Shown piece by piece: positions 1 to 64,000 of a DNA stretch of 64,000 bases; position 1 is the first letter of the stretch, and every line of letters begins with the position of its first letter. The notes under the pieces are model-generated. The model did no database searches and had not been told where the DNA came from. It saw only the letters and a list, made by a program, of their open reading frames with translations. The position numbers were made by a program, and so were the translations under genes. Source of the stretch: Haloarcula halobia (GTDB taxonomy: Archaea > Halobacteriota > Halobacteria > Halobacteriales > Haloarculaceae); assembly GCF_029338255.1 (NCBI RefSeq), contig NZ_CP119787.1, positions 1,426,001 to 1,490,000 on the forward strand. Direction: 5' to 3'.

Positions 1-193
1 AGTCGTCCCCGTTCCCGGTGAGGTAGTCGTCGATGCGGTCCAGCAGCGGGTGGTCCGCGCCGGCGTCTGCGTCCGGTTGCGTGGGGAACGAGACCGAGAT
101 GATGCGCTCCCCCGCCTCGCCGAGCTGGACGTACCGCTCCAGGTAGTCCGACTCGCGGGCGTAGATACCGGCGTCCCCCGTCGGTGCGCTCAT
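1..193 (-). CDS. Methylated-DNA--protein-cysteine methyltransferase-like protein, N-terminal part (runs off the window)
   Basis: Partial gene: only the first 64 codons are inside the window. The reverse-strand reading begins MSAPTGDAGIYARESDYL and continues as an acidic haloarchaeal sequence with no stop up to base 1. The segments YARESDYLERYVQLG and RIISVSFP match what I recall of the N-terminal domain of haloarchaeal O6-alkylguanine-DNA alkyltransferase (MGMT/Ogt) proteins, which repair alkylated guanine by transfer to a cysteine. The catalytic PCHR motif lies outside the window, so the name rests on N-terminal resemblance only. It is divergent from trpC. Confidence 0.55.
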   Translation of the reverse strand, partial: MSAPTGDAGIYARESDYLERYVQLGEAGERIISVSFPTQPDADAGADHPLLDRIDDYLTGNGDD

Positions 194-302
194 GTCCCTA
201 TCCTCGGCGGGTCGCCCCTTCAAGATTCGCCCCTCTGGTGGGGTCGCTCTGCGGTCGCCGGTCGGCGGGCGCTGCCGATGCCGCCCGGCCCGACTGCGCA
301 AG

Positions 303-336
303 CCTTATGAACATCTCTGTACGTTAGTGTACGGTA
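303..336 (+). promoter_or_regulatory. trpCBA promoter with paired TGTACG boxes
   Basis: A TATA-like CCTTATGA at 303-310 lies about 27 bases before the trpC ATG, which suggests a leaderless transcript. Between them are two copies of TGTACG at 318-323 and 328-333, exactly 10 bp (one helical turn) apart and overlapping the likely start site. That position suits a repressor operator. The similarity to the TGTACA TRP box of the Methanothermobacter TrpY regulator is from memory, and binding here is inference. Confidence 0.45.
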
Positions 337-1128
337 ATGGACGCTAGTGAGGAAGAGATGGCACCCGAAGTCGCCTCGATACTGGCGGCGGCCCGCGAGC
401 GCGGCGGCGGTGGCGAGCGCGTCTCGGTCGACGACGCGTGGTCGTTGCCCGACGCCGTCGCCCGCGCCGAGGGAGACGGCCGCGTGCCGCTCATCGCGGA
501 GGTGAAACCGACGAGTCCGACCGCCGACGGCGAGCGGACCGACGACCCGGTCGCACTCGCCCAGCAGATGGTCGCCGGCGGGGCCGCCGCCCTGTCGGTG
601 TTGACTGAACCCGAGCACTTCGGCGGGTCCGCCGAGACGCTCCGGCGGGTGCGCGAGGCCGTCGACGTGCCGGTCCTCCGGAAGGACTTCGTCCTCTACG
701 AGGACCAGCTCGACGTCGTGGCGGCAGACGTGATCCTGCTCATCGTCCGGTTCCTCGAGGAGGAGGGCACGGACGACCTCGCGGACCTGCTCGCGGCCGC
801 TCGCGACCGCGGCTTCCAGGTCCTCGTCGAGGCTCACACCGAATCGGAGGTCGAGACGGCCCTGGCGGCCGGTGCCGAGATCATCGGCGTCAACAACCGC
901 GACCTCTCGATGCTCGAGGTCGACCTCTCGACGTTCGAGCGCGTCTCGGCGTCGGTCCCCGAGAGCGTCACCCTCATTGCGGAAAGCGGCATACACACGC
1001 CCGACGACGTCACGCGGATGCGCCGTGCCGGCGCGGACGCGCTGCTCGTCGGGTCGGCCATCATGGACCACGGCGGCGATTCGGACGTGACCGAGAACAC
1101 CCGACGACTCACGGAGACACAGACATGA
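337..1128 (+). CDS. trpC: Indole-3-glycerol-phosphate synthase
   Basis: 263 residues, the usual length of the monofunctional enzyme. It converts carboxyphenylaminodeoxyribulose phosphate to indole-3-glycerol phosphate, with loss of CO2 and water, in tryptophan synthesis. A TIM barrel is evident: EVKPTSP with the catalytic Lys near residue 57, LRKDF with a second active-site Lys near 116, the VNNRDL strand near 185-190, and a C-terminal phosphate-binding [14 protein letters not shown] region. The ATG at 337 follows the TATA element directly. The stop overlaps the start of trpB by four bases (ATGA), so the genes are translationally coupled. TrpD, TrpF and the tryptophan-specific TrpE/G are not adjacent and must be encoded elsewhere. 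Confidence 0.97.
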
Positions 1129-2387
1129 GCACGGACGACGCACACGACCCCAAGTTCGGCGAGTACGGCGGACAGTACGTCCCGGAGGCACTGATGCCGG
1201 CAATCGAGGAGCTGGCCGACGCCTACCGGCGGTACGTACTGGAAAACGAGGACGGCTTCATGGACGAGTTCCGCGAGCGCCTGGCCGACTTCGGCGGCCG
1301 GCCGACCCCGCTGCAGTACGCAGACCAGCTCTCGGAGCGCTACGACACCGACGTCTACCTGAAACGGGAGGACCTGCTCCACGGCGGCGCGCACAAGCTC
1401 AACAACGCGCTCGGGCAGGTACTCCTGGCGAAGTACATGGGCAAAGAGCGCATCATCGCCGAGACGGGGGCCGGCCAGCACGGCACCGCGACGGCGATGG
1501 CCGCCGCGCACCTGGACATGCCCTGCGAGATATACATGGGCGAGACGGACATCGCGCGCCAGCGCCCCAACGTCTTCCGGATGCGCATCAACGGTGCCGA
1601 GGTCAACCCGGTGACGGTGGGCCGCGGGACGCTCAAGGAGGCCATCTCCGAGACGATGCGCGACTGGGCGACAACCGTCGAGACGACTCACTACGTCATC
1701 GGGAGCGTCGTCGGCCCGCACCCCTTCCCGAAGATGGTCAGGGACTTCCAGTCGGTCATCTCCGAGGAGGCCCGCGAGCAGTGCATCGAGAAGACCGGCG
1801 ACCTGCCCGACGCCGTGCTCGCCTGTGCCGGTGGCGGGTCGAACACGATGGGTACGTTCGCCGAGTTCGTGGACGACTCCGAAGTTGACCTCTATGCCGT
1901 CGAGGCCGGGGGTTCGTCGCTCCAGGTCGACGAGGAGAAGGGGGTCGCGCCCAACTCCGCGTCCCTGTCGACGGGCGGCGAGGGCGTCCTGCACGGTGCG
2001 CGGACGAAACTCCTGCAGGACCGCGACGGGCAGATCATGGAGTCACACTCCATCTCGGCCGGACTGGACTACGCCGGCGTCGGCCCGGAGCTCGCACATC
2101 TGGTCGACGAGGGCCGCGTGACCCCGGTGAACGTCGACGACGACGCCGCGCTCGAGGCGTTCCACCGCCTCTCGCAGGACGAGGGCGTCATCCCCGCACT
2201 GGAGACGGCCCACGCGTTTGGCTTCCTAGAGGGGCACCACGACGAGGTCGGCGACACCGTCGTCGTCAACGTCTCGGGCCGCGGCGACAAGGACCTCGAG
2301 ACGGTCATCGAGGAAACCTCGAAACGCGACCTCGACATCGCGCCGGACCTCTCGTTATTCGAACAGATCGGCGGAGGGGGACGCTGA
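1125..2387 (+). CDS. trpB: Tryptophan synthase beta subunit
   Basis: 420 residues, a normal TrpB1-type length. It condenses indole with serine to make tryptophan, using pyridoxal phosphate. The cofactor Lys is K91 in GGAHKLNN; the phosphate-binding loop is GGGSN near residues 235-239; KREDLLH and ETGAGQHG are also family hallmarks. It begins with YGGQYVPE, the domain that contacts TrpA. It overlaps trpC by four bases upstream and trpA by one base downstream, so the three genes form one operon. The three subunit genes are in the haloarchaeal order C-B-A. Confidence 0.98.
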
Positions 2388-3217
2388 TGAGCCTCGAAGC
2401 CGCATTCGCCGACGAACCGGCGTTCGTCCCCTACCTCGCGGCCGGCGACCCGACCTACGGGGCGTCCCTCGAGTACGTCGAGGCGCTGGCCCGCGGCGGC
2501 GCGGACGTCATCGAACTCGGCCTGCCGTTCTCGGAACCCATCGCCGAGGGCAAGACCATCCAGGACGCCATCGTTCGCTCGCTCGAGGCCGGGATGACGC
2601 CGGCACGCTTCTTCGAGTTCGTGGAGGACCTGGACGTGGACGTGCCCGTCGTCTGCATGACCTACTACAACCTCATCTATCAGTACGGTGCGGAGGAGGG
2701 ACCGGGTCCGTTCGTCGAGAGGGCCGCCGAGGTCGGCATCGAGGGCTTCGTCGTCCCCGACCTGCCCGCCGAGGAGGCCGGCCCGCTCCGCGAGGCCTGC
2801 GACGAGTTCGGCCTCGATCTCGTCTTCATCGTCGCGCCGACGACCCGCGGCGAGCGCCTGGAGACGATGATGGACCAGGTCTCGGGCTACGTCTACGTCC
2901 AGGCGCGACTTGGCGTCACCGGCGCGCGCGACGACGTCGACGACGCCACCGAGGAGTCGCTCGCCCGCCTGGCCGACTGGGACGTCCCCAAGGCCGTCGG
3001 CTTCGGTATCAAGACCGGCGAGCACGCCGAACGTATCGTCTCGGCCGGTGCGGACGGCGTCATCGTCGGGTCCGCGCTCGTCGACATCGTCGCCGAGGGC
3101 CACGAGAGCGGGGCGCCCGTCGACGACGTGGCCGACGAACTCGAAGCCAAGGCCCGGGATCTCAAGGAGGGTGCGCTCCGCGGGGCACAGGAACGTCCGC
3201 AACCGGAACGCACATAA
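2387..3217 (+). CDS. trpA: Tryptophan synthase alpha subunit
   Basis: 276 residues, a TIM barrel that cleaves indole-3-glycerol phosphate to indole and glyceraldehyde 3-phosphate. The active-site segment reads [13 protein letters not shown], with the catalytic Glu near residue 43 and a Glu (E50) where the family usually has Asp. The phosphate-binding end is [10 protein letters not shown] followed by [10 protein letters not shown]. It starts at the last base of the trpB stop codon, so it is tightly coupled. The C-terminal residues are charged and not conserved. Confidence 0.97.
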
Positions 3218-3243
3218 TCGCTCTTGCCACACTCTCGCATATC

Positions 3244-4047
3244 ATGACTGCAGGGAAACGCACACGCCTCGACCGCATCGGGACAGACGAGAAGTACGTC
3301 ATCGTCCCGATGGACCACGGAATCACCATGGGGGCCGTGAAGGGCCTCAAGGACATCGAATCGACCATCGACGCCATCACGCGCGGCGGCGCGGACTCGG
3401 TGCTCACCCAGCGTGGCATCGCCGACCGCGTCCACCCGAACAAGAACGGCGCGGGCTACATCGTCCACCTCAACGGGTCGACGACCATCGGCCCCGACGA
3501 GAACGACAAGCGCATGACGGGTACCGTCGAGGACGCTATCCGTGCCGGCGCCGACGCCGTCTCGGTCCACATCAACGTCGGCAGCCGGTACGAACCCGAG
3601 CAGATAGAGGACCTCGCCGCCCTGACCAGCGAGGCCGAGCGCTACGGCCTGCCCGTCCTGGCGATGAACTACGCCCGCGGCCCGGACATCGACCCCGACG
3701 ACCCCGACTACAACCAGGCCGTGGGCCACGCCGTCCGCATGGCCGAGGAACTGGGCGCGGACGTGGTCAAGACCGGCTACACCGGCGACGCCGAGACGTT
3801 CCAGCACGTCGTCGAGTCCACGTCGCTCCCGGTCGTCATCGCCGGCGGTGCGAAAGGCACCGACGAGGAGACGCTCAGGATGGTCCGTGGTGCGATGGAC
3901 GGCGGCGCTGCCGGCGTCTCGATGGGCCGGTCTATCTTCCAGCACGACGAACCGGAGAAGATCACACGCGCCGTCGCCAGCGTGGTCCACGACGATTCGA
4001 ACGCCGAGGACGCGCTCGAAGCGGCCGAACTGGCCGTCCAGGCCTAG
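3244..4047 (+). CDS. 2-amino-3,7-dideoxy-D-threo-hept-6-ulosonate (ADH) synthase
   Basis: 267 residues of the DhnA/class I FBP-aldolase-like family. In archaea that lack DAHP synthase, this enzyme joins an aspartate-semialdehyde and a sugar-phosphate precursor to give ADH, the first step of the alternative route to 3-dehydroquinate. Visible hallmarks are IVPMDHGI near residues 20-27, a Schiff-base Lys in VVKTGYTGD near 176, and AGGAKGTDEETL with GAAGVSMGRSIF at the C-terminus for phosphate binding. It lies 26 bases after trpA, and the next enzyme of the route is 1.7 kb downstream. That context supports the ADH synthase assignment over fructose-bisphosphate aldolase. Confidence 0.9.
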   Translation: MTAGKRTRLDRIGTDEKYVIVPMDHGITMGAVKGLKDIESTIDAITRGGADSVLTQRGIADRVHPNKNGAGYIVHLNGSTTIGPDENDKRMTGTVEDAIRAGADAVSVHINVGSRYEPEQIEDLAALTSEAERYGLPVLAMNYARGPDIDPDDPDYNQAVGHAVRMAEELGADVVKTGYTGDAETFQHVVESTSLPVVIAGGAKGTDEETLRMVRGAMDGGAAGVSMGRSIFQHDEPEKITRAVASVVHDDSNAEDALEAAELAVQA

Positions 4048-5582
4048 AAACTGAACAGCGACAACACGCGACGGGCGACGGATTCGTCGTCCCGGGCGTC
4101 CGACGCCGAGTCCGGGCCGTCTTCGGCGGACCCGGAGGCTTCGTCCTCCTCGTCTCCGTCGATCGCATTCTCTCCGCCTGAGCCGGTAGCGTCCTCCTCG
4201 TCTCCGTCGGTCGCGCTTACCGCGCCAGCCTCGGAAGCACGCTCTTCGTCTCCGTCGAGGGCCTTTCTCTCGTCTGCGTCGGCGGCGCTCTCGTCGGCAG
4301 GCACCGCCCCGGTGGCCGGGTCGGCATCGGTCTCCACCGACGAGGGCCGAGCAGATTCGGCCGTACCCGAACCTGCTTCTCCGCCCCTCTCCTCAGCGGC
4401 CGGCGTTGGCTCCTCGGACGAGGCCGTGCCCGTCTGTTCGCTGGACTCGTCTCCGCCGGTCGAAGGCGCACTCTCGTCCGGCTCGGTGTCGCTCTCCGGT
4501 AGGTCCACTTCCTCGTCGGCCCCGGACTCCGGCGCCATCGCGTCCGTTTGGGCGGCGGACGGCGCTTCGGTCTCTTCTCCCGTCTCGGTCCCATCGGGGT
4601 GACTCGTCTGCTCGTCTGACTCCCCGGCCATTGCCGACTCCCGATCGCCACCGCGGTCCCCACGGGCCGTCTCGGGGTCCCGCGAATCTGACCCGCCGTC
4701 GTCCGACGACGTGGACGGGTTGACGACCGTCCCGCCGTCGGTCGGTTCGAGCGGTCGAGCCGTCTCGCCGCCCGGGCCCGCCCCGTCGCTGTGCAGGGAC
4801 TGCTCGCCGCTCGTGGTAGTTCCGTCCGACGGCGGCGCCCCCTGGAGTCCGAGGTCCCCACGCTCGGCGCCGACAAGTTCCCTGGCGATCTTCCGATAGG
4901 CTATCGAGGCACCGCTGTTCGGCGCGTTCGAGACGACGGGGCGACCCCTGTCCTGGGAGTGGGGGACCGCCTCGTCCTCGGGGACGTGACCGAGTAGTTC
5001 CACCTCGAGGAACTCGGCGACCCGGTCGGCTCCGGGCGAGGCGCCCGTCCCGGACTTCGTGAGGACGAGGCCCCGGACGTCACAGTCGACGCGCTCGGCG
5101 AGCTGTTTCGTGTTCTGGACGTTGCGGACCGAGGCCACCCGCGGCGTCGAGACGAGGATCACCTCGTCGGCGACCTGCATCGGCCGCACCGTCTCCTCGC
5201 TCAACCCCGCTGGCGTATCCAGCAGGACGATGTCGTAGTGCCACCGGAGCGTCTCGACGACGTCCGGGAGGCGTCGGAGGTCGGTCTCCGCGTACCCCTG
5301 GAGGTCCGTCCCGCTGGGAACCACCGAGAGCCCCGAGTCCGTCTCGTAGGTCGCCGCCTCGATGCCACACTCGCCCGCGAGGACGTCGTGGAGCGTCGTC
5401 GCCTCCGTGACGTCGATGTCCACGTCGAGGAAGTCCACGAGGTTCGCCATCGCCAGGTCGAGTTCGACCGTGACGGTGGAGTACCCCGCTGCGGCGAGCG
5501 ACGCCCCGAGGTTGATACTCGTCGTTGTCTTGCCCACACCACCCTTGGCCCCAGCTATCGCACAGGCGAATCTGTTGTTCAT
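4044..5582 (-). CDS. MinD/ParA-like ATPase with long disordered acidic C-terminal tail
   Basis: 512 residues in two very different halves. Residues 1 to about 245 are a MinD/ParA ATPase: deviant Walker A GAKGGVGKTTT at 11-21, VVELDLAMANL-type switch, LLDTPAGLS Walker B, and a conserved LTKSG near 205. Residues from about 250 to 500 are almost only Ser, Thr, Gly, Glu, Asp, Pro and Ala, so disordered and highly acidic. The chain then ends in VARRVLSLFSF, a short basic-hydrophobic segment that could touch a membrane or partner. MinD4 of Haloferax, which positions polar structures, also has a long C-terminal extension; orthology is not shown here. The gene is convergent with ADH synthase, with a four-base overlap, and sits inside the aromatic gene block without an obvious metabolic link. 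Confidence 0.85.
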   Translation of the reverse strand: MNNRFACAIAGAKGGVGKTTTSINLGASLAAAGYSTVTVELDLAMANLVDFLDVDIDVTEATTLHDVLAGECGIEAATYETDSGLSVVPSGTDLQGYAETDLRRLPDVVETLRWHYDIVLLDTPAGLSEETVRPMQVADEVILVSTPRVASVRNVQNTKQLAERVDCDVRGLVLTKSGTGASPGADRVAEFLEVELLGHVPEDEAVPHSQDRGRPVVSNAPNSGASIAYRKIARELVGAERGDLGLQGAPPSDGTTTSGEQSLHSDGAGPGGETARPLEPTDGGTVVNPSTSSDDGGSDSRDPETARGDRGGDRESAMAGESDEQTSHPDGTETGEETEAPSAAQTDAMAPESGADEEVDLPESDTEPDESAPSTGGDESSEQTGTASSEEPTPAAEERGGEAGSGTAESARPSSVETDADPATGAVPADESAADADERKALDGDEERASEAGAVSATDGDEEDATGSGGENAIDGDEEDEASGSAEDGPDSASDARDDESVARRVLSLFSF

Positions 5583-5769
5583 AATTTACGAACCAGATAG
5601 CAGTATCTGTTACTCAGTTATTAGATGAGATTGATAACTCTTGCGCCCGTGTTATCTACGATGGATCCGCTCGGTCGTCTCGGCACGGTCGGGTCCGCCG
5701 ACCGTGTCTGCGGACGACCGGGCTACGGGTTCCGCCACGTTCAAGCCCCATCGTCGCGGACGTGGGCGT

Positions 5770-6936
5770 ATGACACGAAGCGTGTGGCTCAAGGCCGACG
5801 ACGAGGTCGGCGACTGGGAGACGCGAAAGCGACGGATCACCGCTGGTCTCGAGGCCGGCGTCGACTGGGTGCTGGTCGACGAGACCGACGTCGAACGGGT
5901 CCGTGACCTCGGTGCGGTCGACGTCGCGGCCCTCTCCAACGGCGACGTCCACGTCATGGACGCCGAGGGCGAGGACTCCGAGGCGGACGCGACCGTCGTG
6001 GGCAAGGACGGCGAGGGCGACGGTACCGTCGACCTCCCGACGGACTTCTCCGGGTCTGCGGACCTCTCTGCGCTGCGCCGCGACGGGACCGCCGCCGAGG
6101 GCGGCTACGTCCGTATCTTCGACGAGGACTACGAGGCCTTCGCCGAGGAAGTCGCGAAGGCGGCCGACTACACCATCGTCATCGGCGAGGACTGGCAGAT
6201 CATCCCGCTCGAGAACCTCATCGCCCGCGTCGGCGACGAGACCGACCTCATCACCGGCGTCCAGAGCGCCGAGGACGCTCGGACGGCCTACGAGACGCTC
6301 GAACACGGGGCCGACGGCGTTCTGCTGGACACCGACGACGTCGACGAGATACGCAAGACTGTGGAGGTCCGCGACGAGATGGGGCGCGAACAGGTCGATC
6401 TCGAGTACGCCACCGTCACCGCCGTCGAACAGACCGGGTCTGCCGACCGCGTCTGCATCGATACGGGCAACCTGATGGACCACGACGAGGGCATGCTCGT
6501 CGGGTCGATGGCTCGCGGCCTCTTTTTCGTCCACGCCGAGACGGCCGAGTCGCCCTACGTCGCCTCGCGCCCCTTCCGGGTCAACGCCGGTGCCGTCCAC
6601 GCCTACGTCCGCACGCCCGACGGCGGGACCAAGTACCTCTCGGAGCTGCAGTCCGGCGACGAGGTGCAGGTCGTCGACGAGAACGGCCACACCCGCGAGG
6701 CGATCGTCGGCCGCGCGAAGATCGAGAAGCGCCCGATGTTCCGCGTCCAGGCCGAGACCGAGGCGGGCGACCGCATCGAGACGCTGCTGCAGAACGCAGA
6801 GACCATCAAGGTCCACACGCGCGACGGCCGCACCGCCGTCACGGACCTCGAGGTCGGCGACGAGATACTCGTCCACTACGAGGACACGGCGACGCACTTC
6901 GGCGAGAAGATCGAAGAGAGCATCATCGAGAAGTGA
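5770..6936 (+). CDS. 3-dehydroquinate synthase II (archaeal type)
   Basis: 388 residues starting MTRSVWLKADDEV. The reading frame is open further upstream, but that part is low-complexity and this ATG matches the start I recall for haloarchaeal proteins. The enzyme converts ADH oxidatively to 3-dehydroquinate, and is unrelated to bacterial AroB. Family features visible are TGNLMDHDEGMLVGSMARGL, HAETAESPYVASRPFRVNAG and the C-terminal VGRAKIEKRPMF barrel. It works directly after ADH synthase. An AT-rich divergent promoter region separates it from the MinD-like gene. Confidence 0.95.
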   Translation: MTRSVWLKADDEVGDWETRKRRITAGLEAGVDWVLVDETDVERVRDLGAVDVAALSNGDVHVMDAEGEDSEADATVVGKDGEGDGTVDLPTDFSGSADLSALRRDGTAAEGGYVRIFDEDYEAFAEEVAKAADYTIVIGEDWQIIPLENLIARVGDETDLITGVQSAEDARTAYETLEHGADGVLLDTDDVDEIRKTVEVRDEMGREQVDLEYATVTAVEQTGSADRVCIDTGNLMDHDEGMLVGSMARGLFFVHAETAESPYVASRPFRVNAGAVHAYVRTPDGGTKYLSELQSGDEVQVVDENGHTREAIVGRAKIEKRPMFRVQAETEAGDRIETLLQNAETIKVHTRDGRTAVTDLEVGDEILVHYEDTATHFGEKIEESIIEK

Positions 6937-7019
6937 GGCGGGCCGCTGTCGGGCCGCTCCTCTCACTCGTCGAGAATCGTTGACGGTCTCTATCCCCTCC
7001 GGGCGCCTCTCTCCACCCG

Positions 7020-7552
7020 GTGACGCCGATGCCAGACACCGCTTCCCCCGTGGCAACGTCACGCGAGGGCGCTCGTCGCCGTTCTCGCGACGACGTCCTC
7101 GCTTCCCGGTCTCTTCCGGCCGGGCTGGCCGCGCTGTGGCTCTCGGAGGTGGTCCCGGCCACGCTCAACGGCACGCCGCCGCTGCTCGTCGCGGAACAGG
7201 GGCCACAGGCGCTCGTCTCGCACTCCCCCGACCTCGCGGTCGTCGTCCCCGCGCTGGCCGTGGTCGCGCGGTGGCTCTGGCAGCGGCGGGCCTGGGAGTA
7301 CGTGTTCGCTGGCGTCGCACTCGTCTTCGGGGCACTGCTCGCGCCGGCGATCACCGGCACGCCCGCGCTCTTTCTCGCCGGCGGGTGACCCTGCCGCTCG
7401 TTGCCGTCGGCTTCACCGCGCTCCCGGTGGTCGTCGCGGCGGCCTCCGCCGTCGGCTACCTCCGCCGGATTCCCGGGGCCGACCGGGACGTCCGTCGGGA
7501 CGCCGCGGACTGGCGACGGGGGTCGCTCACGACGTCACGGACGTGGGTCTGA
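7020..7552 (+). pseudogene. Frameshifted remnant of a haloarchaeal multi-pass membrane protein
   Basis: Two adjacent hydrophobic reading frames look like one protein. The first (7020-7388) has LWLSEVVPATLNGTPP and WEYVFAGVALVFGALL, the pattern I recall from the C-terminal half of a haloarchaeal membrane family of unknown function. It stops at 7386-7388. The next frame continues from about 7385 as VTLPLVAVGFTALPVV plus a further helix ending YLRRIPGADRD and stopping at 7552. A single shift near 7380-7390 would join them. The N-terminal helices of the family are missing too, so the gene seems truncated as well as frameshifted. A sequencing error could explain the shift but not the missing start. 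Confidence 0.55.
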
Positions 7553-8747
7553 GCACCAGCGCCGATAGCCCGGCGAGGACCAGCAGGACGGCCCCGAGGG
7601 CGAACGACTCCGACCACCCCACGCGCGCCACGAGGATGCCCGTCACCGTCCCGCCGAAGATACCCCCCGGAATCTTCGCCGAGTAGACGAGCGCGTAGTT
7701 CTCAGAGGAGCGCGCTCGCCCGTAGTACTCACCGACCAGCGAGGGGAAGATGGCGAAGACGGGACTCCGGAAGAAGGCCGTCCCGGCGACCAGCACGACG
7801 AACAGCGCCGCCAGGCCCGACAGACCGCTGAGTATCGCCCCGCCCAGCGAGAGGCCGCCCAGGACCAGCGAGACGCCGACGGTCCGCTCGCCGCCGACGC
7901 GGTCCGAGAGCGTGCTCATCACCATGACGCCCAGCGCGTCGGCCAGCGCGACGACGGACGCGACGGTGGTCGCCGTCCCCGGGTCCAATCCCAGGCCGGT
8001 CGTGAACCCGACCGACTGGCCGATGAGCATCAGGCCGACGCCGTCGACGACCAGCATCACCCAGTAGAGCACCCAGAACTGCCAGGTGCCGACGACAGTC
8101 CGCCACCCGACGCTCGCGTCGACGTCGACGGCCCGGTCGGACGTCGTCTCCCCTTTCGGTGCTTCGTCGCGTTTCGGCGGGTCGCGGACGACGATCGTCC
8201 CCAGGAGCCCCAGTCCCCCGACCAGCGCGCCGAGGGCCAGCAGCGTGCCCGTATACGAGGCGTCGATGCGGGTCTGGACCAGGGGGATGACGACGACGCT
8301 CACGGCACTGAACGCAGTCGTGACCACCCCCGTCGCCAGTCCGCGGCGGTCGGTGAACCACTTCACGGGCGTGTTGACAGCGACGGTGTAGGCCATCCCG
8401 CTGCCGACGCCCCCGAGGCCGTAGGCCAACGCGGCGACCGGGTAGGTCGTCGCCAGCCCCAGGCCGGCGTAGCCGGCACACATGAGGACTGACCCGATAC
8501 CGAGCACCGCACGAGGACCGTACCGGTCGCGGATGCCGCCGGCCGGGAACTGGACCACCGTCTGGGCGACGACGAACAGGGTGAAGACGGTCCCGAGTGC
8601 CGCCGGCGAGGCGCCGACGCGGGCCCCGACGGCACCGCTGAGCGTCGTCCAGACGAACTGGTAGGTCCCGGACGCACCCATCACACCCGCGGCGACGGCG
8701 ACCAGCACCCACCGTCCCGCCGACCGGTCGGCGACGTCGTCGGCCAC
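7527..8747 (-). CDS. MFS transporter, oxalate/formate antiporter-like
   Basis: 406 residues with twelve predicted membrane helices. Signature pieces are the loop 2-3 motif GGIRDRYGPRAVL, FTDRRGLATGV in the first half, and DRVGGERTVG in the loop 8-9 repeat. These are typical of the OFA (oxalate:formate antiporter) branch of the major facilitator superfamily. The substrate cannot be told from sequence. The stop lies within the 3' end of the opposite-strand membrane remnant (overlap of about 26 bases). It is followed at once on the same strand by the zinc-ribbon membrane protein gene, four bases away. Confidence 0.85.
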   Translation of the reverse strand: MADDVADRSAGRWVLVAVAAGVMGASGTYQFVWTTLSGAVGARVGASPAALGTVFTLFVVAQTVVQFPAGGIRDRYGPRAVLGIGSVLMCAGYAGLGLATTYPVAALAYGLGGVGSGMAYTVAVNTPVKWFTDRRGLATGVVTTAFSAVSVVVIPLVQTRIDASYTGTLLALGALVGGLGLLGTIVVRDPPKRDEAPKGETTSDRAVDVDASVGWRTVVGTWQFWVLYWVMLVVDGVGLMLIGQSVGFTTGLGLDPGTATTVASVVALADALGVMVMSTLSDRVGGERTVGVSLVLGGLSLGGAILSGLSGLAALFVVLVAGTAFFRSPVFAIFPSLVGEYYGRARSSENYALVYSAKIPGGIFGGTVTGILVARVGWSESFALGAVLLVLAGLSALVLRPTSVTS

Positions 8748-8750
8748 AGT

Positions 8751-9164
8751 TCAGCGGTCGTGCTCGGCGTCGACCGGTTCGAGGCGGGTCGTACACCAGT
8801 GACAGAACTCGAGGTCCTCGTCGAGCTCCTGTCCGCAGTTGGGGCAGGTCTCACCGTCGACGACCTCCGTTGCCTGGTTCTCCCGGGTGGCCATCCAGTA
8901 TGCGTCGGCCATGCTGAGTGCCGTGATGGCGAGCAGCGCTATCGAGGCCTCCAGCGGCAGCGCCCGGGAGGCCGCGACGATCGCCTCGATGGAGAGCTCG
9001 TCGGGCATGACGTCGCCGCCCACCAGCAGCGACGTCGTGCTGACGACGAGGCCGAACCACAGAATCGCCCGCAGCCATTCCCGCAGGTAGACGTGCCCGA
9101 GACCGGGGTAGACGAAGGCGAGCAAGGCGGCGAGCCACGGCCGCTTGCGTCCTGTCTCGCTCAT
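8751..9164 (-). CDS. Membrane protein with C-terminal zinc ribbon (DUF7575-like)
   Basis: 137 residues from MSETGRKRPWLAALL. It has a first hydrophobic helix pair (LLAFVYPGLGHVYL, LWFGLVVSTTSLLVG), a third helix near residues 75-95, and a C-terminal ribbon CPNCGQELDEDLEFCHWC with four metal-binding cysteines. The arrangement of a TM2-like helical hairpin plus zinc ribbon is common in haloarchaea, where the ribbon is, as I recall, called DUF7575. Its role is unknown. The reading frame stays open upstream, but that sequence is arginine-rich and not protein-like. It is probably cotranscribed ahead of the MFS gene. Confidence 0.8.
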   Translation of the reverse strand: MSETGRKRPWLAALLAFVYPGLGHVYLREWLRAILWFGLVVSTTSLLVGGDVMPDELSIEAIVAASRALPLEASIALLAITALSMADAYWMATRENQATEVVDGETCPNCGQELDEDLEFCHWCTTRLEPVDAEHDR

Positions 9165-9534
9165 TAATGGCGTCTCGGTCACGAACCACCCTATATCTTC
9201 CCCTTCGGAGAGTTTCGGCTGATTCCGGCGCTTCAGAGGCGCTCCGAATCGTTTGTTTCGCTCCGCTCGGTCCTGATCGCTCGCCGCCGCGTGCGAAGCG
9301 CCGCGCCGCCGGGCCGTGCTCGACGCCGTTTGGCCACTGCACCCGGCGACAGTCGCGCTCATACGGCACGTGGGCCCTGGCGAGTCCTCAACGGTTGATA
9401 GAACAAGAGTGCTGCACAGAGAAGACTAGCTCAGCACAACGACTGCACGTCTCTCGCACGTTTCCCGCTGAATCGGCCGTTCAAGGCATTACGCACATCC
9501 ATAGAGCAGCACTATCGATACATCGAGAAGGGAG
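9165..9534. other. Noncoding spacer at the left edge of the accessory island
   Basis: No convincing gene on either strand. Base composition drops towards the right, marking the start of a more AT-rich stretch. A weak inverted pair AGTGCTGC (9408-9415) / GCAGCACT (9507-9514) is present but is too short to call a mobile element. Confidence 0.5.
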
Positions 9535-9684
9535 TTACGCGAGGGGGAACTGATTTACCTTCATTTCGAGAACCTCGTTGCAATCTTCACACCGATATCC
9601 GGCTGAGGAGCGAGAATCCGGACTGTCTACCGGCTGTTGAAATTCAACGCCACAGAAAGGACAATAGCTAATCTGTCTCTCCAT
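9535..9684 (-). CDS. Small zinc-ribbon protein (49 residues)
   Basis: The reading starts MERQISYCPFCGVEFQQP and contains two CxxC knuckles: CPFC near residues 8-11 and CEDC near 36-39, spaced as in a rubredoxin-like zinc ribbon. It ends MKVNQFPLA. Haloarchaea encode many such single-ribbon microproteins, most without known function. The frame is open another 21 codons upstream, but the ATG at 9684 puts the first knuckle near the N-terminus, as is usual. It lies at the start of a decayed region, so it may be a survivor of transferred DNA. Confidence 0.6.
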   Translation of the reverse strand: MERQISYCPFCGVEFQQPVDSPDSRSSAGYRCEDCNEVLEMKVNQFPLA

Positions 9685-9869
9685 GAGATGACAACGGCGG
9701 GAACCCGTAAAGTGTTGTTCATTTGAGAATCGAGTCGGAATTGTCATACGTTGTACTGACCGGTCGCCGGTACTCTCCGATCGCTCGTCTGAATCTGGTG
9801 CATCCGCGACCGCTGTCTTCCAGGGCGCTATCGGCCGCTCTATTCCCCGTCGGCATCACTGTGACCGAT

Positions 9870-10123
9870 TCACGTGTCGTTATCTTGCCCGTCGCGATAG
9901 CCACTCGTCCCTGCCTCTGCCGTCGATTTAACAATCTTGACGGAATCGACGAGGACGCTCACCAGAAGGAGTGCCCCACCGACGAGGATCAGGGCGCTTG
10001 AAAGTGCGACCCTTCCGGGAGAGAGCGAGAGAGTAACTGGAGTGACCACACCGAGAAGGAACAGGCCAGGCCAATCCAGAACGCTCCATTACGCTGAGAG
10101 AGGGCTGTAAGCGGTTCCGGCAT
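9870..10123 (-). pseudogene. Two-helix membrane microprotein broken by a 5-bp tandem duplication
   Basis: On the reverse strand an ATG at 10123 gives MPEPLTALSQRNGAFWIGL, then the frame degenerates. From there a neighbouring frame is strongly hydrophobic: LFLLGVVTPVTLSLSPGR and ALILVGGALLLVSVLVDSV, ending at a TGA at 9870-9872. At the junction, plus-strand bases 10063-10072 read AGGCC twice in tandem. Removing one copy restores a single open frame of about 83 residues with two membrane helices. The total length is not a multiple of three, as expected for this lesion. The family is unknown to me. Confidence 0.6.
10063..10072. repeat. AGGCC tandem duplication causing the frameshift
   Basis: Two perfect adjacent copies of AGGCC. 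Deleting one copy joins the two frames of the membrane microprotein gene, so this is the likely inactivating mutation. Confidence 0.6.
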
Positions 10124-10175
10124 AATCCTTTGCAGGTTGATATCTATTACGTCCCTTTCTGTTGAGAGACTTGCG

Positions 10176-10182
10176 CGCTGTA
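10176..10182. repeat. Target site duplication, left copy (CGCTGTA)
   Basis: Seven-base direct repeat CGCTGTA directly outside the left inverted repeat of the insertion sequence. An identical copy lies at 11252-11258. Confidence 0.85.
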
Positions 10183-10197
10183 GAGGGTGTCATAGAA
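10183..10197 (+). repeat. Terminal inverted repeat, left
   Basis: GAGGGTGTCATAGAA, perfect 15-base inverted match to 11237-11251. Confidence 0.9.
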
Positions 10198-10203
10198 GAG
10201 TTC

Positions 10204-11196
10204 TCACACCGTGATCACGGTACTTCCTGGATTATCTCCGCGTTCGTAGTTGGTGATTGCGACGACGAGACGAAGACACAACGCGAGAAACACCTGTGCT
10301 CGCGCGTGGACACGGCCTCGGGCGTGCGTTCGCCCGAGGCCGCAGTCCTTCACTGATTCGTTAGTTCGCTCGACTCCTGTGCGGCGATTGTACGTCTCGT
10401 CTAGCGTCGATTGCTTCAGCCGTACATCCTCGCTGTGTTCGGTGATGCGGTCTTCGACTCTGTACTCGATATCTTTCGGCTCGTCGGTGTTTCGCGCGTT
10501 GTACGGGGCGACTGGCACGACCCCTGCGGCCAGCAGGCGGTCGTGCCAGTCGAGTGTGTCGTAGGCACTGTCACCGACCATCCACATCGGCTTGGCGACG
10601 GCGAGCGCGTCACACGTGACGCGCATCGCCGTCTCCTCTGGTGCTTGCTTACTCTCGGTGAACTCTGCTGCAATTGGGATCTTTGCCCCGGTCGAAACGA
10701 TCGTGCAGCCGTATCCGTGGTAGTACTCTTCGGCGGTTGGATCGTAGCACTTCGACGCGTCTTGATCGGCTGGCAACGCCCTGATATCCGTTGAATCGAT
10801 GCAGTAGGTCAAGTCGAGCAGGCCGCGGCGGGCGGCCTGCTCGACGAGGTTGTCGAAGACATCGTCAACAACGTGTTCGAGGTCGGTGAGAAAGCGATCG
10901 ACCGCGTCTCTCGACGGCGGTCGATCGAAGCCACAGCTCAACCAGACAACCGTGTTCCGAAGCTCTCGTTCAACGGGACGGATGCCGTAGATATCGTGGT
11001 AGTAACAATGGAGGAACCCACGCATCATCTCTGGTGGTTCGTGCTCTCGTGTTCGCCCCGTCTGCGCCGGGGCGAACACGTCGAACTCTTCGAGAAACTC
11101 GAAGGAGAGATGCTCAAACAGCGCTAACGTCTCGGTCTCCGCGACATTGAAAAACGTCTCTACCGAAGGATCATCTTGCAGGGTCGCTGAGGCCAT
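10204..11196 (-). CDS. IS5-family (ISH11-type) DDE transposase
   Basis: 330 residues, filling the insertion sequence. The DDE triad is recognisable: Asp in CIDSTDIRAL near residue 155, Asp in WMVGDSAYDT near 210, and Glu in RRTGVERTNESVKDCGL near 283, with the YREK-like spacing of IS5/IS4-type enzymes. The N-terminal third is the helical DNA-binding part. No frameshift or internal stop is seen, so the enzyme is probably functional. The start is 41 bases inside the right inverted repeat. Confidence 0.92.
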   Translation of the reverse strand: MASATLQDDPSVETFFNVAETETLALFEHLSFEFLEEFDVFAPAQTGRTREHEPPEMMRGFLHCYYHDIYGIRPVERELRNTVVWLSCGFDRPPSRDAVDRFLTDLEHVVDDVFDNLVEQAARRGLLDLTYCIDSTDIRALPADQDASKCYDPTAEEYYHGYGCTIVSTGAKIPIAAEFTESKQAPEETAMRVTCDALAVAKPMWMVGDSAYDTLDWHDRLLAAGVVPVAPYNARNTDEPKDIEYRVEDRITEHSEDVRLKQSTLDETYNRRTGVERTNESVKDCGLGRTHARGRVHARAQVFLALCLRLVVAITNYERGDNPGSTVITV

Positions 11197-11236
11197 ACCA
11201 TCTCAGCATTCACCCTGCTCTTTGGTGTGGTAATCG

Positions 11237-11251
11237 TTCTATGACACCCTC
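11237..11251 (-). repeat. Terminal inverted repeat, right
   Basis: TTCTATGACACCCTC, the exact complement of the left repeat. Confidence 0.9.
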
Positions 11252-11258
11252 CGCTGTA
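11252..11258. repeat. Target site duplication, right copy (CGCTGTA)
   Basis: Seven-base direct repeat identical to 10176-10182. Joining the flanks at one copy does not restore any reading frame I can see, so the element landed in noncoding DNA. Confidence 0.85.
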
Positions 11259-11445
11259 TGCAACAGCGCCTCCGAACGCCCCTCAGTGCCTGTCAACAGC
11301 AACGTGCGAGGTATCGAGAACGTATGCGACACGAGACGTCCGTTCTTCCCCTCGTCCAGGGATCCCACACGAACCCTGTGTAGCGACCGACGGGGCGTGG
11401 TCACCACCAGTTCCAATTTTAATTTTGCGTGATGAACACGAAGTG

Positions 11446-11697
11446 ATGCCCTCCAGACGCACCGTGCTGGGAGTCGGTGCAGTGGCCAGCTTCTCTCTGG
11501 GAACGCTGTTTACGGTTCGCAGCGGCCCGATTCGGACCCACGACCCGCCGTCGGATTCGTGGCCACAGTATCGCTGCGACGCTTCCGATACTGCTCGCAC
11601 CGACCTGCCAGTCCCGGGTGAACCGACGGTCGCGTGGTCGCGGCGCGCGGTCGGGCCCGTCTTCCCGTCGCCCGTGGTCGGGAACCCCCACCGATAG
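11446..11697 (+). pseudogene. Truncated Tat-exported beta-propeller (PQQ-like repeat) protein
   Basis: The reading MPSRRTVLGVGAVASFSLG is a twin-arginine signal (S-R-R-T-V-L followed by a hydrophobic stretch). It is followed by DSWPQYRCDASDTART and GPVFPSPVVGN, which resemble the first blade of PQQ/BamB-like beta-propeller proteins of haloarchaea (typically WPQ-R-D--NTG and GPV-SSPVV). The frame ends after 83 codons, whereas such proteins are usually 350-450 residues; no further blades are found before the P450 gene. It is therefore a 5' fragment. Its AT-rich upstream (TTTTAATTTTGCG) still looks like a promoter. Confidence 0.6.
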
Positions 11698-11820
11698 GTC
11701 GGCAAGCTCACTGCTCACCACCGTCACCCGTGAATTAGAGGCGCTAACTTCACCAGGGTGCTTCCATGACTCGCTCTACCGGGAAAATGACTATTAGCAA
11801 TTATTCACACACGATTACAT

Positions 11821-13197
11821 ATGACGGGTGGCGACACCGGCTCGGGCTCGAACGGTGAGACCGACAAGCTTCCGCCGGGCCCGGATGGGCTCCCGGTGCT
11901 GGGAAACGCCCATCAGTACGTCAGGCAGCCAGTGGGGTTTTTCGACGAGCTCGCTGAGTACGGTGATGTCGTCCGCTGTGAATTTCCGCGCATCGACGCC
12001 GTCGCTGTCTTCCACCCCGAGCACGTCGGCGAGGTATTACTGGGACAGGGTACCTACGAACGGTGGAATTTCGACGAGCTGAAAGAACTCCTCGACTACG
12101 AGATCGCTCCGCGAGGTCTCACGTTCACCCGTGGTGAGGAATGGAAACGACAGCGCCACTTCCTCCAGCCGATGTTCGGGCTGAACCGGTTGCGAGGGTT
12201 CAGTTCGGCCATGGTTGCTGCCACGGAACAACTCATCGAGGAGTGGGACGACGGCGAAGCGATCGTCATCAACGAGGATTTCTCGGAGTTGACGCTGTCG
12301 ATACTCACGAATTCGCTGTTCGATTTCGACCTCGGCGAGCACCGGCGAGTGATCACCGAGGCCGCCGACGAGCTACAGACCATGGCCGATATGAGTGGCC
12401 TCAGTGCCGTCGAACTGCTCTTGCCGTCGTGGGTGCCGACCCACAGGAACCGACGGTACGAGCAGGCGATGGCTGCGTTCGACGAAACGGTCGATACGCT
12501 CATCGAAGAGCGGCGAGCGAACCCCGGCCAGTACGACGACTTCCTGACGATGATGCTCGAAACGGAAGACGACAACGAGTATACGATGACCGACGCGGAG
12601 ATTCACGACCACTTGATCACGTTCCTCGTCGCTGGGCACGAGACGACAGCGATGGCGCTGACGTTCACGTGGCTGTTGCTGGCGACCCATCCCGACGAGC
12701 GGGACCGATTAACGCAGGAGGCCACGACTGTGCTTGACGGCCCACCCACGGCAGAAGATCTCGCCGACCTCACCGTTACCGAGCACGTCGTCAAGGAGGC
12801 GATGCGGCTCTATCCGCCAGCGGGGATGCTCTTCCGCGAGGCTGTCGAGGAGACAACGCTCGGCGGGTACCACATTCCGGCAGGAACGAAACTTCTACTG
12901 CCACAGTTCACTGTCCACACGGACGACCGGTGGTTCGACGCGCCCGAGCAGTTCCGACCCGAGCGGTTTACCGATGCTCGGAGCGACAGACGGCCGGACT
13001 TCGCGTACTTCCCCTTTGGCGGTGGTCCCCACCAGTGTATCGGGATGCACTTTGCGATGATGGAGTTGAAACATATCGTCCCGATGCTCGCCCGAACTGT
13101 GGAATTCGAGCTGTTGAGTTCACCTCGCCCCGAGATAAACATGGAGTCGACGTTGCAGCCTTCCGAGGATGTTCGGATGCGGGTTCACAAACAGTGA
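11821..13197 (+). CDS. Cytochrome P450
   Basis: 458 residues, full length. Haem-binding loop FPFGGGPHQCIGMHFA with the ligand Cys406; I-helix oxygen-activation motif AGHETTA at 271-277; K-helix ExxR as E326-R329 in KEAMRLYP; PERF-type segment in FRPERFTD. The N-terminus begins with PPGPDGLPVLGN and no membrane anchor, so a soluble cytoplasmic monooxygenase is expected. The closest families I recall are the haloarchaeal CYP174-like and bacterial CYP102-haem-domain-like P450s. The substrate is unknown, and no ferredoxin or reductase gene is next to it. It is the only clearly intact metabolic gene in a decayed stretch, and its base composition is lower in GC than the trp region, consistent with transfer. 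Confidence 0.93.
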   Translation: MTGGDTGSGSNGETDKLPPGPDGLPVLGNAHQYVRQPVGFFDELAEYGDVVRCEFPRIDAVAVFHPEHVGEVLLGQGTYERWNFDELKELLDYEIAPRGLTFTRGEEWKRQRHFLQPMFGLNRLRGFSSAMVAATEQLIEEWDDGEAIVINEDFSELTLSILTNSLFDFDLGEHRRVITEAADELQTMADMSGLSAVELLLPSWVPTHRNRRYEQAMAAFDETVDTLIEERRANPGQYDDFLTMMLETEDDNEYTMTDAEIHDHLITFLVAGHETTAMALTFTWLLLATHPDERDRLTQEATTVLDGPPTAEDLADLTVTEHVVKEAMRLYPPAGMLFREAVEETTLGGYHIPAGTKLLLPQFTVHTDDRWFDAPEQFRPERFTDARSDRRPDFAYFPFGGGPHQCIGMHFAMMELKHIVPMLARTVEFELLSSPRPEINMESTLQPSEDVRMRVHKQ

Positions 13198-14141
13198 CTC
13201 ACCGTGGCGAGTTCACGACGAAGAATCCCGGGTCTGAACCATCAGCGGGGGCTGCCACCTAGGTCATCGTGTGCAAGACACGCGCGCTGTACGCACCAGT
13301 GTCTTTTCGACTACTCAATCCCTGTCGGTAACGACGTGACCGATGTCGAGGGCGAGGGCAGCGTCGTGGCTCTATCGGTTCAGAATTACATGGCGGACTC
13401 AGCGGTTCGCTAGCTGCGCGTCGCGATCGTCCGTACGACCTGTATCTGCCCCCCGATCCTGCGCAGAGTAGTATCGTCACGGCTTCCAACGTGGTCACGC
13501 CCGGGAAAACGGTACCGAGAGGCGCGATCAATCGCCCGAGGGTCGACGTTTCGGGGATCTGGCCGACACCGCTCCACAAAATCACCACCACTGAAGCCAC
13601 GGCACCTGCCCCAGCGCCGCTGTATAGAAGGCGCCTTGGCCATGTTCCGGACTACCTCCACCGTGTATGCACAGCTAACAGTCCACAACTTCCGGGACTG
13701 GGGAGTCCGAAAGCCAGCCGCATCGCAAAAAGCGAGACCAGCCAGGCTTGTCCCGCCGGGGCCAAGTTGGGAGTACGTTCTACTTGCGACAAGAGTCGCC
13801 AGTACTGAACAGAGCGATGCTCCAACGGTGCCAGTAGCTGACTGGCGAGGAGTCGGCACCCGCCGCATTCCGATAGTTCGCCAACCCGGGGATTGTCAGA
13901 TTTCTGGACGGAGAGACAACCGCTAGGTCCGCCAGCTGACGTACTTCGTCGTATACCGGGGCTCCCGAACAAGCCACTTCCGCTCGTCGTTACCGGTGCG
14001 GTTTCACTGGATTCGCGCCCTCTCTGCAGCACGCCTGCTGCAACCGCTCACCGATGGCGGGTATCGACAGAGCCGGAGTATGGGGCCCGACTCACCCCGA
14101 AGCGACGGTGGGACAGCACGCCCCGCCACACGCCAGGAGAC
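13198..14141. other. Degenerate intergenic stretch with membrane-protein-like debris
   Basis: No intact gene in 944 bases. On the reverse strand, short hydrophobic runs occur in different frames: WLVSLFAMRLAFGLP around 13,720, and VASVVVILWSGVGQ plus PLGTVFPGVTTLEAVTILL between about 13,600 and 13,450. Together they would make a three- or four-helix membrane protein if several frameshifts were repaired. I cannot name the family. The remainder shows no structure I can interpret. Confidence 0.35.
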
Positions 14142-15419
14142 TCACTCGGCCGCCGAGAGCCGTTCAATCGCTTCCACGAGCACGTCCACACCGATGTCCA
14201 GCGTCCGCTCGTCGACGTCGAAGGTCGGCGTGTGGTGGCCGCCGGGGTGGTCGGTCCCGAGGCCGACGAAGGTGGCCGTCCCGCCGTGGCGCTGGACGCG
14301 ATCCATGAGGTACGTCGCGTCCTCGCTGCCGCCCAGCGCGGCCTCGTGGCGGCGGCTGTCGACCCCGGCGACGGTCCCGGCGGCCTCGTAGACCACGTCG
14401 GCCAGGGTGTCGTCGCTCTCTGCGCTCGGCGCCTCGGCGGTGGTCTCGACTCGGCCCGAGCAGTCGTGCATCGCGGCGGCGTGTTCGACCACCGAATCCG
14501 CTCGCTCGCTCATGTACTCTTTCAGTGCAGTGGTCTCGCCGCGGACCTCTCCCTCGATGCGGGCCTGTTCCGGGACGATGTTGGTCGCCGTCCCGCCCTC
14601 GACGACGCCGGCGTTGACCCGCGTCGCGCCGTCCTCGTGGCGGCGGATGGCGTGGAGGTTCTGGACGGCCGTCGCGAGTGCCTGGACGGCGTCCCGGCCG
14701 GCGGCCGGGTGGCCCCCGGCGTGGGCGGACTCGCCCTCGAAGGTGGCGACGAACTGCCGGACGGCGAGGAACCCACCGACGCCCGCCACCACCTCGCCGG
14801 TGGGGTGGTCGAGCCCGACGTGGATGGCCAGCAGGTGGTCCACGTCGTCGAGGTGACCGCTCTCGGCGACGGGCTTGCCGCCGCCGATGACCTCCTCGGC
14901 CGGTTGGAAGAGCACCTTCAGTGTCCCCGCGAACTCGCTCTCGGCGACGGCCTCGAGCACGCCGAGACCGATAGTCGTGTGCGCGTCGTGCCCGCAGGCG
15001 TGCATGTACCCCTCGTTCTCGGAGCGGAACCCGCCCTCGGTTGGTTCGTGGTGGGCCTCGTCGCTCTCGCGAATCGGCAGCGCGTCGATGTCGACACGGA
15101 GGGCGACGGTCGGGCCGGGGCCCCGTTCGAACACCGCCAGCGCGCCCGTGAACCCGCCCGCGACCCGTTCGAGGACGTCCTCGCGCGCGCCGGCCTCGCG
15201 TGCTCGTTCGAGCCAGCCCTCGAGTTCCTCGTCGTCGGGGACGGCCATCCGCGCCTCGGCGTCGAGTATCTCCGGCCCCACGAGCAGGTCGTCCACGCCG
15301 ATACGGTCCAGTTCGTCGACGATGCGACTGGTGGTGTAGTACTCGCGCCACGCCGGTTCCGGATGCCGGTGGAGAGTGCGTCGGAGCGAAACGAGTCGCT
15401 CGCGTCGGGCGTCGTCCAT
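14142..15419 (-). CDS. M20-family amidohydrolase (AbgA/carboxypeptidase-like)
   Basis: 425 residues of the zinc-dependent peptidase M20D family, which removes an acyl or aryl group from amino-acid amides. Metal ligands are visible: LRVDIDALP, HACGHDAHTT, the acid pair in FQPAEEV, AIHVGLD, and the late His in the GHHTPTFDVDE region. The dimerisation domain lies in the middle, around FEGESAHAGGHPAAGRDA. The N-terminal RRTLHRHPEPAWREYYT and the length above the hippurate-hydrolase average of about 390 recall the p-aminobenzoyl-glutamate hydrolase subunit AbgA, but the substrate is not proven. It lies 25 bases upstream of the uS10-like gene on the same strand and is probably cotranscribed with it. 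Confidence 0.87.
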   Translation of the reverse strand: MDDARRERLVSLRRTLHRHPEPAWREYYTTSRIVDELDRIGVDDLLVGPEILDAEARMAVPDDEELEGWLERAREAGAREDVLERVAGGFTGALAVFERGPGPTVALRVDIDALPIRESDEAHHEPTEGGFRSENEGYMHACGHDAHTTIGLGVLEAVAESEFAGTLKVLFQPAEEVIGGGKPVAESGHLDDVDHLLAIHVGLDHPTGEVVAGVGGFLAVRQFVATFEGESAHAGGHPAAGRDAVQALATAVQNLHAIRRHEDGATRVNAGVVEGGTATNIVPEQARIEGEVRGETTALKEYMSERADSVVEHAAAMHDCSGRVETTAEAPSAESDDTLADVVYEAAGTVAGVDSRRHEAALGGSEDATYLMDRVQRHGGTATFVGLGTDHPGGHHTPTFDVDERTLDIGVDVLVEAIERLSAAE

Positions 15420-15444
15420 ACCCCCCGTGACGGGCCGGACGGAC

Positions 15445-15774
15445 TTATGACCCGCTGCCGACCTGCCGGCGCTGTTCGACGTCGACTTCCACGTGGACCC
15501 CCGCCGGGAACGACCGCTCGGTGACGTCCCGGGCGAACTCCTCGTACCCGACGATGTCGATGGTCCGCTCGTAGACGGTGTAGTTCCAGGCGTCGAAGCG
15601 GGCGCCTGGGCCGAGGGTCTTCGACTGTGGCACCCGCAGGTCCCGTGGCGGCTTGGGGTGCGGTCCCTTCAGCTCGACGCCCTTGCGTTCGGCCGATTCC
15701 TTGATGTCCGAGACGACGTCGTCGAGGCGATATCGGTTCCCGCTGGTGAGCGTCAGGGTCGTGACGAAGGGCAT
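15445..15774 (-). CDS. uS10-like protein (ribosomal protein S10 paralogue)
   Basis: 109 residues starting MPFVTTLTLTSGNRYRLDDV. The middle RKGVELKGPHPKPPRDLRVPQ corresponds to the loop and strand pattern of ribosomal uS10 (GPIPLPT in canonical S10), followed by the ARFDAWNYTVYERTIDIVG strand seen in S10 as the RTH-RLI-- region. Haloarchaea have the true rpsJ next to the elongation factor EF-1A gene; this copy is isolated, so I read it as the paralogue annotated in haloarchaea as a uS10/mL48-family protein. Whether it binds the ribosome is not known. It lies downstream of the amidohydrolase gene. Confidence 0.78.
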   Translation of the reverse strand: MPFVTTLTLTSGNRYRLDDVVSDIKESAERKGVELKGPHPKPPRDLRVPQSKTLGPGARFDAWNYTVYERTIDIVGYEEFARDVTERSFPAGVHVEVDVEQRRQVGSGS

Positions 15775-15970
15775 CTCTGTGGGATGCAGGCCGGCCGGGG
15801 GCAAAAGGGCATCTCTTTGGGCCCGGTCACGCATCCGGTGGCCCACCACACGCCGTGTGGTGGGTTCCGGACCGGCATTCCCGCGTGGCGCTCGCCGACG
15901 TGCGGCCCGTAGCACGGTTTCGCTGCCGTCTCCGATATTCTCTTAAGTACCGATGTACTACCTGTCGGTA

Positions 15971-16405
15971 ATGATAGAGGCCACGAGCGCGGGAGCCATC
16001 CTCTTTCGCGATACGCGTGGCCGGCGTGAGTACCTGTTGCTCAAGAGTCGCCCCGGGGACTGGGAGTTCCCGAAAGGTGGCGTCGAGGGCGACGAGGAGC
16101 TCCAGCAGACGGCCATCCGCGAAGTGAAAGAGGAGGCCGGAATCGGCGATTTCCGGCTCTTGGACGGTTTCCGCAAAGACTACGACTACGTCTTCGAGGC
16201 GAACGGCAACACCATCCACAAGACGGTGCACCTGTTCGTCGCGAAGTCGTTCGAGGCATCGGCAGAGCTCTCCACGGAGCACCGCGACCTGCAGTGGCGC
16301 GACTACGAACAGGCGGTCAACACCGTCACGCAGGACGGCCCGCGCGAGATACTGAAAGAGGCCCACGAGTTCCTCGACGAGAAGCTGGAGAACGGCGAGG
16401 CGTGA
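15971..16405 (+). CDS. Nudix hydrolase, diadenosine tetraphosphatase-like
   Basis: 144 residues from MIEATSAGAILFRD. The Nudix box is clear: GGVEGDEELQQTAIREVKEE, then AGI, with the metal-binding REVKEEAG core. WEFPKGG just before it is typical of bis(5'-nucleosyl)-tetraphosphatases (Ap4A hydrolases), which clear alarmone-like dinucleotides. An ATG 18 bases upstream (15953) is also in frame, but the chosen start matches the first strand of the fold. It is divergent from the uS10-like gene. Confidence 0.88.
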   Translation: MIEATSAGAILFRDTRGRREYLLLKSRPGDWEFPKGGVEGDEELQQTAIREVKEEAGIGDFRLLDGFRKDYDYVFEANGNTIHKTVHLFVAKSFEASAELSTEHRDLQWRDYEQAVNTVTQDGPREILKEAHEFLDEKLENGEA

Positions 16406-16508
16406 GCCCTCGCGGACCGTCGCTCGCCGGCCCGCCTAGCGACAGCCCTCGCGAGCCGGTGGGCCGCCGACCGCGAGAGAGCGGCGCCCCGGGGTAAATT
16501 TCCCGTGG

Positions 16509-16519
16509 ATTTATATATG
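16509..16519 (+). promoter_or_regulatory. TATA element of the DUF4013 gene
   Basis: ATTTATATATG, a strong haloarchaeal TATA box about 35 bases before the ATG at 16551, in an otherwise GC-rich spacer. Confidence 0.6.
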
Positions 16520-16550
16520 GTTCCTGAGATGTCCGCCTGAAGGTCCCACA

Positions 16551-17243
16551 ATGTTAGAAGACGGACTCTCCTACCCGATGCAGGGCGACAGTTGGATTGG
16601 GCGGCTGTTGATCGGCGGTCTCCTGATCTTCCTGTCGGTCCTCGTCGTACCGGCGTTCGCGTTCTACGGCTACCTCCTGCGGGTCCTTGAGTCGACCATC
16701 GAGGGCGACGCCGAGCCCCCCGACTGGGGCGACTGGGGCGGTCTCATCGTGGACGGACTGAAGGTGACGGTGGTCGGCATCGCCTACGCGCTGGTGCCGA
16801 CCATCGTCATCGTCGGCCTCGGCGCGGGACTCATCGGCCTGGGCTCTGCGGCCGGCGACCAGGGCGGCGGCTTCCTGGCCGGGTTCGGCATCGCGACCAT
16901 CCTCCTGATGATTCCGGTGCTGTTCCTGGTCTACTACGTCGTTCCGGCCGCGCTCTCGAACATGGCCGTCGAAGGCCGCCTCGGCGCTGCCTTCGACGTC
17001 GGCATGCTCAAGCGCGTCGTGCTTTCAACCGACTACTTCGTCGCCGTGCTGATGCCGATCGTCGTCGGCGTCGTCGTCAACGTCGTCGCACAGGTGCTCG
17101 TGCTCACCATCGTCGGTGGCCTGCTGGTCCCGTTCGTCATGTTCTACGGCCAGGTCGCCGTCTTCCGGATGTTCGGGCTCGCGTTCGCAAAGCAGGTCAA
17201 CGCAGGCGGCGGGCAGCCCTCGGGCGTCGCGACGACGGTCTGA
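16551..17243 (+). CDS. DUF4013 integral membrane protein
   Basis: 230 residues with about five or six hydrophobic helices. It begins LEDGLSYPMQGDSWIGRLLIG, a start I recall for archaeal DUF4013 proteins, followed by FYGYLLRVLEST and a conserved acidic-aromatic stretch EPPDWGDWGGLIVDGLK. The function is unknown; the helical pattern suits a membrane scaffold or small transporter. It has its own TATA promoter, and the next gene starts 45 bases downstream with a separate TTTTTATCC element. Confidence 0.82.
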   Translation: MLEDGLSYPMQGDSWIGRLLIGGLLIFLSVLVVPAFAFYGYLLRVLESTIEGDAEPPDWGDWGGLIVDGLKVTVVGIAYALVPTIVIVGLGAGLIGLGSAAGDQGGGFLAGFGIATILLMIPVLFLVYYVVPAALSNMAVEGRLGAAFDVGMLKRVVLSTDYFVAVLMPIVVGVVVNVVAQVLVLTIVGGLLVPFVMFYGQVAVFRMFGLAFAKQVNAGGGQPSGVATTV

Positions 17244-17288
17244 GACGCCCTCCCCGACAGTTTTTATCCGGCCACGCCAACGAGCGGT

Positions 17289-18326
17289 GTGGACCACGCC
17301 GACTCCGAGTTCGCGTTCGAACTGGCGGTCTGTCAGTGGGCCGAGCGCGCGTGGGACCCCGTCGCCGACGACTCGGCGGTGCTGGTCGCCCGCCAGCTCG
17401 GGACCCGGTATCGCCGCTGGGACACGCTCGTCCTCGAGTGTGACCCCGACGGCCTGCGCCAGCGCGCCGAATTCGGCCTCGACGCACTGGACTCGGACCT
17501 CCTGCACGTCGTCCGCCACGCGCCGGCCGACTGGGCGTTCTACCGCGACGCGCTCCCGGACCCGGGCTACCCCTGGCGCTACGTCCGGGAGGCGATTCAC
17601 GAGGCCACCGAGCGTGACGCCCTCGAATCGCGAAAGCGGGGCAACCGCATCGAGATACGTCGGCGGCACGCCTATCCGGACTGGGTGCGACGGGTCGTCG
17701 CCATCGAGAACAAACCGGACCTCACCGCGAGCGCCGCGCGCGCACTCGTCCCGCAACTCGAACGGGACGTCGCGCTGGGACTCGCCGACGAGGTGTGGGT
17801 CGCGACGGCGGCGACGGGCGAACGCGTCGAACCCATCCTGCTCGCGGACCTGCCGGCCGAGGCGGGCGTCCTGACCGTCGACCCGGACGCGGGGGGCGCC
17901 GAGGCGGTCTGGCAACCCCGGACGCTCGCCGTCGACGACCCCGGCACCCGGATTCTGGAGCGCCCGGGCGACGGGGCGAGCGCCGCCCGCTTCGAGTACG
18001 CCGACCCCGACTGGAAAGCCGGGAAACGCCTCGAAATCGCCGAACGGGCCTACGAGCGAGGCTGGCGGGCCTACGCCGCGACGATGCGCCCGGACTGCCG
18101 GCACTTCCGACTGCACGCGGGCGACGCTGGCGTCTATCCCGCCTGTGAGGCCAAGGGGCGGGTGCCGACGCAAAACGAGTGTCGCGGGTCCTGCGGGGCC
18201 TTCGAGCCCGAACCGCCGGCCTGGCGGTCGAAGGAGTGGCCGCTCGAGGGCGGCCCGGGCAAGGCGACCAAGCGATTGCTCGCCCGGCGGCGCCGCCGCC
18301 AGCGGCCGGGCTGTGGGTCCGAGTGA
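17289..18326 (+). CDS. DUF5787 family protein
   Basis: 345 residues, starting with GTG 26-30 bases after TTTTTATCC (17258-17268), so probably leaderless. It is an acidic haloarchaeal protein. The middle holds RRHAYPDWVRRVVAIENKPDLT, where IENKPDL after an acidic strand resembles the E-x-K element of PD-(D/E)XK nucleases. The C-terminal third has CRHF, YPACEAK, NECRGSCGAFEP with five cysteines that could bind metal. I recall this architecture as DUF5787. A nuclease role is inference from the ExK pattern only. Confidence 0.78.
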   Translation: MDHADSEFAFELAVCQWAERAWDPVADDSAVLVARQLGTRYRRWDTLVLECDPDGLRQRAEFGLDALDSDLLHVVRHAPADWAFYRDALPDPGYPWRYVREAIHEATERDALESRKRGNRIEIRRRHAYPDWVRRVVAIENKPDLTASAARALVPQLERDVALGLADEVWVATAATGERVEPILLADLPAEAGVLTVDPDAGGAEAVWQPRTLAVDDPGTRILERPGDGASAARFEYADPDWKAGKRLEIAERAYERGWRAYAATMRPDCRHFRLHAGDAGVYPACEAKGRVPTQNECRGSCGAFEPEPPAWRSKEWPLEGGPGKATKRLLARRRRRQRPGCGSE

Positions 18327-18806
18327 CTACGCCTCTATCGTCTGGACGTCCAGCGCGTCCCGCTCGACGGCGAGTCTGAACGTCGGCACCGTCTTCTGGA
18401 CCGTCTCGACGAGGCCCTTGTCGACCAGGTTCCGCAGCGCCGACCGGACGGCGTCCACCTCGGGGTCCTCGCCCGCGTCACGGAGCGCGTGGAGCACCGA
18501 GACGACGCTCTGACTCTCCTCGTCCGGGCCCGCGACGACGTCGATGACGACCTGTTGCAGCGGCGTGACAGTCACTGTCTGGACGCGGTCCGGGTCCTCG
18601 CCCTCGACGAGGGTCGTCGCCTCCGGGGTCGCACAGATGAGGCTGTCCTCGTTCCGGTAGTAGTACTCCTTGAGCTCTGCCTCGAGGTACTGGTGGACCG
18701 CACTCCCGCTGTCCATCCCCCACCGTTCCTGGAGCTCGCGGTTCTTCGTCGGCTGGAGCGCGACGATGTCGGCGAGCCGCTCGCTGGCCTCCTCCGAGAG
18801 GGTCAT
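18327..18806 (-). CDS. DUF5797 family protein, HTH-like
   Basis: 159 residues, wholly alpha-helical pattern. The N-terminal part (TLSEEASERLADIVAL, PTKNRELQERWGM, AVHQYLEAEL) reads as a winged helix, and the C-terminal half (VSVLHALRDAG, AVRSALRNLVDKGLVETV) as a second one. It is a conserved haloarchaeal family I recall as DUF5797, probably a DNA-binding regulator. Its 3' end abuts the end of the DUF5787 gene on the other strand, with no spacer. Confidence 0.8.
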   Translation of the reverse strand: MTLSEEASERLADIVALQPTKNRELQERWGMDSGSAVHQYLEAELKEYYYRNEDSLICATPEATTLVEGEDPDRVQTVTVTPLQQVVIDVVAGPDEESQSVVSVLHALRDAGEDPEVDAVRSALRNLVDKGLVETVQKTVPTFRLAVERDALDVQTIEA

Positions 18807-18911
18807 CGGGAGTACCTAGCCGGAGGGGTGTAACAAGCGTTCTGAAGTCGCGTCGGCCGAGTTCGTTCACCCAGACAACATACTTGTCGCTCCGGCCCCT
18901 CTATCCAGTAG

Positions 18912-20495
18912 ATGGAGACGGCTCCTCTCGCTAGACTGGTACTCTCTGTAGCCCTCCTCGTTTCGCTGCTGTCGGCGTCGGCCGTCGGACCGGCGGTCGG
19001 CGCGGACGCGCGAGTCACGCTGACCGACGCGACGGTCACGCCCGCGACGCCGGTCGCGGGCGCCCCGATAACCGCCGAGGCCACGGTCAGGCTCTCGGCC
19101 GGCAGCGATACCCAACTCCGACTCGACACCGTCAGCGTCCGTGACGCCGACGGCGATACACTGGGGACGGCGTCCGACCTGGGCCGACTCTCGCCCGGCG
19201 AGACGCTCTCGGTCCCGGTCACGTTCAGCGTCTCGGACCCTGGCACCTACGACCTCACGCTCGTCGTCGAGGGCCGCGACGGCGACGGGGAGCGCGTCCG
19301 TGCCACGCGCCCGCTCTCGGTCGGCGTCGAGCGCGCGGAACCGCTGGTCGAACTGCGGACCGACGGCCTCGTGGCCGGCGCAGAGGCCCCGGTCCAGGCC
19401 GTCGTCTCGAACCCGACGACGGCCCAGCTCCGGGGCGTCACCGTCCAGGTGACCGACCCCGCGACCGGTGAGCGCCTCCGCCGGACGGCGCCGGCGCTCG
19501 CGGCGGGCGAGTCGACCACGCTGAACTTCTCGGTCCGGGCGAGCGAACCCGGCACGACCAATCTGACCGTCGCGACGACGTACACGACGCCGACGGGCGC
19601 CGCGGTGACCGCGACGTTCGCGCGCCCGACGCCCGTCGACCCGCTGACCGACGACGTCGGCGTCCGCGTCAGGCGCGCCCCGGCCGACGACACACAGCAG
19701 CAGGTGACGACGGGCCTGGCCGGCATCCTCGGCGGGGCCGGCGGCGGCGGTGCGCTCCAGCAACAGCAGGACGACGGGGCGTCGGGTAGCGAGGACACCG
19801 TGACCGTGACGGTGACCAACTTCGGGAACGCTGCGGTCGAGGACGTGGTGCTCGCCGGCGAGTCGGAGAACGGAACCCACCTGCCCGCTGTCGGTCGGTT
19901 CGCCGTGACCGACCGACTCGACCCCGGCGAGTCGGCGACCGTCGAGGCCGACCTCGCGAGCGTCTCGGCCAGTCGTGTCGCCTTCGTCGCGACCTATCGC
20001 GCCGCGAACGACTCGACCGGGCGCGCCGTGGGCGAGTTCGCGCTCGACAGGGGCGTCGGGCAGGCGACGCTTTCCGGCCTTGACGTGGTCGTCGACGACG
20101 ACGGCCGGGTGGCCATCAGCGGGAACCTGGCAAACGTCGGCGACGGCGACGTGCGGAGCGCGCTGGTCGCCGTCGAACCGACCGAGGGCGTCGAACCGGC
20201 CTACCCGCAGCGGACCTACTTCGTGGGCACCGTCGCAGCAAGCGAGTTCGCCCCCTTCGAACTGGTCGCCCGAGCTGACATGGACAACGCGACGGCGGTG
20301 ACGGTCCGGCTCGAGTACACCGCCGGCGAGGCGCGCGTGACCGACCGGGTCGCGGTCCCGCTGCCGGCCGACGACGGCACCGACCGCGACGCCCCCCTCC
20401 AGTCCGGGACGCTCGTGGCGTGGGTCGGCGGCGGCCTCCTCGTGACCGTCGCGCTCACGCTCGCGTTCCGACGGCGCGTCTCCGGGCAGCGATGA
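18912..20495 (+). CDS. Secreted, membrane-anchored CARDB-like protein of an ABC transporter operon
   Basis: 527 residues. It has a Sec signal (LVLSVALLVSLLSASAVG), a series of Ig-like CARDB/S-layer-type domains (about residues 30-140, 140-250, 290-380 and 390-490), a glycine/glutamine-rich linker near 275-300, and one C-terminal membrane helix (LVAWVGGGLLVTVALTLAF) with a basic tail inside. So it sits outside the cell, held by the C-terminus. The last bases overlap the ATPase gene start (ATGA), and the permease follows. By position it may replace the membrane-fusion or substrate-capturing partner of MacB-type systems. Confidence 0.82.
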   Translation: METAPLARLVLSVALLVSLLSASAVGPAVGADARVTLTDATVTPATPVAGAPITAEATVRLSAGSDTQLRLDTVSVRDADGDTLGTASDLGRLSPGETLSVPVTFSVSDPGTYDLTLVVEGRDGDGERVRATRPLSVGVERAEPLVELRTDGLVAGAEAPVQAVVSNPTTAQLRGVTVQVTDPATGERLRRTAPALAAGESTTLNFSVRASEPGTTNLTVATTYTTPTGAAVTATFARPTPVDPLTDDVGVRVRRAPADDTQQQVTTGLAGILGGAGGGGALQQQQDDGASGSEDTVTVTVTNFGNAAVEDVVLAGESENGTHLPAVGRFAVTDRLDPGESATVEADLASVSASRVAFVATYRAANDSTGRAVGEFALDRGVGQATLSGLDVVVDDDGRVAISGNLANVGDGDVRSALVAVEPTEGVEPAYPQRTYFVGTVAASEFAPFELVARADMDNATAVTVRLEYTAGEARVTDRVAVPLPADDGTDRDAPLQSGTLVAWVGGGLLVTVALTLAFRRRVSGQR

Positions 20496-21232
20496 CGGGG
20501 ACGCCGGGGGTCGGTGACGCGGCGGCGCGTTCCGACGACGTCGCTGGGGGGTCGACGGGTCCCGGGGTCCCGCCGCTCCGCCTCGTCGACGTCACGAAGC
20601 GTTACGACAGCGGTCGGGCCGGCTACGTGACGGCGCTGTCAGACGTGGACTTCGCCGTCGAACCCGGCGAGGTGGTCTCGGTCGTCGGCCCGAGCGGGAG
20701 CGGCAAGTCGACGCTCTTGAACCTGCTTGGCCTGCTCGACGACCCGACGCGCGGCCGGGTCGAGCTGAGGGGTCGGTCGACGGCCGGCCTCTCGGCGGCC
20801 GCGCTGACAGACGCCCGCCGGGAGTCCATCGGCTTCGTCTTCCAGGACTTCCACCTGCTCCCGACGCTGACAGCCCTCGAGAACGTCCGCTTGCCGACGG
20901 CGTTCCTCCCGGGCGACGCCACTGACCGGGCCCGCGACCTGCTGGAACGCGTCGGCCTCGGCGACCGGATGGACCACACGCCGGACGAGCTCTCGGGCGG
21001 GCAGAAACAGCGCGTCGCCATCGCGCGCTCACTCATAAACGAACCCGCGGTACTGCTGGCCGACGAACCGACCGGCAACCTGGACCGGGAGACCGGGACG
21101 CAGATTCTAGAGGAGGTCCGTGCCATCAGCGACACCGGCGTCGGCGTCGTCGCCGTCACCCACGACGACCTGGTCACCGACTACGCGGACCGGACGGTCG
21201 AGCTCGTCGACGGGGTGATACAGCGTGGGTGA
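20492..21232 (+). CDS. ABC transporter ATP-binding protein, MacB/LolD type
   Basis: 246 residues. Walker A GPSGSGKSTLLN, Q-loop VFQDFHLLPTLTALENV, signature LSGGQKQRVAIARSL, Walker B LLADEPTGNLD and switch His in VAVTHD are all present. The sequence is typical of the MacB/LolD/FtsE group, which drives transenvelope or lipoprotein-related mechanotransmission rather than solute flow. It is coupled to the gene before by ATGA overlap and to the permease by an eight-base overlap. Confidence 0.93.
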   Translation: MTGTPGVGDAAARSDDVAGGSTGPGVPPLRLVDVTKRYDSGRAGYVTALSDVDFAVEPGEVVSVVGPSGSGKSTLLNLLGLLDDPTRGRVELRGRSTAGLSAAALTDARRESIGFVFQDFHLLPTLTALENVRLPTAFLPGDATDRARDLLERVGLGDRMDHTPDELSGGQKQRVAIARSLINEPAVLLADEPTGNLDRETGTQILEEVRAISDTGVGVVAVTHDDLVTDYADRTVELVDGVIQRG

Positions 21233-22355
21233 CCGCTTCCCGGCGCTGACGCTCGCCACGCGGAACCTCTCGCGCCAGCGGGTGCGGGCGGCGCTGGCGG
21301 CGCTGGGTATCGTCATCGGCGTCTTCGCCGTCGTGACGCTGGGCCTGCTGGGCAACGCCCTCAGCGTGGCGGCGACGGAGGAGCTGGGCGGTCTGGGCAA
21401 CCAGGTGATCGTCAGTCCGTCGGATGCCTCGGGGAGCGACTCGCTGGATTCCCGTGACCTGGCGACGATCCAGCGGGTCGCAAGCGGGCGCGGGACGGTG
21501 GTGCCCCTCAGGGTGACCGGGGCGCAGGTGCGCGCCAGCGGCGGCCAGACGTTCGCCCAGGTGTACGGCACCGACCGGCCCGGGGAGCTGTTCGGTAACG
21601 GGAGCGACGGCGTCCCGGCGTTCCACCGGCAGGGCGCGCTCGTCGGGGCGGACGTGGCCGCCGCCCTCTCCCTGCGCGAGGGGAGTACCGTCACCGTCGA
21701 GGAAAACGAGTACCGCGTGGTCGGCGTCCTCCCGGCGGTGTCGAGCATCTCGCCGCTCCAGCCCGACTCGTCGGTCATCCTCCCGGCCGACGAGTTCGCC
21801 ACCTCGGGGTACTCGCAGGTGGTCGTCCGGGCGAACTCCCCGTCAGACGCCAGGGCGGTCGCGAGCGGGGTGGAGGCGCGACTGAACGCCCGCCAGCAGC
21901 GGGTCTCCGTGTTCTCGCTGACGAGCGTCCTCGACCGCATCTCCGAGTTCTTCGACCTGCTCAACGGGTTCCTGCTGGCCATCGCCGGCATCTCGCTGGT
22001 CGTCGCCGGCGTCAGCATCTTCAACGTGATGCTCATGTCCGTCTCCGAGCGCCGCGGCGAGATCGGCGTCCTCCGGGCAGTCGGAATCCACCGCCGACAG
22101 GTGCTCCGGACCCTGCTCGTCGAGGCGACGCTGCTGGGCGTCGTCGGCGGCGCCGTCGGGGCGCTCCTCGGGGCCGTGACGGTCGTCGTCACGGCGATGC
22201 TGACGGAGCTGCCGCTGTGGGCGGTGCTCATGCCCGGAAACGTCGTCGTGCCGCTGGGGGCGTTTGCCTTCGGCGTCGTCATCTCGCTCGTCGGCGGCCT
22301 CTATCCCGCTTACCGGGCGGCCTGGGAGCCGCCGGTGTCGGCGCTGCGCGGGTGA
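21225..22355 (+). CDS. ABC transporter permease, MacB/FtsX type
   Basis: 376 residues with GTG start. One helix near residues 15-45, a large extracytoplasmic MacB_PCD-like domain (about 50-250, with KEGSTVTV-type beta segments such as LREGSTVTVEENEYRVVGVLP), then three helices forming the FtsX domain, with VMLMSVSERRGEIGVLRAVG as a family hallmark. With the ATPase and the CARDB-like protein it forms a three-gene operon of the mechanotransmission type. The cargo or target is unknown. Confidence 0.92.
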   Translation: MGDRFPALTLATRNLSRQRVRAALAALGIVIGVFAVVTLGLLGNALSVAATEELGGLGNQVIVSPSDASGSDSLDSRDLATIQRVASGRGTVVPLRVTGAQVRASGGQTFAQVYGTDRPGELFGNGSDGVPAFHRQGALVGADVAAALSLREGSTVTVEENEYRVVGVLPAVSSISPLQPDSSVILPADEFATSGYSQVVVRANSPSDARAVASGVEARLNARQQRVSVFSLTSVLDRISEFFDLLNGFLLAIAGISLVVAGVSIFNVMLMSVSERRGEIGVLRAVGIHRRQVLRTLLVEATLLGVVGGAVGALLGAVTVVVTAMLTELPLWAVLMPGNVVVPLGAFAFGVVISLVGGLYPAYRAAWEPPVSALRG

Positions 22356-22356
22356 C

Positions 22357-22836
22357 CTACAGGGACTCGACCGTCTCGACGACCGAGTCCCAGTGGCTCC
22401 CCTTCCAGAAGTGCTGGCCGCAGTCGCGACACCGCCAGACCGTCTCCTCGTCGGGGTCCGGGGCGTACTCGGGCGTGGGTTCGGTCCGGTCGACCTGCTC
22501 CAGCGGCGCGTTACAGGTCCCACAGTAGCGCGGTTCGTCGGTCACCGCGAGCGCGAACCCGGCGGCCGCGAGTTCGCGCAACTGGTCGGCCACCTCACGC
22601 TCGGTCAGCAACACCCCGTCGGGCGCCCGCCCGGCCAGCTGCCGGTCGCGGGTGACCACGCGTCGCCCCTCGGTGTGTGCGAGGGCGAGCATCGCGTCGT
22701 CGGTCTCGGCGTCCCGGTCCAGCGCGTAGGCGGCGTCGTAGCCACACATCCGCAGGTAGGTCGCCAGTTTCCCGAGCATGGCGTCCAGCAGGAGTGGGGC
22801 CCCACGGGGGTCCTCACCGTGATCGCTGTCCGTCAT
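22357..22836 (-). CDS. Mut7-C RNase-domain protein with zinc ribbon
   Basis: 159 residues from MTDSDHGEDPRG. The PIN-like Mut7-C domain is shown by LLLDAMLGKLATYLRMCGYDA, DRDAETDDAML and VVTRDRQLAGR, with conserved acidic residues for RNA cleavage. The C-terminal zinc ribbon has CGTC and CRDC knuckles and ends WKGSHWDSV. This is a widely conserved archaeal and bacterial family. An upstream in-frame ATG is possible, but the extra residues are basic and not conserved. Stops of this gene and the ABC permease are almost back to back. Confidence 0.88.
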   Translation of the reverse strand: MTDSDHGEDPRGAPLLLDAMLGKLATYLRMCGYDAAYALDRDAETDDAMLALAHTEGRRVVTRDRQLAGRAPDGVLLTEREVADQLRELAAAGFALAVTDEPRYCGTCNAPLEQVDRTEPTPEYAPDPDEETVWRCRDCGQHFWKGSHWDSVVETVESL

Positions 22837-22896
22837 GTCGGTATCGACCGCCCGACGCCGGCTGGTCCCATCGGAACACAGGGACAGCAATCACGA

Positions 22897-24639
22897 TCAG
22901 CCATCGAGGAACTCCCGGACGTCCTCGGCGTCACGCGCGTTCAGCACGTCGGGGGCTTCCGCCCACCCGCGCCTGGCCGTGTGGACGCCGTAACGGACCT
23001 GTTCGAAGCTGCTCGGGCTGTGGGCGTCGGTGTTGACGACGATGGTCGCGCCGGCCTCGATGGCCTGCTTGACCGCGCTCCCGCTCAGGTCCAGCCGGGC
23101 CGGACTTGCGTTGACCTCGAGGGCGGTGTCGTGTTCGGCGGCCACCTCGGCGAGGCGTTCGACGTCGACGTCGAGGCCGGGTCGCCGGTTGAGGAACCGC
23201 CCGGTCGGGTGGCCGACGACGTTCACGTCCGGGTGCTTCGCGGCCGCGACGAGTCGCTCGGTGCCGTCGCCGTCCAGGGCGACGTGGGGCGAGGCGACCA
23301 CCACGTCGAGGGCCGCGAGCAGGTCGTCCGCGACCGAGATGCTCCCGTCCGCGGCGACGTTCGCCTCGACCCCGCTGAACACGTCGATGGGCGCGTCCTC
23401 GGCCACCTCGCGCACCGCGTCGAGTTGCTCGCGCAACTCCTCGTCCGGCACGCCGACGCCGCCGACCATCCCTGGTCCCGTGGCGTGGTCGCTGATGGCG
23501 ATGTAGTCGTGGCCGAACGCCGCGGCGCCGTCGACCATCTCCGCGATGGAGTACCCGCCGTCGGACCAGTCGGTGTGGACGTGCAGGTCGCCCCGAACCT
23601 CGGCTTCCTCGAGCAGGTCCGGCAGGTCACCGCTCGCTGCGGCCTCGACCTCACCCCGGTTCTCCCGCAGTTCCGGGGGCATCCACGCCATCCCGAGGGC
23701 CTCGTACACCCCCTCCTCGGTCTCGCCGGCGACGCGCTCGCCGGCCCGCTGGCCGTCTTCTTCGTCGTCGACCGCCGAGACGTCGAAGACGCCGTACTCG
23801 TTTACCTTCAGGTTGCGCTCGATGGCGCGGTTGCGGACCGCGACGTTGTGGTCCTTGCTCCCCGTGAAGTACTGGAGGGCGGCCCCGAACTCCTCGGGCA
23901 CGACCACGCGGAGGTCGACGCGGACGCCGCCGGCGCGGACGCTGGCCTTGGTCTCGCCGGCCTCGATGACGGTGTCGCCCCCCTCCCACTCGGTGAAGGC
24001 GTCGACGACGGCCTCGCCGTCGGTGCTCCCCACGAGCACGTCCACGTCGCCGATGGTCGGCCGAAAGCGCCGGAGCGACCCGCCGAGCTCGCACCGCTCG
24101 ACGACGTCGAGGTCCGCGAGGAACGCTCTGATCTCCTCGCCGTACGGGCGTGCCTCCCCCAGCAGCGCCCGCTCGTGAGCCTCGCGGGCGAACTCGAGGT
24201 TGTCGAGGATGTTCTGTTCGGTCTTCTCGCCGAAGCCCTTCACGTCCCGGATCTCGCCGGCTTCGGCCGCCGCCTCCAGTTCGTCCAGGGTCGTGATCCC
24301 GAGCGCCTCGTACAGCGTCCCGACGGTCTTTGGCCCGACGCCCTCGACGGCGGTCAGGCCGGCCATGTCGACGGGCAGCTCCTCGCGGAGGGCCTCGAGT
24401 TCTTCGATGGCGCCCGTCTCGACGTACTCGGCGACCTTCGCGGCGATGGCGTCGCCGACACCCTCGATATCCTCGATGGCGTCCTCGCCCTCGCTGGCCA
24501 GGTCCTCGATCGCCACCGGGTGGTCGCGGATGTTCTCCGCCGCCCGACGGTACGCGCGTGGCTTGTACTCGACACCCTTCGCGTCCAGCAGGTCGGCGAA
24601 CGCCTCAAGTTCCGTCGCGACGTCGTCGTTCAGGCGCAT
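22897..24639 (-). CDS. polX: PolX-type DNA polymerase/3'-5' exonuclease with PHP domain
   Basis: 580 residues in the order of family X repair enzymes. HhH-rich 8-kDa domain at about 1-130 (GVEYKPRAYRRAAENIR, GVGDAIAAKVAEY, VEGVGPKTVGTLYEALG); nucleotidyltransferase palm with GGSLRRFRPTIGDVDVLVG near 190-210; C-terminal PHP phosphoesterase from about 335 with HVHTDWSDG, ISDHATG, GVEANV, ASPHVAL, GHPTGR and NTDAHSP, all carrying expected metal ligands. It acts in base-excision-type gap filling. The following gene in the reading direction is the Mut7-C protein; the gene before it ends two bases upstream. Confidence 0.93.
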   Translation of the reverse strand: MRLNDDVATELEAFADLLDAKGVEYKPRAYRRAAENIRDHPVAIEDLASEGEDAIEDIEGVGDAIAAKVAEYVETGAIEELEALREELPVDMAGLTAVEGVGPKTVGTLYEALGITTLDELEAAAEAGEIRDVKGFGEKTEQNILDNLEFAREAHERALLGEARPYGEEIRAFLADLDVVERCELGGSLRRFRPTIGDVDVLVGSTDGEAVVDAFTEWEGGDTVIEAGETKASVRAGGVRVDLRVVVPEEFGAALQYFTGSKDHNVAVRNRAIERNLKVNEYGVFDVSAVDDEEDGQRAGERVAGETEEGVYEALGMAWMPPELRENRGEVEAAASGDLPDLLEEAEVRGDLHVHTDWSDGGYSIAEMVDGAAAFGHDYIAISDHATGPGMVGGVGVPDEELREQLDAVREVAEDAPIDVFSGVEANVAADGSISVADDLLAALDVVVASPHVALDGDGTERLVAAAKHPDVNVVGHPTGRFLNRRPGLDVDVERLAEVAAEHDTALEVNASPARLDLSGSAVKQAIEAGATIVVNTDAHSPSSFEQVRYGVHTARRGWAEAPDVLNARDAEDVREFLDG

Positions 24640-24640
24640 C

Positions 24641-25093
24641 TCAGAGACTCCGCCCGGCACGGCCGGTTCCGGAATCCGCGTCCTCCTGGCCCAGTGCCTT
24701 CTGCAGGAACTTCATCCAGCGCTTCTTGTCGGCGGCCTCCTGTGCCCGCTGCTCCGCCTCGAGGTCGGCCGACCCGAGCTGTTCCAGCGCGTTCAGCGCC
24801 CGGTCGATCCCGATTATCGCGTCGGCGAGCTCCGTGCCCTCCTCGTAGCTCACCTCGCCGTCCTCGATGCGTTGCTTGCGCTGGAGGCGCTCCCGCCGGA
24901 GGTTCGTCTTCGCCCGTTCGACCCGCTCGCGTTCGCCCTCCGGAATCGTGTCGCGCCGCTTTATCTCGAAGACGAACGACTGGAGGTCGATCTCCTCGCC
25001 CTGGACGGTGATGCGGTCGGGAATCGCGGCACCGACTGTCGCGCCCTCCCGTTCGATGCGCTCCAGCAGCCGTTTGCGCTCGAACTCTCTCAC
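24641..25093 (-). CDS. DUF5788 family protein
   Basis: 150 residues with a GTG start chosen at the charged REFERKRLLERIEREGATVG segment; more upstream sequence is open but low quality. The protein is strongly charged and helical, with a central GERERVERAKTNLRRERLQRKQRI coiled-coil-like region, and the end KKRWMKFLQKALG. I recall this as the haloarchaeal DUF5788 family, which commonly sits beside polX. The stop is two bases before the polX start, so coexpression is likely. Function unknown. Confidence 0.78.
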   Translation of the reverse strand: MREFERKRLLERIEREGATVGAAIPDRITVQGEEIDLQSFVFEIKRRDTIPEGERERVERAKTNLRRERLQRKQRIEDGEVSYEEGTELADAIIGIDRALNALEQLGSADLEAEQRAQEAADKKRWMKFLQKALGQEDADSGTGRAGRSL

Positions 25094-25275
25094 TACCGGT
25101 TCGTTCGGTCCGGGGGCTCTTACTCGCTTCGCTCGGCCACCCCCGACCACCGAATCGCCCGCTGGGCCGCCCTCACAGTTCGACTGTGTGATACGTTCTC
25201 GCCGGTATCTTTTTGATTTTCTCCCACGTGGATTCGAGACGAGACAGGGTCGACCGCCCGCTCCCCGCTCTCCCC

Positions 25276-27351
25276 ATGACGCTTACATTCGAACCACTCG
25301 ACGACCAGTCGGGGCTGGCAGTCATCGACCGGGTCGAGCGACAGCGCTACCGCATCCACACCCCCGAACCCGTCGCCCCGCGCCCGACGGCCGCGGATTC
25401 GTTCCTGTTCCCGGTCGGGGACGCGGTGACGATTCGGACCCGTTCTATCGTGCTCCCGACGGTCGTTCCCGTCTACGTCCGCGACGCTGGGGGGTCGATG
25501 GTCGCCGAGGTCACGCAGTTCGACAGCCAGACTCTCCCCGACGGCGAGTACAGCCTCGACCTCTGTACGCGCATCAAGACCTACCTGCGCGTCGAGTCTG
25601 CGTTCGAGGTCAGCGTCGACATCGACCGGACGCGCGTCGAGTTCGAGGAACCGACCGAGGTCCGAATCGGCGCCCGCTCGCGCCACGACCGGCCGGCCGC
25701 GACGGTCACGACGACGGCGGACCCCCGCGACGTGATGGCGGCCGTCGAGACGTTCGGGTCGGCGCTGAAGACGACCGACCCGGAGCGGTCGTACCCGACG
25801 CTGCGGGGCCACCCGCCGGCGCTCGAACTGGGCGACTCGCTGTCGATTCCGTCGAGCGTCGAGCGGCCGGAGACGGGGGTCACGCTGGAGCTCCCCCCGC
25901 GACTCGTGTCGGTGTTCGTCGCGGCGCCGCTTTCCTACTACCTCGGCGCGCGACTCGTCCCGTCTTCGACGCCGCGGCTGACGACCGAGACCGGGTTCGA
26001 GTACGCGCTTGACTCGCCCCGCGGGTTCGAGACCGAGGTCGAACGGACATTGAAACAGCTGTTCTTCCTCGACTGCGTGACTCGCACCGAAGGGTACTAC
26101 GAGATAGACCTGCACGAGCGAACCGCCATCGAACCCTACGTCGACCTGGACTTCGCGAGCCTGTACGACCGGCCGCTCGCCGAACAGGTTGGCGCGTACC
26201 TCGATGTCCCGTACGAACTCATCGAGGAGCACATCCCCGAGTGGCGACTGACGACTCACGTCGAACCCACCGCGGCCAACGCCGAGCAGTTGCCCTTCGT
26301 CGTCGACGACCTGGCGGTCGTCCGGACCCACGACCACCGACAGCGGACCCGGGCGACGGTGCCCGCGGAGGTCGAGGCCGAGTTCACCCGCGACGACGTC
26401 ATCACCCGGTCGGCCAGCGCCAGCGACGGGCCGGCCGCAAGCGAGTACGTCGAACCGACCTCCGAGGGCACCCTCGAACAGGCCTGGATCGGCGAGCGCA
26501 TCCCCATCGGCGCGAGCAAGCTCACCGTCGAGGCGTTCCTGAACCGCCTGAACCGGGAGAACACGGACGAGGACATCTCCATCACCGTCGTCCAGAACGA
26601 CGCCCGGATGGACGCCGAGCGGCAACTCGTCGACGACGTCTATGGCACCCGGTCGGACCTCCCGTTCGACATCAGGGCCCACAAGAACCTGACGACGGCC
26701 GAGCTGACCGACGTGCTCACCGGCCGGTGTGATTTCTTCCACTACATCGGCCACACGGATCGGGAGGGGTTCACCTGCAGCGACGGGAAGTTAGATGCGA
26801 CGACGCTGGACTCGGTCGGTGTCGACACGTTCCTGCTTAACGCCTGCAACTCCTACCACCAGGGCCTGGGGCTCGTCGAACACGGGGCCATCGGCGGCAT
26901 CGTCACGCTCAACGAGGTGGTCAACGAGCGGGCGGTCCGCATCGGCGAGACCATCGCGCGCCTGCTCAACGGCGGGTTTCCGCTCCGGGCGGCGCTGACC
27001 ATCGCGCGCGAGCAGAGCGTGATGGGCGGCCAGTACATCGTCGTCGGAGACGGTGGCATCACCGTGACTCAGACGGCCGGCGGTGCGCCGAACCTCCTCG
27101 ACATCACTCCGGTCAGCGATGGGTTCGAGGTCGAGATCCAGACGTACTCCACGGACGACCGCGGGCTCGGGACCATCTTCATGCCGTTCCTGGAGGCAAC
27201 CGAGACGTACTACCTGAGATCCGGGACCATCGATACGTTCCACGTCTCGAGACCCGAACTCGCGCAGTTCCTCAGCATGGAGGAGGTTCCGGTCCGCATC
27301 GACGACGAGCTGTACTGGAGTACCTCGGTGGACCTGGACGGCGTTCTCTGA
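25276..27351 (+). CDS. CHAT-domain protease (caspase/separase-like)
   Basis: 691 residues from MTLTFEPLDDQSGLAV. The first 450 residues are a haloarchaeal region rich in beta strands without a domain I can name. The C-terminal CHAT domain carries both catalytic residues: His493 in FHYIGHTD (first His 489) and Cys524 in LLNACNSYH, 31 residues apart, as in active CHAT cysteine peptidases. GAIGGIVTLNEVVNE and ARLLNGGFPLRAAL follow, as is typical. It therefore looks catalytically competent. CHAT proteases act in gasdermin-like defence, type III-E CRISPR and programmed cell death in bacteria; what this one cleaves is unknown. A tiny membrane-peptide gene is convergent 84 bases beyond its stop. Confidence 0.85.
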   Translation: MTLTFEPLDDQSGLAVIDRVERQRYRIHTPEPVAPRPTAADSFLFPVGDAVTIRTRSIVLPTVVPVYVRDAGGSMVAEVTQFDSQTLPDGEYSLDLCTRIKTYLRVESAFEVSVDIDRTRVEFEEPTEVRIGARSRHDRPAATVTTTADPRDVMAAVETFGSALKTTDPERSYPTLRGHPPALELGDSLSIPSSVERPETGVTLELPPRLVSVFVAAPLSYYLGARLVPSSTPRLTTETGFEYALDSPRGFETEVERTLKQLFFLDCVTRTEGYYEIDLHERTAIEPYVDLDFASLYDRPLAEQVGAYLDVPYELIEEHIPEWRLTTHVEPTAANAEQLPFVVDDLAVVRTHDHRQRTRATVPAEVEAEFTRDDVITRSASASDGPAASEYVEPTSEGTLEQAWIGERIPIGASKLTVEAFLNRLNRENTDEDISITVVQNDARMDAERQLVDDVYGTRSDLPFDIRAHKNLTTAELTDVLTGRCDFFHYIGHTDREGFTCSDGKLDATTLDSVGVDTFLLNACNSYHQGLGLVEHGAIGGIVTLNEVVNERAVRIGETIARLLNGGFPLRAALTIAREQSVMGGQYIVVGDGGITVTQTAGGAPNLLDITPVSDGFEVEIQTYSTDDRGLGTIFMPFLEATETYYLRSGTIDTFHVSRPELAQFLSMEEVPVRIDDELYWSTSVDLDGVL

Positions 27352-27435
27352 GCGGGCGCCGCTGGCGCTTCTCTGCGGTATCGACCGGAAAAATCCGCGC
27401 TGTTGTCCGTGAAACGTGCGTCGCTGGTGGTCGTT

Positions 27436-27570
27436 TTATGGGCCGCTGATAGCTGCGTTGTTCGCCGCCGCCGCGTTCCCTGCCTGCGTCAGCAGGAGGA
27501 GGACGGTGAACAGGACGCCGGCCATTCGTGGGTGCTCTGCGAGGTACTTCGCCATTGTACTGTCTGACAT
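27436..27570 (-). CDS. Hydrophobic microprotein, DUF7503-like (44 residues)
   Basis: The reverse-strand reading starts MSDSTMAKYLAEHPRMAGVL, continues with a hydrophobic run FTVLLLLTQAGNAAAA and ends ISGP. One membrane segment with a small-residue C-terminus suggests a membrane-inserted or exported peptide, perhaps cleaved after AAA. I recall the haloarchaeal family DUF7503 with the same HPRM-G-LF--LLLLTQAGN core. The start is preceded by an AT-rich promoter (TATTTAATTT at about 27,600-27,611). It ends 84 bases from the convergent CHAT gene. Confidence 0.75.
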   Translation of the reverse strand: MSDSTMAKYLAEHPRMAGVLFTVLLLLTQAGNAAAANNAAISGP

Positions 27571-27960
27571 GGTACGACCTGACTGTCGGGAGATGGGAAA
27601 TTAAATATTTTTGATTGTAACCTACATATATTTACTAATATTAAGTCGCTAATAACTGCGATTTCGGTGCCCGCTCACCATTCCGGCCCGAGAGCCGGTC
27701 CAGCGACCGATTCGCCTCCGGTGGCTGTCACGACGACAGTTGGCCTCGTGTCCCCGCTCGGCCTCGTAGCGGCCCCGGTCCGGCGCGACCTACCAGTATC
27801 GTTTTGTGACTCCCTACACAACTGGAGTCCAGACTATTCGACAGATGGCTCTCTCCAGCACTTACATCGCGGGCGAACCGGCGGCATCTTCGCGACGGTC
27901 TCGCGGGTCGGGCGGGACCGTCGGCGCGCCGCGGCCGTCGCGCGAGCGAGGGGTGGCACG
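27571..27960. promoter_or_regulatory. AT-rich divergent promoter region
   Basis: Bases 27,600-27,660 are strikingly AT-rich for this genome, with several TATA-like stretches (TTAAATATTT, ATATATTTACTAATATT). They can serve the microprotein on the reverse strand and the receiver-PAS gene on the forward strand. The rest of the spacer is GC-rich; a 39-codon reading (27,845-27,964) ends over the start of the receiver-PAS gene (ATGA), but its sequence is not protein-like enough to call. Confidence 0.45.
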
Positions 27961-28887
27961 ATGACGGGGGACCGGGTCCTGCACCTGGACGGGGAGACGG
28001 TCAGGCTCTCGCGGTCCGTCCTGCACAACAGCACACGGGCGGCCGGTCACGACGCACCCCTGTTGCGGACGGAGTCCACAGACCAGCCCACCGACAATGC
28101 CATCGAGGTGCCCGTCCCGCTCGCGAAACTGCGCGAGGAGCGTACGATCCGCGTCCTGCACGTCGACGACGACCCGGACCTCGGCGAGATGGTCGGCACG
28201 TTCCTGGAGCGAATCGACGAGGATCTGACCGTCGTCACCGAGACGAGCGCCGTGGCGGCGCTCGAACACGTCCGCGAGGGCGACGTCGACTGCGTGGTCA
28301 GCGATTACCAGATGCCAAACACCGACGGCCTTGAGCTGCTTGAGCTGGTGCGCGACCAGCACCCGGACCTCCCTTTCATCCTCTTTACCGGCAAGGGCAG
28401 CGAGGAGATCGCGAGCGAGGCCATCGCGGCCGGCGTCACCGACTACATGCAGAAGGGGACCGGGACCGACACGTACGAGGTACTCGCGAACCGGGTGCGA
28501 AACGCCGTCGAGCAGTACCGGACCGAACAGCAGTTCTGGAGCGCGCTCTCGTGGTACCAGCGCCTGGTCGAACAGGAGCTGGCCGGGGTCTGTATCGTCC
28601 AGGCCGGTGAGTTCGTCTACGTCAACCAGCGACTCGCCGAGATTCTCGGGTACGGTCAGGACGAACTCGTCGGCCAGCCCCCCTCGTTCGTCGTCGGCAC
28701 CGACCGGGCCGACTCCCTGGAGGTGCTCCAGACCCCAGACGATGACCAGGCCGATTCCTTCGAGACCGAGTGCACCGTCCTCCGGGCAGACGGCGAGTCG
28801 GTCACCATCGAGGTCTCCGGCGGGGCCATCGAGTACGACGGCGACCCGGCCTGGATCTGTGTCGCCCGGGAACGCGACGACGCGTAG
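27961..28887 (+). CDS. Response-regulator receiver and PAS-domain protein
   Basis: 308 residues from the ATG at 27961. After a 60-residue non-conserved N-terminus, a receiver domain (about 62-180) has VLHVDDDPDLGEM, the phospho-acceptor Asp in CVVSDYQMPNTDGLELL, and FTGKGSEEIASEA with the conserved Thr/Lys pattern (a GKGS form common in haloarchaea). A PAS domain follows at about 195-305 (GVCIVQAGEFVYVNQRLAEILG). No kinase or DNA-binding output domain is present, so it is likely a signalling intermediate. The reading frame is open about 98 codons further upstream, but that part is not protein-like. Confidence 0.85.
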   Translation: MTGDRVLHLDGETVRLSRSVLHNSTRAAGHDAPLLRTESTDQPTDNAIEVPVPLAKLREERTIRVLHVDDDPDLGEMVGTFLERIDEDLTVVTETSAVAALEHVREGDVDCVVSDYQMPNTDGLELLELVRDQHPDLPFILFTGKGSEEIASEAIAAGVTDYMQKGTGTDTYEVLANRVRNAVEQYRTEQQFWSALSWYQRLVEQELAGVCIVQAGEFVYVNQRLAEILGYGQDELVGQPPSFVVGTDRADSLEVLQTPDDDQADSFETECTVLRADGESVTIEVSGGAIEYDGDPAWICVARERDDA

Positions 28888-28892
28888 CGGGT

Positions 28893-29930
28893 CTACACCT
28901 TGACGAGGACCTTGATAGCCTCCCGCTCGTCCATCGCGCGGTAGCCTTCCGGGACGCCCTGGAGGTCGACCGTCTTCGTGAACACCGGCGCGGGGTCGAG
29001 CACACCCTGCAGGACGTCGTCCATCAGGTCCTCCACGTAGGCCCGGACGGGTGCGACGCCGCCGGCCAGCGTGATGTTGTCGCTGAACAGCGAGTACAGC
29101 AGGTCGCCACCCTCGACGCCGTAGGGGACGCCGACGTAGCCGATCGTCCCGCCCGGCCGGCAGACGTCGACGGCCGTCTCCATCGACGACTGTGCCCCGA
29201 CACACTCCAGTACGTGGTCGACGCCGCCGGCGGTCAGCGCCTCGACTTCACGGACGGCCTCGTCGCCGCGACTGGAGACGACGTCGGTGGCGCCGAACTC
29301 CTCGGCCAGTTCGAGGCGGTCCTCGTGGTGGCCCATCGCGACGATGCGGTTCGCGCCGAGGCGCTGGGCCGCGAGCACGCCACAGAGGCCGACCGCACCG
29401 TCGCCGATCACCACGCAGGTGCTCCCCTGCTCGACGTCGGCGCTGACCGCTGCGTGGTGGCCCGTACACATCACGTCGGTCAGCGGGAGCAGCGACTCGA
29501 GCATGTCCTCGTCGTCGGCGTGTCGGTCGGGCACCCGGACGAGCGTCCCGTCGGCGTACGGGACCCGGACCTTCTCGCCCTGCGCGCCGTCGTGTTCGCC
29601 ACCCCACCCCTCGTCCTCGATACAGGAGGTGTAGATACCCTTCCGACAGGGCCCGCACTCGCCGCAGCTGATGGCAAAGGGCGAGAGGACGCGGTCCCCG
29701 ACGTCGACCGAGTCGACGTCGTCGCCCACCGCCTCGACGATGCCCATCGGTTCGTGGCCGGTTCGCCACCCCTCCTCGTAGTCCCGCTCGCCGCGGTAGA
29801 ACCAGAGGTCCGACCCGCAGACGGCGGTGTGCGTGATTCGGACGACGGCGTCGGTCGATGCCTCGAGCTCCGGGTCCGGAACTTCCTCGACGCGAACGTC
29901 TCGCGTGCCGTGGTAGACTGTCGCTTGCAT
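28893..29930 (-). CDS. Zinc-dependent alcohol dehydrogenase family protein
   Basis: 345 residues of the medium-chain dehydrogenase/reductase family. Catalytic zinc ligands are Cys in TAVCGSDLW, HE in GHEPMG, and Asp in the TDVMCTGHHAA stretch. The structural zinc loop CGECGPCRKGIYTSC has all four cysteines. The nucleotide-binding Rossmann segment is CVVIGDGAVGLCGVLAAQ. The GHHAA region and the missing long insertion of FdhA suggest an alcohol or sorbitol-type enzyme of unknown substrate. It is convergent with the receiver-PAS gene. Confidence 0.88.
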   Translation of the reverse strand: MQATVYHGTRDVRVEEVPDPELEASTDAVVRITHTAVCGSDLWFYRGERDYEEGWRTGHEPMGIVEAVGDDVDSVDVGDRVLSPFAISCGECGPCRKGIYTSCIEDEGWGGEHDGAQGEKVRVPYADGTLVRVPDRHADDEDMLESLLPLTDVMCTGHHAAVSADVEQGSTCVVIGDGAVGLCGVLAAQRLGANRIVAMGHHEDRLELAEEFGATDVVSSRGDEAVREVEALTAGGVDHVLECVGAQSSMETAVDVCRPGGTIGYVGVPYGVEGGDLLYSLFSDNITLAGGVAPVRAYVEDLMDDVLQGVLDPAPVFTKTVDLQGVPEGYRAMDEREAIKVLVKV

Positions 29931-30043
29931 CGGTCACCCATTCGAAGCGGGGCCACAAAAACACGCCACCTCGAGACTGTCGTTCGTGCCGGCGACCCGC
30001 ACAAACACAACCCCTTTTGTCCCGTCCCCACTACACTCGCCCA

Positions 30044-30169
30044 ATGGCGAAGTGCGACGTGTGTGGTAGGTCGGAAAGTATGCCCTACCAGTGTGGGCAC
30101 TGTGGCGGGACGTACTGTGGGGAACACCGACTGCCCGAGGCACACGACTGTCCGGGGCTTGACAGCTAG
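30044..30169 (+). CDS. AN1-type zinc finger fragment, separated from rhomboid by an in-frame TAG
   Basis: 41 residues, MAKCDVCGRSESMPYQCGHC onward, with the full AN1 pattern: C-x2-C, C-x2-C, C-x4-H (YCGEHRLPEAHDC) and final Cys/His ligands. It ends CPGLDS then TAG. The next codons in the same frame read GDPDGVFDSGFDD, which continue into the rhomboid gene. In haloarchaea I recall one fused protein in which AN1 is followed by a W near this point and then DP-GVFDSGFD. So this is most simply the N-terminal part of that protein, cut by a TGG-to-TAG change or read error. Confidence 0.75.
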   Translation: MAKCDVCGRSESMPYQCGHCGGTYCGEHRLPEAHDCPGLDS

Positions 30170-30184
30170 GGCGACCCCGACGGC

Positions 30185-31003
30185 GTGTTCGACAGCGGGT
30201 TCGACGACAGCGTGACGACCGGCGGGTCCAGCCAGTCGGGCGGGCTGGCCGACCGCGTCGGACTCGACACCGGGCCGGGCGGCGTCTTCGGCTACTTCCG
30301 TGGGAACATGACCTACGTGTTCCTGGCGCTGATGGCCATCACCTTCATCGCCGAACAGGTCGTCGGCCAGCTGGTCGGCATCTCGAACCCTGTCTTCTAC
30401 TCGCGGTCCGAACTCTGGCGCTCTATCTTCCTGTTGCACCCGGACAACCTCCTGTACGTCTGGACGTGGGTGACCTCGATCTTCGCCCACGACCCGGCGG
30501 GGTTCTACCACATCCTCGGGAACGGCATCGTCATCTACTTCTTCGGCCGGCTGGTCGAACAGCAGCTGGGCTCGAAGCGGTTCACCGTCTTCTTCCTGGC
30601 CTCGGGGATGCTGGCGGGGCTGGGACAGGTCCTGTTGCAGCTGGTCCAGGGGGCCAGTTACGGCGTCCTGGGGGCGAGCGGGGCCGCGCTGGCCATCCTC
30701 GGCTTCCTGACGGTGCTGAACCCGGACCTGCGGGTGTACCTCTACTTCCTCATCCCGGTGCCTATCTGGGCAATCACCGGGTTCTACCTGCTGGCGAGCG
30801 TCTTCGGGATGCTCTCGCCCGGCAGCGTCGGCCTGCTCGGGGGCAACGTCGCCCACACGGCCCACCTCATCGGGCTGGGAATCGGCCTCTGGTACGGGAA
30901 CAAGGTCAAGAGCCGGGCACACGTCCCGTCGTCGCTGCAGTTCGGCGGTGGCGGCCCGGGTGGTCCGGGCGGTCCCGGCGGCCCCGGCCGACGCCGCCCC
31001 TGA
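30185..31003 (+). CDS. Rhomboid family intramembrane serine protease
   Basis: 272 residues if started at the GTG at 30185; 319 if read from the AN1 ATG through the TAG. Six or seven membrane helices. Catalytic Ser in YGVLGASGAALAILG (the GxSG motif) and catalytic His in VAHTAHLIGLGIG; the HILGNG Asn region for the oxyanion hole is present. It ends in a Gly/Pro-rich tail. It would cleave substrates within the membrane. Without the AN1 finger it may still be made by reinitiation at GTG, but the first 60 residues before helix 1 belong to the fused cytoplasmic domain. Confidence 0.85.
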   Translation: MFDSGFDDSVTTGGSSQSGGLADRVGLDTGPGGVFGYFRGNMTYVFLALMAITFIAEQVVGQLVGISNPVFYSRSELWRSIFLLHPDNLLYVWTWVTSIFAHDPAGFYHILGNGIVIYFFGRLVEQQLGSKRFTVFFLASGMLAGLGQVLLQLVQGASYGVLGASGAALAILGFLTVLNPDLRVYLYFLIPVPIWAITGFYLLASVFGMLSPGSVGLLGGNVAHTAHLIGLGIGLWYGNKVKSRAHVPSSLQFGGGGPGGPGGPGGPGRRRP

Positions 31004-31006
31004 CCG

Positions 31007-31813
31007 ATGGACGTCGTTCGCCCGGAGTTCGTCCCGGACCCGTCGCTCTCGCGCGCGGCGATGGAGGCCCTCCAGCGCGACATCGCGGCGGCCGCCGTCT
31101 TCGAGGACGACCTCTCGTTCGACGTCGCGTCACTCCGGACCGACAGCGACCAGCGAACGCTGGCGGACGCCCCCGGGGACGCTGCCGACGAGGCGCCGCT
31201 GGTCGCCGGCGTCGACCAGGCCTTCGTCGACGACCGGGCCGTCTCGGCCGTCGTCGTCCTGCAGGACGGCGCCGTCGTCGAAGAGGTCACCGCCGTCGCC
31301 CCGGCGGTCATCCCCTACATCCCCGGCCTGCTCTCCTTCCGCGAGGGCGGGGCCATCCTCGCGGCCTTCGAGCGACTCGACCACGACCCCGACGTCGTCC
31401 TCGTCGACGGCAGCGGGCGGGTCCACTTCCGCGAGGCCGGCCTGGCGACCCACGTCGGCGTCACGCTCGACGTGCCGACGGTCGGCGTCGCGAAGAACCT
31501 GCTCTGTGGCCGGCCGCGCGCCTCGCTGGACCGGAAACTCCCGGTCGGCGAACGCGTGGCCATCGAGGCCGACCCCGACGTCGAGACGGCCGCCGAGGGG
31601 ACGGTCATCGGCTACGCCGTCCAGAGCCGCCAGTACGACTCGCCCGACCGCCACGTCAACCCGCTCGTCGTGAGTCCCGGCCACCGGGTGAGCGCGACGA
31701 CGGCCGCCGACATCGTCCTGGCGACGGCTACCGGCTACAAGTTGCCCGAACCGACCCGCCTCGCCGACCGGGCGGCCGACGCCGCACGGGAACGGGTCGA
31801 GACGGGCGAGTGA
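31007..31813 (+). CDS. nfi: Endonuclease V
   Basis: 268 residues. It cleaves DNA near deaminated bases, mainly hypoxanthine. Family motifs: LVAGVDQAF with the first catalytic Asp, YIPGLLSFREG with the Glu, VLVDGSGRVHFREAGLATH with the second Asp, TVGVAKNLLCG, and SPGHRVSATTAADIVLATA with the wedge and GYKLPEPTRLAD end. DGSG replaces the more common DGHG; I recall this form in haloarchaea. It follows the rhomboid gene after three bases. Confidence 0.94.
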   Translation: MDVVRPEFVPDPSLSRAAMEALQRDIAAAAVFEDDLSFDVASLRTDSDQRTLADAPGDAADEAPLVAGVDQAFVDDRAVSAVVVLQDGAVVEEVTAVAPAVIPYIPGLLSFREGGAILAAFERLDHDPDVVLVDGSGRVHFREAGLATHVGVTLDVPTVGVAKNLLCGRPRASLDRKLPVGERVAIEADPDVETAAEGTVIGYAVQSRQYDSPDRHVNPLVVSPGHRVSATTAADIVLATATGYKLPEPTRLADRAADAARERVETGE

Positions 31814-31986
31814 GCGGCCGTCGCCCGACAAGCGGCGACTAACTATGACCCTCGACCGTCTCGACGACGGCAGATGGCCACGCTCGCACGGGTCGGCGAC
31901 GGGGGCGTTACGACGGGACGGCCGTCGGCGTCGCTCCCCTCGTCACCGACCGATCCAGCGAATCTGACGGCCGAGGAGGAGAGCCC

Positions 31987-33552
31987 ATGGCATCCGACCA
32001 AGAGATAGAGACGAGCGCGCGACGCATCACCCCCGTTCGCGAGGCGGCGACGGTCGCCCCCGGGACGGAACTGCTGTTCGAAGTCGGCGTCCCCGAGTCG
32101 GCCGCGGGCCGGGCCGGGACGCGCTGGACGGTCGACGGCCGGGAGGCGACCGACGTCGGGCCGCTCCACGACGAGTACCTGCACCACGGGATGGACTTCC
32201 TCCGGCGGACCTTCGAGTCGCCGGGCGAACACGAGGTGACCGCCGTCGTCGTCGACGAGGCCGGCGAGGACGTCGATACGGTCGCGTGGACAGTTACCGT
32301 CGCGGACGGCGGCAGCCAGGCACCGGTCCTCGAGCGGCCGACCGCGGTCCAGGAGGTGACCTACGCCGACGACACCGACGCCGTCGACCTGACGATAGCG
32401 GTGCGGGACCCCGACGCCGACCTCCACCGGACGGTGTGGTTCCTGCGGGGCGGCGACGTCTACCTCGGGGCCACGTCCGTCCAGGGCGACCGGGACACGG
32501 CCACGCTGTCAGTCACGACCTTCTGTGACTACTGTCGCGTGTTCGTCCTGCTCGTCGACGAGAACGGCGCCGTCCGTTCGACCGCGCCCTACTACTTCCA
32601 CCGCGTCGCGGACGCGAGCTCCGAGGCCGTCGGCGTCGACCAGACGCTGGTCGTCCGGAGCGACGACGGCGACCGGGTCTTCTACGAGTTCGAGGTCAGC
32701 GGCACCCTCGCCTACGGGCCCGCGGGCGACGAACCGGCCCACCCGGAGTTCATCGAGGGCGCCCGTGCCCGCAGTTCCGTCGCGGGGGCCAGCGAGGACG
32801 TCTTTACGTTCACCGGCGAACTCACGGACGTCCGGACCGAGGGCCCCGCCGTCGTGACGGTCGACGACGACCGGGTCGACCTCTCTGTGTTCGACGACGG
32901 TCGGCTGGACCTCTCGGTGTTCGACGCCGACCTGCGCCCCGAGTCCGCCGCCGGCACGGACGCCGAGGTCCACGACCTGGTCGTCGAGAGCACCGGCGCC
33001 GAACGGGCGGAGTACGCGCTCGCTGTCAGCGGTGACCTCGAGTACGACGACGACGAACGGACCGACCCGTTCCCCCAGGACCGGGACGGGGCGACCGCGA
33101 CCGGGACCGTCGCCGACGGCGAGCGCGACCGGTATCAGTTCACGGGCGAGGTGACCGAGTGCTCGGTCGTCGGCCCGGCGACCGTTCGCATCGACGACCA
33201 GGTGGTGACCAGCGCGGCCGAGTCGGCCCCGCCACCCGACGACGGTGCGGCGGTCAGCATCCAGGTCGTGGAGTCGGACGTGTCGGTCGAACGCGGCGCC
33301 GACGTCGAACTGCGGGGGCTCGTTCGCAACGAGGGGGACGCGGCCGGCGAGCGACGGGTGTGGACCAGTCTGACCGGCCCGGACGTGCTGCAGTTCCGGC
33401 GGGACCTGGTGGTCGACCTGGACCCGGACGACCTGCGGTTCGTGGACCTCGAGCCGTACGACACCGCGGCCCTCCCGCCGGGCGAGTACACGTTCTCGGC
33501 CACCACCGGGGACGACACCGCCTCGACGACCGTCACCGTCGACGCCGAGTGA
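31987..33552 (+). CDS. Acidic repeat-domain protein with Ig-like and CARDB-like modules, unknown function
   Basis: 521 residues, no signal peptide or membrane helix, so cytoplasmic as far as can be seen. Residues 15-105 look like a PKD/Ig-like domain (LLFEVGVPES, FESPGEHEVTAVVVDEAG), and 115-210 like a second. Two homologous beta modules follow: one with YEFEVSGTLAYG and DVFTFTGELTDV, one with YALAVSGDLEYD and DRYQFTGEVTEC, about 120 residues apart. The C-terminal 95 residues are CARDB-like (ADVELRGLVRNEG, LPPGEYTFSATTG). The first module ends with a doubled VDLSVFDDG/LDLSVFDAD. I do not recognise the family. A ribosome-binding-like AGGAGGAG precedes the ATG. Confidence 0.7.
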   Translation: MASDQEIETSARRITPVREAATVAPGTELLFEVGVPESAAGRAGTRWTVDGREATDVGPLHDEYLHHGMDFLRRTFESPGEHEVTAVVVDEAGEDVDTVAWTVTVADGGSQAPVLERPTAVQEVTYADDTDAVDLTIAVRDPDADLHRTVWFLRGGDVYLGATSVQGDRDTATLSVTTFCDYCRVFVLLVDENGAVRSTAPYYFHRVADASSEAVGVDQTLVVRSDDGDRVFYEFEVSGTLAYGPAGDEPAHPEFIEGARARSSVAGASEDVFTFTGELTDVRTEGPAVVTVDDDRVDLSVFDDGRLDLSVFDADLRPESAAGTDAEVHDLVVESTGAERAEYALAVSGDLEYDDDERTDPFPQDRDGATATGTVADGERDRYQFTGEVTECSVVGPATVRIDDQVVTSAAESAPPPDDGAAVSIQVVESDVSVERGADVELRGLVRNEGDAAGERRVWTSLTGPDVLQFRRDLVVDLDPDDLRFVDLEPYDTAALPPGEYTFSATTGDDTASTTVTVDAE

Positions 33553-33602
33553 CCGTCCCTGACAACGTATAACTGCCCGGGGCGTGTTCGCCCAGACGAC
33601 AC

Positions 33603-34421
33603 ATGGCGAAGACGGTGCTGATAACGGGTGCGTCCTCCGGAATCGGGCGAGCGACTGCAGAGGCCTTCCTGGCCGACGACTGGACGGTCTGGGCGACCGC
33701 ACGCGACGAATCGGACCTGGCGGACCTGCCGGACGGGTGCGTGACGGCCGAGCTCGACGTGACCAACGCCCGCGAGTGCGAGCGGGTCGTCGAGGATCTG
33801 GTCGACGCGGAGCGGCGCGTCGACTGCCTCGTGAACAACGCCGGCTACGGCCAGTTCGGAGCCGTCGAGGACGTCTCGACCGGACAGGTCGACGCCCAGT
33901 TCGACGTCAACCTCTATGGCCCACACCGACTGATTCGCGAGGTGCTCCCGCACATGCGGGCCCGCGAGAACGGGACCGTCGTCACCCTCTCCGACGTCGC
34001 CGGGAAGCTCGCGCTCCCCAGCCAGGGCGTCTACGCCGCCTCGAAACACGCGGTGGAGGGGCTCCACGACGCGCTCCGCGCTGAGGTCGCACAGTACGAC
34101 GTCGACGTGGTGCTCGTCGAACCCGGCCCCGTCGAGACCGGGTTCGAGGAGCGGGCCGTCGCGGAGCGCGAGGCCACCGACGCGACGGGGGCCTACGACT
34201 GGCTCTACGAGGCCGCCGCCGACGCTCGGCTCTCGGGGGTCACCGACGCCTTCGCCGTCTCACCGGAGGCGGTGGCGCTGACGGTTCGCGACGCCGCGAA
34301 CGCCAGCGACCCGCGCCCGCGCTATCCCGTCGGCGAGGCGGCCCGCGTCCTGCTCCTGGCCCGGTATCTCCCCCCGCGCTGGCGAGACGCCGCCGTCGAC
34401 CTCGTACGGAAGTTCGTCTGA
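33603..34421 (+). CDS. Short-chain dehydrogenase/reductase
   Basis: 272 residues. Nucleotide motif TGASSGIGRATAEAF, NNAG in VNNAGYGQFG, catalytic Ser in VVTLSDVAG, and YxxxK in GVYAASKHAVEGL are all present. PGPVETGFEE follows, as in the classical SDR subgroup. The substrate cannot be told. Its stop is two bases before the glycerate kinase start, so the pair is probably one operon, with a GTATAAC TATA-like element at about 33,568. Confidence 0.9.
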   Translation: MAKTVLITGASSGIGRATAEAFLADDWTVWATARDESDLADLPDGCVTAELDVTNARECERVVEDLVDAERRVDCLVNNAGYGQFGAVEDVSTGQVDAQFDVNLYGPHRLIREVLPHMRARENGTVVTLSDVAGKLALPSQGVYAASKHAVEGLHDALRAEVAQYDVDVVLVEPGPVETGFEERAVAEREATDATGAYDWLYEAAADARLSGVTDAFAVSPEAVALTVRDAANASDPRPRYPVGEAARVLLLARYLPPRWRDAAVDLVRKFV

Positions 34422-34423
34422 CC

Positions 34424-35740
34424 ATGATACGCGACTCCGACACCCTCGCTCGCTCGCCCGCCCACGACTGCGCGCTTGACTGCCTCGAGGCCGGCATCGA
34501 GGCCGCCCGGCCCCGGACCGTCGTCGCCGAGGCGGTCCAGCGCACGGGCAGTCAGCTCCGAATCGACGACGCCGTCTACGACCTCGAGGCCTACGAGCGC
34601 GTCGTCGTCCTCGGCGGTGGCAAGGCCGCCGCCCAGGTCGCACGCGAACTCGAGACGGTCCTCGGCGACGCTATCACGGGGGGCGTCGTCGTCACCGACG
34701 ACCCGGATGCCTGCGACCAGGTGACCGTCCGCGAGGGCGACCACCCCGTCCCCAGCCAGCGTGGCGTCGAGGGCGCCAAAGCGGTCCTCGAACAGGCCCG
34801 GGCCGCCGACGCGTCGACGCTGGTGCTGGCCGTCATCACCGGCGGGGGGAGCGCGCTGCTCCCGGCACCGGCCGAGGCGGTGGGTCTCGAGGCGCTCCAG
34901 TCGGTCACCGACGCGCTGCTCGCATCGGGCGCGACCATCGACGAGATAAACGCCGTCCGCAAGCACTGCTCGCGGCTGAAAGGCGGGCGACTCGCCGCGG
35001 CGGCCACACCGGCGACGGTGGCGACGCTGGTCTTCTCGGACGTCGTCGGCAACGACCTCTCGGTCATCGCCAGCGGCCCCACGGTCCCCGACGGGACGAC
35101 GTTCGCCGACGCGCTGGCGGTCCTGGACCGGTACGACATCGACGCCCCCGCGGTCCGCGGGTACCTGCAGGCCGGCGTCGACGGCGACGCGCCCGAGACC
35201 CCCTCGGCGGGCGACCCCGCGTTCGACAGGGTCTCGACGCACGTGCTCGCGGACGCCTGGACCGCACTCGAGGCGGCCCGGTCGACGGCCCTGGAGCACG
35301 GCTACGAGACGATGGTCCTCTCCTCACGACTTCGCGGCGAGGCCCGCGAGGCCGGCCTGGCCCACCTCGCGGTGGCCGAGGAGGTGGTCTCGACCGGCAA
35401 CCCCGTCGAGCCACCCGCCGTCGTGCTCTCGGGTGGCGAACTGACCGTGACGGTCCGGGGCGACGGCGAGGGCGGACCCAATCAGGAGTTCGCGCTCGCG
35501 GGCGCCATCGACCTGCCGGCCGGGGCCGTCCTGGCCGCCGTGGACACCGACGGCCGCGACGGCGCGAGCGACGCGGCCGGCGCCATCGTCGACAGCGAGA
35601 CGGTCACCGACACAGCGGCCGCCCGGGATGCCCTCGACGACAACGACGCTGGCGGCTTCCTGGACGGCCGGGAGGCCCGCATCGTCACCGGCCGGACCGG
35701 GACGAACGTCAACGACCTGCGCGTGCTGGTGGTCGACTAG
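34424..35740 (+). CDS. Glycerate 2-kinase (DUF4147/MOFRL family)
   Basis: 438 residues. N-terminal DUF4147 domain with VVVLGGGKAAAQVARELE and VREGDHPVPSQRGVEGA, the glycine-rich VITGGGSALLPAPA, and NAVRKHCSRLKGGRLA. C-terminal MOFRL domain with LSGGELTVTVRG, GGPNQEFALAGA and DTDGRDGASDAAGAIVD. The enzyme phosphorylates D-glycerate to 2-phosphoglycerate in the semi-phosphorylative Entner-Doudoroff pathway and related routes of haloarchaea. It is coupled to the SDR gene, and its stop overlaps that of the convergent ArsA gene. Confidence 0.9.
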   Translation: MIRDSDTLARSPAHDCALDCLEAGIEAARPRTVVAEAVQRTGSQLRIDDAVYDLEAYERVVVLGGGKAAAQVARELETVLGDAITGGVVVTDDPDACDQVTVREGDHPVPSQRGVEGAKAVLEQARAADASTLVLAVITGGGSALLPAPAEAVGLEALQSVTDALLASGATIDEINAVRKHCSRLKGGRLAAAATPATVATLVFSDVVGNDLSVIASGPTVPDGTTFADALAVLDRYDIDAPAVRGYLQAGVDGDAPETPSAGDPAFDRVSTHVLADAWTALEAARSTALEHGYETMVLSSRLRGEAREAGLAHLAVAEEVVSTGNPVEPPAVVLSGGELTVTVRGDGEGGPNQEFALAGAIDLPAGAVLAAVDTDGRDGASDAAGAIVDSETVTDTAAARDALDDNDAGGFLDGREARIVTGRTGTNVNDLRVLVVD

Positions 35741-36798
35741 TCGAGACAGGCCGCGACCACCGACAGCAACCGCTCGCCGTGGACCTCCTCTGCCAGCAGC
35801 GGCACCCGGCGGACGTCGTGGCCACGGAAGAGGTCCTGGGAGCGCCGGAGCGCCTCCTGCTGGACGTCCCACCGGCGGGCACAGAACGAGCAGTCGGCGT
35901 GGTTGGGCCCCTCGATGTCGACGTCCTCGCCCAGAATCTCTTTCGGGTCCTGCATCAGGCGGTTGACGACGACGGTGCCGACGGGGATGCCGAAGGCGTC
36001 GAGCTGGTCGAGCAGGCGCTCGGACTCGACGACGGACAGCTCCTCGGGCACCATGACTACCCGGAAGTCGGTCTTGGTGGGGTCACGGAGGACCGCCCGC
36101 AGGTGTTCGATGCGGTCGCTCAGTTCACGCAGGTCCTCGATGCCCGCCTCCGGGTCGACGTCCTCGCTGTCCCCGAACATCCCCGTGAGGTTCCCGAGCA
36201 TGCCGGAGAACCGCTCGCGAAGCTGGAGGATCTTCCCGACCATCGAGTCCATCGTCTCGGGGAGTTCCAGCAACCGGAGCGTGTGGCCGGTCGGCGCGGT
36301 GTCGATGACGACTCGGTCGAACTGGTCGTCGTCGACGTACTCGAGCAACAGCCGCATCGCCGCGGCCTCGTCGGCCCCGGGCATCGACCCGCCCAGCAAG
36401 CCGTCCTCGCCGGCCACCGGGTCCTCGCCGCCCGCGCCGGGCATCCCCTCGCCGCCGAGCATCTCGCCGAGGCCGCCGAGTGCGCCCTCCTCCATCCCGA
36501 GCGGTCCCTCGCCCATCGCGGCCTCGGGGTCGATCTCGGCGGCAAAGAGCGGGACGTCCTCGCGGATGCGGGTCGGCGTCGCCGCAATCTCCGTCTCGAG
36601 CGTGTCGGACAGCGAGTGGGCGGGGTCAGTCGAGACGACGAGCGTCTTCGTCCCGTCGCGCGCGGACGCGAGCGCCGTCGCGGCCGCACACGTCGTCTTC
36701 CCGACGCCACCCTTCCCGCCGTAGAGCACGTAGTCTGGGGCGTCGATCCCCTCCGGTGGTGCCACCTGGTCGACTGCTTCGACGTCGAGGTCGGTCAT
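35737..36798 (-). CDS. ArsA/Get3 family ATPase
   Basis: 353 residues with one ATPase domain, like Get3 and unlike the doubled bacterial ArsA. Deviant P-loop GKGGVGKTTCAAATAL at 28-36; switch segments VVSTDPAHSLSDTL; FDRVVIDTAPTGHTLRLLELP; MVPEELSVVES. A CSFCARRW pair near the end resembles the zinc-binding CxxC of Get3 dimers. An extra glycine/methionine-rich insertion near 105-140 (ALGGLGEMLGGEGMPG) occupies the hydrophobic client-binding region. The role may be targeting of tail-anchored membrane proteins, by analogy; arsenic genes are not nearby. Confidence 0.9.
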   Translation of the reverse strand: MTDLDVEAVDQVAPPEGIDAPDYVLYGGKGGVGKTTCAAATALASARDGTKTLVVSTDPAHSLSDTLETEIAATPTRIREDVPLFAAEIDPEAAMGEGPLGMEEGALGGLGEMLGGEGMPGAGGEDPVAGEDGLLGGSMPGADEAAAMRLLLEYVDDDQFDRVVIDTAPTGHTLRLLELPETMDSMVGKILQLRERFSGMLGNLTGMFGDSEDVDPEAGIEDLRELSDRIEHLRAVLRDPTKTDFRVVMVPEELSVVESERLLDQLDAFGIPVGTVVVNRLMQDPKEILGEDVDIEGPNHADCSFCARRWDVQQEALRRSQDLFRGHDVRRVPLLAEEVHGERLLSVVAACLD

Positions 36799-36848
36799 AG
36801 CCGTGGCTACGGTCGGCCGGCCTTGAGTACTTCCCGAAAACGTCTCCC

Positions 36849-37010
36849 CTACTGTCGCGACGACCGCGCCTCACGAACGTCCGCGCCGTCCCTGAGTTTG
36901 TCCTCACAGTTCGGGCAGACCCGCGGTCCCTGTGACTCGACTGCTTCTGGCGTAAAGACCCGTACGTACTGCTCGGTGACGAAGTTTCCGCAGTTCTGGC
37001 ACTCGGGCAT
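36849..37010 (-). CDS. Zinc-ribbon microprotein, DUF7563-like (53 residues)
   Basis: The reverse-strand reading MPECQNCGNFVTEQYVRVFT is followed by a second knuckle VCPNCEDKLRDGADVREARS. Two CxxC pairs 26 residues apart form a zinc ribbon. I recall this as the haloarchaeal family DUF7563, with an invariant MPECQNCG start. The upstream has TTTATCC at about 37,034-37,041, a proper distance for a leaderless start. Function unknown; such ribbons may bind nucleic acid. Confidence 0.8.
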   Translation of the reverse strand: MPECQNCGNFVTEQYVRVFTPEAVESQGPRVCPNCEDKLRDGADVREARSSRQ

Positions 37011-37084
37011 CCTCAGATAAAGGCAATTAGTCGGATAAATGTCTTTTGTTGCCTACGAAATGAACCGGTATTCGATAGCGGGGC

Positions 37085-39520
37085 CTACCCGTGCTCCGGC
37101 CAGAACCGGTCGAGCTGGCCCGCGAGGAACTCCGGTGTCATCGTGGTGAACTCCTCGCGTTCCCCCTCGGGGAGGTATGGATACACCGAGTGGCGCGCGT
37201 CGGGCGTGTAGCGGCGGCCGACGAACGCGCGGACACCCACCTCGTCGACGCCCCGGATTACCCGCCCGATGGCCTGGCGGGCCCGCCGGACCGCCGGCAC
37301 CGTCAGCGCGTACTCGAAGGCGTTCTCCTCGCCGAAGGCGTCGCCGTAGGCCCGCTGGACCGCCCGGACGCGGGGCGACCCGATGTTCACCAGCGGGACC
37401 CCCACGACCGCACACGTCGAGAGTTTCGCCCCGTCGTAGTCGACGCCCTCGGTCAGCGTCCCGCGCGTGGAGGTGACCAGCACCTTCCCATCGCCGCGGA
37501 AGAACCGTCGCTTTCGGCGGTCGGTCGCCTCGTTGCTGGACGCCTCGTCGACGACGACTGGTTTCTCGACGGCCTCCTCCAGGTATGCGCCCGCCCAGCG
37601 TGCCTCGCGGTAGTTCGGCATGGCCAGCATGACGTTGCCGGGCGAGCGAGCAAGGGCCCGCAGGGCCTGTGCGTACTCGTCGCGCGTCGGGTTCCAGTTC
37701 TCGCCAAGCGGTTTCATCTCGTCGGGGTCGCCCCGATTCCGGGCGGTAAACGGGCACGCGTCGACCAGGTAGGAGGCCCGGTTCTCCGGCGGGAACGGGA
37801 GGTCGTACGTCGTCGAGCGGACCGGCCGGGGCGCCTCGTCCTCCGTCGACGACTCGCCAAGCGCCTCCAGGCCGGAGACGCGGGTGAACACGTCCAGCGG
37901 TTCGAGCGTGGCACTCATCAGGACGCCCCCGCCCAGCTCGTCGAACACCTCCTTCAGCGCCGTCGCGGGCATGCAGTTGTAACAGAGGAGGCCGGGCGTG
38001 TAGACGGCCTGGTAGTCGGCGTCGACGCGGCGGCGATCCGTCGGGGAGTGCTCCAGTTCGATCTCGCGGAGGAACGTCGCGTGATCGCGCTCCCACCACT
38101 GGCCCGCGATGACCCCGACGGCGGCACACACGGGCTGGCGCGTCAGGCCGAGCTGGTCGATGACGTCCTCGACGGCCGCGCCGATCTGGGCGAGCGAGCG
38201 CCAGAGCCGCCCGTCGTAGCCCCGCTTTTCGGCCCACTCCGTCAACTCGTCTTGCTCGACCGTGTCGGGGTCTCTGAGGGGAATCTCCCGGTCGTGCTCC
38301 GGGAGGACGCTCGGCTCCGCGCGCCACCCCTCGTGTTCCGCGTCGAGGTGTGACTCGACGCGGTCGTCCAGCCACCGGAGCAGGTCGTCGTAGAACTTCC
38401 GGGCGCGGTCTACCGCGTCCAGAGGCACTTCCCGGGCCGAGAGCACCTCCCGGACCTGTCGCTTGTGGTCGCTGCTCTGCTGGGCCCGCTGGACCAGCAG
38501 GTTGCAGTCGTTGCGGGCCTGTTTCAGCGTCTGTCGCCCCACTCTATCGGAGAGCAGGTCCCGCACCCGCTCTTCGAGGCGGTGGGCCTCGTCGACGACG
38601 ACGAACGTCCGGTCGTCGAGCAGCCCCGAGAGGAGGGGACGCGACCCGGGGTCGAAGAGGTGGTTGTAGTTGCCGACGACGACGTCGGCCTCCTCCAGCA
38701 TGACGCTCATCACCCGGTGGGGACAGGTACCCCGCTCGACGGCCGCCGGCAGGTACTCGTCTATCGTGGCGACGTTGTGCTCGCCGACGCCGAAGTCGAC
38801 GGGCGACCCCCTGTTGCGGGCGTACCAGTCGGCCTCGAAGGGGCAGTACAGCGGCGGGTCGTCGCTCTCGGCCATCGACTCGGGGGCGGTCGGCTGGGTG
38901 GGACGGTAGGGTGAGGCCGCGCCAGCCGTCGCCAGGGTGTCTTCGCCCAGCGTCGACTGGTCGACGGCGTCGGGCCGGGCGGCCGTCGCGAGGTCCTGAG
39001 CCGCCCGCGGGTCCCACCACTGGTCCTCGTCGTCGACCTCGGTCTCGATGGCCGCCTCGGCGACGGCGGCGCCGCTCCCGCGCCCGTCGTCCTCGACGAG
39101 TCGCGCCGTCGCCTCGCGCAGGTCCTCGCAGCGCTCGTGCGTGCTGGCGTCCTCGGGGAAGAGTCCCTCGCGGCCGTACGGACAGAGGTCGCGCTTGCCG
39201 ACCAGCGCGATGCCGGACAGGGGCTCCTCGAGCCCGGCGTTCAGCGTCCGCAGGTCGTCGACGAACTGGTCGAGCTGTTGCTTGACGGGCGTGACGACGA
39301 GCACCCGCTCGTAGAGGTCGGTGTCCCGGACGAGCGTGGCTGCGGCGGTGAGCGCCGCCATCGTCTTGCCCGTCCCGCAGGGCCCCTCCATCGCCAGGAA
39401 GCCCCGCGACTTGCCCGCCTCGATGGCCCGTTCGACCGCGTCGGCCTGGTTCTCGTAGGGCTCGTCGAACCCGAAGTACGAGCGCCATGCCTCGTCGCCG
39501 GTGGCGGCCGAATCTCGCAT
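37085..39520 (-). CDS. XPD/DinG-type iron-sulfur ATP-dependent DNA helicase
   Basis: 811 residues from MRDSAATGDEAWRSYFGFDE. Superfamily 2 motifs: Walker A MEGPCGTGKTMAALTAA near 45-60; DEAH box VVVDEAHRLEERV; motif VI RRARQAIGRVIRG near the end; TRGTLTEGVDYDG. Cysteines in KRDLCPYGREG, HERCEDL, YCPFEADW and CPHRVM could ligate the 4Fe-4S cluster of XPD. A long acidic insertion near 130-210 is lineage-specific. The role is likely in repair or resolving structured DNA. The chosen start is the first Met after an open but low-quality stretch. Confidence 0.9.
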   Translation of the reverse strand: MRDSAATGDEAWRSYFGFDEPYENQADAVERAIEAGKSRGFLAMEGPCGTGKTMAALTAAATLVRDTDLYERVLVVTPVKQQLDQFVDDLRTLNAGLEEPLSGIALVGKRDLCPYGREGLFPEDASTHERCEDLREATARLVEDDGRGSGAAVAEAAIETEVDDEDQWWDPRAAQDLATAARPDAVDQSTLGEDTLATAGAASPYRPTQPTAPESMAESDDPPLYCPFEADWYARNRGSPVDFGVGEHNVATIDEYLPAAVERGTCPHRVMSVMLEEADVVVGNYNHLFDPGSRPLLSGLLDDRTFVVVDEAHRLEERVRDLLSDRVGRQTLKQARNDCNLLVQRAQQSSDHKRQVREVLSAREVPLDAVDRARKFYDDLLRWLDDRVESHLDAEHEGWRAEPSVLPEHDREIPLRDPDTVEQDELTEWAEKRGYDGRLWRSLAQIGAAVEDVIDQLGLTRQPVCAAVGVIAGQWWERDHATFLREIELEHSPTDRRRVDADYQAVYTPGLLCYNCMPATALKEVFDELGGGVLMSATLEPLDVFTRVSGLEALGESSTEDEAPRPVRSTTYDLPFPPENRASYLVDACPFTARNRGDPDEMKPLGENWNPTRDEYAQALRALARSPGNVMLAMPNYREARWAGAYLEEAVEKPVVVDEASSNEATDRRKRRFFRGDGKVLVTSTRGTLTEGVDYDGAKLSTCAVVGVPLVNIGSPRVRAVQRAYGDAFGEENAFEYALTVPAVRRARQAIGRVIRGVDEVGVRAFVGRRYTPDARHSVYPYLPEGEREEFTTMTPEFLAGQLDRFWPEHG

Positions 39521-39866
39521 CGAGACAGGGTTGGGCGGCTTGGTATTTGAACCGCCGGGTTCGCTATCGGGGAACGCAGACGTTCTCGGTCGTTCCACCG
39601 TGGCAGCTTACCGGTGTGTTGCACTCGCTGTGACCGATACCGGGGTATCTGGAGCACCGGGGCTGTGTTCAGTCCCTGGCGGGATGGACGGGACAACCGT
39701 ACGATGGCTGTCTCTTTTCTGATCGCACCCTGGCCCCACCATTCAAACCCGACGACCGAAAGACCCCCGTCTCACTTGATCAGGAGCAGCGACGAGTTCC
39801 GTCGGGCTGCACCAGCCCACCCTGTCGGTCGACCGAGTCGAGAGTCATACCGAAAGCAGTCTCCGT
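39521..39866. other. Spacer between helicase and permease-Usp genes, no gene seen
   Basis: 346 bases between the helicase start and the permease stop. Reading on both strands shows only short, non-conserved frames. It forms one border of a block (39.9-43.5 kb) with lower GC and many GATC-containing codons. Confidence 0.5.
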
Positions 39867-42131
39867 TCAGCGACGACCGAAGATTCGCTCTCTCAACGTT
39901 CGCGAGGACGGCCGTTCTGCCAACAGGACCGGCGTCTCGAGCGTCTCGAGCGTCTCGAACGCGAGGGAGTCGCGAACGATCCGAGACAGCAACCCGCGCT
40001 CGGTGGCACCGATGATCACGAGGCTGTACGCCGAACCAACAGTCCCGATCGCGGTCTCGACGTCACCGGTTTCGATCAGGAGTTCAGCATCGCCCAGCTG
40101 GTGGCCGTCAGCCCAGTCCGAGAGAAACTCTCGACCCGCCGCTTCCTCACCGTCGTCCACGATGTGTAACAGAGATACATCCACACCGATGGTTTCGCGG
40201 AGCGCCCGGGCCACTTCCGCGGAGAGGTCCGACGATGGACCGCCCGCCGTCGGCACGAGTACGTCGGAGAGATCGAGATCCTCTCCGTCCAATACGAGGA
40301 AATCACAGGGGAGGTCGTGCGTGAGCTCCTCCAGAGCGCCCTCCGCGCGGCCGCCCGCCAACTTTGCGCCGCCGTACCCCATCACGACGCGATCAACGTC
40401 GTTCGACCGGGCAGCGTCGAACACCTCCTGAAAGCCCCGGTGGGACAGGATCGTCCGTCGTTCGATCGGCACGTCGAACGCTTCCGCATCCGCCTTCGCG
40501 GCAGTGAGGAGCTTTTCGGAGGCCGATTTCAGCCCCGATTCGTTCTCGGCTGCCGTCTGAAGCGATGTCTGATCCGGGACGGTGACGATGTGGGTTGCGA
40601 GTACACGACCGCCCTCGTGTTGCGCGAGTGCGCCAGCCAGCGTAATCAGGTCGCTTTCGGTTCGCGGGTTCGACAGCGCCACCATCGTCGTTGGGCCCTC
40701 GTCCCCCGATGGTGCGACTGCCTCAGCGGCGCCGACGACCTCGTCCGGCAGTTCGCCCTCGCGACTCCGGATATAATCGGCGAGCACTCCGTGCTGGGTC
40801 GTTTTGTCCCGGGCGTACACGAAGTACCACAGCACAGCAGCAAGCACGAATCCGCCGGACAGCGCAATCTCCAGTGCGTCCATGAACGCGACCAGTCCCA
40901 GCGATAGCACTGCCCCTAGGATCGGCGTGATCGGATAGAACGGGACGGTGAACTCCGGGTCGTACTCGGGTACGTCTGCCTCTCGGAACACGATCAACCC
41001 CACGTTCATGAGTGCGTACACGATGAGGTGGAGTACGCTCGCGGCCTTCGCCAGGACCTCGATGTCACGGCCGAGGAACGCGATGAACACGATGATCAGG
41101 CCACCGGTCACGAGAATCGAGCGGTACGGCGTCGCGTAGTTCGGGTGGATCTCGTTGAGCCAGTTGGTGACGATCTTGTCTCGGCCCATGGCGAAGTTGA
41201 TACGCGCCGAGGCGAGAATCGAAGCGTTGGCCGAGGACGCCGTCGCGAGGAGTGCGCCGAGTGTCATCACCGCGGCAGCAGCGGCAGCGATCCCACCGAT
41301 CGGCCCGATCGAGACGGGGAAGGCAACCGAAGCGGCCTGTGCGACGGGGGCGTCTTGACTCAGATCCGGCCACGGAACCACCCCGAGCATCGTCGTCACG
41401 AGAATCGCGTAGATGACGGTGACGATACCGACGCTTCCGATGATCGCGATCGGGAGGTTTCGTCCCGGGTTCTTCAGTTCCTCCGCGACGGTGGCGATCT
41501 TCGCATAGCCGAGAAACGAGACGAACACGAGGGCGGTCGCCGGGAGAATCGCCCCTGTACCGAACGGAGCGAGTCCGTCTTCCCCGGCGAGTGTGGCGTA
41601 GTCGAACGAGAGAAACCCCGCGATTGCGAACGCGGTGAGAATCGAGAGCAGAACGAAGACGATGACAGTCTGGACGCCCCCCGTCTCCTTCGCGCCGATG
41701 TAATTGACACCGACGAAGACAGCGCCTGCGAGGAGTGCGCCCAGCTGAATCGGGTTCAGGAAGGCGATTTCGGGGAGGCCGACGAAGACGGCGAGGTACT
41801 GGCCGAAGCCGATACAGTAGAACGCAGACGCGAACGCGAGCCCCATCCAATCGCCCATCCCGGCGATCGATCCGAACATCGGCCCCAGCGACTTGTTGAT
41901 GTAGTAGTACCCCCCGCCGGCTTTCGGCATCGCCGTGCCGAGTTCGGAGACAGACAGCGCGTTTACCATCGCTATCAACCCGCCGACGATGAAGGAGACG
42001 ACGACGACCGGCCCGGCGGCGTTCGCGGCGACGCCCGGCAGGACGAAGATTCCGGCCCCGATCATCGTCCCGATACCGATCGTCATCGCCGAGACGAGTC
42101 CCAGGTCTTTGGCGAGTTCCTCGTCGCTCAT
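39867..42131 (-). CDS. Amino acid/APC permease fused to universal stress protein domains
   Basis: 754 residues. Residues 1 to about 440 form a twelve-helix APC-superfamily transporter: the first helix MTIGIGTMIGAGIFVLPG has the substrate-binding GxG pattern, and GGYYYINKSLGPMFG is typical. Residues about 470-600 and 605-754 are two UspA-like domains; the second has LVPTAGGPSSDLSAEVA and VIIGATERGLLSRI, the ATP-binding G-x2-G-x9-G(S/T) type. The fusion is frequent in haloarchaea and suggests ATP- or stress-regulated amino acid uptake. It overlaps the upstream usp gene (ATGA), so the two are coupled. Confidence 0.92.
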   Translation of the reverse strand: MSDEELAKDLGLVSAMTIGIGTMIGAGIFVLPGVAANAAGPVVVVSFIVGGLIAMVNALSVSELGTAMPKAGGGYYYINKSLGPMFGSIAGMGDWMGLAFASAFYCIGFGQYLAVFVGLPEIAFLNPIQLGALLAGAVFVGVNYIGAKETGGVQTVIVFVLLSILTAFAIAGFLSFDYATLAGEDGLAPFGTGAILPATALVFVSFLGYAKIATVAEELKNPGRNLPIAIIGSVGIVTVIYAILVTTMLGVVPWPDLSQDAPVAQAASVAFPVSIGPIGGIAAAAAAVMTLGALLATASSANASILASARINFAMGRDKIVTNWLNEIHPNYATPYRSILVTGGLIIVFIAFLGRDIEVLAKAASVLHLIVYALMNVGLIVFREADVPEYDPEFTVPFYPITPILGAVLSLGLVAFMDALEIALSGGFVLAAVLWYFVYARDKTTQHGVLADYIRSREGELPDEVVGAAEAVAPSGDEGPTTMVALSNPRTESDLITLAGALAQHEGGRVLATHIVTVPDQTSLQTAAENESGLKSASEKLLTAAKADAEAFDVPIERRTILSHRGFQEVFDAARSNDVDRVVMGYGGAKLAGGRAEGALEELTHDLPCDFLVLDGEDLDLSDVLVPTAGGPSSDLSAEVARALRETIGVDVSLLHIVDDGEEAAGREFLSDWADGHQLGDAELLIETGDVETAIGTVGSAYSLVIIGATERGLLSRIVRDSLAFETLETLETPVLLAERPSSRTLRERIFGRR

Positions 42132-42547
42132 TCCTCTGACTCAACTCGCGGGAGCGCGATAACCGGCAGTTCTGCGTTTAGAACGAGTTTGAGAGAGAGG
42201 TCGCCGGAGAGAAACTGCATGAGGCGGCCACCGCCGCGGGAGCGATAGGCGATCGCGCTCGCCTCGACTTCATCAGCTGCCGCGAAGATGGCGTCGACGA
42301 TATCTCGGCGATAGGCGGTATGCGTATCAGCGTCGGGGAAGACACGCCGGACAGCCTCGTAGGATTCTTCGGCCAGCTCTTCTGATTGTTCGACCGGGGT
42401 CTTGTCCGGGACGCCGCCACCTTTCTCGACGACGTGCAACGCCGTCACGTGTTCCGGCTCGTACGGTTCGAGTTGCCTTGCCGTGGCCTCGGCGTCTTCT
42501 TCGTTGGCGACCGGGAGTAATACGTGTTCGAGTATGTTCATCTTCAT
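42128..42547 (-). CDS. Universal stress protein (UspA family)
   Basis: 139 residues starting MKMNILEHVLLPVANEEDA (the second ATG, two codons later, is also possible). Alpha/beta Usp fold; HVTALHVVEKGG marks the second strand. The C-terminal ATP loop is degenerate: AIAYRSRGGGRLMQFLSGDL instead of the G-x2-G-x9-GS pattern, so nucleotide binding is uncertain. It is the first gene of the usp-permease operon and divergent from the Lrp-RCK regulator. Confidence 0.88.
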   Translation of the reverse strand: MKMNILEHVLLPVANEEDAEATARQLEPYEPEHVTALHVVEKGGGVPDKTPVEQSEELAEESYEAVRRVFPDADTHTAYRRDIVDAIFAAADEVEASAIAYRSRGGGRLMQFLSGDLSLKLVLNAELPVIALPRVESEE

Positions 42548-42749
42548 ACCACTCCGTGACAGGAACAGACGGGTGCCGGACGATTCATACAACAGAGTCA
42601 GTCGCCTTGTATATAAAAATCGGGTTCTGATTGGGCATTCAGTAAAAAGTAGCAGTTATTAGCGCGGTTCGAATATCACTGGCCGGTGTATTTTCTCAAA
42701 ACCTGAATCTGGACAATAGTATAAAGTCTCCGTCCGGTAGACCTGTGGT
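42548..42749. promoter_or_regulatory. Divergent promoters of usp-permease and lrp-rck
   Basis: For the reverse-strand operon, TTTTTATATACAAGG lies at about 42,606-42,620. For the forward gene, AGTATAAAG at 42,718-42,726 lies about 27 bases before its ATG. About 100 bases of AT-rich sequence lie between, enough for operator sites of the adjacent Lrp-type regulator. Confidence 0.6.
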
Positions 42750-43511
42750 ATGGGCTATCGATTGGACGAAATCGATCGGCGGATCATCTACGAACTGATG
42801 CGCAACGCACGCGATACGTCCGCGCCGAAGATCGCCGAGGCGGTCAACGTCTCGCCGGGAACGATCCGGAACCGGATCGATCAACTCGAAGACCACGGGA
42901 TCATCCGCTCGTACACCGCCGAGATCGACTTCGAACGGGCCGACGACCGGTTGACGAACCTCTATATCTGTACTGCCCCAATCTCGGAGCGGAAGTCCCT
43001 CGCGCGGGAGGCCCAATCGATTCCGGGCGTGACCAACATCCGGGAGCTGATGACCGGCCGCAAGAACCTCCACGTTCTGGCTGTCGGCGAAGACACGGAA
43101 AGTCTTCGCCGCGTTGCACGGGCGCTGTCGGGACTCGGCATCGAAGTCGAGGACGAGACCCTCCTGGAGGCCGAGACGCACGTTCCCTACGCTCGGTTCG
43201 GTCCCGATAAAGAGGGTCCCACGAGCGATCCGACAGACGCGATCAGCCTCACGAGCGATGCGAAAGTCGTGGACGTGACTATCCCGGCCGAAGCCCCTAT
43301 TGCCGGGTATACGCTAGAGCGGGCGGTCGCGGAGGACGTTCTCGACGAGGATACACTCGTGATTGCGGTCGAACGGGACGACGCCGTGATCACGCCGAAC
43401 GGAACGACCACGATCCAGGGCGATGACATCGTGACCGTGCTCTGTCGAGGCGGCGACACCGATCGGGTGTTAGAGCCGTTCGTCGCGGAGGAAGCGACCA
43501 CAGACCGATGA
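42750..43511 (+). CDS. Lrp/AsnC-family regulator with C-terminal RCK (TrkA-C) domain
   Basis: 253 residues. N-terminal HTH: LDEIDRRIIYELMRNARD and PKIAEAVNVSPGTIRNRIDQLEDHGII, as in AsnC. The middle (about 65-145) is the ligand-sensing RAM-like segment. The C-terminal 75 residues (VDVTIPAEAPIAGYTLERAV, GDDIVTVLCRGGD) are a TrkA-C/RCK-C domain, a small-ligand binding module usually found in ion-transport proteins. It likely controls the divergent amino-acid permease and usp genes, by position. Confidence 0.9.
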   Translation: MGYRLDEIDRRIIYELMRNARDTSAPKIAEAVNVSPGTIRNRIDQLEDHGIIRSYTAEIDFERADDRLTNLYICTAPISERKSLAREAQSIPGVTNIRELMTGRKNLHVLAVGEDTESLRRVARALSGLGIEVEDETLLEAETHVPYARFGPDKEGPTSDPTDAISLTSDAKVVDVTIPAEAPIAGYTLERAVAEDVLDEDTLVIAVERDDAVITPNGTTTIQGDDIVTVLCRGGDTDRVLEPFVAEEATTDR

Positions 43512-43629
43512 ACTGCGGACGGTGTGGGGAAGCTACTCGGCTTCAGCGGTGCGACGTCGATGGCCGTATCGATCACCGTTGTGACGAGTCCGCGAGGACG
43601 TGAGACACCGGTGCTATCGACAGCAGCCG

Positions 43630-44550
43630 TCACGAAAGGACGAACGTCGGCGCGTACAGGAGCAGACAGACCACCGCGGCCGGGCGGTCGATGCCCCGCC
43701 GCCAGTAGAACAGGCCGAGCACGAGGATGGAGACGGCGAGCATGTACAGCAGCGATGGCCGGATGGCCGCCGGATCGGCGACGACCACGTCGAAGAAGAC
43801 GGCGCCGATGCCAAGCGAGAAGACCGGGTCGGTGATGTTGCTGCCCAGAATCGAGCCGACGGAGATGCCGGTGCGTCCCTCCGAGGCGGCGATGCCGGCG
43901 ATGACGATCTCGGGGAGCGTCGTCCCCAGGCCGGTCAGCAGGCCGACGAGGTACTCCGGGAGGCCAAAGCGCTGGGCCAGCACGACGCCGTTGGTGACCA
44001 TCAGCTGGCCGCCGACGACCACCAGCACCAGCCCGCCGAGGATCCAGGGGAACGTCTCTCTGGGCGTCTTCGGTTGCTCGATGACCTCCTCGGTGATCTC
44101 CTCGCCGCCCTCGTTGGTGTAGAGGGTGTAGATGAACTGGACGTACGCGAGCATCATCAGCAGTCCCTCCGAGCGGTTGACGACGCCGTCCTCGAGGGTG
44201 AGGATCATGATTATCATCGCCAGGATCATCGCCGACCCGTAGACGAGGACGTCGCGACGCTCGGCGACGAAGGGGGCGATGAAGGCGACGACGGCGATCG
44301 CCAGCGTGATCTGGGCGGTCTCCGAGCCGACGATGTTGCCGACCACGAGGTCGCCCGCGCCGTAGAAGGAGGCGTAGACGGACGTGACCATCTCCGGGAC
44401 GGACGTGCCAACGGAGATGAGCGTGACCCCGATGAAGAACGGCGAGACGCCGTAGTACAGGGCCAGGTCGCCGGCCGAGGTCACGGCCCGGTCGGCGCCA
44501 ACGACCAGGCCGGCGAGGCCGGCGAGGAACAGCGCGATCTCGACGAGCAT
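43630..44550 (-). CDS. Calcium/sodium antiporter (CaCA family)
   Basis: 306 residues with about ten helices in two inverted halves. The alpha repeats are plain: SVGTSVPEMVTSVYAS in the first and LTGLGTTLPEIVIAG in the second, both with the ion-binding acidic residue. NIVGSETAQI and SILGSNITDPVFSLG are the matching loops. It is a YrbG-like cation exchanger that exports Ca2+ or another divalent ion in exchange for Na+. A more distant CaCA member lies at 57.2-58.6 kb. Confidence 0.92.
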   Translation of the reverse strand: MLVEIALFLAGLAGLVVGADRAVTSAGDLALYYGVSPFFIGVTLISVGTSVPEMVTSVYASFYGAGDLVVGNIVGSETAQITLAIAVVAFIAPFVAERRDVLVYGSAMILAMIIMILTLEDGVVNRSEGLLMMLAYVQFIYTLYTNEGGEEITEEVIEQPKTPRETFPWILGGLVLVVVGGQLMVTNGVVLAQRFGLPEYLVGLLTGLGTTLPEIVIAGIAASEGRTGISVGSILGSNITDPVFSLGIGAVFFDVVVADPAAIRPSLLYMLAVSILVLGLFYWRRGIDRPAAVVCLLLYAPTFVLS

Positions 44551-45009
44551 CTGTCGGGAGAGACTCGCGGCGGGGAGTAAAGTATTGCTCCGGGAACAGG
44601 TTCGGCCGTCGCTCTCGGTGGCCGCCAGGTCGCGCTCGGGTCGGCCTTCACCGAGCCCCGCCGTCCGGTGCTCCTCGAACAGCGGCGCGTGGGCGCGGGG
44701 GTCGTCTCGCTTCTCTCGGTGGGGTTGCCGACGACGGTCACCGGGCCGTCGGCGCTCTCCACGAGGTCGAGTCGGTCACCGAGGTCAAGCGCGAGGACAC
44801 CGCCCCCGTCGTCCTCGATGGCCAGGTTGTCGACGAGGCGACCGACACGAACTTCGCCGACACCGTCGAGACGGTGCGCGCCATCGACGAGACAGACCCC
44901 ATCCAGACCGCCGGATTCTACGACGACGACCTGCTCGGGCAGGCACCGACGGTCGATGATATTCAGGTGAGTCGACCGGCCGCCCGGTGTCGACCGGCCT
45001 GGGGGACGC
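44551..45009. other. Spacer with a gene remnant on the forward strand
   Basis: Between about 44,700 and 44,952 one forward frame reads as genuine haloarchaeal protein: HRAVGALHEVESVTEVKRED, VVLDGQVVDEATDTNFADTV and VRAIDETDPIQTAGFYDDDL, ending near APTVDDIQ. The frame has no credible start and then runs into the region antisense to the YbaK gene. It is probably the end of a lost gene. I do not recognise the family. Confidence 0.4.
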
Positions 45010-45480
45010 TCACTCGACGAACGCCGCCGGGGTCGCGTCCGCGAACGCTATCAGGTCGTCGGGCGCGATCGGGAAGACCGCCTCCGGGACGCCAGCGCCG
45101 GCCCACACCTCGGCGTGGTCGGTGAGCGTCTCGTCGACGTACACCGGTACCGGCCGGTCGTGACAGATGGGCGGGACGCCACCGATAGCCCACCCCGTCG
45201 TCTCCTGGACAGTCTCCGGGTCGGCCATCTCGACCGTCTCGGCGCCGGCGACGCCGGCGAGTGCCGACTCGTCGACCCGGTTCGCGCCCGACGTGACCGC
45301 GACGACCGGGTCGCCGTCGACGAGAAAGACCAGACTGCTCGCTATCTGTGCGACCGAACAGCCGATTGCCGCGGCGGCGTCGCCCGCGGTTCGCGTCGTC
45401 TCCGAGAACTCCGTGACCGCCGCGTCGAACCCGTGCCTGTCCTCGACACGGGCGACGAACTCGTCCACTCGGGGGTGCAT
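45010..45480 (-). CDS. YbaK/ProX-type aminoacyl-tRNA deacylase
   Basis: 156 residues from MHPRVDEFVARVEDRHGFDA; the frame is open 36 codons upstream but this length fits the family. Characteristic segments: AAAIGCSVAQIASSLVFLVDGDPVVAVTSG (with the conserved Lys of bacterial YbaK replaced by Ser-Leu), and GWAIGGVPPICHD with the GGVPP loop. It trans-edits mischarged tRNA such as Cys- or Ala-tRNAPro. It is divergent from the ABC transporter ATPase gene, with 97 bases between starts. Confidence 0.87.
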   Translation of the reverse strand: MHPRVDEFVARVEDRHGFDAAVTEFSETTRTAGDAAAAIGCSVAQIASSLVFLVDGDPVVAVTSGANRVDESALAGVAGAETVEMADPETVQETTGWAIGGVPPICHDRPVPVYVDETLTDHAEVWAGAGVPEAVFPIAPDDLIAFADATPAAFVE

Positions 45481-45577
45481 ACGCCGGGAGAAGGAACCGG
45501 GGAAAATGCCGGTTTCGGTCGGCCGCTCGAGCCAGTCGACGAATCCCTCAAGCCCGTCCGGTCCCTTGTCCGGACGA

Positions 45578-46567
45578 ATGAACGCCATCGAGGTAGCGAG
45601 ACTGACACGGCGCTACGGCGACCTGGTCGCCGTCGACGAGGTCTCGTTCTCGGTCGCCGAGGGCGAGATTCTCGGCCTGCTGGGCCCGAACGGTGCCGGC
45701 AAGTCCACGCTCGTCAACACGCTGTGTACCCTCCTCCGGCCGAGCGACGGGACCGCTCGCGTCGCCGGGCACGACGTCCGCGACGACCCGGGTGCAGTCC
45801 GGGCGAACATCGGCGTCGTCTTCCAGGAACCGGCGCTGGACGAGGAACTCACCGGCGTGGAGAACCTCCGGTTCCACGGTCGGCTGTACGGGATGCGTGG
45901 CGAGTACCGGCGCGAGCGCGTCGAGACGGTCCTCGACCTCGTCGACCTCGGCGCAGACAGCGACAAGCCGGTCGGCGAGTACTCCGGCGGGATGGCCCGC
46001 CGGCTGGAACTCGCCCGCGGGTTGCTCCACGAACCCGCCGTCCTCTTCCTCGACGAACCGACCGTCGGACTCGACGCCGGGACCCGAAAGACCGTCCGCG
46101 AGTACGTCGCGCGACTGAACCGCGAGGCCGGCGTCACCGTCGTGCTGACGACTCACTACATGGAAGAGGCCGACGCGCTCTGTGACCGCGTCGCCATCGT
46201 CGACGATGGCCAGGTGGTCGCGCTCGATACGCCCGAATCCCTGAAGGCCGACCTGGGCGGTGACGTGGTCCGCCTGAGCACCGACGACCCTGCGGCAGTC
46301 GCCCGCGCCGTCCGCGACCGTCCGTGGGTCCGGTCGGTAACCGAGACGGACGACGGCGTCACCGTCGGCGTCGACGACGGCGAGGCACGGGTCGCGGCGC
46401 TCGTGACGACCGCCAGCGAGGTGGCCAGTGTCGCGACGGTCTCGGTGGACCGCCCGACGCTCGAACGCGTCTTCCTCTCGCTGACCGGGCGGACGGTCGA
46501 CGAGGCCGAGGCGTCGGCCACCGGGCCACCGGTCACGCCGGTGGCCGGGGAGGACGACGATGACTGA
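45578..46567 (+). CDS. ABC-2 type transporter ATP-binding protein (DrrA-like)
   Basis: 329 residues from MNAIEVARLTRRYGDL. Walker A GPNGAGKSTLVN, Q-loop VFQEPALDEELTGVENL, signature YSGGMARRLELARGL, Walker B LFLDEPTVGLD and His switch TTHYMEEADAL are intact. The C-terminal 100 residues are the DUF4162-like regulatory extension of the daunorubicin-resistance group. It overlaps the permease gene by eight bases. Together they form an exporter, of unknown drug or lipid substrate. Confidence 0.93.
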   Translation: MNAIEVARLTRRYGDLVAVDEVSFSVAEGEILGLLGPNGAGKSTLVNTLCTLLRPSDGTARVAGHDVRDDPGAVRANIGVVFQEPALDEELTGVENLRFHGRLYGMRGEYRRERVETVLDLVDLGADSDKPVGEYSGGMARRLELARGLLHEPAVLFLDEPTVGLDAGTRKTVREYVARLNREAGVTVVLTTHYMEEADALCDRVAIVDDGQVVALDTPESLKADLGGDVVRLSTDDPAAVARAVRDRPWVRSVTETDDGVTVGVDDGEARVAALVTTASEVASVATVSVDRPTLERVFLSLTGRTVDEAEASATGPPVTPVAGEDDDD

Positions 46568-47345
46568 CGGGGGGCGTCCCGGTGGCGACGCCGTCGCGGT
46601 CTACGGCCTCTGGAAACGGGACCTCGTCAGATTCTGGCGGGCCAAGAGCCGCGTCGTCGGCCTCCTGCTCGGGCCCTTCTTCATCCTGGTGTTCTTCGGC
46701 TTCGGGTTCAGCGACGCGCGGTTCGGGGCGGTTCCGTCGTCGCTGTCGTATCTGGACTACCTCGTCCCCGGCATCCTGGGCTTTACGATGCTGTTCTCTG
46801 CCTCCTTCACCGGGCTGGCGGTCCTCTCGGACCGCGAGGTCGGCTTCCTCAAGGAGATTCTGGTCGCGCCGGTGAGCCGGACCGCGGTGGTCGTTGGCCG
46901 CATCGCCGGGGGCGCGACGACGACGCTGCTCCAGGCCCTGCTCGTCCTGGTGCTCGCCGTGCCCCTCGGGTTCCGCCCGGTGTCGCTCCGGGGCGTTCTC
47001 GTCGCCGTCGTATTCCTGGTCCTCATCGCCGCGACGTTCATCGGCCTCGGCCTGGCGATGGCCTCGCAGTTCAAGGACACCCAGGGGTACAACCTCATCA
47101 TCAACTTCGCGCTCTTCCCCCTGGCCTTCCTCTCCGGGGCGTTCTTCCCGCTCTCGAACCTCCCGCTCCCGGTCCGCGCCGTCGGCTACCTCAACCCGCT
47201 CACGTACGGCGTCGACGGCCTCCGGGGCGCGCTCGTGGGCTTCTCCGAGCGGGCGCTGTTCGTCGACTTCGGGGCGATGGTCGTCGCCGCCACGCTCACC
47301 ATCGCCGTCGGCGCGGCGCTGTTCCGCCGGGTCGAACCGGTCTGA
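46560..47345 (+). CDS. ABC-2 type transporter permease (DrrB-like)
   Basis: 261 residues with six helices. It starts in an acidic/glycine-rich N-terminus, then LWKRDLVRFWRAKSRVVGLL and PFFILVFFGFGF, and shows the ABC-2 consensus LAFLSGAFFPLSNLPLPVRA and YLNPLTYGVDGLRGAL near the end. It pairs with the ATPase encoded upstream. Its stop is nine bases from the stop of the convergent aminotransferase gene. Confidence 0.93.
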   Translation: MTDGGRPGGDAVAVYGLWKRDLVRFWRAKSRVVGLLLGPFFILVFFGFGFSDARFGAVPSSLSYLDYLVPGILGFTMLFSASFTGLAVLSDREVGFLKEILVAPVSRTAVVVGRIAGGATTTLLQALLVLVLAVPLGFRPVSLRGVLVAVVFLVLIAATFIGLGLAMASQFKDTQGYNLIINFALFPLAFLSGAFFPLSNLPLPVRAVGYLNPLTYGVDGLRGALVGFSERALFVDFGAMVVAATLTIAVGAALFRRVEPV

Positions 47346-47354
47346 GGGAGTCGG

Positions 47355-48473
47355 TCACCCGAAGTGCGCGGCCAGCCGCGTCGCCGCTTCCTCGACCCGC
47401 GGGGAGACCAGCGCGAACCGAATCCAGTCGGCCCGCGACTCGCCGAACGCCTCCCCCGGCATCCCCGCCACGCCGGCCTCGTCGACGAGCTCGTAGACGT
47501 TCTCGAACGTTCCCGGGAAGTCGGGGAAGCGCGCCATCACGTAGAAGCCGCCCTCGGGTCGGTCGTACGCTGCGCCGCTGTCGGCGAGCGCCCCGCAGAA
47601 CGTGTCGATGCGGGATTCGAGGCGGCTACGACACGCCGCGTAGTAGTCCGGCGAGGTGGTCTCGAGCGCCCGAGCGACGGCGTACTGGGCGGGCCGACTC
47701 CCGGTGACGTTCGTGAGCATGTGCTGGGTCCGGGCGCGGTCGAGCAGCTCCCCGTTCGGCCCGTCCTCGCGCGGGAAGACGGCGTAGCCGACCCTGAAGC
47801 CAGTGATCGCGAGCGACTTGGAGACGGAGTTCGTCGCGACGACGTTCGGAGAGTCCCGTTCCAGTGCCGAACTGAACCGGCCCGAGTAGTCGAAGTGGTC
47901 GTACACCTCGTCGCTGACCAGCAGAGCGTCGGTGGCCTCTGCGACGGCGGCGAACTCGGCCATCGCGTCGGCGTCGTAGACGGCGCCGGTCGGGTTGTTC
48001 GGCGAGTTGACCACGATGACCGCCGTCTCGTCGCTCGCGGCCTCGCGGACGGCCGCGGGCCGGAGGTGGCCGTCGTCGTCGACGGGGACGAGCGTCAGGT
48101 CGGCCCCGAGGTAGTTCACGCGACCCGCGTAGTACGGGTAGACCGGGTCGGTCAGGATGATCTCCGACCCGGGGAACGACTCGAGGCCGCCGCTCATCGC
48201 GAGGTGGTTGGCCTCGCCGGCGCCGTTGGTGACGAGGACGCGGTCGACGTCGACGCCGCGCCGGGCGGCGATCTCCTCGCGCAGGCCACGGAGACCGACG
48301 CTCGGCGGGTACTGGAACGAGTCGGCGTCGGCCTCGGCGTACTCGCGGAGGCCCGCACGGAGCCCCTCGGGCGGGTCCCAGTCGGGGTTCCCCGAGACCA
48401 TGTCGACGACGTCTCGGTCGGCCCGCTGGGCGTACCGCATCACCCGGAAGAACTGTGGCGTCTCGTAGTCCAT
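47355..48473 (-). CDS. Class I/II PLP-dependent aminotransferase
   Basis: 372 residues of fold-type I. VTNGAGEANHLAMSGGLES binds the phosphate; NSPNNPTGAVY carries the conserved Asn/Pro/Gly; LVSDEVYDHFDY includes the Asp-Tyr pair; the PLP Lys lies in SVSKSLAITGFRVGYAVFP. The group includes aspartate- and aromatic-type enzymes; substrate cannot be settled from sequence. Upstream on the same strand is a tiny membrane protein gene. Confidence 0.9.
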   Translation of the reverse strand: MDYETPQFFRVMRYAQRADRDVVDMVSGNPDWDPPEGLRAGLREYAEADADSFQYPPSVGLRGLREEIAARRGVDVDRVLVTNGAGEANHLAMSGGLESFPGSEIILTDPVYPYYAGRVNYLGADLTLVPVDDDGHLRPAAVREAASDETAVIVVNSPNNPTGAVYDADAMAEFAAVAEATDALLVSDEVYDHFDYSGRFSSALERDSPNVVATNSVSKSLAITGFRVGYAVFPREDGPNGELLDRARTQHMLTNVTGSRPAQYAVARALETTSPDYYAACRSRLESRIDTFCGALADSGAAYDRPEGGFYVMARFPDFPGTFENVYELVDEAGVAGMPGEAFGESRADWIRFALVSPRVEEAATRLAAHFG

Positions 48474-48516
48474 GGTGACCGGGGATTCGTCGCGGGCGGG
48501 CTTTCCACCTTCGGTG

Positions 48517-48660
48517 TCACTGCCGGACGTACAGCGTCACGACGCCGAGGCCGAGCAGGAGCAGCCCCCACAGCAAGTCCGACCCCGGCAACAACCCGAG
48601 CAGGAGCGTCACGAGACCCGAGGACACGAGCGACCAGCCGAGTGTCGTCTGATACGACAT
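48517..48660 (-). CDS. Small two-helix membrane protein (47 residues)
   Basis: The reverse-strand reading starts MSYQTTLGWSLVSSGLVTLL and ends VTLYVRQ. It has two hydrophobic stretches split by the turn LLPGSD, giving a helical hairpin. Clean start, stop and haloarchaeal codon use support a real gene. I do not recall a named family. It lies 43 bases upstream of the aminotransferase gene on the same strand. Confidence 0.65.
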   Translation of the reverse strand: MSYQTTLGWSLVSSGLVTLLLGLLPGSDLLWGLLLLGLGVVTLYVRQ

Positions 48661-48746
48661 GGGTATCCTATCGGCCGGGAACGGAAGATACTATCGTTCG
48701 GTTGTCAGGACTGAACGCTTTTGTCCGCGACCGACCAACGGCAGGT

Positions 48747-49259
48747 ATGCCCGACGAACGAGACAGTCCAGTCGAGGAACGCGTCGGCGACGTGCTCCGT
48801 GGTCGGGGCGAGACCGTCGCCGTCGCCGAGTCCTGCACCGGTGGCCTGGTCGGGTCGCTGCTCACCGACGTCCCCGGGTCCAGCGACTACTTCGACCGCT
48901 CGCTTGTCACCTACTCCAACGACGCGAAACAGGACCTGCTGGCCGTCTCGCGCGAGTCGCTGGACGCCCACGGCGCCGTCTCCGAACCCGTCGCCGGCGA
49001 GATGGCGCGCGCGGTCAGAGACACCGCCGGGACCGACTGGGGCGTCGCGACCACGGGCGTCGCGGGTCCCGACGGCGGCACCGAGGCGACGCCCGTGGGC
49101 ACGGTCTACGTCGGCCTCGCCTTCGCCGCGCCCTGGACGACCGGCGACTCGTGGGTCGAGGTCACGCGCCACGAGTTCGACGGGTCCCGCACCGAGGTGA
49201 AAGATCGGATCGCCCGGCAGGCGCTCGCGGACCTCCTCGCGGCCGCGGACGAGGAGTGA
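48747..49259 (+). CDS. CinA family protein (nicotinamide-nucleotide amidohydrolase domain)
   Basis: 170 residues, the C-terminal CinA/PncC domain alone. Motifs: VAVAESCTGGLVGSLLTDVPGSS, VTYSNDAKQDLL, GAVSEPVAGEMARA and GVAGPDGGTEATPVGTVYVG. The domain deamidates nicotinamide mononucleotide in the NAD salvage pathway. The upstream ACTGAACGCTTTTG is a plain promoter spacer. It is divergent from the two-helix protein gene. Confidence 0.9.
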   Translation: MPDERDSPVEERVGDVLRGRGETVAVAESCTGGLVGSLLTDVPGSSDYFDRSLVTYSNDAKQDLLAVSRESLDAHGAVSEPVAGEMARAVRDTAGTDWGVATTGVAGPDGGTEATPVGTVYVGLAFAAPWTTGDSWVEVTRHEFDGSRTEVKDRIARQALADLLAAADEE

Positions 49260-49295
49260 AAACACCTTTCGGCGCCGAGTCCGTCCCCCCGCTGG

Positions 49296-49802
49296 ATGAA
49301 CAAACGCGGGCACGTGCTGAACGCGATTCTGTTGAGTATCGGCCTCGGGTACGTCCTCGACCCCTCCGGCGACGTCACGACGTTCGCGACCATCGCCGAG
49401 GTGTTCCTCCCGGTGGTGCTGGGGGCGCTCTTTCCCGACGTGGACACGGCCTTCGGGAAGCACCGCAAGACCCTCCACAACCTGCCGGTCCTCGTCGTCT
49501 TCCTGGCACACCCCATCTACCACGCCGGCAACCTCCAGTGGGTCTGGCTCGGCGTCCTCTCCCACTACGTCCTCGATTACCTGGGGTCGCGGCGCGGCAT
49601 CGCGTTGTTTTACCCGCTCTCGGACCGCGAGTACGGCTTCCCCTCGGGCGTCACTACCTCCAGTGAACACGCCGAGCTGGTGACCGTCGCCATCACGGCC
49701 CTCGAACTGGCCGCCATCGCGGTCCTGGTCCACGTCCTCCCGACGTACCTGCCGCCGGACGTGACCCAGCTGCTCGCCGAGAACACCGCCCTGGTCGCCT
49801 AA
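49296..49802 (+). CDS. Membrane-bound metal-dependent hydrolase-like protein (DUF457/YdjM)
   Basis: 168 residues with four hydrophobic helices. Conserved polar residues in the membrane suit metal binding: NKRGHVLNAILL, FPDVDTAFGKHRKTLHN, HPIYHAG, LSHYVLDYLGSRRG and SSEHAELV. This is the LexA-regulated YdjM family in bacteria. The hydrolase activity is predicted, not shown. It lies 36 bases after cinA and ends four bases beyond the stop of the convergent PHP gene. Confidence 0.85.
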   Translation: MNKRGHVLNAILLSIGLGYVLDPSGDVTTFATIAEVFLPVVLGALFPDVDTAFGKHRKTLHNLPVLVVFLAHPIYHAGNLQWVWLGVLSHYVLDYLGSRRGIALFYPLSDREYGFPSGVTTSSEHAELVTVAITALELAAIAVLVHVLPTYLPPDVTQLLAENTALVA

Positions 49803-50560
49803 TACACCTTCACGTCGTCGAACTCGCCACCGTAGGCGACGTGGTCCGGATGCGTCGGGGCCGTCCCCTGGAGCATCACCCGGTCGAACTTCTCCCAGGT
49901 GTTCTCGTAGCCGAGGTGGGCGAACTCCATCGCACAGCGCATCTGGTGGCCGACACCGTGGCGATGGAGGACGCGTCGCGGGTCGCCGTTCCGGAGCGCC
50001 TCGGTGACTGCCTGCTCGCCCTCGAGGGGGCGCTCGAACTCGACCCACGCCTCGCCGACGGTCCCTCGCAGGTGGGCGTACGACGACGTGAACGTCGGCA
50101 GCCCCATCTCGCTGGCGAACTTCCGGGCCCGCCGGTTGTGGTGCGGGAGGTGCTTTGGGTTGTACACCTCGACGGCGTCGATGACGTCCCGGCAGTGGCG
50201 TAGCTCCTCCAGGCCGAGGCTCACGCTCAGGAAGCCCGGATGGGGGACCAGCACGGCGGCCTCCTGCCGTCGCAGTTCGGCCATCGTCGCCGACAGCGTC
50301 AGGAAGTCCGGGACCGGTTCCTCGAGGCCGACGGCCAGGACGTGGCGCCGCTTCTGCCAGGAGTTCGCGAACAGCTCGCGGGCGGGGACGACGGTCAGCT
50401 GGTCGTCCGAGAACTGCCGGGCGCGCTTTCGGATCTGGGGCAACCGCGTGAAGTGTGGCGCGTACGCGATGGCGTCCAGTCCACGGTCTTTCGCCCGTTT
50501 GACGACCTGCTCGTCGAGTACCTTCACGTGCAGGTCGACGGCGTACCCCTCACTCGTCAC
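49799..50560 (-). CDS. PHP-domain-containing protein
   Basis: 253 residues from a GTG at 50560 (VTSEGYAVDLHVKVLDEQVV); an ATG at 50599 would add 13 residues. PHP-like metal sites: DLHVKV, YAPHFTRLP, PARELFANSW, VLVPHPGFLSVS and EVYNPKHLP, all in the order of the PHP barrel, though the first HxH is reduced to H-V-K. It is a haloarchaeal form near RNase P subunit Rpp30-type and histidinol-phosphatase-type PHP proteins. The substrate is unknown. Confidence 0.82.
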   Translation of the reverse strand: MTSEGYAVDLHVKVLDEQVVKRAKDRGLDAIAYAPHFTRLPQIRKRARQFSDDQLTVVPARELFANSWQKRRHVLAVGLEEPVPDFLTLSATMAELRRQEAAVLVPHPGFLSVSLGLEELRHCRDVIDAVEVYNPKHLPHHNRRARKFASEMGLPTFTSSYAHLRGTVGEAWVEFERPLEGEQAVTEALRNGDPRRVLHRHGVGHQMRCAMEFAHLGYENTWEKFDRVMLQGTAPTHPDHVAYGGEFDDVKVY

Positions 50561-50624
50561 GCCATTCGGTACCCGGGTCGGTACATTAGTAATTTCCATT
50601 CGTGGCGCCGGCGACACCGACCCG

Positions 50625-53108
50625 TTACTCGGCCGTCGGGAGCTCGACGGTGAAGACGGCACCCTCCGGGTCGTTGTCGGACACCCACACGTCGCCGCCG
50701 AACTCCTCGACGAAGGTGCGGACCAGGTAGAGACCCAGACCGGTGCCCGTACTGTCCAGCCCCCGCTCGCCCTTCCCGAATATCGCGTCCTTCTGGTCGT
50801 CGGGGACGCCCGGGCCGTCGTCGGCGACGTCCACCCGGACCGACCCGTCCCGTGCCTCGACCGCGACGCGAACCGTCGGCTCCGACCCGTCGTTGTGCTG
50901 GACGGCGTTCCGGAGCAGGTTCCGGAACACAGAGGCGAGCATCTCGTTTCCCTGGACCGTCACGTCCGGCAGGGGGTGGTCGACGTGGACCGTCGCTTCC
51001 TCGTGTCCGGAGCGGACCTCTGAGACCTCTCGTTCGAGGATCTCGGCCAGTTCGACGGCGCCGTGTTCGGGCCCCCCCTCGAGCATCCGCTCCATCAGCG
51101 TGCGGACCGTCTTCGTCAGCTCGACGACGTGGTCGCCGTGTTCGATCAGCGTCTCGAGGTGCTCGCGGCCCGCGTCGTCGACGTGGTCGGAGAGCAGTTC
51201 CGCGTGGCCGGTGACCACGGACATGTCGTTGCGGATGTCGTGCCGGACGACCCGGTTGAGCAGCTCGAGCTGCTCGTTTTGCCGTTCGAGGCGCTCTCTG
51301 GTTCGCTCGCGCTCGGTGACGTCGTGGAGAATCGAGAACAGCAGCGTCCCGTCGCCGGTCTGGATGGGCGAGGAGTCGACTTCGACCTGCCGGACCGACC
51401 CGTCGGCCAGCTCGTGGGGGAAGATGAACCGGTTGGTCTCGCCTTCGCTGGCCGCCCGGCGACGTTGTGCCACCGCCTCGTCGTCGAGCTGGTTGATGTC
51501 TTGGATGGTCATCGACTCCAGCGTCCCGGTGTCGTAGCCGTACAACGACGCGGCGGCGCCGTTGGCCCGGTCGATGCGGCCGGTCTCCGGGTCGATGAGC
51601 AACATCGGCGCGTTGTGGTCCTCGAACAGGCGGCGGAACCGCCGTTCGCGGAACTTGAGCTCGCGCTCTTTCTCCCTGCGATCGGTGATGTCCTGCACGA
51701 TGCCGTCGTAGTAGACGGTGCCCTCGACCTCGCGACGAATCGCGGTCACGGAGCCCCAGAAGGGCTCGCCGTCCATCGTCTCCAGCCTGAGCTCTTCCTC
51801 GACGACCTGACCGGTGCGTTCGAGTTTCCGGCCGAAGAGCTCGCGCTGGCCGGGCGTCCGGTAGCGTTCGGCCACGTGGGTACCGAGCAGGTCGTCGGCC
51901 GACTCGGCGTCGAACATCTCGACGAGCGCGGGGTTGACGTCGACGAACGTCCCGGCGAGCCCCGCGGTACTCCGGTAGACGCCGACCGGAACGTTCTCGA
52001 TGAGCCCGTGACACCGCTCCAGTTCGGCCTCGCGTTCCTTGCGGCCGGTGACGTCCTGCTGGATGGCGACGAACTTCTCGACGTCACCGTCGCGGACGAT
52101 CGGTGCGATGGTCTGGTCGGCGTAGTATCTCCCGCCGTCGGCCCGTTCGTTCTCGATCTCTTCTTCCCAGACGTCGCCGTCCAGGATGGTCTCCCAGAGC
52201 GCCTCGTAGTAGGTCTCGTCCTCGATGCCGCTGCTGAGGACGGCGGGCGTCTCGCCGAGCACGTCGGCCGCCTCGTAGCCGGTCAGACGCTCGAACTCGG
52301 GGTTGACGTACTCGATGGTCCCGTCGACGTCGGTGATGTAGACCGCGTGGCCCGCCTGTTCGACCGCCTGCTCGAAGATCCGGAGTCGACGGGTTCGCGC
52401 CTCCCGCTCGCTGACGTCTCGGGCGACCCGCAGGGACGCTCGCTCGCCGCGGTAAGTCACCGCGCCAACGGACACCTCGACGGGGACCGTCTCGCCCGAC
52501 TCGGTGACGTAGGTCGTCTCGACGACGCCGGCGTCGGCCTCCGGGGCGTCGGGCCGCTCCGCCCGGTAGTCGGCGTCCTCGGACGGCCGGATGTCCGCCG
52601 GCCCCATCGAGAGCAGCTCCGACCGCGAGTACCCCAGTCGGTCGACGGCGGCGCCGTTGACCTCGCGGAAGGTCCCGTCCGCGCCGACGACGAACGCCGC
52701 CGCGTCCAGCTCTTCCAGCAGTTCGCGCCCATCGAGGGGGGTGGCGGCCGGTTCGCGACCCCTGCCCTGTCTCCCGGTCCGCTCGCGGGCCGTGACGACA
52801 GCGTGACCGTCCGCCTCGTCGACCTTCATCGCACACGCGAGCGTGACCGTCGACGCGTCGGGCCGGGCGATCCGCCACTCGAACGTGGCCCGGCCGTCGT
52901 GCGCCCGCTCGACGAGCGTCTTCAGGTCCGCCTCGGGCACCCAGTCGTCGGGGGCGAGCGATCGGAACGACTCGCCTTCGAGGGACGAAGGCGTGTGCCC
53001 ACAGAGTCGCGCACAGCGGTCGTTCGCCGCGACGACGTCGCCGGTCTCGGTGTCGAGTACCGCCGCCCCCTCGGGAACGTGTTCGACGACTGCCCCGCTC
53101 CCTGTCAT
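50625..53108 (-). CDS. Multi-PAS sensor histidine kinase
   Basis: 827 residues from MTGSGAVVEHVPEGAAVLD. It has about five PAS domains in tandem (for example ELLEELDAAAFVVGADGTFREV, EQAGHAVYITDVDGTIEYV, ENVPVGVYRSTAGLAG and APMLLIDPETGRIDRA), several with PAC motifs. The kinase core has the phospho-acceptor His623 in VVRHDIRNDMSVV; N box SVFRNLLRNAVQHND; G1 DDGPGVPDDQ; G2 GTGLGLYLV. No membrane helices, so a soluble cytoplasmic sensor. Haloarchaeal kinases of this type often act with receiver-PAS proteins encoded elsewhere. Confidence 0.93.
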   Translation of the reverse strand: MTGSGAVVEHVPEGAAVLDTETGDVVAANDRCARLCGHTPSSLEGESFRSLAPDDWVPEADLKTLVERAHDGRATFEWRIARPDASTVTLACAMKVDEADGHAVVTARERTGRQGRGREPAATPLDGRELLEELDAAAFVVGADGTFREVNGAAVDRLGYSRSELLSMGPADIRPSEDADYRAERPDAPEADAGVVETTYVTESGETVPVEVSVGAVTYRGERASLRVARDVSEREARTRRLRIFEQAVEQAGHAVYITDVDGTIEYVNPEFERLTGYEAADVLGETPAVLSSGIEDETYYEALWETILDGDVWEEEIENERADGGRYYADQTIAPIVRDGDVEKFVAIQQDVTGRKEREAELERCHGLIENVPVGVYRSTAGLAGTFVDVNPALVEMFDAESADDLLGTHVAERYRTPGQRELFGRKLERTGQVVEEELRLETMDGEPFWGSVTAIRREVEGTVYYDGIVQDITDRREKERELKFRERRFRRLFEDHNAPMLLIDPETGRIDRANGAAASLYGYDTGTLESMTIQDINQLDDEAVAQRRRAASEGETNRFIFPHELADGSVRQVEVDSSPIQTGDGTLLFSILHDVTERERTRERLERQNEQLELLNRVVRHDIRNDMSVVTGHAELLSDHVDDAGREHLETLIEHGDHVVELTKTVRTLMERMLEGGPEHGAVELAEILEREVSEVRSGHEEATVHVDHPLPDVTVQGNEMLASVFRNLLRNAVQHNDGSEPTVRVAVEARDGSVRVDVADDGPGVPDDQKDAIFGKGERGLDSTGTGLGLYLVRTFVEEFGGDVWVSDNDPEGAVFTVELPTAE

Positions 53109-53265
53109 GTCTCCGCCGTACGTGTTCGGGGTACAATTAATTCGTATCGCGTTCCACGAATCTGAGAATACGATTCCCAGAATACTGTGGGCTCGGGCCG
53201 CTGCATCCCGCTCTCCGGGGATCTCGACACGCCCGGCGCACGAACCGGGATGCCTGGGGGCGAAC

Positions 53266-53275
53266 GTTTTTATCG
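53266..53275 (+). promoter_or_regulatory. TATA element of the DUF7565-like gene
   Basis: GTTTTTATCG, about 26 bases before the ATG at 53299, implying a leaderless transcript. Confidence 0.55.
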
Positions 53276-53298
53276 CCCCGTGGCCTGTCTCCGCTCGT

Positions 53299-53595
53299 AT
53301 GCCACGCTGGGAGTGCGCTATCGAGGGGGACGACCACCAGTTCGACCGGGTCGAGGAGCTCATCATCCACCAGTCGACCGAACACGAACGCATCAAGTGC
53401 AAAGTCTGTGGCACCGTCGTCCCCGACGGCTACTTCGCCATCAAGCACACCTTCGACGAGCACTCGCGTGCCGAGTACGTCCGCGCCTACGACGCGTCGG
53501 CCACGGAGGTCCGTGCCCGCGAGAACGTCAAGGAGACCATCGAGGAGACGGCCGATATGAGCGAAGTCATCGAGCGACTCGAGGGCGGGACCTGA
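53299..53595 (+). CDS. DUF7565-like zinc-binding small protein
   Basis: 98 residues. It begins MPRWECAIEGDDHQFD; the core has IKCKVCGTVVPDGYFAIKH, then FDEHSRAEYVRAYD, giving Cys-x2-Cys and His-x5-His ligands as in a C2H2 finger. The rest is charged and helical. I recall this as a haloarchaeal DUF7565 protein. The function may be nucleic-acid binding. The upstream TATA is 26 bases away, and the hairpin-rich spacer starts a few bases after the stop. Confidence 0.78.
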   Translation: MPRWECAIEGDDHQFDRVEELIIHQSTEHERIKCKVCGTVVPDGYFAIKHTFDEHSRAEYVRAYDASATEVRARENVKETIEETADMSEVIERLEGGT

Positions 53596-53894
53596 TACTG
53601 TCGGCTGTACCATGTAGCAAATACTCGGCACCCCGGGGTGCCGAGAATTGTGACGAACGTACAGCCGGAAGTATGAGACGGCGGTCTCGCGTGGCGGGTT
53701 TCCCCGTTCTGGGTATCAGTCCGACGCTGCGGAGTGTACGACGCCGCCGAAAGCGTCCCGCTCGCGTCAGCGCTCTTCGCTATGCGTTCACGGGCGCTCT
53801 GCGCCCGTTCACTATTCTCGAGGAACGCTTCGCTCCGTTCAGCGTTCCTCGCGATTCTCGCGGCTCCGCCGCTCGAACTGCATGAAGAGCGCTG
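53596..53894. other. Hairpin-rich spacer between convergent genes
   Basis: No gene, but at least four inverted repeats: the nested palindrome at 53602-53667, ACGGGCGC/GCGCCCGT near 53,789-53,807, GAGGAACGCT/AGCGTTCCTC near 53,820-53,850, and the stem at 53884-53906. The sequence is a chain of short, GC-rich palindromes with CTTCGCT-like repeats. Such chains occur between convergent haloarchaeal genes and may end transcription from both sides. Confidence 0.55.
53602..53667. repeat. Nested symmetric palindrome
   Basis: A 22-bp perfect palindrome, CTCGGCACCCCGGGGTGCCG plus AG at 53624-53645, is flanked by the pair CGGCTGTAC (53602-53610) and GTACAGCCG (53659-53667). Both pairs are centred on the same axis at 53634/53635, with 13 bases between arms on each side. 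The order and symmetry would allow a cruciform or a symmetric protein-binding site just after the DUF7565-like gene. Confidence 0.7.
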
Positions 53895-53906
53895 TCAGCG
53901 CTCTTC
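53884..53906. terminator. Hairpin across the spt5 stop codon
   Basis: Perfect 10-bp stem GAAGAGCGCT / AGCGCTCTTC with loop GTC. The right arm is the last codons of spt5. It could stabilise the 3' end or stop transcription; haloarchaea usually rely on T-runs, so function is inferred. Confidence 0.45.
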
Positions 53907-54332
53907 ACTATCCAGCACCCGAATCTGGTCCCCGCGGACCGTCACGGGGATCGGGACCGTCGCCTCGTACAGCTCGACGGTGACCTGGTCTTTGCCCTCG
54001 TCGATGCGCTGGACCTGCGCCTTCTCGCCCTTGAACGGGCCGGCGATGAGCTCGACGATGTCCCCCTCGGCGATGCCCTCGACGTCCGGTTTCGGCGAGA
54101 GGAAGTGCTCGACTTCCGCGATGGAGGACTCGCCCTGGACCACGCCGTTGGCGTGGGGAATCTCGTCCAAGATGCGGTCGAAGACGGCGATGTCGCCGGC
54201 CTCGACCATCACGTAGCTGGTCAGCGAGTCCGGCGCCAGTGCGGCGTGGATGTCCGGCTCCTCGCGGTTGATTATCATGTCGGCGACGGTGCGTTCCTGG
54301 CTCGCGGTGGTCTTGACAGCGTAGATACCCAT
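53895..54332 (-). CDS. spt5: Transcription elongation factor Spt5 (NusG-like)
   Basis: 145 residues, the compact archaeal form: an N-terminal NGN domain ([54 protein letters not shown]) and one KOW domain ([19 protein letters not shown]). It binds the RNA polymerase clamp with Spt4 and supports processivity. It lies four bases after secE, the standard archaeal pairing. The last residues of the gene overlap a hairpin. Confidence 0.95.
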
Positions 54333-54336
54333 CTGT

Positions 54337-54516
54337 TTACACCGGCTTTGCGCCAGGGACGAAGCTCATCACGGCGAAAATGATGAACCCGAGCAGTCCG
54401 ACGAGTACGATACCCGCACCGGCGATCTTCGCGATCGATGAGAACTCGTTCCAGGACGGCGTACTCGCAAGTTTGAGCACGCGTATGTAGGAGTTGAGGT
54501 CGAACGGAACGTCCAT
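54337..54516 (-). CDS. secE: Protein translocase subunit SecE (Sec61 gamma)
   Basis: 59 residues, one membrane helix. The reverse-strand reading starts [19 protein letters not shown], with the amphipathic helix ending in [17 protein letters not shown], followed by [17 protein letters not shown]. This is the small archaeal SecE that clamps SecY. A TTCTATATT element at 54,542-54,550 is the likely promoter, about 26-30 bases before the start. spt5 follows, so both are likely one transcript; ftsZ1 upstream ends about 100 bases away. Confidence 0.93.
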
Positions 54517-54541
54517 ACCGGGTGGTATCCACTGATGGCTT

Positions 54542-54550
54542 TTCTATATT
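54542..54550 (-). promoter_or_regulatory. TATA element of secE-spt5
   Basis: On the reverse strand AATATAGAA, about 26-34 bases before the secE ATG. Confidence 0.55.
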
Positions 54551-54617
54551 GTGGTAAGTGTCCGCGCCGGAATCGGGGTGGTCTCGGCCGGGTCCGGACG
54601 TCGCGAGCGGTCGCCGG

Positions 54618-55775
54618 TCAGTCGACGTAGTCGATGTCGTCGCCGATCTGCTGGGCCTCTCGCTCCCGTTCGGCCTCGCTCTGCCCGTAGATCTGTGGGC
54701 TCTCGACGCCGGTGACGACGATCATCGTCTCCATCTTGCCGTCGAAGTCGCTGTTGACCGACGCGCCCCAGATGATGCGGGCGTCGGGGTCGATGCGGTC
54801 GTAGATCTCCTCGACGACGCCCTCGGCCTCCTCGATGCTCATGTCCGGGCCGCCGACGACGTTCACGAGTGCGGAGTTCGCGCCGTCGAACTCCACGTCC
54901 AGCAGCGGCGAGCGCAGCGCCGAGCGGATGGAGTCCTGGGCCTTGTTCTCGGAGTCGGACTCGCCGAGGCCGATCATCGCGACGCCGCCGTTCTCCATGA
55001 TGGTGCGGACGTCGGCGAAGTCCACGTTGACGAGGCCGGGCTTGGTGATGAGTTCGGTCATCCCCTTCACCGAGCGCATCAGGACGCGGTCACAGATCTT
55101 GAAGGCGTCCTGCAGGGGCATCGACGGGGCGTAGTCGAGCAGGCGGTCGTTCGGGACGACGATGACGGTATCGGAGACCGCACGGAGGCGCTCGAGGCCG
55201 GCGTCGGCGTTGGCCCGGCGGCGCTCTCCCTCGGCGGTGAACGGAATCGTGACGATAGAGATGGTCAGCGCGCCGGCCTCCTGTGCGGCCTGGGCGACGA
55301 CGGGTGCCGACCCGGTCCCGGTCCCCCCGCCGAGGCCGGCGGTGACGAACACCATGTCCGAGCCGTCGATGGACTGCTGGATGTCCTCGATGTTCTCCTG
55401 GGCGGCTTCCTCACCGATTTTCGGGACCGACCCCGCGCCGCGACCGCCGGTTCGCTTGCGGCCGATGAGAATCTTCGTGTCGGCCTCCACCTCGTCGGCG
55501 AGGTGCTGAGCGTCGGTGTTGGCTGCCACGAGCTTCGCCCCGTGGATGCCCTCGTCCATCATCCGCGTGACGGTGTTCCCCCCGGCACCGCCACAGCCGA
55601 CGACGGTGATCTTCGTCTCCAGGTCCTTGACGACGCTGGCCAGCTCGTCGTCGGTCATCTGCCCGGACGTCGAAACCTCGTCCCGTGGTGGTGCTGTCTC
55701 CGCTGCCGTCTCCGACGACGATTCCTCCCGTTCCTGCTCGGCCTCGTCGATGGCGTCGTCGATGATCGAGTCCAT
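54618..55775 (-). CDS. ftsZ1: Cell division protein FtsZ1
   Basis: 385 residues. Tubulin-like GTPase: N-terminal acidic extension of about 50 residues, then [18 protein letters not shown], the G-box [15 protein letters not shown], the T7 synergy loop with [11 protein letters not shown] that completes GTP hydrolysis across the dimer interface. The C-terminus has a haloarchaeal tail ending [12 protein letters not shown]. FtsZ1 forms the mid-cell ring scaffold in Haloferax. The promoter has TTAATAAC at about 55,803-55,810. It precedes secE-spt5, as in other haloarchaea. Confidence 0.96.
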
Positions 55776-55878
55776 ATTTAAATCCCCTTTGCGTACGAGC
55801 TGTTATTAACGTTCCCCCTGTGTCTGACGCTCGGCTGACGCGTTCGACCGCCGTCTCGCCGCCTCTCGCGGCCGTTTC

Positions 55879-57234
55879 CTACAGCGTAAATCGACGTATA
55901 CGCTCGCGCTGGAACCGCTCCGGCCCGATTTCCTCCCCGTCGACCTCCACCGACTGGCCCGCCGCGAGCTGGCCGAACTTCGGGCCTTCGGGGACGCCGG
56001 CGGTCCGTGCGAGCTCGGGGTCGAAGGTCGTCTCGCGGGCGACGAGCGTCCCCCCCTCGCGCTCGACGCTGTCGTACTGGTCCCGCAGGACGTCGGCCAG
56101 TCCTCCGAGGAGTCGGTCGCGGGGGACGTCGGCGGGACAGACCACCGGCGTGGTCACGACGGTGCCGCTCTGTTCGGTGGCGAAGGCGACCGCTTCGGCC
56201 TCGACCAGCTCGCGGACGGCCGCGTCGTCGATACCGCGGGCTTCGGCGAGCAGGGCCGCCGGGAGGTCGACGACGGTCCAGTCCCCCTCGAACCCATTCG
56301 CCGGGTCGCCAAATCGGAGGCCGGCGTCGACCGACGCTATCTCGCGCTCGAGCGTCTCGACCAGGTCGAGTGGGACGCCGGTCGTCGCCCGCACGAACGT
56401 CTCGTCGACGACGCGGTACCCCAGCGACTCGACGGTGGCCACGAGGTCCGGCCGGTCGTCTTCGAGCAGGGCGACGTCGGCGGCGCTGGCCGCGAACGCC
56501 CGCCGGAGCACCCCCTCGTACGCCGTCTCGTCGTCGGCCCACTCCGAGAGTGCCTCGAGCCCCCAGTCGGCCGCGACGTGCCCGACGGCCCAGTCCGTCT
56601 CGCGTATCACCCGCTCGAACCGCGGGGCGTAGTGGCCCCCGCCGACGCCGAGCAGGTGGCGCCGGGTCCCGTTCTCGGGTGGTGCGTCGGCGGCGATGTC
56701 CGCAAGGTCGAGTATCGCCCGCGCGACGGCGGCGGCCGCCTCGGGGTCCTCCCACTGCGGTTCGGCGCTCCCGACCTCGACGAACATCGACGGGACGCCG
56801 ACGTCCGTCGGACCGTGGTGGGTGCACTCGATGCCGACGTCGTATTCCGCCGGCGCGTGCTCGTCCATGGCGTCGACGACGGCACGGAGCGCGTTCGGGC
56901 AGGCCCGCGCGAAGCGGCCGGCGGCGCCGCCGTACTCGGCGGCCCCGAAGTTCCCGGTGTGGTGGGCCGTCAGCAACGGTCCCGTCTTGCCGGCGTGTTT
57001 CGAGGCGAACACCAGCAGGTCGGGGTCGTCGAACGCGTCGGCCGGGGCCGCGATGTCGACGTGTGAGTCGTCGAACACTCGCAGCTCGACGCCCTCGCGG
57101 CGGTAGACGGTCCCGCCGCCCTCGCCGTCCGGCCGTCCCTCGTCTGTGTGGGTCGTCCAGCCCTCGACGTCGAGCAGGCACTCGCCGATGTGGACGGACG
57201 CCTCGTCTGCCCGGGAGACGACGATAGCGAGCAT
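55879..57234 (-). CDS. dtdA: D-aminoacyl-tRNA deacylase (archaeal GEK1/DtdA type)
   Basis: 451 residues. It hydrolyses D-aminoacyl-tRNAs and so keeps D-residues out of proteins. The first part has FASKHAGKTGPLLTAHHTGN, with the conserved His and Lys of the deacylase fold, and then IECTHHGPTDVGVPSMFVEVG and LGVGGGHYAPRF, which bind zinc in the GEK1 structure as I recall. The C-terminal 180 residues are the haloarchaeal extension with FGPDERFQRERI-like end. It starts in TGATG with the CaCA gene stop, so it is coupled to it. Confidence 0.93.
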   Translation of the reverse strand: MLAIVVSRADEASVHIGECLLDVEGWTTHTDEGRPDGEGGGTVYRREGVELRVFDDSHVDIAAPADAFDDPDLLVFASKHAGKTGPLLTAHHTGNFGAAEYGGAAGRFARACPNALRAVVDAMDEHAPAEYDVGIECTHHGPTDVGVPSMFVEVGSAEPQWEDPEAAAAVARAILDLADIAADAPPENGTRRHLLGVGGGHYAPRFERVIRETDWAVGHVAADWGLEALSEWADDETAYEGVLRRAFAASAADVALLEDDRPDLVATVESLGYRVVDETFVRATTGVPLDLVETLEREIASVDAGLRFGDPANGFEGDWTVVDLPAALLAEARGIDDAAVRELVEAEAVAFATEQSGTVVTTPVVCPADVPRDRLLGGLADVLRDQYDSVEREGGTLVARETTFDPELARTAGVPEGPKFGQLAAGQSVEVDGEEIGPERFQRERIRRFTL

Positions 57235-58619
57235 CAGTCGGCGTACTCCGGGTGGACGGGCTCACGGCCCAGGGCGGTTCGCACGGCGTCGCCGGCCAGT
57301 CCCAGCAGGAGGAACAGCGACCGGCGGCGAATGACGAACAGTGCCGTCCCGACGAGCATGTACACCGCGGTGTATCCGAGCAGCAACTCGTGGCTCGTTA
57401 TCGGCAGCACAAGCAGTTCGCGGATGAGGGCAAACTCCACCAGCACCTGCGAGATGAACAGGGCGAACAGCACGATCGACTCACGGACGGATATCTCGAA
57501 GTTGACCAGGATCGAGAGCGCGAAGAACGACTGGGCGGCCGTGATCCATATCTCGGCGGCCTGTCGGGCGTCGAAGGGGAGCACGCCGTACCGGCCCAGC
57601 GCTAGCGAGTAGACGACGGCGATCGTCCCGATGAGCAGCGTCCACTGGTTGAGCTTCGAGGAGATGAGGGCGTTGAACCCGGCCGTCGAGCGGGCCTTGT
57701 TGACCAGCACGGCCACGACGATCAGCTCCGGTGACTCGCTGGCCAGCGGCGCGATCCACTGGATCATGAAGAACCCGGGGATGCCCAGGTTCAGGCCGAT
57801 CTCCTCGAGGCCGTGGGCGAACGGTTCGACGGCGGTAAAGATCATCGCGCCCGAGTACCCAAAGAGCAGCAAGACGACGATGGGCCGCCAGGGCAGCGAC
57901 CAGTTCTGGAAGTACTTCGGGACGCCGACGTGTTCATCCTCGTGTTCGATGTCCGATTTCAGCACCAGGCCGATGTACGCGACGTAGAGGCCGACCAGGA
58001 ATATCGTATCGGCGGCACCGATGCCGCCGCCGAGCGGGACGAAGAAGGCCCACAGCGTCGCCAGGAAGAGGAACGTGATCTCCGTGGCGATGTCACGGTC
58101 CAGGCGGACGGCGTCCGCGAGGGTCCCCTCGCGGTCGATGACAGCGGGGTCTCTCGTCCGTGCCGCCCGCCAGACGGTGAAGACGGCGATGCCGGCCCAC
58201 CCGATGCCGATGAGGATGCGGTTGGCGCCGGTCATGTTGGCGATGGCCAGGTTCGCGTCGTGACAGGCCCGGGCCAGCGGTGTCGCCCCCGCCTCGATCT
58301 CGGCGGCCGTCAGCGCTGCACAGGCCTCGGTCGTCGCCCCACCCGCGCCGGCCTGCCAGGCGAACAGCGCGTCGACGGCGTACTCCGGGGCGACGGCCAG
58401 GACCGCCAGCACGGCGATAGCGAAGGCCCGCGGGACGTCCTTCTCGGCTGTCTCGGCCCCCCACGCCAGCAGGAACGACGCCCCCAGCACGGCGAGACCG
58501 CTGACGGTCACCGTCGCCACCGTCCCGAGCGACGTCCCGGTGAGGAGGGTGCCGACCCAGCCAGCGGTCAGGGCGACTGTCGCGGCAACCTGGACCAGGG
58601 GGTGGCGCAGATAGCTCAC
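57234..58619 (-). CDS. Sodium/calcium exchanger family protein (CaCA)
   Basis: 461 residues from a GTG at 58619 (VSYLRHPLVQVAATVALTAG); the frame is open upstream but not conserved. About eleven helices. The alpha repeats are less exact than in the gene at 43.6 kb: VLAVAPEYAVDALFAW in the first half and IAPLASESPELIVVAVLVN in the second, each with the membrane acidic residues. NMTGANRILIGIGWAG also matches. It exchanges Na+ with Ca2+ or another cation. It is coupled to dtdA. Confidence 0.85.
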   Translation of the reverse strand: MSYLRHPLVQVAATVALTAGWVGTLLTGTSLGTVATVTVSGLAVLGASFLLAWGAETAEKDVPRAFAIAVLAVLAVAPEYAVDALFAWQAGAGGATTEACAALTAAEIEAGATPLARACHDANLAIANMTGANRILIGIGWAGIAVFTVWRAARTRDPAVIDREGTLADAVRLDRDIATEITFLFLATLWAFFVPLGGGIGAADTIFLVGLYVAYIGLVLKSDIEHEDEHVGVPKYFQNWSLPWRPIVVLLLFGYSGAMIFTAVEPFAHGLEEIGLNLGIPGFFMIQWIAPLASESPELIVVAVLVNKARSTAGFNALISSKLNQWTLLIGTIAVVYSLALGRYGVLPFDARQAAEIWITAAQSFFALSILVNFEISVRESIVLFALFISQVLVEFALIRELLVLPITSHELLLGYTAVYMLVGTALFVIRRRSLFLLLGLAGDAVRTALGREPVHPEYAD

Positions 58620-58731
58620 TACGAGAGTCGTACACTGGTCCGCGTGAAAAGGTTGCGAAAGGCGGTGGGGGGTGGCCGGCCCCCGGGGCGAGAGCGTGGC
58701 GTTCATGCCGCCGGCGTGCGCCCGGGGACGT

Positions 58732-59529
58732 ATGGACGTCTACGGTCTCATCGGGAACCCGGTCGAACACTCGCTGTCGCCGCCGATGCACGAGGCGGGC
58801 TACGAGGCGCTCGACCTGGACGCGCGCTACGTCACGTTCGAACCGGCGAAAGCCGCCGGCGGGGCGGCGATCTCGGCCGCCGAGACGCTCGCCGTCGACG
58901 GGCTGAACGTCACCATCCCGTTCAAACAGGCCGTCTTCGAGGCCGTCGACCCGGCACCGCTGGCCGAGCGCATCGGCGCGGTCAACACCGTCGACTTCTC
59001 GGGAGAGACGCCTCGCGGGTACAACACCGACGCCGTCGGTGCCGTCCGGGCCCTGACCCACCACGGGGTCGACCTCGAGGGCACGGCCGTCGTCGTCGGT
59101 GCCGGTGGCGCCGGACGCGCCGTGGCCTTCGGCCTCGCAGACGAGGGGCTTGTGGTCCGCGTCGCCAACCGGACCGAGGAAAAGGCGACGGCGCTCGCAG
59201 CGGAGGTCGAGGGCGCCACCGGGCACGGACTCGACGGCCTCGAGGCCCTGCTCGCGGACGCCGACGTGCTCGTCAACTGCACCAGCGTGGGGATGGACGA
59301 AGCCGCGACGCCGGTCCCCGCGTCGGCGCTGCACGGCGACCTGGCGGTGCTGGACGCCGTCTACTCGCCCATCGAGACGCGCCTCTTGCGAGACGCCGCG
59401 GCTGCTGGCGCGACGACCGTCGACGGAGCGTGGATGCTCCTCTACCAGGGCGTCGAGGCCTTCGAACTGTGGACTGGCGAGACGGCGCCCGTCGAGGCGA
59501 TGAACCGGGCGCTGCGCGCTCGTCTGTAG
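58732..59529 (+). CDS. aroE: Shikimate dehydrogenase
   Basis: 265 residues. Reduces 3-dehydroshikimate with NADPH. Shikimate-binding site [16 protein letters not shown] near 8-23, catalytic Lys/Asp region [13 protein letters not shown] and [11 protein letters not shown], Rossmann loop [15 protein letters not shown] near 125-140, [11 protein letters not shown], and C-terminal [11 protein letters not shown]. The start is the ATG at 58732, where similarity begins. It complements the ADH route genes of 3.2-6.9 kb. Confidence 0.95.
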
Positions 59530-59574
59530 GCCGTACCAGCAAGAGATTAGTGTCGGGGGGGTCTACGCCGACCT

Positions 59575-60165
59575 ATGGGTCTGCTCCAAACCATCAAATC
59601 TCTTCTCGGGCTCGACGGAACCCGGTCTGCTGCTTCCGGCGGAACCAGCGGCGAGCAGGACGTGGACGTCACCGTCGAGCACGAGCCATCTACCGACTCC
59701 GAGGACGCGGTCAAGGGGACAGAGACGGCCTCGAGGCCCCCCGAGACCGACGAGCTCGAAGCGGACGACGAACGGGCAGGTGACGACGAGCACGGCGCTC
59801 CGTCCGCCGACGGCACCGACTCGGCACCTGCCGAGGCGGCCGACGCCGCGTCGGACGCCGACACCGAATCCGTCTCGACGGCTTCGTCTGCGGTCGACGC
59901 CGCGCAAGAATCAGCAGACGAACCCGACGCCGACGCCGACGCCGAAGCGGACGCGGCCGACGAACCCGCGCTCGCCTTCGAGGGGGCCGACGACCCGGTG
60001 ACCGAAATCAAGGGCATCGGCCCCGCCTACGCCGACCGGCTCGCTGGCCTGGACATCGAGACGGTCGGCGACCTCGCCGTCGCCGACGCGGCCGACGTCG
60101 CCGCCCAGACGGACCTCGCGGAGACCCGCGTCGCCGGCTGGATCGAGCGCGCGAACGACTACTGA
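59575..60165 (+). CDS. HhH-domain protein with amphipathic N-terminus and acidic linker
   Basis: 196 residues in three parts. MGLLQTIKSLLGLDG is a short amphipathic, hydrophobic helix. Residues about 20-135 are a disordered, highly acidic linker of Glu, Asp, Ala, Ser and Thr. The last 60 residues are a helix-hairpin-helix pair: VTEIKGIGPAYADRLAGL and LAETRVAGWIERAND, as found in DNA-binding proteins. A tether between a surface and DNA is one reading. It lies between aroE and the pabB-like gene on the same strand, each about 45 bases away. Confidence 0.75.
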   Translation: MGLLQTIKSLLGLDGTRSAASGGTSGEQDVDVTVEHEPSTDSEDAVKGTETASRPPETDELEADDERAGDDEHGAPSADGTDSAPAEAADAASDADTESVSTASSAVDAAQESADEPDADADAEADAADEPALAFEGADDPVTEIKGIGPAYADRLAGLDIETVGDLAVADAADVAAQTDLAETRVAGWIERANDY

Positions 60166-60209
60166 CCGAACCGCAAGGGAATTAGTCGCGCAGCTGTTCT
60201 CTCCCGGTA

Positions 60210-61682
60210 ATGGTATCGGTCGAGACCGACCGCGAGACGTTCACCGCCCTCGCGGCCGGTGCTGACGGACGGACACGGATACCCGTCGAGGTCCGCGTCA
60301 CCGTCGCGGACCCGTTTACCGCCTACCGGCGGGCCCGCGAGGACGTCGGTGGCGTCTACCTGGCGACCACCGGCGGGCAGTCCGGGTGGGGCTACTTCGC
60401 GACGGCGCCGGCCGGGTTCCTGTCTGTGTCGCCCGACGACGGGCCGGCGCTGGACGCGCTCTCGGACCTGCTGGCCGGGTCGGCCCTCGAGCGCGGCGAC
60501 TGTGAGGTCCCCTACCCCTGCGGGGCGTTCGGGTGGCTCTCCTACGACGTGGTCCGGGACCTCGAGACGCTCCCCGAGCACACTGTCGAGGACCGTGCGC
60601 TCCCGCGGCTACAGGTCGGCGCCTACGACCGCGTGGCGGCCTGGGAGGAGCCACGCGGCGACGGCCCGGTGAGGCTCCGGGTCACCGCCTGCCCGCGACT
60701 GAGCGATCACGAGGACGCGACGGCCGCCTACGAGTTCGGGAGGCAACACGCGCTGGCGCTGGCGCGGCGGGCCGTCGAGGGCGACCCGGCGGTCGGCGCC
60801 CCTCCCGTCGAGGCCGACGCGGCCCGCTTCGAGAGCGACTGCACGCGCGACTCGTTCGCCGAGCGGGTCCGGACGGTCAAGGCGTACATCAGGGACGGCG
60901 ACACGTTCCAGGCCAACGTCTCCCAGCGGTTGCGGGCACCCGCGGCGGTCCACCCCGTCGAGGCCTTCGACGCCCTGCGCGAGGTCAACCCCGCGCCGTA
61001 CTCCGCGCTCGTGGAGTTCCCGGGCGTGGACCTCGTGAGCGCGAGCCCCGAACTCCTCTTGCACCGCGAGGGCGACCGCCTGGTCACCGAACCGATCGCC
61101 GGCACGCGACCCCGCGGCGAGACGCCCGCCGCGGACGACCGCCTGGAGGCCGACCTCCTGCGCGACGAGAAGGAACGCGCCGAGCACGCGATGCTCGTCG
61201 ACCTAGAGCGCAACGACCTGGGGAAGGTGAGCCGCTTTGGCACCGTCGAGGTGACCGACTACCGGCGCGTCGACCGTTACTCCGAGGTGATGCACCTCGT
61301 CTCGGTCGTCGAGGGCCGGTTGCGCGAGCGGGCGACCCTGCAGGACGCCGTCACCGCCGTCTTCCCCGGCGGGACCATCACCGGCGCGCCCAAGCCCCGG
61401 ACGATGGAGATAATCGACGAGGTGGAGGGGACCCGCCGCGGCCCCTACACCGGCTCTATCGGCGTCTTCGGCTTCGACGGCGACGCGACGCTCAACATCG
61501 TCATCCGGACGCTGGTCCGGTACGCCGACCACTACGACCTCCGCGTGGGCGCGGGCATCGTCCACGACTCGGACCCGGACCGGGAGTACGAGGAGACGCT
61601 GGACAAGGGTCGGGCGCTCGTCACCGCCATGGACGAGGCCCTGGGCAAGCGAGCGGACCTCTCCGTGGAGGGGACGCCGTGA
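60210..61682 (+). CDS. pabB: Aminodeoxychorismate/anthranilate synthase component I
   Basis: 490 residues of the chorismate-binding family. N-terminal domain 1-180; core from 205: FAERVRTVKAYIRDGDTFQ, NVSQRLRAP, HRVTEPIAGTRPRG-type site, AMLVDLERNDLGKVSRFG, and FPGGTITGAPKPRTMEIID. Neighbours coupled to a class IV PLP enzyme suggest p-aminobenzoate synthesis. However, the active-site segment reads PIAGT, as in TrpE, rather than PIKGT with the nucleophilic Lys of many PabB. TrpE-type activity or both activities remain possible. It overlaps the amidotransferase gene (GTGA). Confidence 0.85.
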   Translation: MVSVETDRETFTALAAGADGRTRIPVEVRVTVADPFTAYRRAREDVGGVYLATTGGQSGWGYFATAPAGFLSVSPDDGPALDALSDLLAGSALERGDCEVPYPCGAFGWLSYDVVRDLETLPEHTVEDRALPRLQVGAYDRVAAWEEPRGDGPVRLRVTACPRLSDHEDATAAYEFGRQHALALARRAVEGDPAVGAPPVEADAARFESDCTRDSFAERVRTVKAYIRDGDTFQANVSQRLRAPAAVHPVEAFDALREVNPAPYSALVEFPGVDLVSASPELLLHREGDRLVTEPIAGTRPRGETPAADDRLEADLLRDEKERAEHAMLVDLERNDLGKVSRFGTVEVTDYRRVDRYSEVMHLVSVVEGRLRERATLQDAVTAVFPGGTITGAPKPRTMEIIDEVEGTRRGPYTGSIGVFGFDGDATLNIVIRTLVRYADHYDLRVGAGIVHDSDPDREYEETLDKGRALVTAMDEALGKRADLSVEGTP

Positions 61683-62305
61683 CCGCCTCCGGTAGTGGCA
61701 CCGCACCGACGGTGCTGGTCGTCGACAACTACGACTCCTTCGCGTACAACCTCGTACAGTACGTCGGCGAGGTGGTCCTCCGTCTGGGCGGGTGCGAGGA
61801 CGACGTGGCCGTCCGGCGCAACGACGCCATCGACGTCGCGGGCGTCCGGGCGCTCGACCCGGACGGCATCGTCGTCTCGCCGGGCCCGGGCACGCCGGCG
61901 GACGCCGGCGTCTCGATGCCCATCTTCGCCGACCTCACGTACCCGACCCTCGGCGTCTGTCTGGGCCACCAGGCGCTCTGTGCGGCCGCGGGGGCCCCCG
62001 TCGGCCACGCGGAGTCCGTCGTCCACGGCAAGTCCTCGCAGGTGACCCACCACGGCGAGGGTGTCTTCGAGGACGTCCCCGACCCCGTCGAGGTCGGGCG
62101 GTACCACTCGCTGGCGGTCGAACGAGTCGACCTCCCCGACGAACTCGAGGAGACGGCCTCCACCGACGACGAGTCCGCTATCGTGATGGGCGTTCGCCAC
62201 CGCCAGAAGCCCCACGTCGGCGTCCAGTTCCACCCCGAGAGCATCCTCACCGAACACGGCAAGACCATGGTCGAGAACTTCTGTCTCCGATGTACTACCA
62301 CGTAG
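61679..62305 (+). CDS. pabA: Aminodeoxychorismate/anthranilate synthase glutamine amidotransferase component
   Basis: 208 residues with GTG start overlapping the previous stop. Class I glutamine amidotransferase: VDNYDSFAYNLVQYVGE, VVSPGPGTPADAG, nucleophile Cys in LGVCLGHQALCAAAG, and the His/Glu pair in VQFHPESILT. It releases ammonia from glutamine for component I. Its end overlaps the class IV aminotransferase-like gene by 16 bases, so three genes are coupled. Confidence 0.92.
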   Translation: MTASGSGTAPTVLVVDNYDSFAYNLVQYVGEVVLRLGGCEDDVAVRRNDAIDVAGVRALDPDGIVVSPGPGTPADAGVSMPIFADLTYPTLGVCLGHQALCAAAGAPVGHAESVVHGKSSQVTHHGEGVFEDVPDPVEVGRYHSLAVERVDLPDELEETASTDDESAIVMGVRHRQKPHVGVQFHPESILTEHGKTMVENFCLRCTTT

Positions 62306-63162
62306 ACGGCGACCTCGTCCCGGCCGACGAGGCGACGGTGTCGGTCCGCGACCGCGGGTTCATGTACGGCGACGCGGCCTTCGAGACGCTTCGCGTCTAC
62401 GGCGGGACGCCCTTCGAGTGGGACGCCCACCGTATGCGCCTCCAGCATACCGCCGAGGCGCTGGGCTTTGCCGACGCCGTCCCCGACGACCTGCGCGAGC
62501 GCGTCGACGCAACGCTCGCCGAGAACGACCTCTCGGAGGCCTCGGTCAAGGTCTCGGTCAGCCGGGGCGTCCAGCCCGGGAAGCTCACGCCCGGGGCCGA
62601 CGTGGACCCGACTGTCGTCGTCACCTGTGTGTCGCTCCCGCGGGGCGGCCGCGACGGCCAGCGGGTGTGGGACGACCCCGCCGAGGTCCAGACGGTCCGG
62701 ACGCGCAGGGTCCCGAGCGAGGCCGTGCCCGCGGACGTGAAGACCCACAACTACCTCAACGGCATCCTCGGCCGCCTCGAACTCCGCCGGGCGGCCGCTG
62801 GCCGCGACGCCGCCGACGAGTGTCTCATGCGCGACCTCGACGGGAACGTCGTCGAGGGGGCCACGAGCAACCTCTTTTTCGTCACGGAGAACGGTCTGCG
62901 CACCCCCAGCGACGACCTGGACCTGCTGCCGGGCGTGACCCGGTCGGTCGTCCTCGACCTGGCCCGCGAGGAGTCGTTCCCGGTCGAGACCGGCCACTAC
63001 TCGCTGGACGCCGTCCGGGACGCCGACGAGGCGTTTCTGACCAACTCGACGTGGGAACTGCGCCCCGTCGCGAGCGTCGACGGCATCGCGGTCGGTACCG
63101 GCCCGATGACGACGCTGCTGCAGCGCCTGTTCGACGAGCGGGTCGAGGCCCAGTACTACTGA
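62290..63162 (+). CDS. pabC: Class IV PLP enzyme, 4-amino-4-deoxychorismate lyase-like
   Basis: 290 residues. Fold-type IV: YHVDGDLVPADEATVSVRD, FMYGDAAFETLRVYGG, the PLP Lys in ADVKTHNYLNGILGRLE, ECLMRDLDGNVVEGATSNLFF and the phosphate loop LLPGVTRSVVLDLA. The family includes branched-chain aminotransferase, D-amino acid transaminase and aminodeoxychorismate lyase. The operon with component I and II supports the lyase, which forms p-aminobenzoate for folate. The ATG at 62290 gives a 16-base overlap with the amidotransferase gene. Confidence 0.85.
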   Translation: MYYHVDGDLVPADEATVSVRDRGFMYGDAAFETLRVYGGTPFEWDAHRMRLQHTAEALGFADAVPDDLRERVDATLAENDLSEASVKVSVSRGVQPGKLTPGADVDPTVVVTCVSLPRGGRDGQRVWDDPAEVQTVRTRRVPSEAVPADVKTHNYLNGILGRLELRRAAAGRDAADECLMRDLDGNVVEGATSNLFFVTENGLRTPSDDLDLLPGVTRSVVLDLAREESFPVETGHYSLDAVRDADEAFLTNSTWELRPVASVDGIAVGTGPMTTLLQRLFDERVEAQYY

Positions 63163-63168
63163 CCCCCG

Positions 63169-63609
63169 TCAGTCGGCCATCTGGCCCTCGACGATGCCGT
63201 TGAGCTTCGTCACGCGCATCCGCAAGATGTCGAACTCGAGCTCGCTGACCGGGCGTTCGTGCACCTCGAAGTACGGGATGTCGAGGCGTCTGGTCACCTC
63301 CTCGATGGACGCGTCGACGTTCTCCTCGGCGAGGACCTCGAGTTCGCCCTCCGCGAGCACGCTCTTCCACCCCTCGTCGGTGTCGGCGTAGACGACGAAG
63401 GTCACGTACTCCGCGGCCTCGATGAACTTCCGCTTTTGACTCCCCGGTCCGTACCCCAGCCGGAAGTAAAAGCTCGTGTCGTCGTCGTCGAACCAGTACG
63501 CCAGCGGCACGCCGTAGCCGTCGTTCTCGCGCCCCATCGAGAGAACGCCGGTCCGCTGGCTATCGAGGAACTCCGCTATCTGGATGGCGTCCATGTCGAC
63601 TCGACTCAT
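63169..63609 (-). CDS. Pyridoxamine 5'-phosphate oxidase family protein
   Basis: 146 residues from MSRVDMDAIQIAEFLDSQRTG. The split-barrel flavin fold is shown by GVLSMGRENDGYGVPLAYWF, FYFRLGYGPGSQKRKFIEA and VTFVVYADTDEGWKSVLAEG, then KLNGIVEG near the end. Many haloarchaeal paralogues are of unknown function; flavin or haem binding is likely. It is convergent with the pabC-like gene. Confidence 0.85.
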   Translation of the reverse strand: MSRVDMDAIQIAEFLDSQRTGVLSMGRENDGYGVPLAYWFDDDDTSFYFRLGYGPGSQKRKFIEAAEYVTFVVYADTDEGWKSVLAEGELEVLAEENVDASIEEVTRRLDIPYFEVHERPVSELEFDILRMRVTKLNGIVEGQMAD

Positions 63610-63702
63610 ATCTGTTCCTACTGTTCGTGTGACAATAAGGCTACGTGCGCCCGGCAACGCTTCCGAACGTTGAAATCGGGGACCGTCCTACGGGGAGACG
63701 AG

Positions 63703-64000
63703 ATGGACGAGGACAGTCGTATCGCCCCCCTCGAGGCGGTGCCCGACGACGGGACGCTCCTGTTTACGGTCCGGGACGGGTTCGATACCGAGGAGGCGCT
63801 CCTGGTGTCGCTGTCTGACGGTGTCGTGGCCTTCGAGAACTACTGCCCCCACTGGCGGGACGTCCGCCTCGACAAGGGCAGCGGGGCGACGATGCGCGGG
63901 GACGAACTGGTGTGTGAGAAACACGGCGCGACGTTCGAATCCGACTCCGGGTACTGCAACTACGGCCCCTGTGAGGGGGCGGTACTCGAGGCGATCGCCG
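63703..64000 (+). CDS. Rieske (2Fe-2S) domain protein, N-terminal part (runs off the window)
   Basis: Partial: 99 codons. The Rieske cluster ligands are both present: ENYCPHWRDV for the first Cys-x-His pair and VCEKHGATF for the second, 22 residues apart. GATFESDSGYCNYGPCEG follows, as in small ferredoxin-like Rieske proteins. The spacing matches a stand-alone protein that carries electrons to an oxygenase or reductase. Confidence 0.85.
   Translation, partial: MDEDSRIAPLEAVPDDGTLLFTVRDGFDTEEALLVSLSDGVVAFENYCPHWRDVRLDKGSGATMRGDELVCEKHGATFESDSGYCNYGPCEGAVLEAIA

Follow-up and report, generated by a model that had tools for sequence, protein, structure and literature searches.

A caspase-fold protease of Halobacteriales paired with a convergent gene for a Gly-Pro-tailed microprotein

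CHAT and caspase-like proteases activate bacterial gasdermins, and separase is kept in check by securin, a partner that acts as a tail-like pseudo-substrate. PatX represents peptides whose active part is a C-terminal motif. HetF itself, from heterocyst-forming cyanobacteria, is a CHAT protease in a signalling context (PMC8406250). In Craspase the TPR-CHAT protease Csx29 is tied genetically to a dedicated partner, its substrate Csx30 (PMC10028731), and the orthocaspase MaOC1, a caspase homologue from a prokaryote, acts on what a small gene next to its own encodes (PMC7935541). Our search of the open literature for DUF7503, DUF7504 and the CHAT domain in haloarchaea returned nothing, and we found no paper that names the protease family described here.

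We analysed a 64,000-nucleotide stretch (the window) of Haloarcula halobia contig NZ_CP119787.1. At an ordinary chromosomal locus, it carries a gene for a CHAT-fold cysteine protease of 691 residues (positions 25276–27351, forward strand, ATG start). The catalytic dyad is formed by His493 (codon CAC, 26752–26754, forward) and Cys524 (codon TGC, 26845–26847, forward), which sit in GH and NxC contexts, respectively. Both residues were unchanged in an alignment of 14 homologues and again in a set of 68 at 45–70% identity. Searches with the window protein gave no match in Pfam, NCBIfam, PADLOC or the PDB sequences, the last searched with both the single sequence and a profile. The window protein and its genome fall below the threshold of the Pfam CHAT model PF12770, which matches 14 of the 68 homologues at E <= 0.05 (best 7e-5), and two plasmid homologues are named in RefSeq as "caspase family protein" and "CHAT domain-containing protein". 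Because the larger protein has no sequence-database match, the original CHAT call rested on a reading of motifs.

The fold was examined with an AlphaFold2 model of the 691-residue protein (pLDDT 86, pTM 0.87). Against known structures, residues 321–599 of the model match SAVED-CHAT, separase, gingipain and TPR-CHAT. Foldseek returned SAVED-CHAT 8tl0 (E 6e-7) and separase 5fby (E 3e-6), while VIA gave Z scores of 17.4 against separase 5fc2 and 14.5 against the Craspase TPR-CHAT. By these matches, the caspase/separase-like protease unit spans residues 322–599 (26239–27072, forward). It is preceded by an N-terminal region (residues 1–321; 25276–26238, forward) modelled as a β-sandwich (about residues 1–137) followed by an α/β part, and is followed by a β-rich C-terminal domain (residues 600–691; 27073–27348, forward) that is fast-evolving as judged by column entropy. 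Residues 1–325 modelled alone reached a pLDDT of 94. This region is possibly regulatory; as a known sensor it was rejected, its carbohydrate-enzyme-like β-(super)sandwich matches being weak and at noise level (best Z 8.3). An earlier note on this DNA had left the first 450 residues unassigned, which is too long a stretch given that the separase-like unit begins near residue 322. Its claim of an intact CHAT enzyme is borne out by the presence of both catalytic codons, the invariance of the dyad among the 68 homologues and the caspase-type fold of the model. The model and the dyad together place the window protein in the CHAT/clan CD fold, with predicted peptidase activity.

The closest described systems differ from this locus in identifiable ways. 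Craspase shares a CHAT-fold His/Cys protease tied to a dedicated partner, and its TPR-CHAT protein aligns with residues 335–594 of the window protein at a VIA Z of about 14. Unlike in Craspase, neither a CRISPR effector such as a linked Cas7-11 nor an RNA trigger nor a TPR region was seen here: the window protein has no TPR match in Pfam, and the recurrent neighbours of 80 loci of the family are not CRISPR genes. Moreover, the Craspase partner lies in an operon, whereas the partner in the window family is convergent and usually a short tail-bearing peptide. The SAVED-CHAT filament protease (PDB 8tl0) is the best CHAT match by fold, over residues 429–599, but the N-terminal half of the window protein is a β-sandwich plus an α/β part that was not identified as SAVED. 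Separase (PDB 5fc2, 5fby) gave the highest VIA score, over residues 322–598, but differs in size, partner and N-terminal architecture, and no cohesin link is seen. HetF has TPR and transmembrane segments, in contrast to the modelled N-terminus of the window protein, and the likeness to HetF/PatX is an analogy, with no sequence relation of the partners shown. MaOC1 is a p20 orthocaspase lying by a ParE/ParD module, whereas the window system has a single convergent partner gene. By the features tested, the window system is not Craspase, a gasdermin system, a HetF-type system or a catalogued defence system.

The partner is a 44-residue microprotein encoded on the reverse strand (27436–27570) that matches DUF7503 (PF24335) with E=5e-23 and 80.9 bits against a Pfam gathering cut-off of 27. 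As the earlier note had described, the gene is convergent with the CHAT gene, their stop codons lying exactly 84 bp apart, and an AT-rich stretch that is a candidate promoter lies upstream of it (27571–27660, reverse). At CHAT/DUF7503 loci, the stop codons usually come close to touching, with a median of 3 bp between them (range −16 to 127). The microprotein ends in the tail ANNAAISGP (27439–27465, reverse), with Gly-Pro just before the stop. In a set of 102 distinct DUF7503 C-termini, all ending in Gly-Pro, Ala predominates at positions −10 and −11, position −8 is most often Asn (51/102) and positions −3 to −7 are small or variable. The tail is of near-constant length, as the distance from an LF motif to the C-terminus is 24–25 residues in 90 of 94 DUF7503 proteins. 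Across relatives, the Gly-Pro end is written with all four Gly codons and all four Pro codons, is followed by all three stop codons and closes 33 different 9-mers. This diversity rules out a signal in the DNA itself, for example a terminator, and the constraint on Gly-Pro therefore acts at the protein level. The tail is conserved but not absolute, since about 13 DUF7503 proteins, mostly from one Haladaptatus clade, lack the final Gly-Pro and end in GGTIS, GGTIR or SGI. One genome has two tandem DUF7503 genes next to one CHAT gene (G056:C1:486534-486796). Another (G180) has at least five dispersed, near-identical DUF7503-like open reading frames in a conserved stretch of ~200 bp; none of the three that were read (L223, L227 and L231, around 1498–1638) has a CHAT gene close by, and they look like copies of a small dispersed element or like decoys.

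The two genes pair widely and tightly. Among 392 Halobacteriales genomes, a relative of the protease was found in 364, some of which contribute a CHAT2 paralogue only, and DUF7503 in 331. In 31 sampled Halobacteriales genomes, all 34 DUF7503 genes adjoin a CHAT gene in convergent orientation within about 250 bp, and the same pairing was found at all 30 of the best DUF7503 loci. DUF7503 lies directly 3′ of the CHAT gene at 72 of 80 named CHAT loci, a figure that is biased on its own because these are the best-scoring loci. A further set of 169 non-redundant CHAT loci with enough downstream DNA, which deliberately takes in genomes without DUF7503, comprised 123 with DUF7503, 21 with another convergent open reading frame ending in Gly-Pro and 25 with none. 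Thus, the pairing of CHAT protease and microprotein that the earlier note had drawn from one locus holds across haloarchaeal genomes, where DUF7503 is not found mostly away from CHAT, nor CHAT mostly without DUF7503.

Within the genus of the window, presence of the two genes is concordant in 26 of 26 genomes (both in 21, neither in five). In four of the five genomes without the pair the site is cleanly empty: CHAT, DUF7503 and a receiver-PAS gene are all absent, and the flanking DUF5788 and AN1 zinc-finger genes adjoin (95 bp apart in L235). Chance adjacency is ruled out by the 34/34 and 30/30 pairings and these empty sites. The receiver-PAS signalling gene (27961–28887, forward; start codon chosen by us) contains Response_reg and PAS domains by Pfam and is gained and lost with the pair; its orthologue occurs only in pair-bearing genomes among those tested. 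The unit has a G+C content of 66%, compared with 70.5% in its flanks. A zinc-type alcohol dehydrogenase gene (28893–29930) lies between the receiver-PAS and AN1 zinc-finger genes in the window. It is missing at other pair-bearing loci of the genus (L240, L241) and is thus not part of the unit. Around the 80 named loci, HalX response regulators lie near CHAT at 15, and at about 29 a DUF7504 (PF24336) gene lies directly upstream of CHAT on the same strand, mostly 70–210 bp away (e.g. L072:7139-7861). This suggests that DUF7504, CHAT and the partner constitute a three-gene module in many families. The receiver-PAS, HalX and DUF7504 neighbours also suggest that the response is wired to signal transduction rather than to phage defence.

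Loci without DUF7503 identify which part of the partner is shared. Of the eight named loci that lack it directly 3′ of CHAT, five have another convergent open reading frame ending in Gly-Pro: repeat frames of the type TADGN..GISGP in two Haloplanus loci (L077, L097), frames ending in ACTYSGP in two Halococcus loci (L103, L104) and one with ambiguous bases ending in SGNAGP (L086). In another (L071), DUF7503 is displaced by 1.4 kb and a block with a response regulator is inverted; the remaining two are a contig end (L128) and a locus with no partner (L124). The genus g76, which we infer from matching loci to be Haloplanus, lacks DUF7503 and has a repeat-form partner in all five sampled genomes. 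These partners consist of 2–13 tandem 13-residue units with no membrane segment. Between neighbouring repeat units, synonymous codon differences far outnumber non-synonymous ones (67/11 in L097, 15/0 in L143, 23/2 in L147 and 10/1 in L146), and differences among the listed unit variants are confined to the first one or two residues. Because the differences are mostly synonymous, each 13-residue unit is kept by strong purifying selection on the protein sequence. In the CHAT tree the repeat-partner loci are nested inside DUF7503-paired clades; therefore, these partners retained the tail and had their membrane part replaced.

Diverged partners with a hydrophobic segment and a Gly-Pro end occur at L148/L149, L153, L158, L189, L190, L194 and L204, and short Gly-Pro-ending partners without a good membrane segment occur at L168/L169 and L200, as they do in Halococcus. 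Overall, a Gly-Pro-ending convergent frame is present at 21 of the 46 CHAT loci without DUF7503, versus 2.3% of random windows of the same size; a few of these 21 (such as L164 and L187) may be chance. One genome (G251, L189–L198) carries CHAT in about 12 diverged copies, and most of these are accompanied by a signal-peptide-like partner of their own; the tails of these partners differ, with Gly-Pro at the end or a few residues before it. The partners thus have the C-terminal tail in common, whereas a membrane part is optional.

The 25 loci with no partner are largely a CHAT2 clade, a tandem triplet, contig ends and distant relatives. The second CHAT paralogue in L142 (L142:6077-8200; G000:C1:2296379-2298169) has 35% identity, intact His and Cys motifs and no convergent partner. 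It lies directly upstream of a TbsP-type regulator, and the partner-less CHAT2 clade is common to many genomes. Three tandem CHAT genes with no Gly-Pro-tailed partner occupy L199:572-7809. The protease also has distant relatives in a family outside Halobacteriales (L185–L188, E about 1e-65), and these have no convincing partner.

Our preferred explanation, to which we give a nearly even chance, is a two-gene module of a protease and a dedicated ligand, in which the convergent small gene would encode the cognate peptide partner and the CHAT protease would bind its tail as substrate or pseudo-substrate; binding, cleavage, the direction of regulation and the cellular outcome are what we infer. 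The part that matters would be the C-terminal tail of about 9–13 residues with its Gly-Pro end, and the hydrophobic segment before it would be dispensable, serving only to anchor or export the tail. The CHAT protease most likely binds this tail, and its cleavage or release may switch a downstream response tied to signal transduction. The tail is read as the cognate CHAT ligand because it is kept while anchor, length and repeats vary, because the dyad is invariant and because the genes come and go together. Against the ligand reading stand the roughly 13 DUF7503 proteins without Gly-Pro, and the partner-less CHAT2 clade and triplet, whose dyads are intact. If the transmembrane form is inserted N-in, the tail would also be extracellular, separated from a protease in the cytoplasm. 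Coevolution gives no support either. In mutual information over 123 pairs, the strongest couplings for tail positions −3 to −8 lie mostly on the CHAT C-terminal domain, but a test of co-change along the branches of a tree built without that domain found no excess, with a mean Z of −0.3 and Z>3 in 1 of 539 pairs. Tail–protease coevolution was accordingly rejected, and the raw signal was attributed to shared ancestry and column entropy.

An unlikely alternative is a secreted peptide signal, pheromone-like or akin in spirit to PatX/HetF. Here the microprotein would be a precursor cut at a conserved [AV]-A-A to release a short Gly-Pro-ending peptide, with CHAT as intracellular responder or processing enzyme. 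Positions −12 and −10, counted from the C-terminus, agree with the −3,−1 rule (A/V in 80/102 and A in 92/102) at a near-constant distance to the end, and the diverged G251 partners combine a positive n-region, a hydrophobic core, AxA and a Gly-Pro end. Paralogues within one genome bear different tails, and the 13-residue repeats resemble multi-copy peptide precursors. However, although most transmembrane partners have an AxA-type site, the Haloplanus repeats and the partners without a transmembrane segment have no export signal. The N-terminal motif [HN]PRM.G.LFT is also conserved to a far greater degree than a plain signal peptide requires, and no receptor or importer was identified.

Slightly less likely is an inhibitor or antitoxin, in which the tail would fill the CHAT active site as a pseudo-substrate and keep a toxic protease off, the repeats providing a higher dose or avidity. 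Such a role would fit the strict pairing and joint loss, the short tail with its fixed end and the purifying selection on each unit. It sits poorly with the partner-less CHATs that have an intact dyad (L124, the L199 triplet and the CHAT2 clade), with a convergent layout unlike that of most toxin–antitoxin operons and with the dispersed partner-like copies away from CHAT (L223, L227, L231).

The leading idea of the earlier note was suicide defence. PADLOC gave no match for the window protein and two stray single-member matches among the 68 homologues, and no relative turned up among IMG/VR viral contigs or phage records, so a defence or viral origin was rejected. This absence of any link to known defence genes, together with the near-universal presence of the family in chromosomes, argues against ordinary suicide defence. 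A gasdermin-like effector, in which CHAT would remove the tail so that the membrane peptide makes pores and the cell dies, is therefore very improbable: CHAT/caspase-like proteases do activate gasdermins and most partners keep a conserved hydrophobic segment, but the 44-residue partner matches DUF7503 only and has no gasdermin domain, and a good membrane segment is missing from the partners in Haloplanus, Halococcus, L200 and L168/L169. With several partners keeping the Gly-Pro tail only, the proposal that the membrane segment is the active part is weakened, and its being optional argues against a simple pore.

Haloferax volcanii extracts have strong caspase-like (IETDase) activity to which no gene has been assigned, and caspase-like activity has also been reported in Halorubrum, Haloarcula, Pyrococcus and Sulfolobus (PMC3615174); of 114 archaeal genomes surveyed for caspase homologues, only 5 had any (PMC3501461). 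All named Haloferax loci have the CHAT/DUF7503 pair, as do the named Haloarcula loci, and DUF7503 is present in Haloferax volcanii, our control genome. We hypothesize that the CHAT family is the source of the orphan Haloferax volcanii activity, for which it is a strong candidate. For Pyrococcus and Sulfolobus the CHAT family gives no evidence, and the activity reported there would have to come from other genes. Taken as a whole, the picture of a near-universal haloarchaeal switch without described counterpart, linked to receiver-domain signalling, in which a caspase-family protease reads a paired Gly-Pro tail carried on a membrane microprotein or on tandem repeats and accounts for the caspase-like activity, is a tentative and rather doubtful one. 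The window protein belongs to an overlooked family of caspase-type proteases; it is invisible to the Pfam CHAT model, yet has a homologue in 364 of the 392 Halobacteriales genomes, counting those with CHAT2 only. The exchange of the membrane microprotein for tail-only repeats marks the tail as the element to test, and the question of the orphan caspase activity becomes testable through a single pair of genes in an archaeon amenable to genetics.
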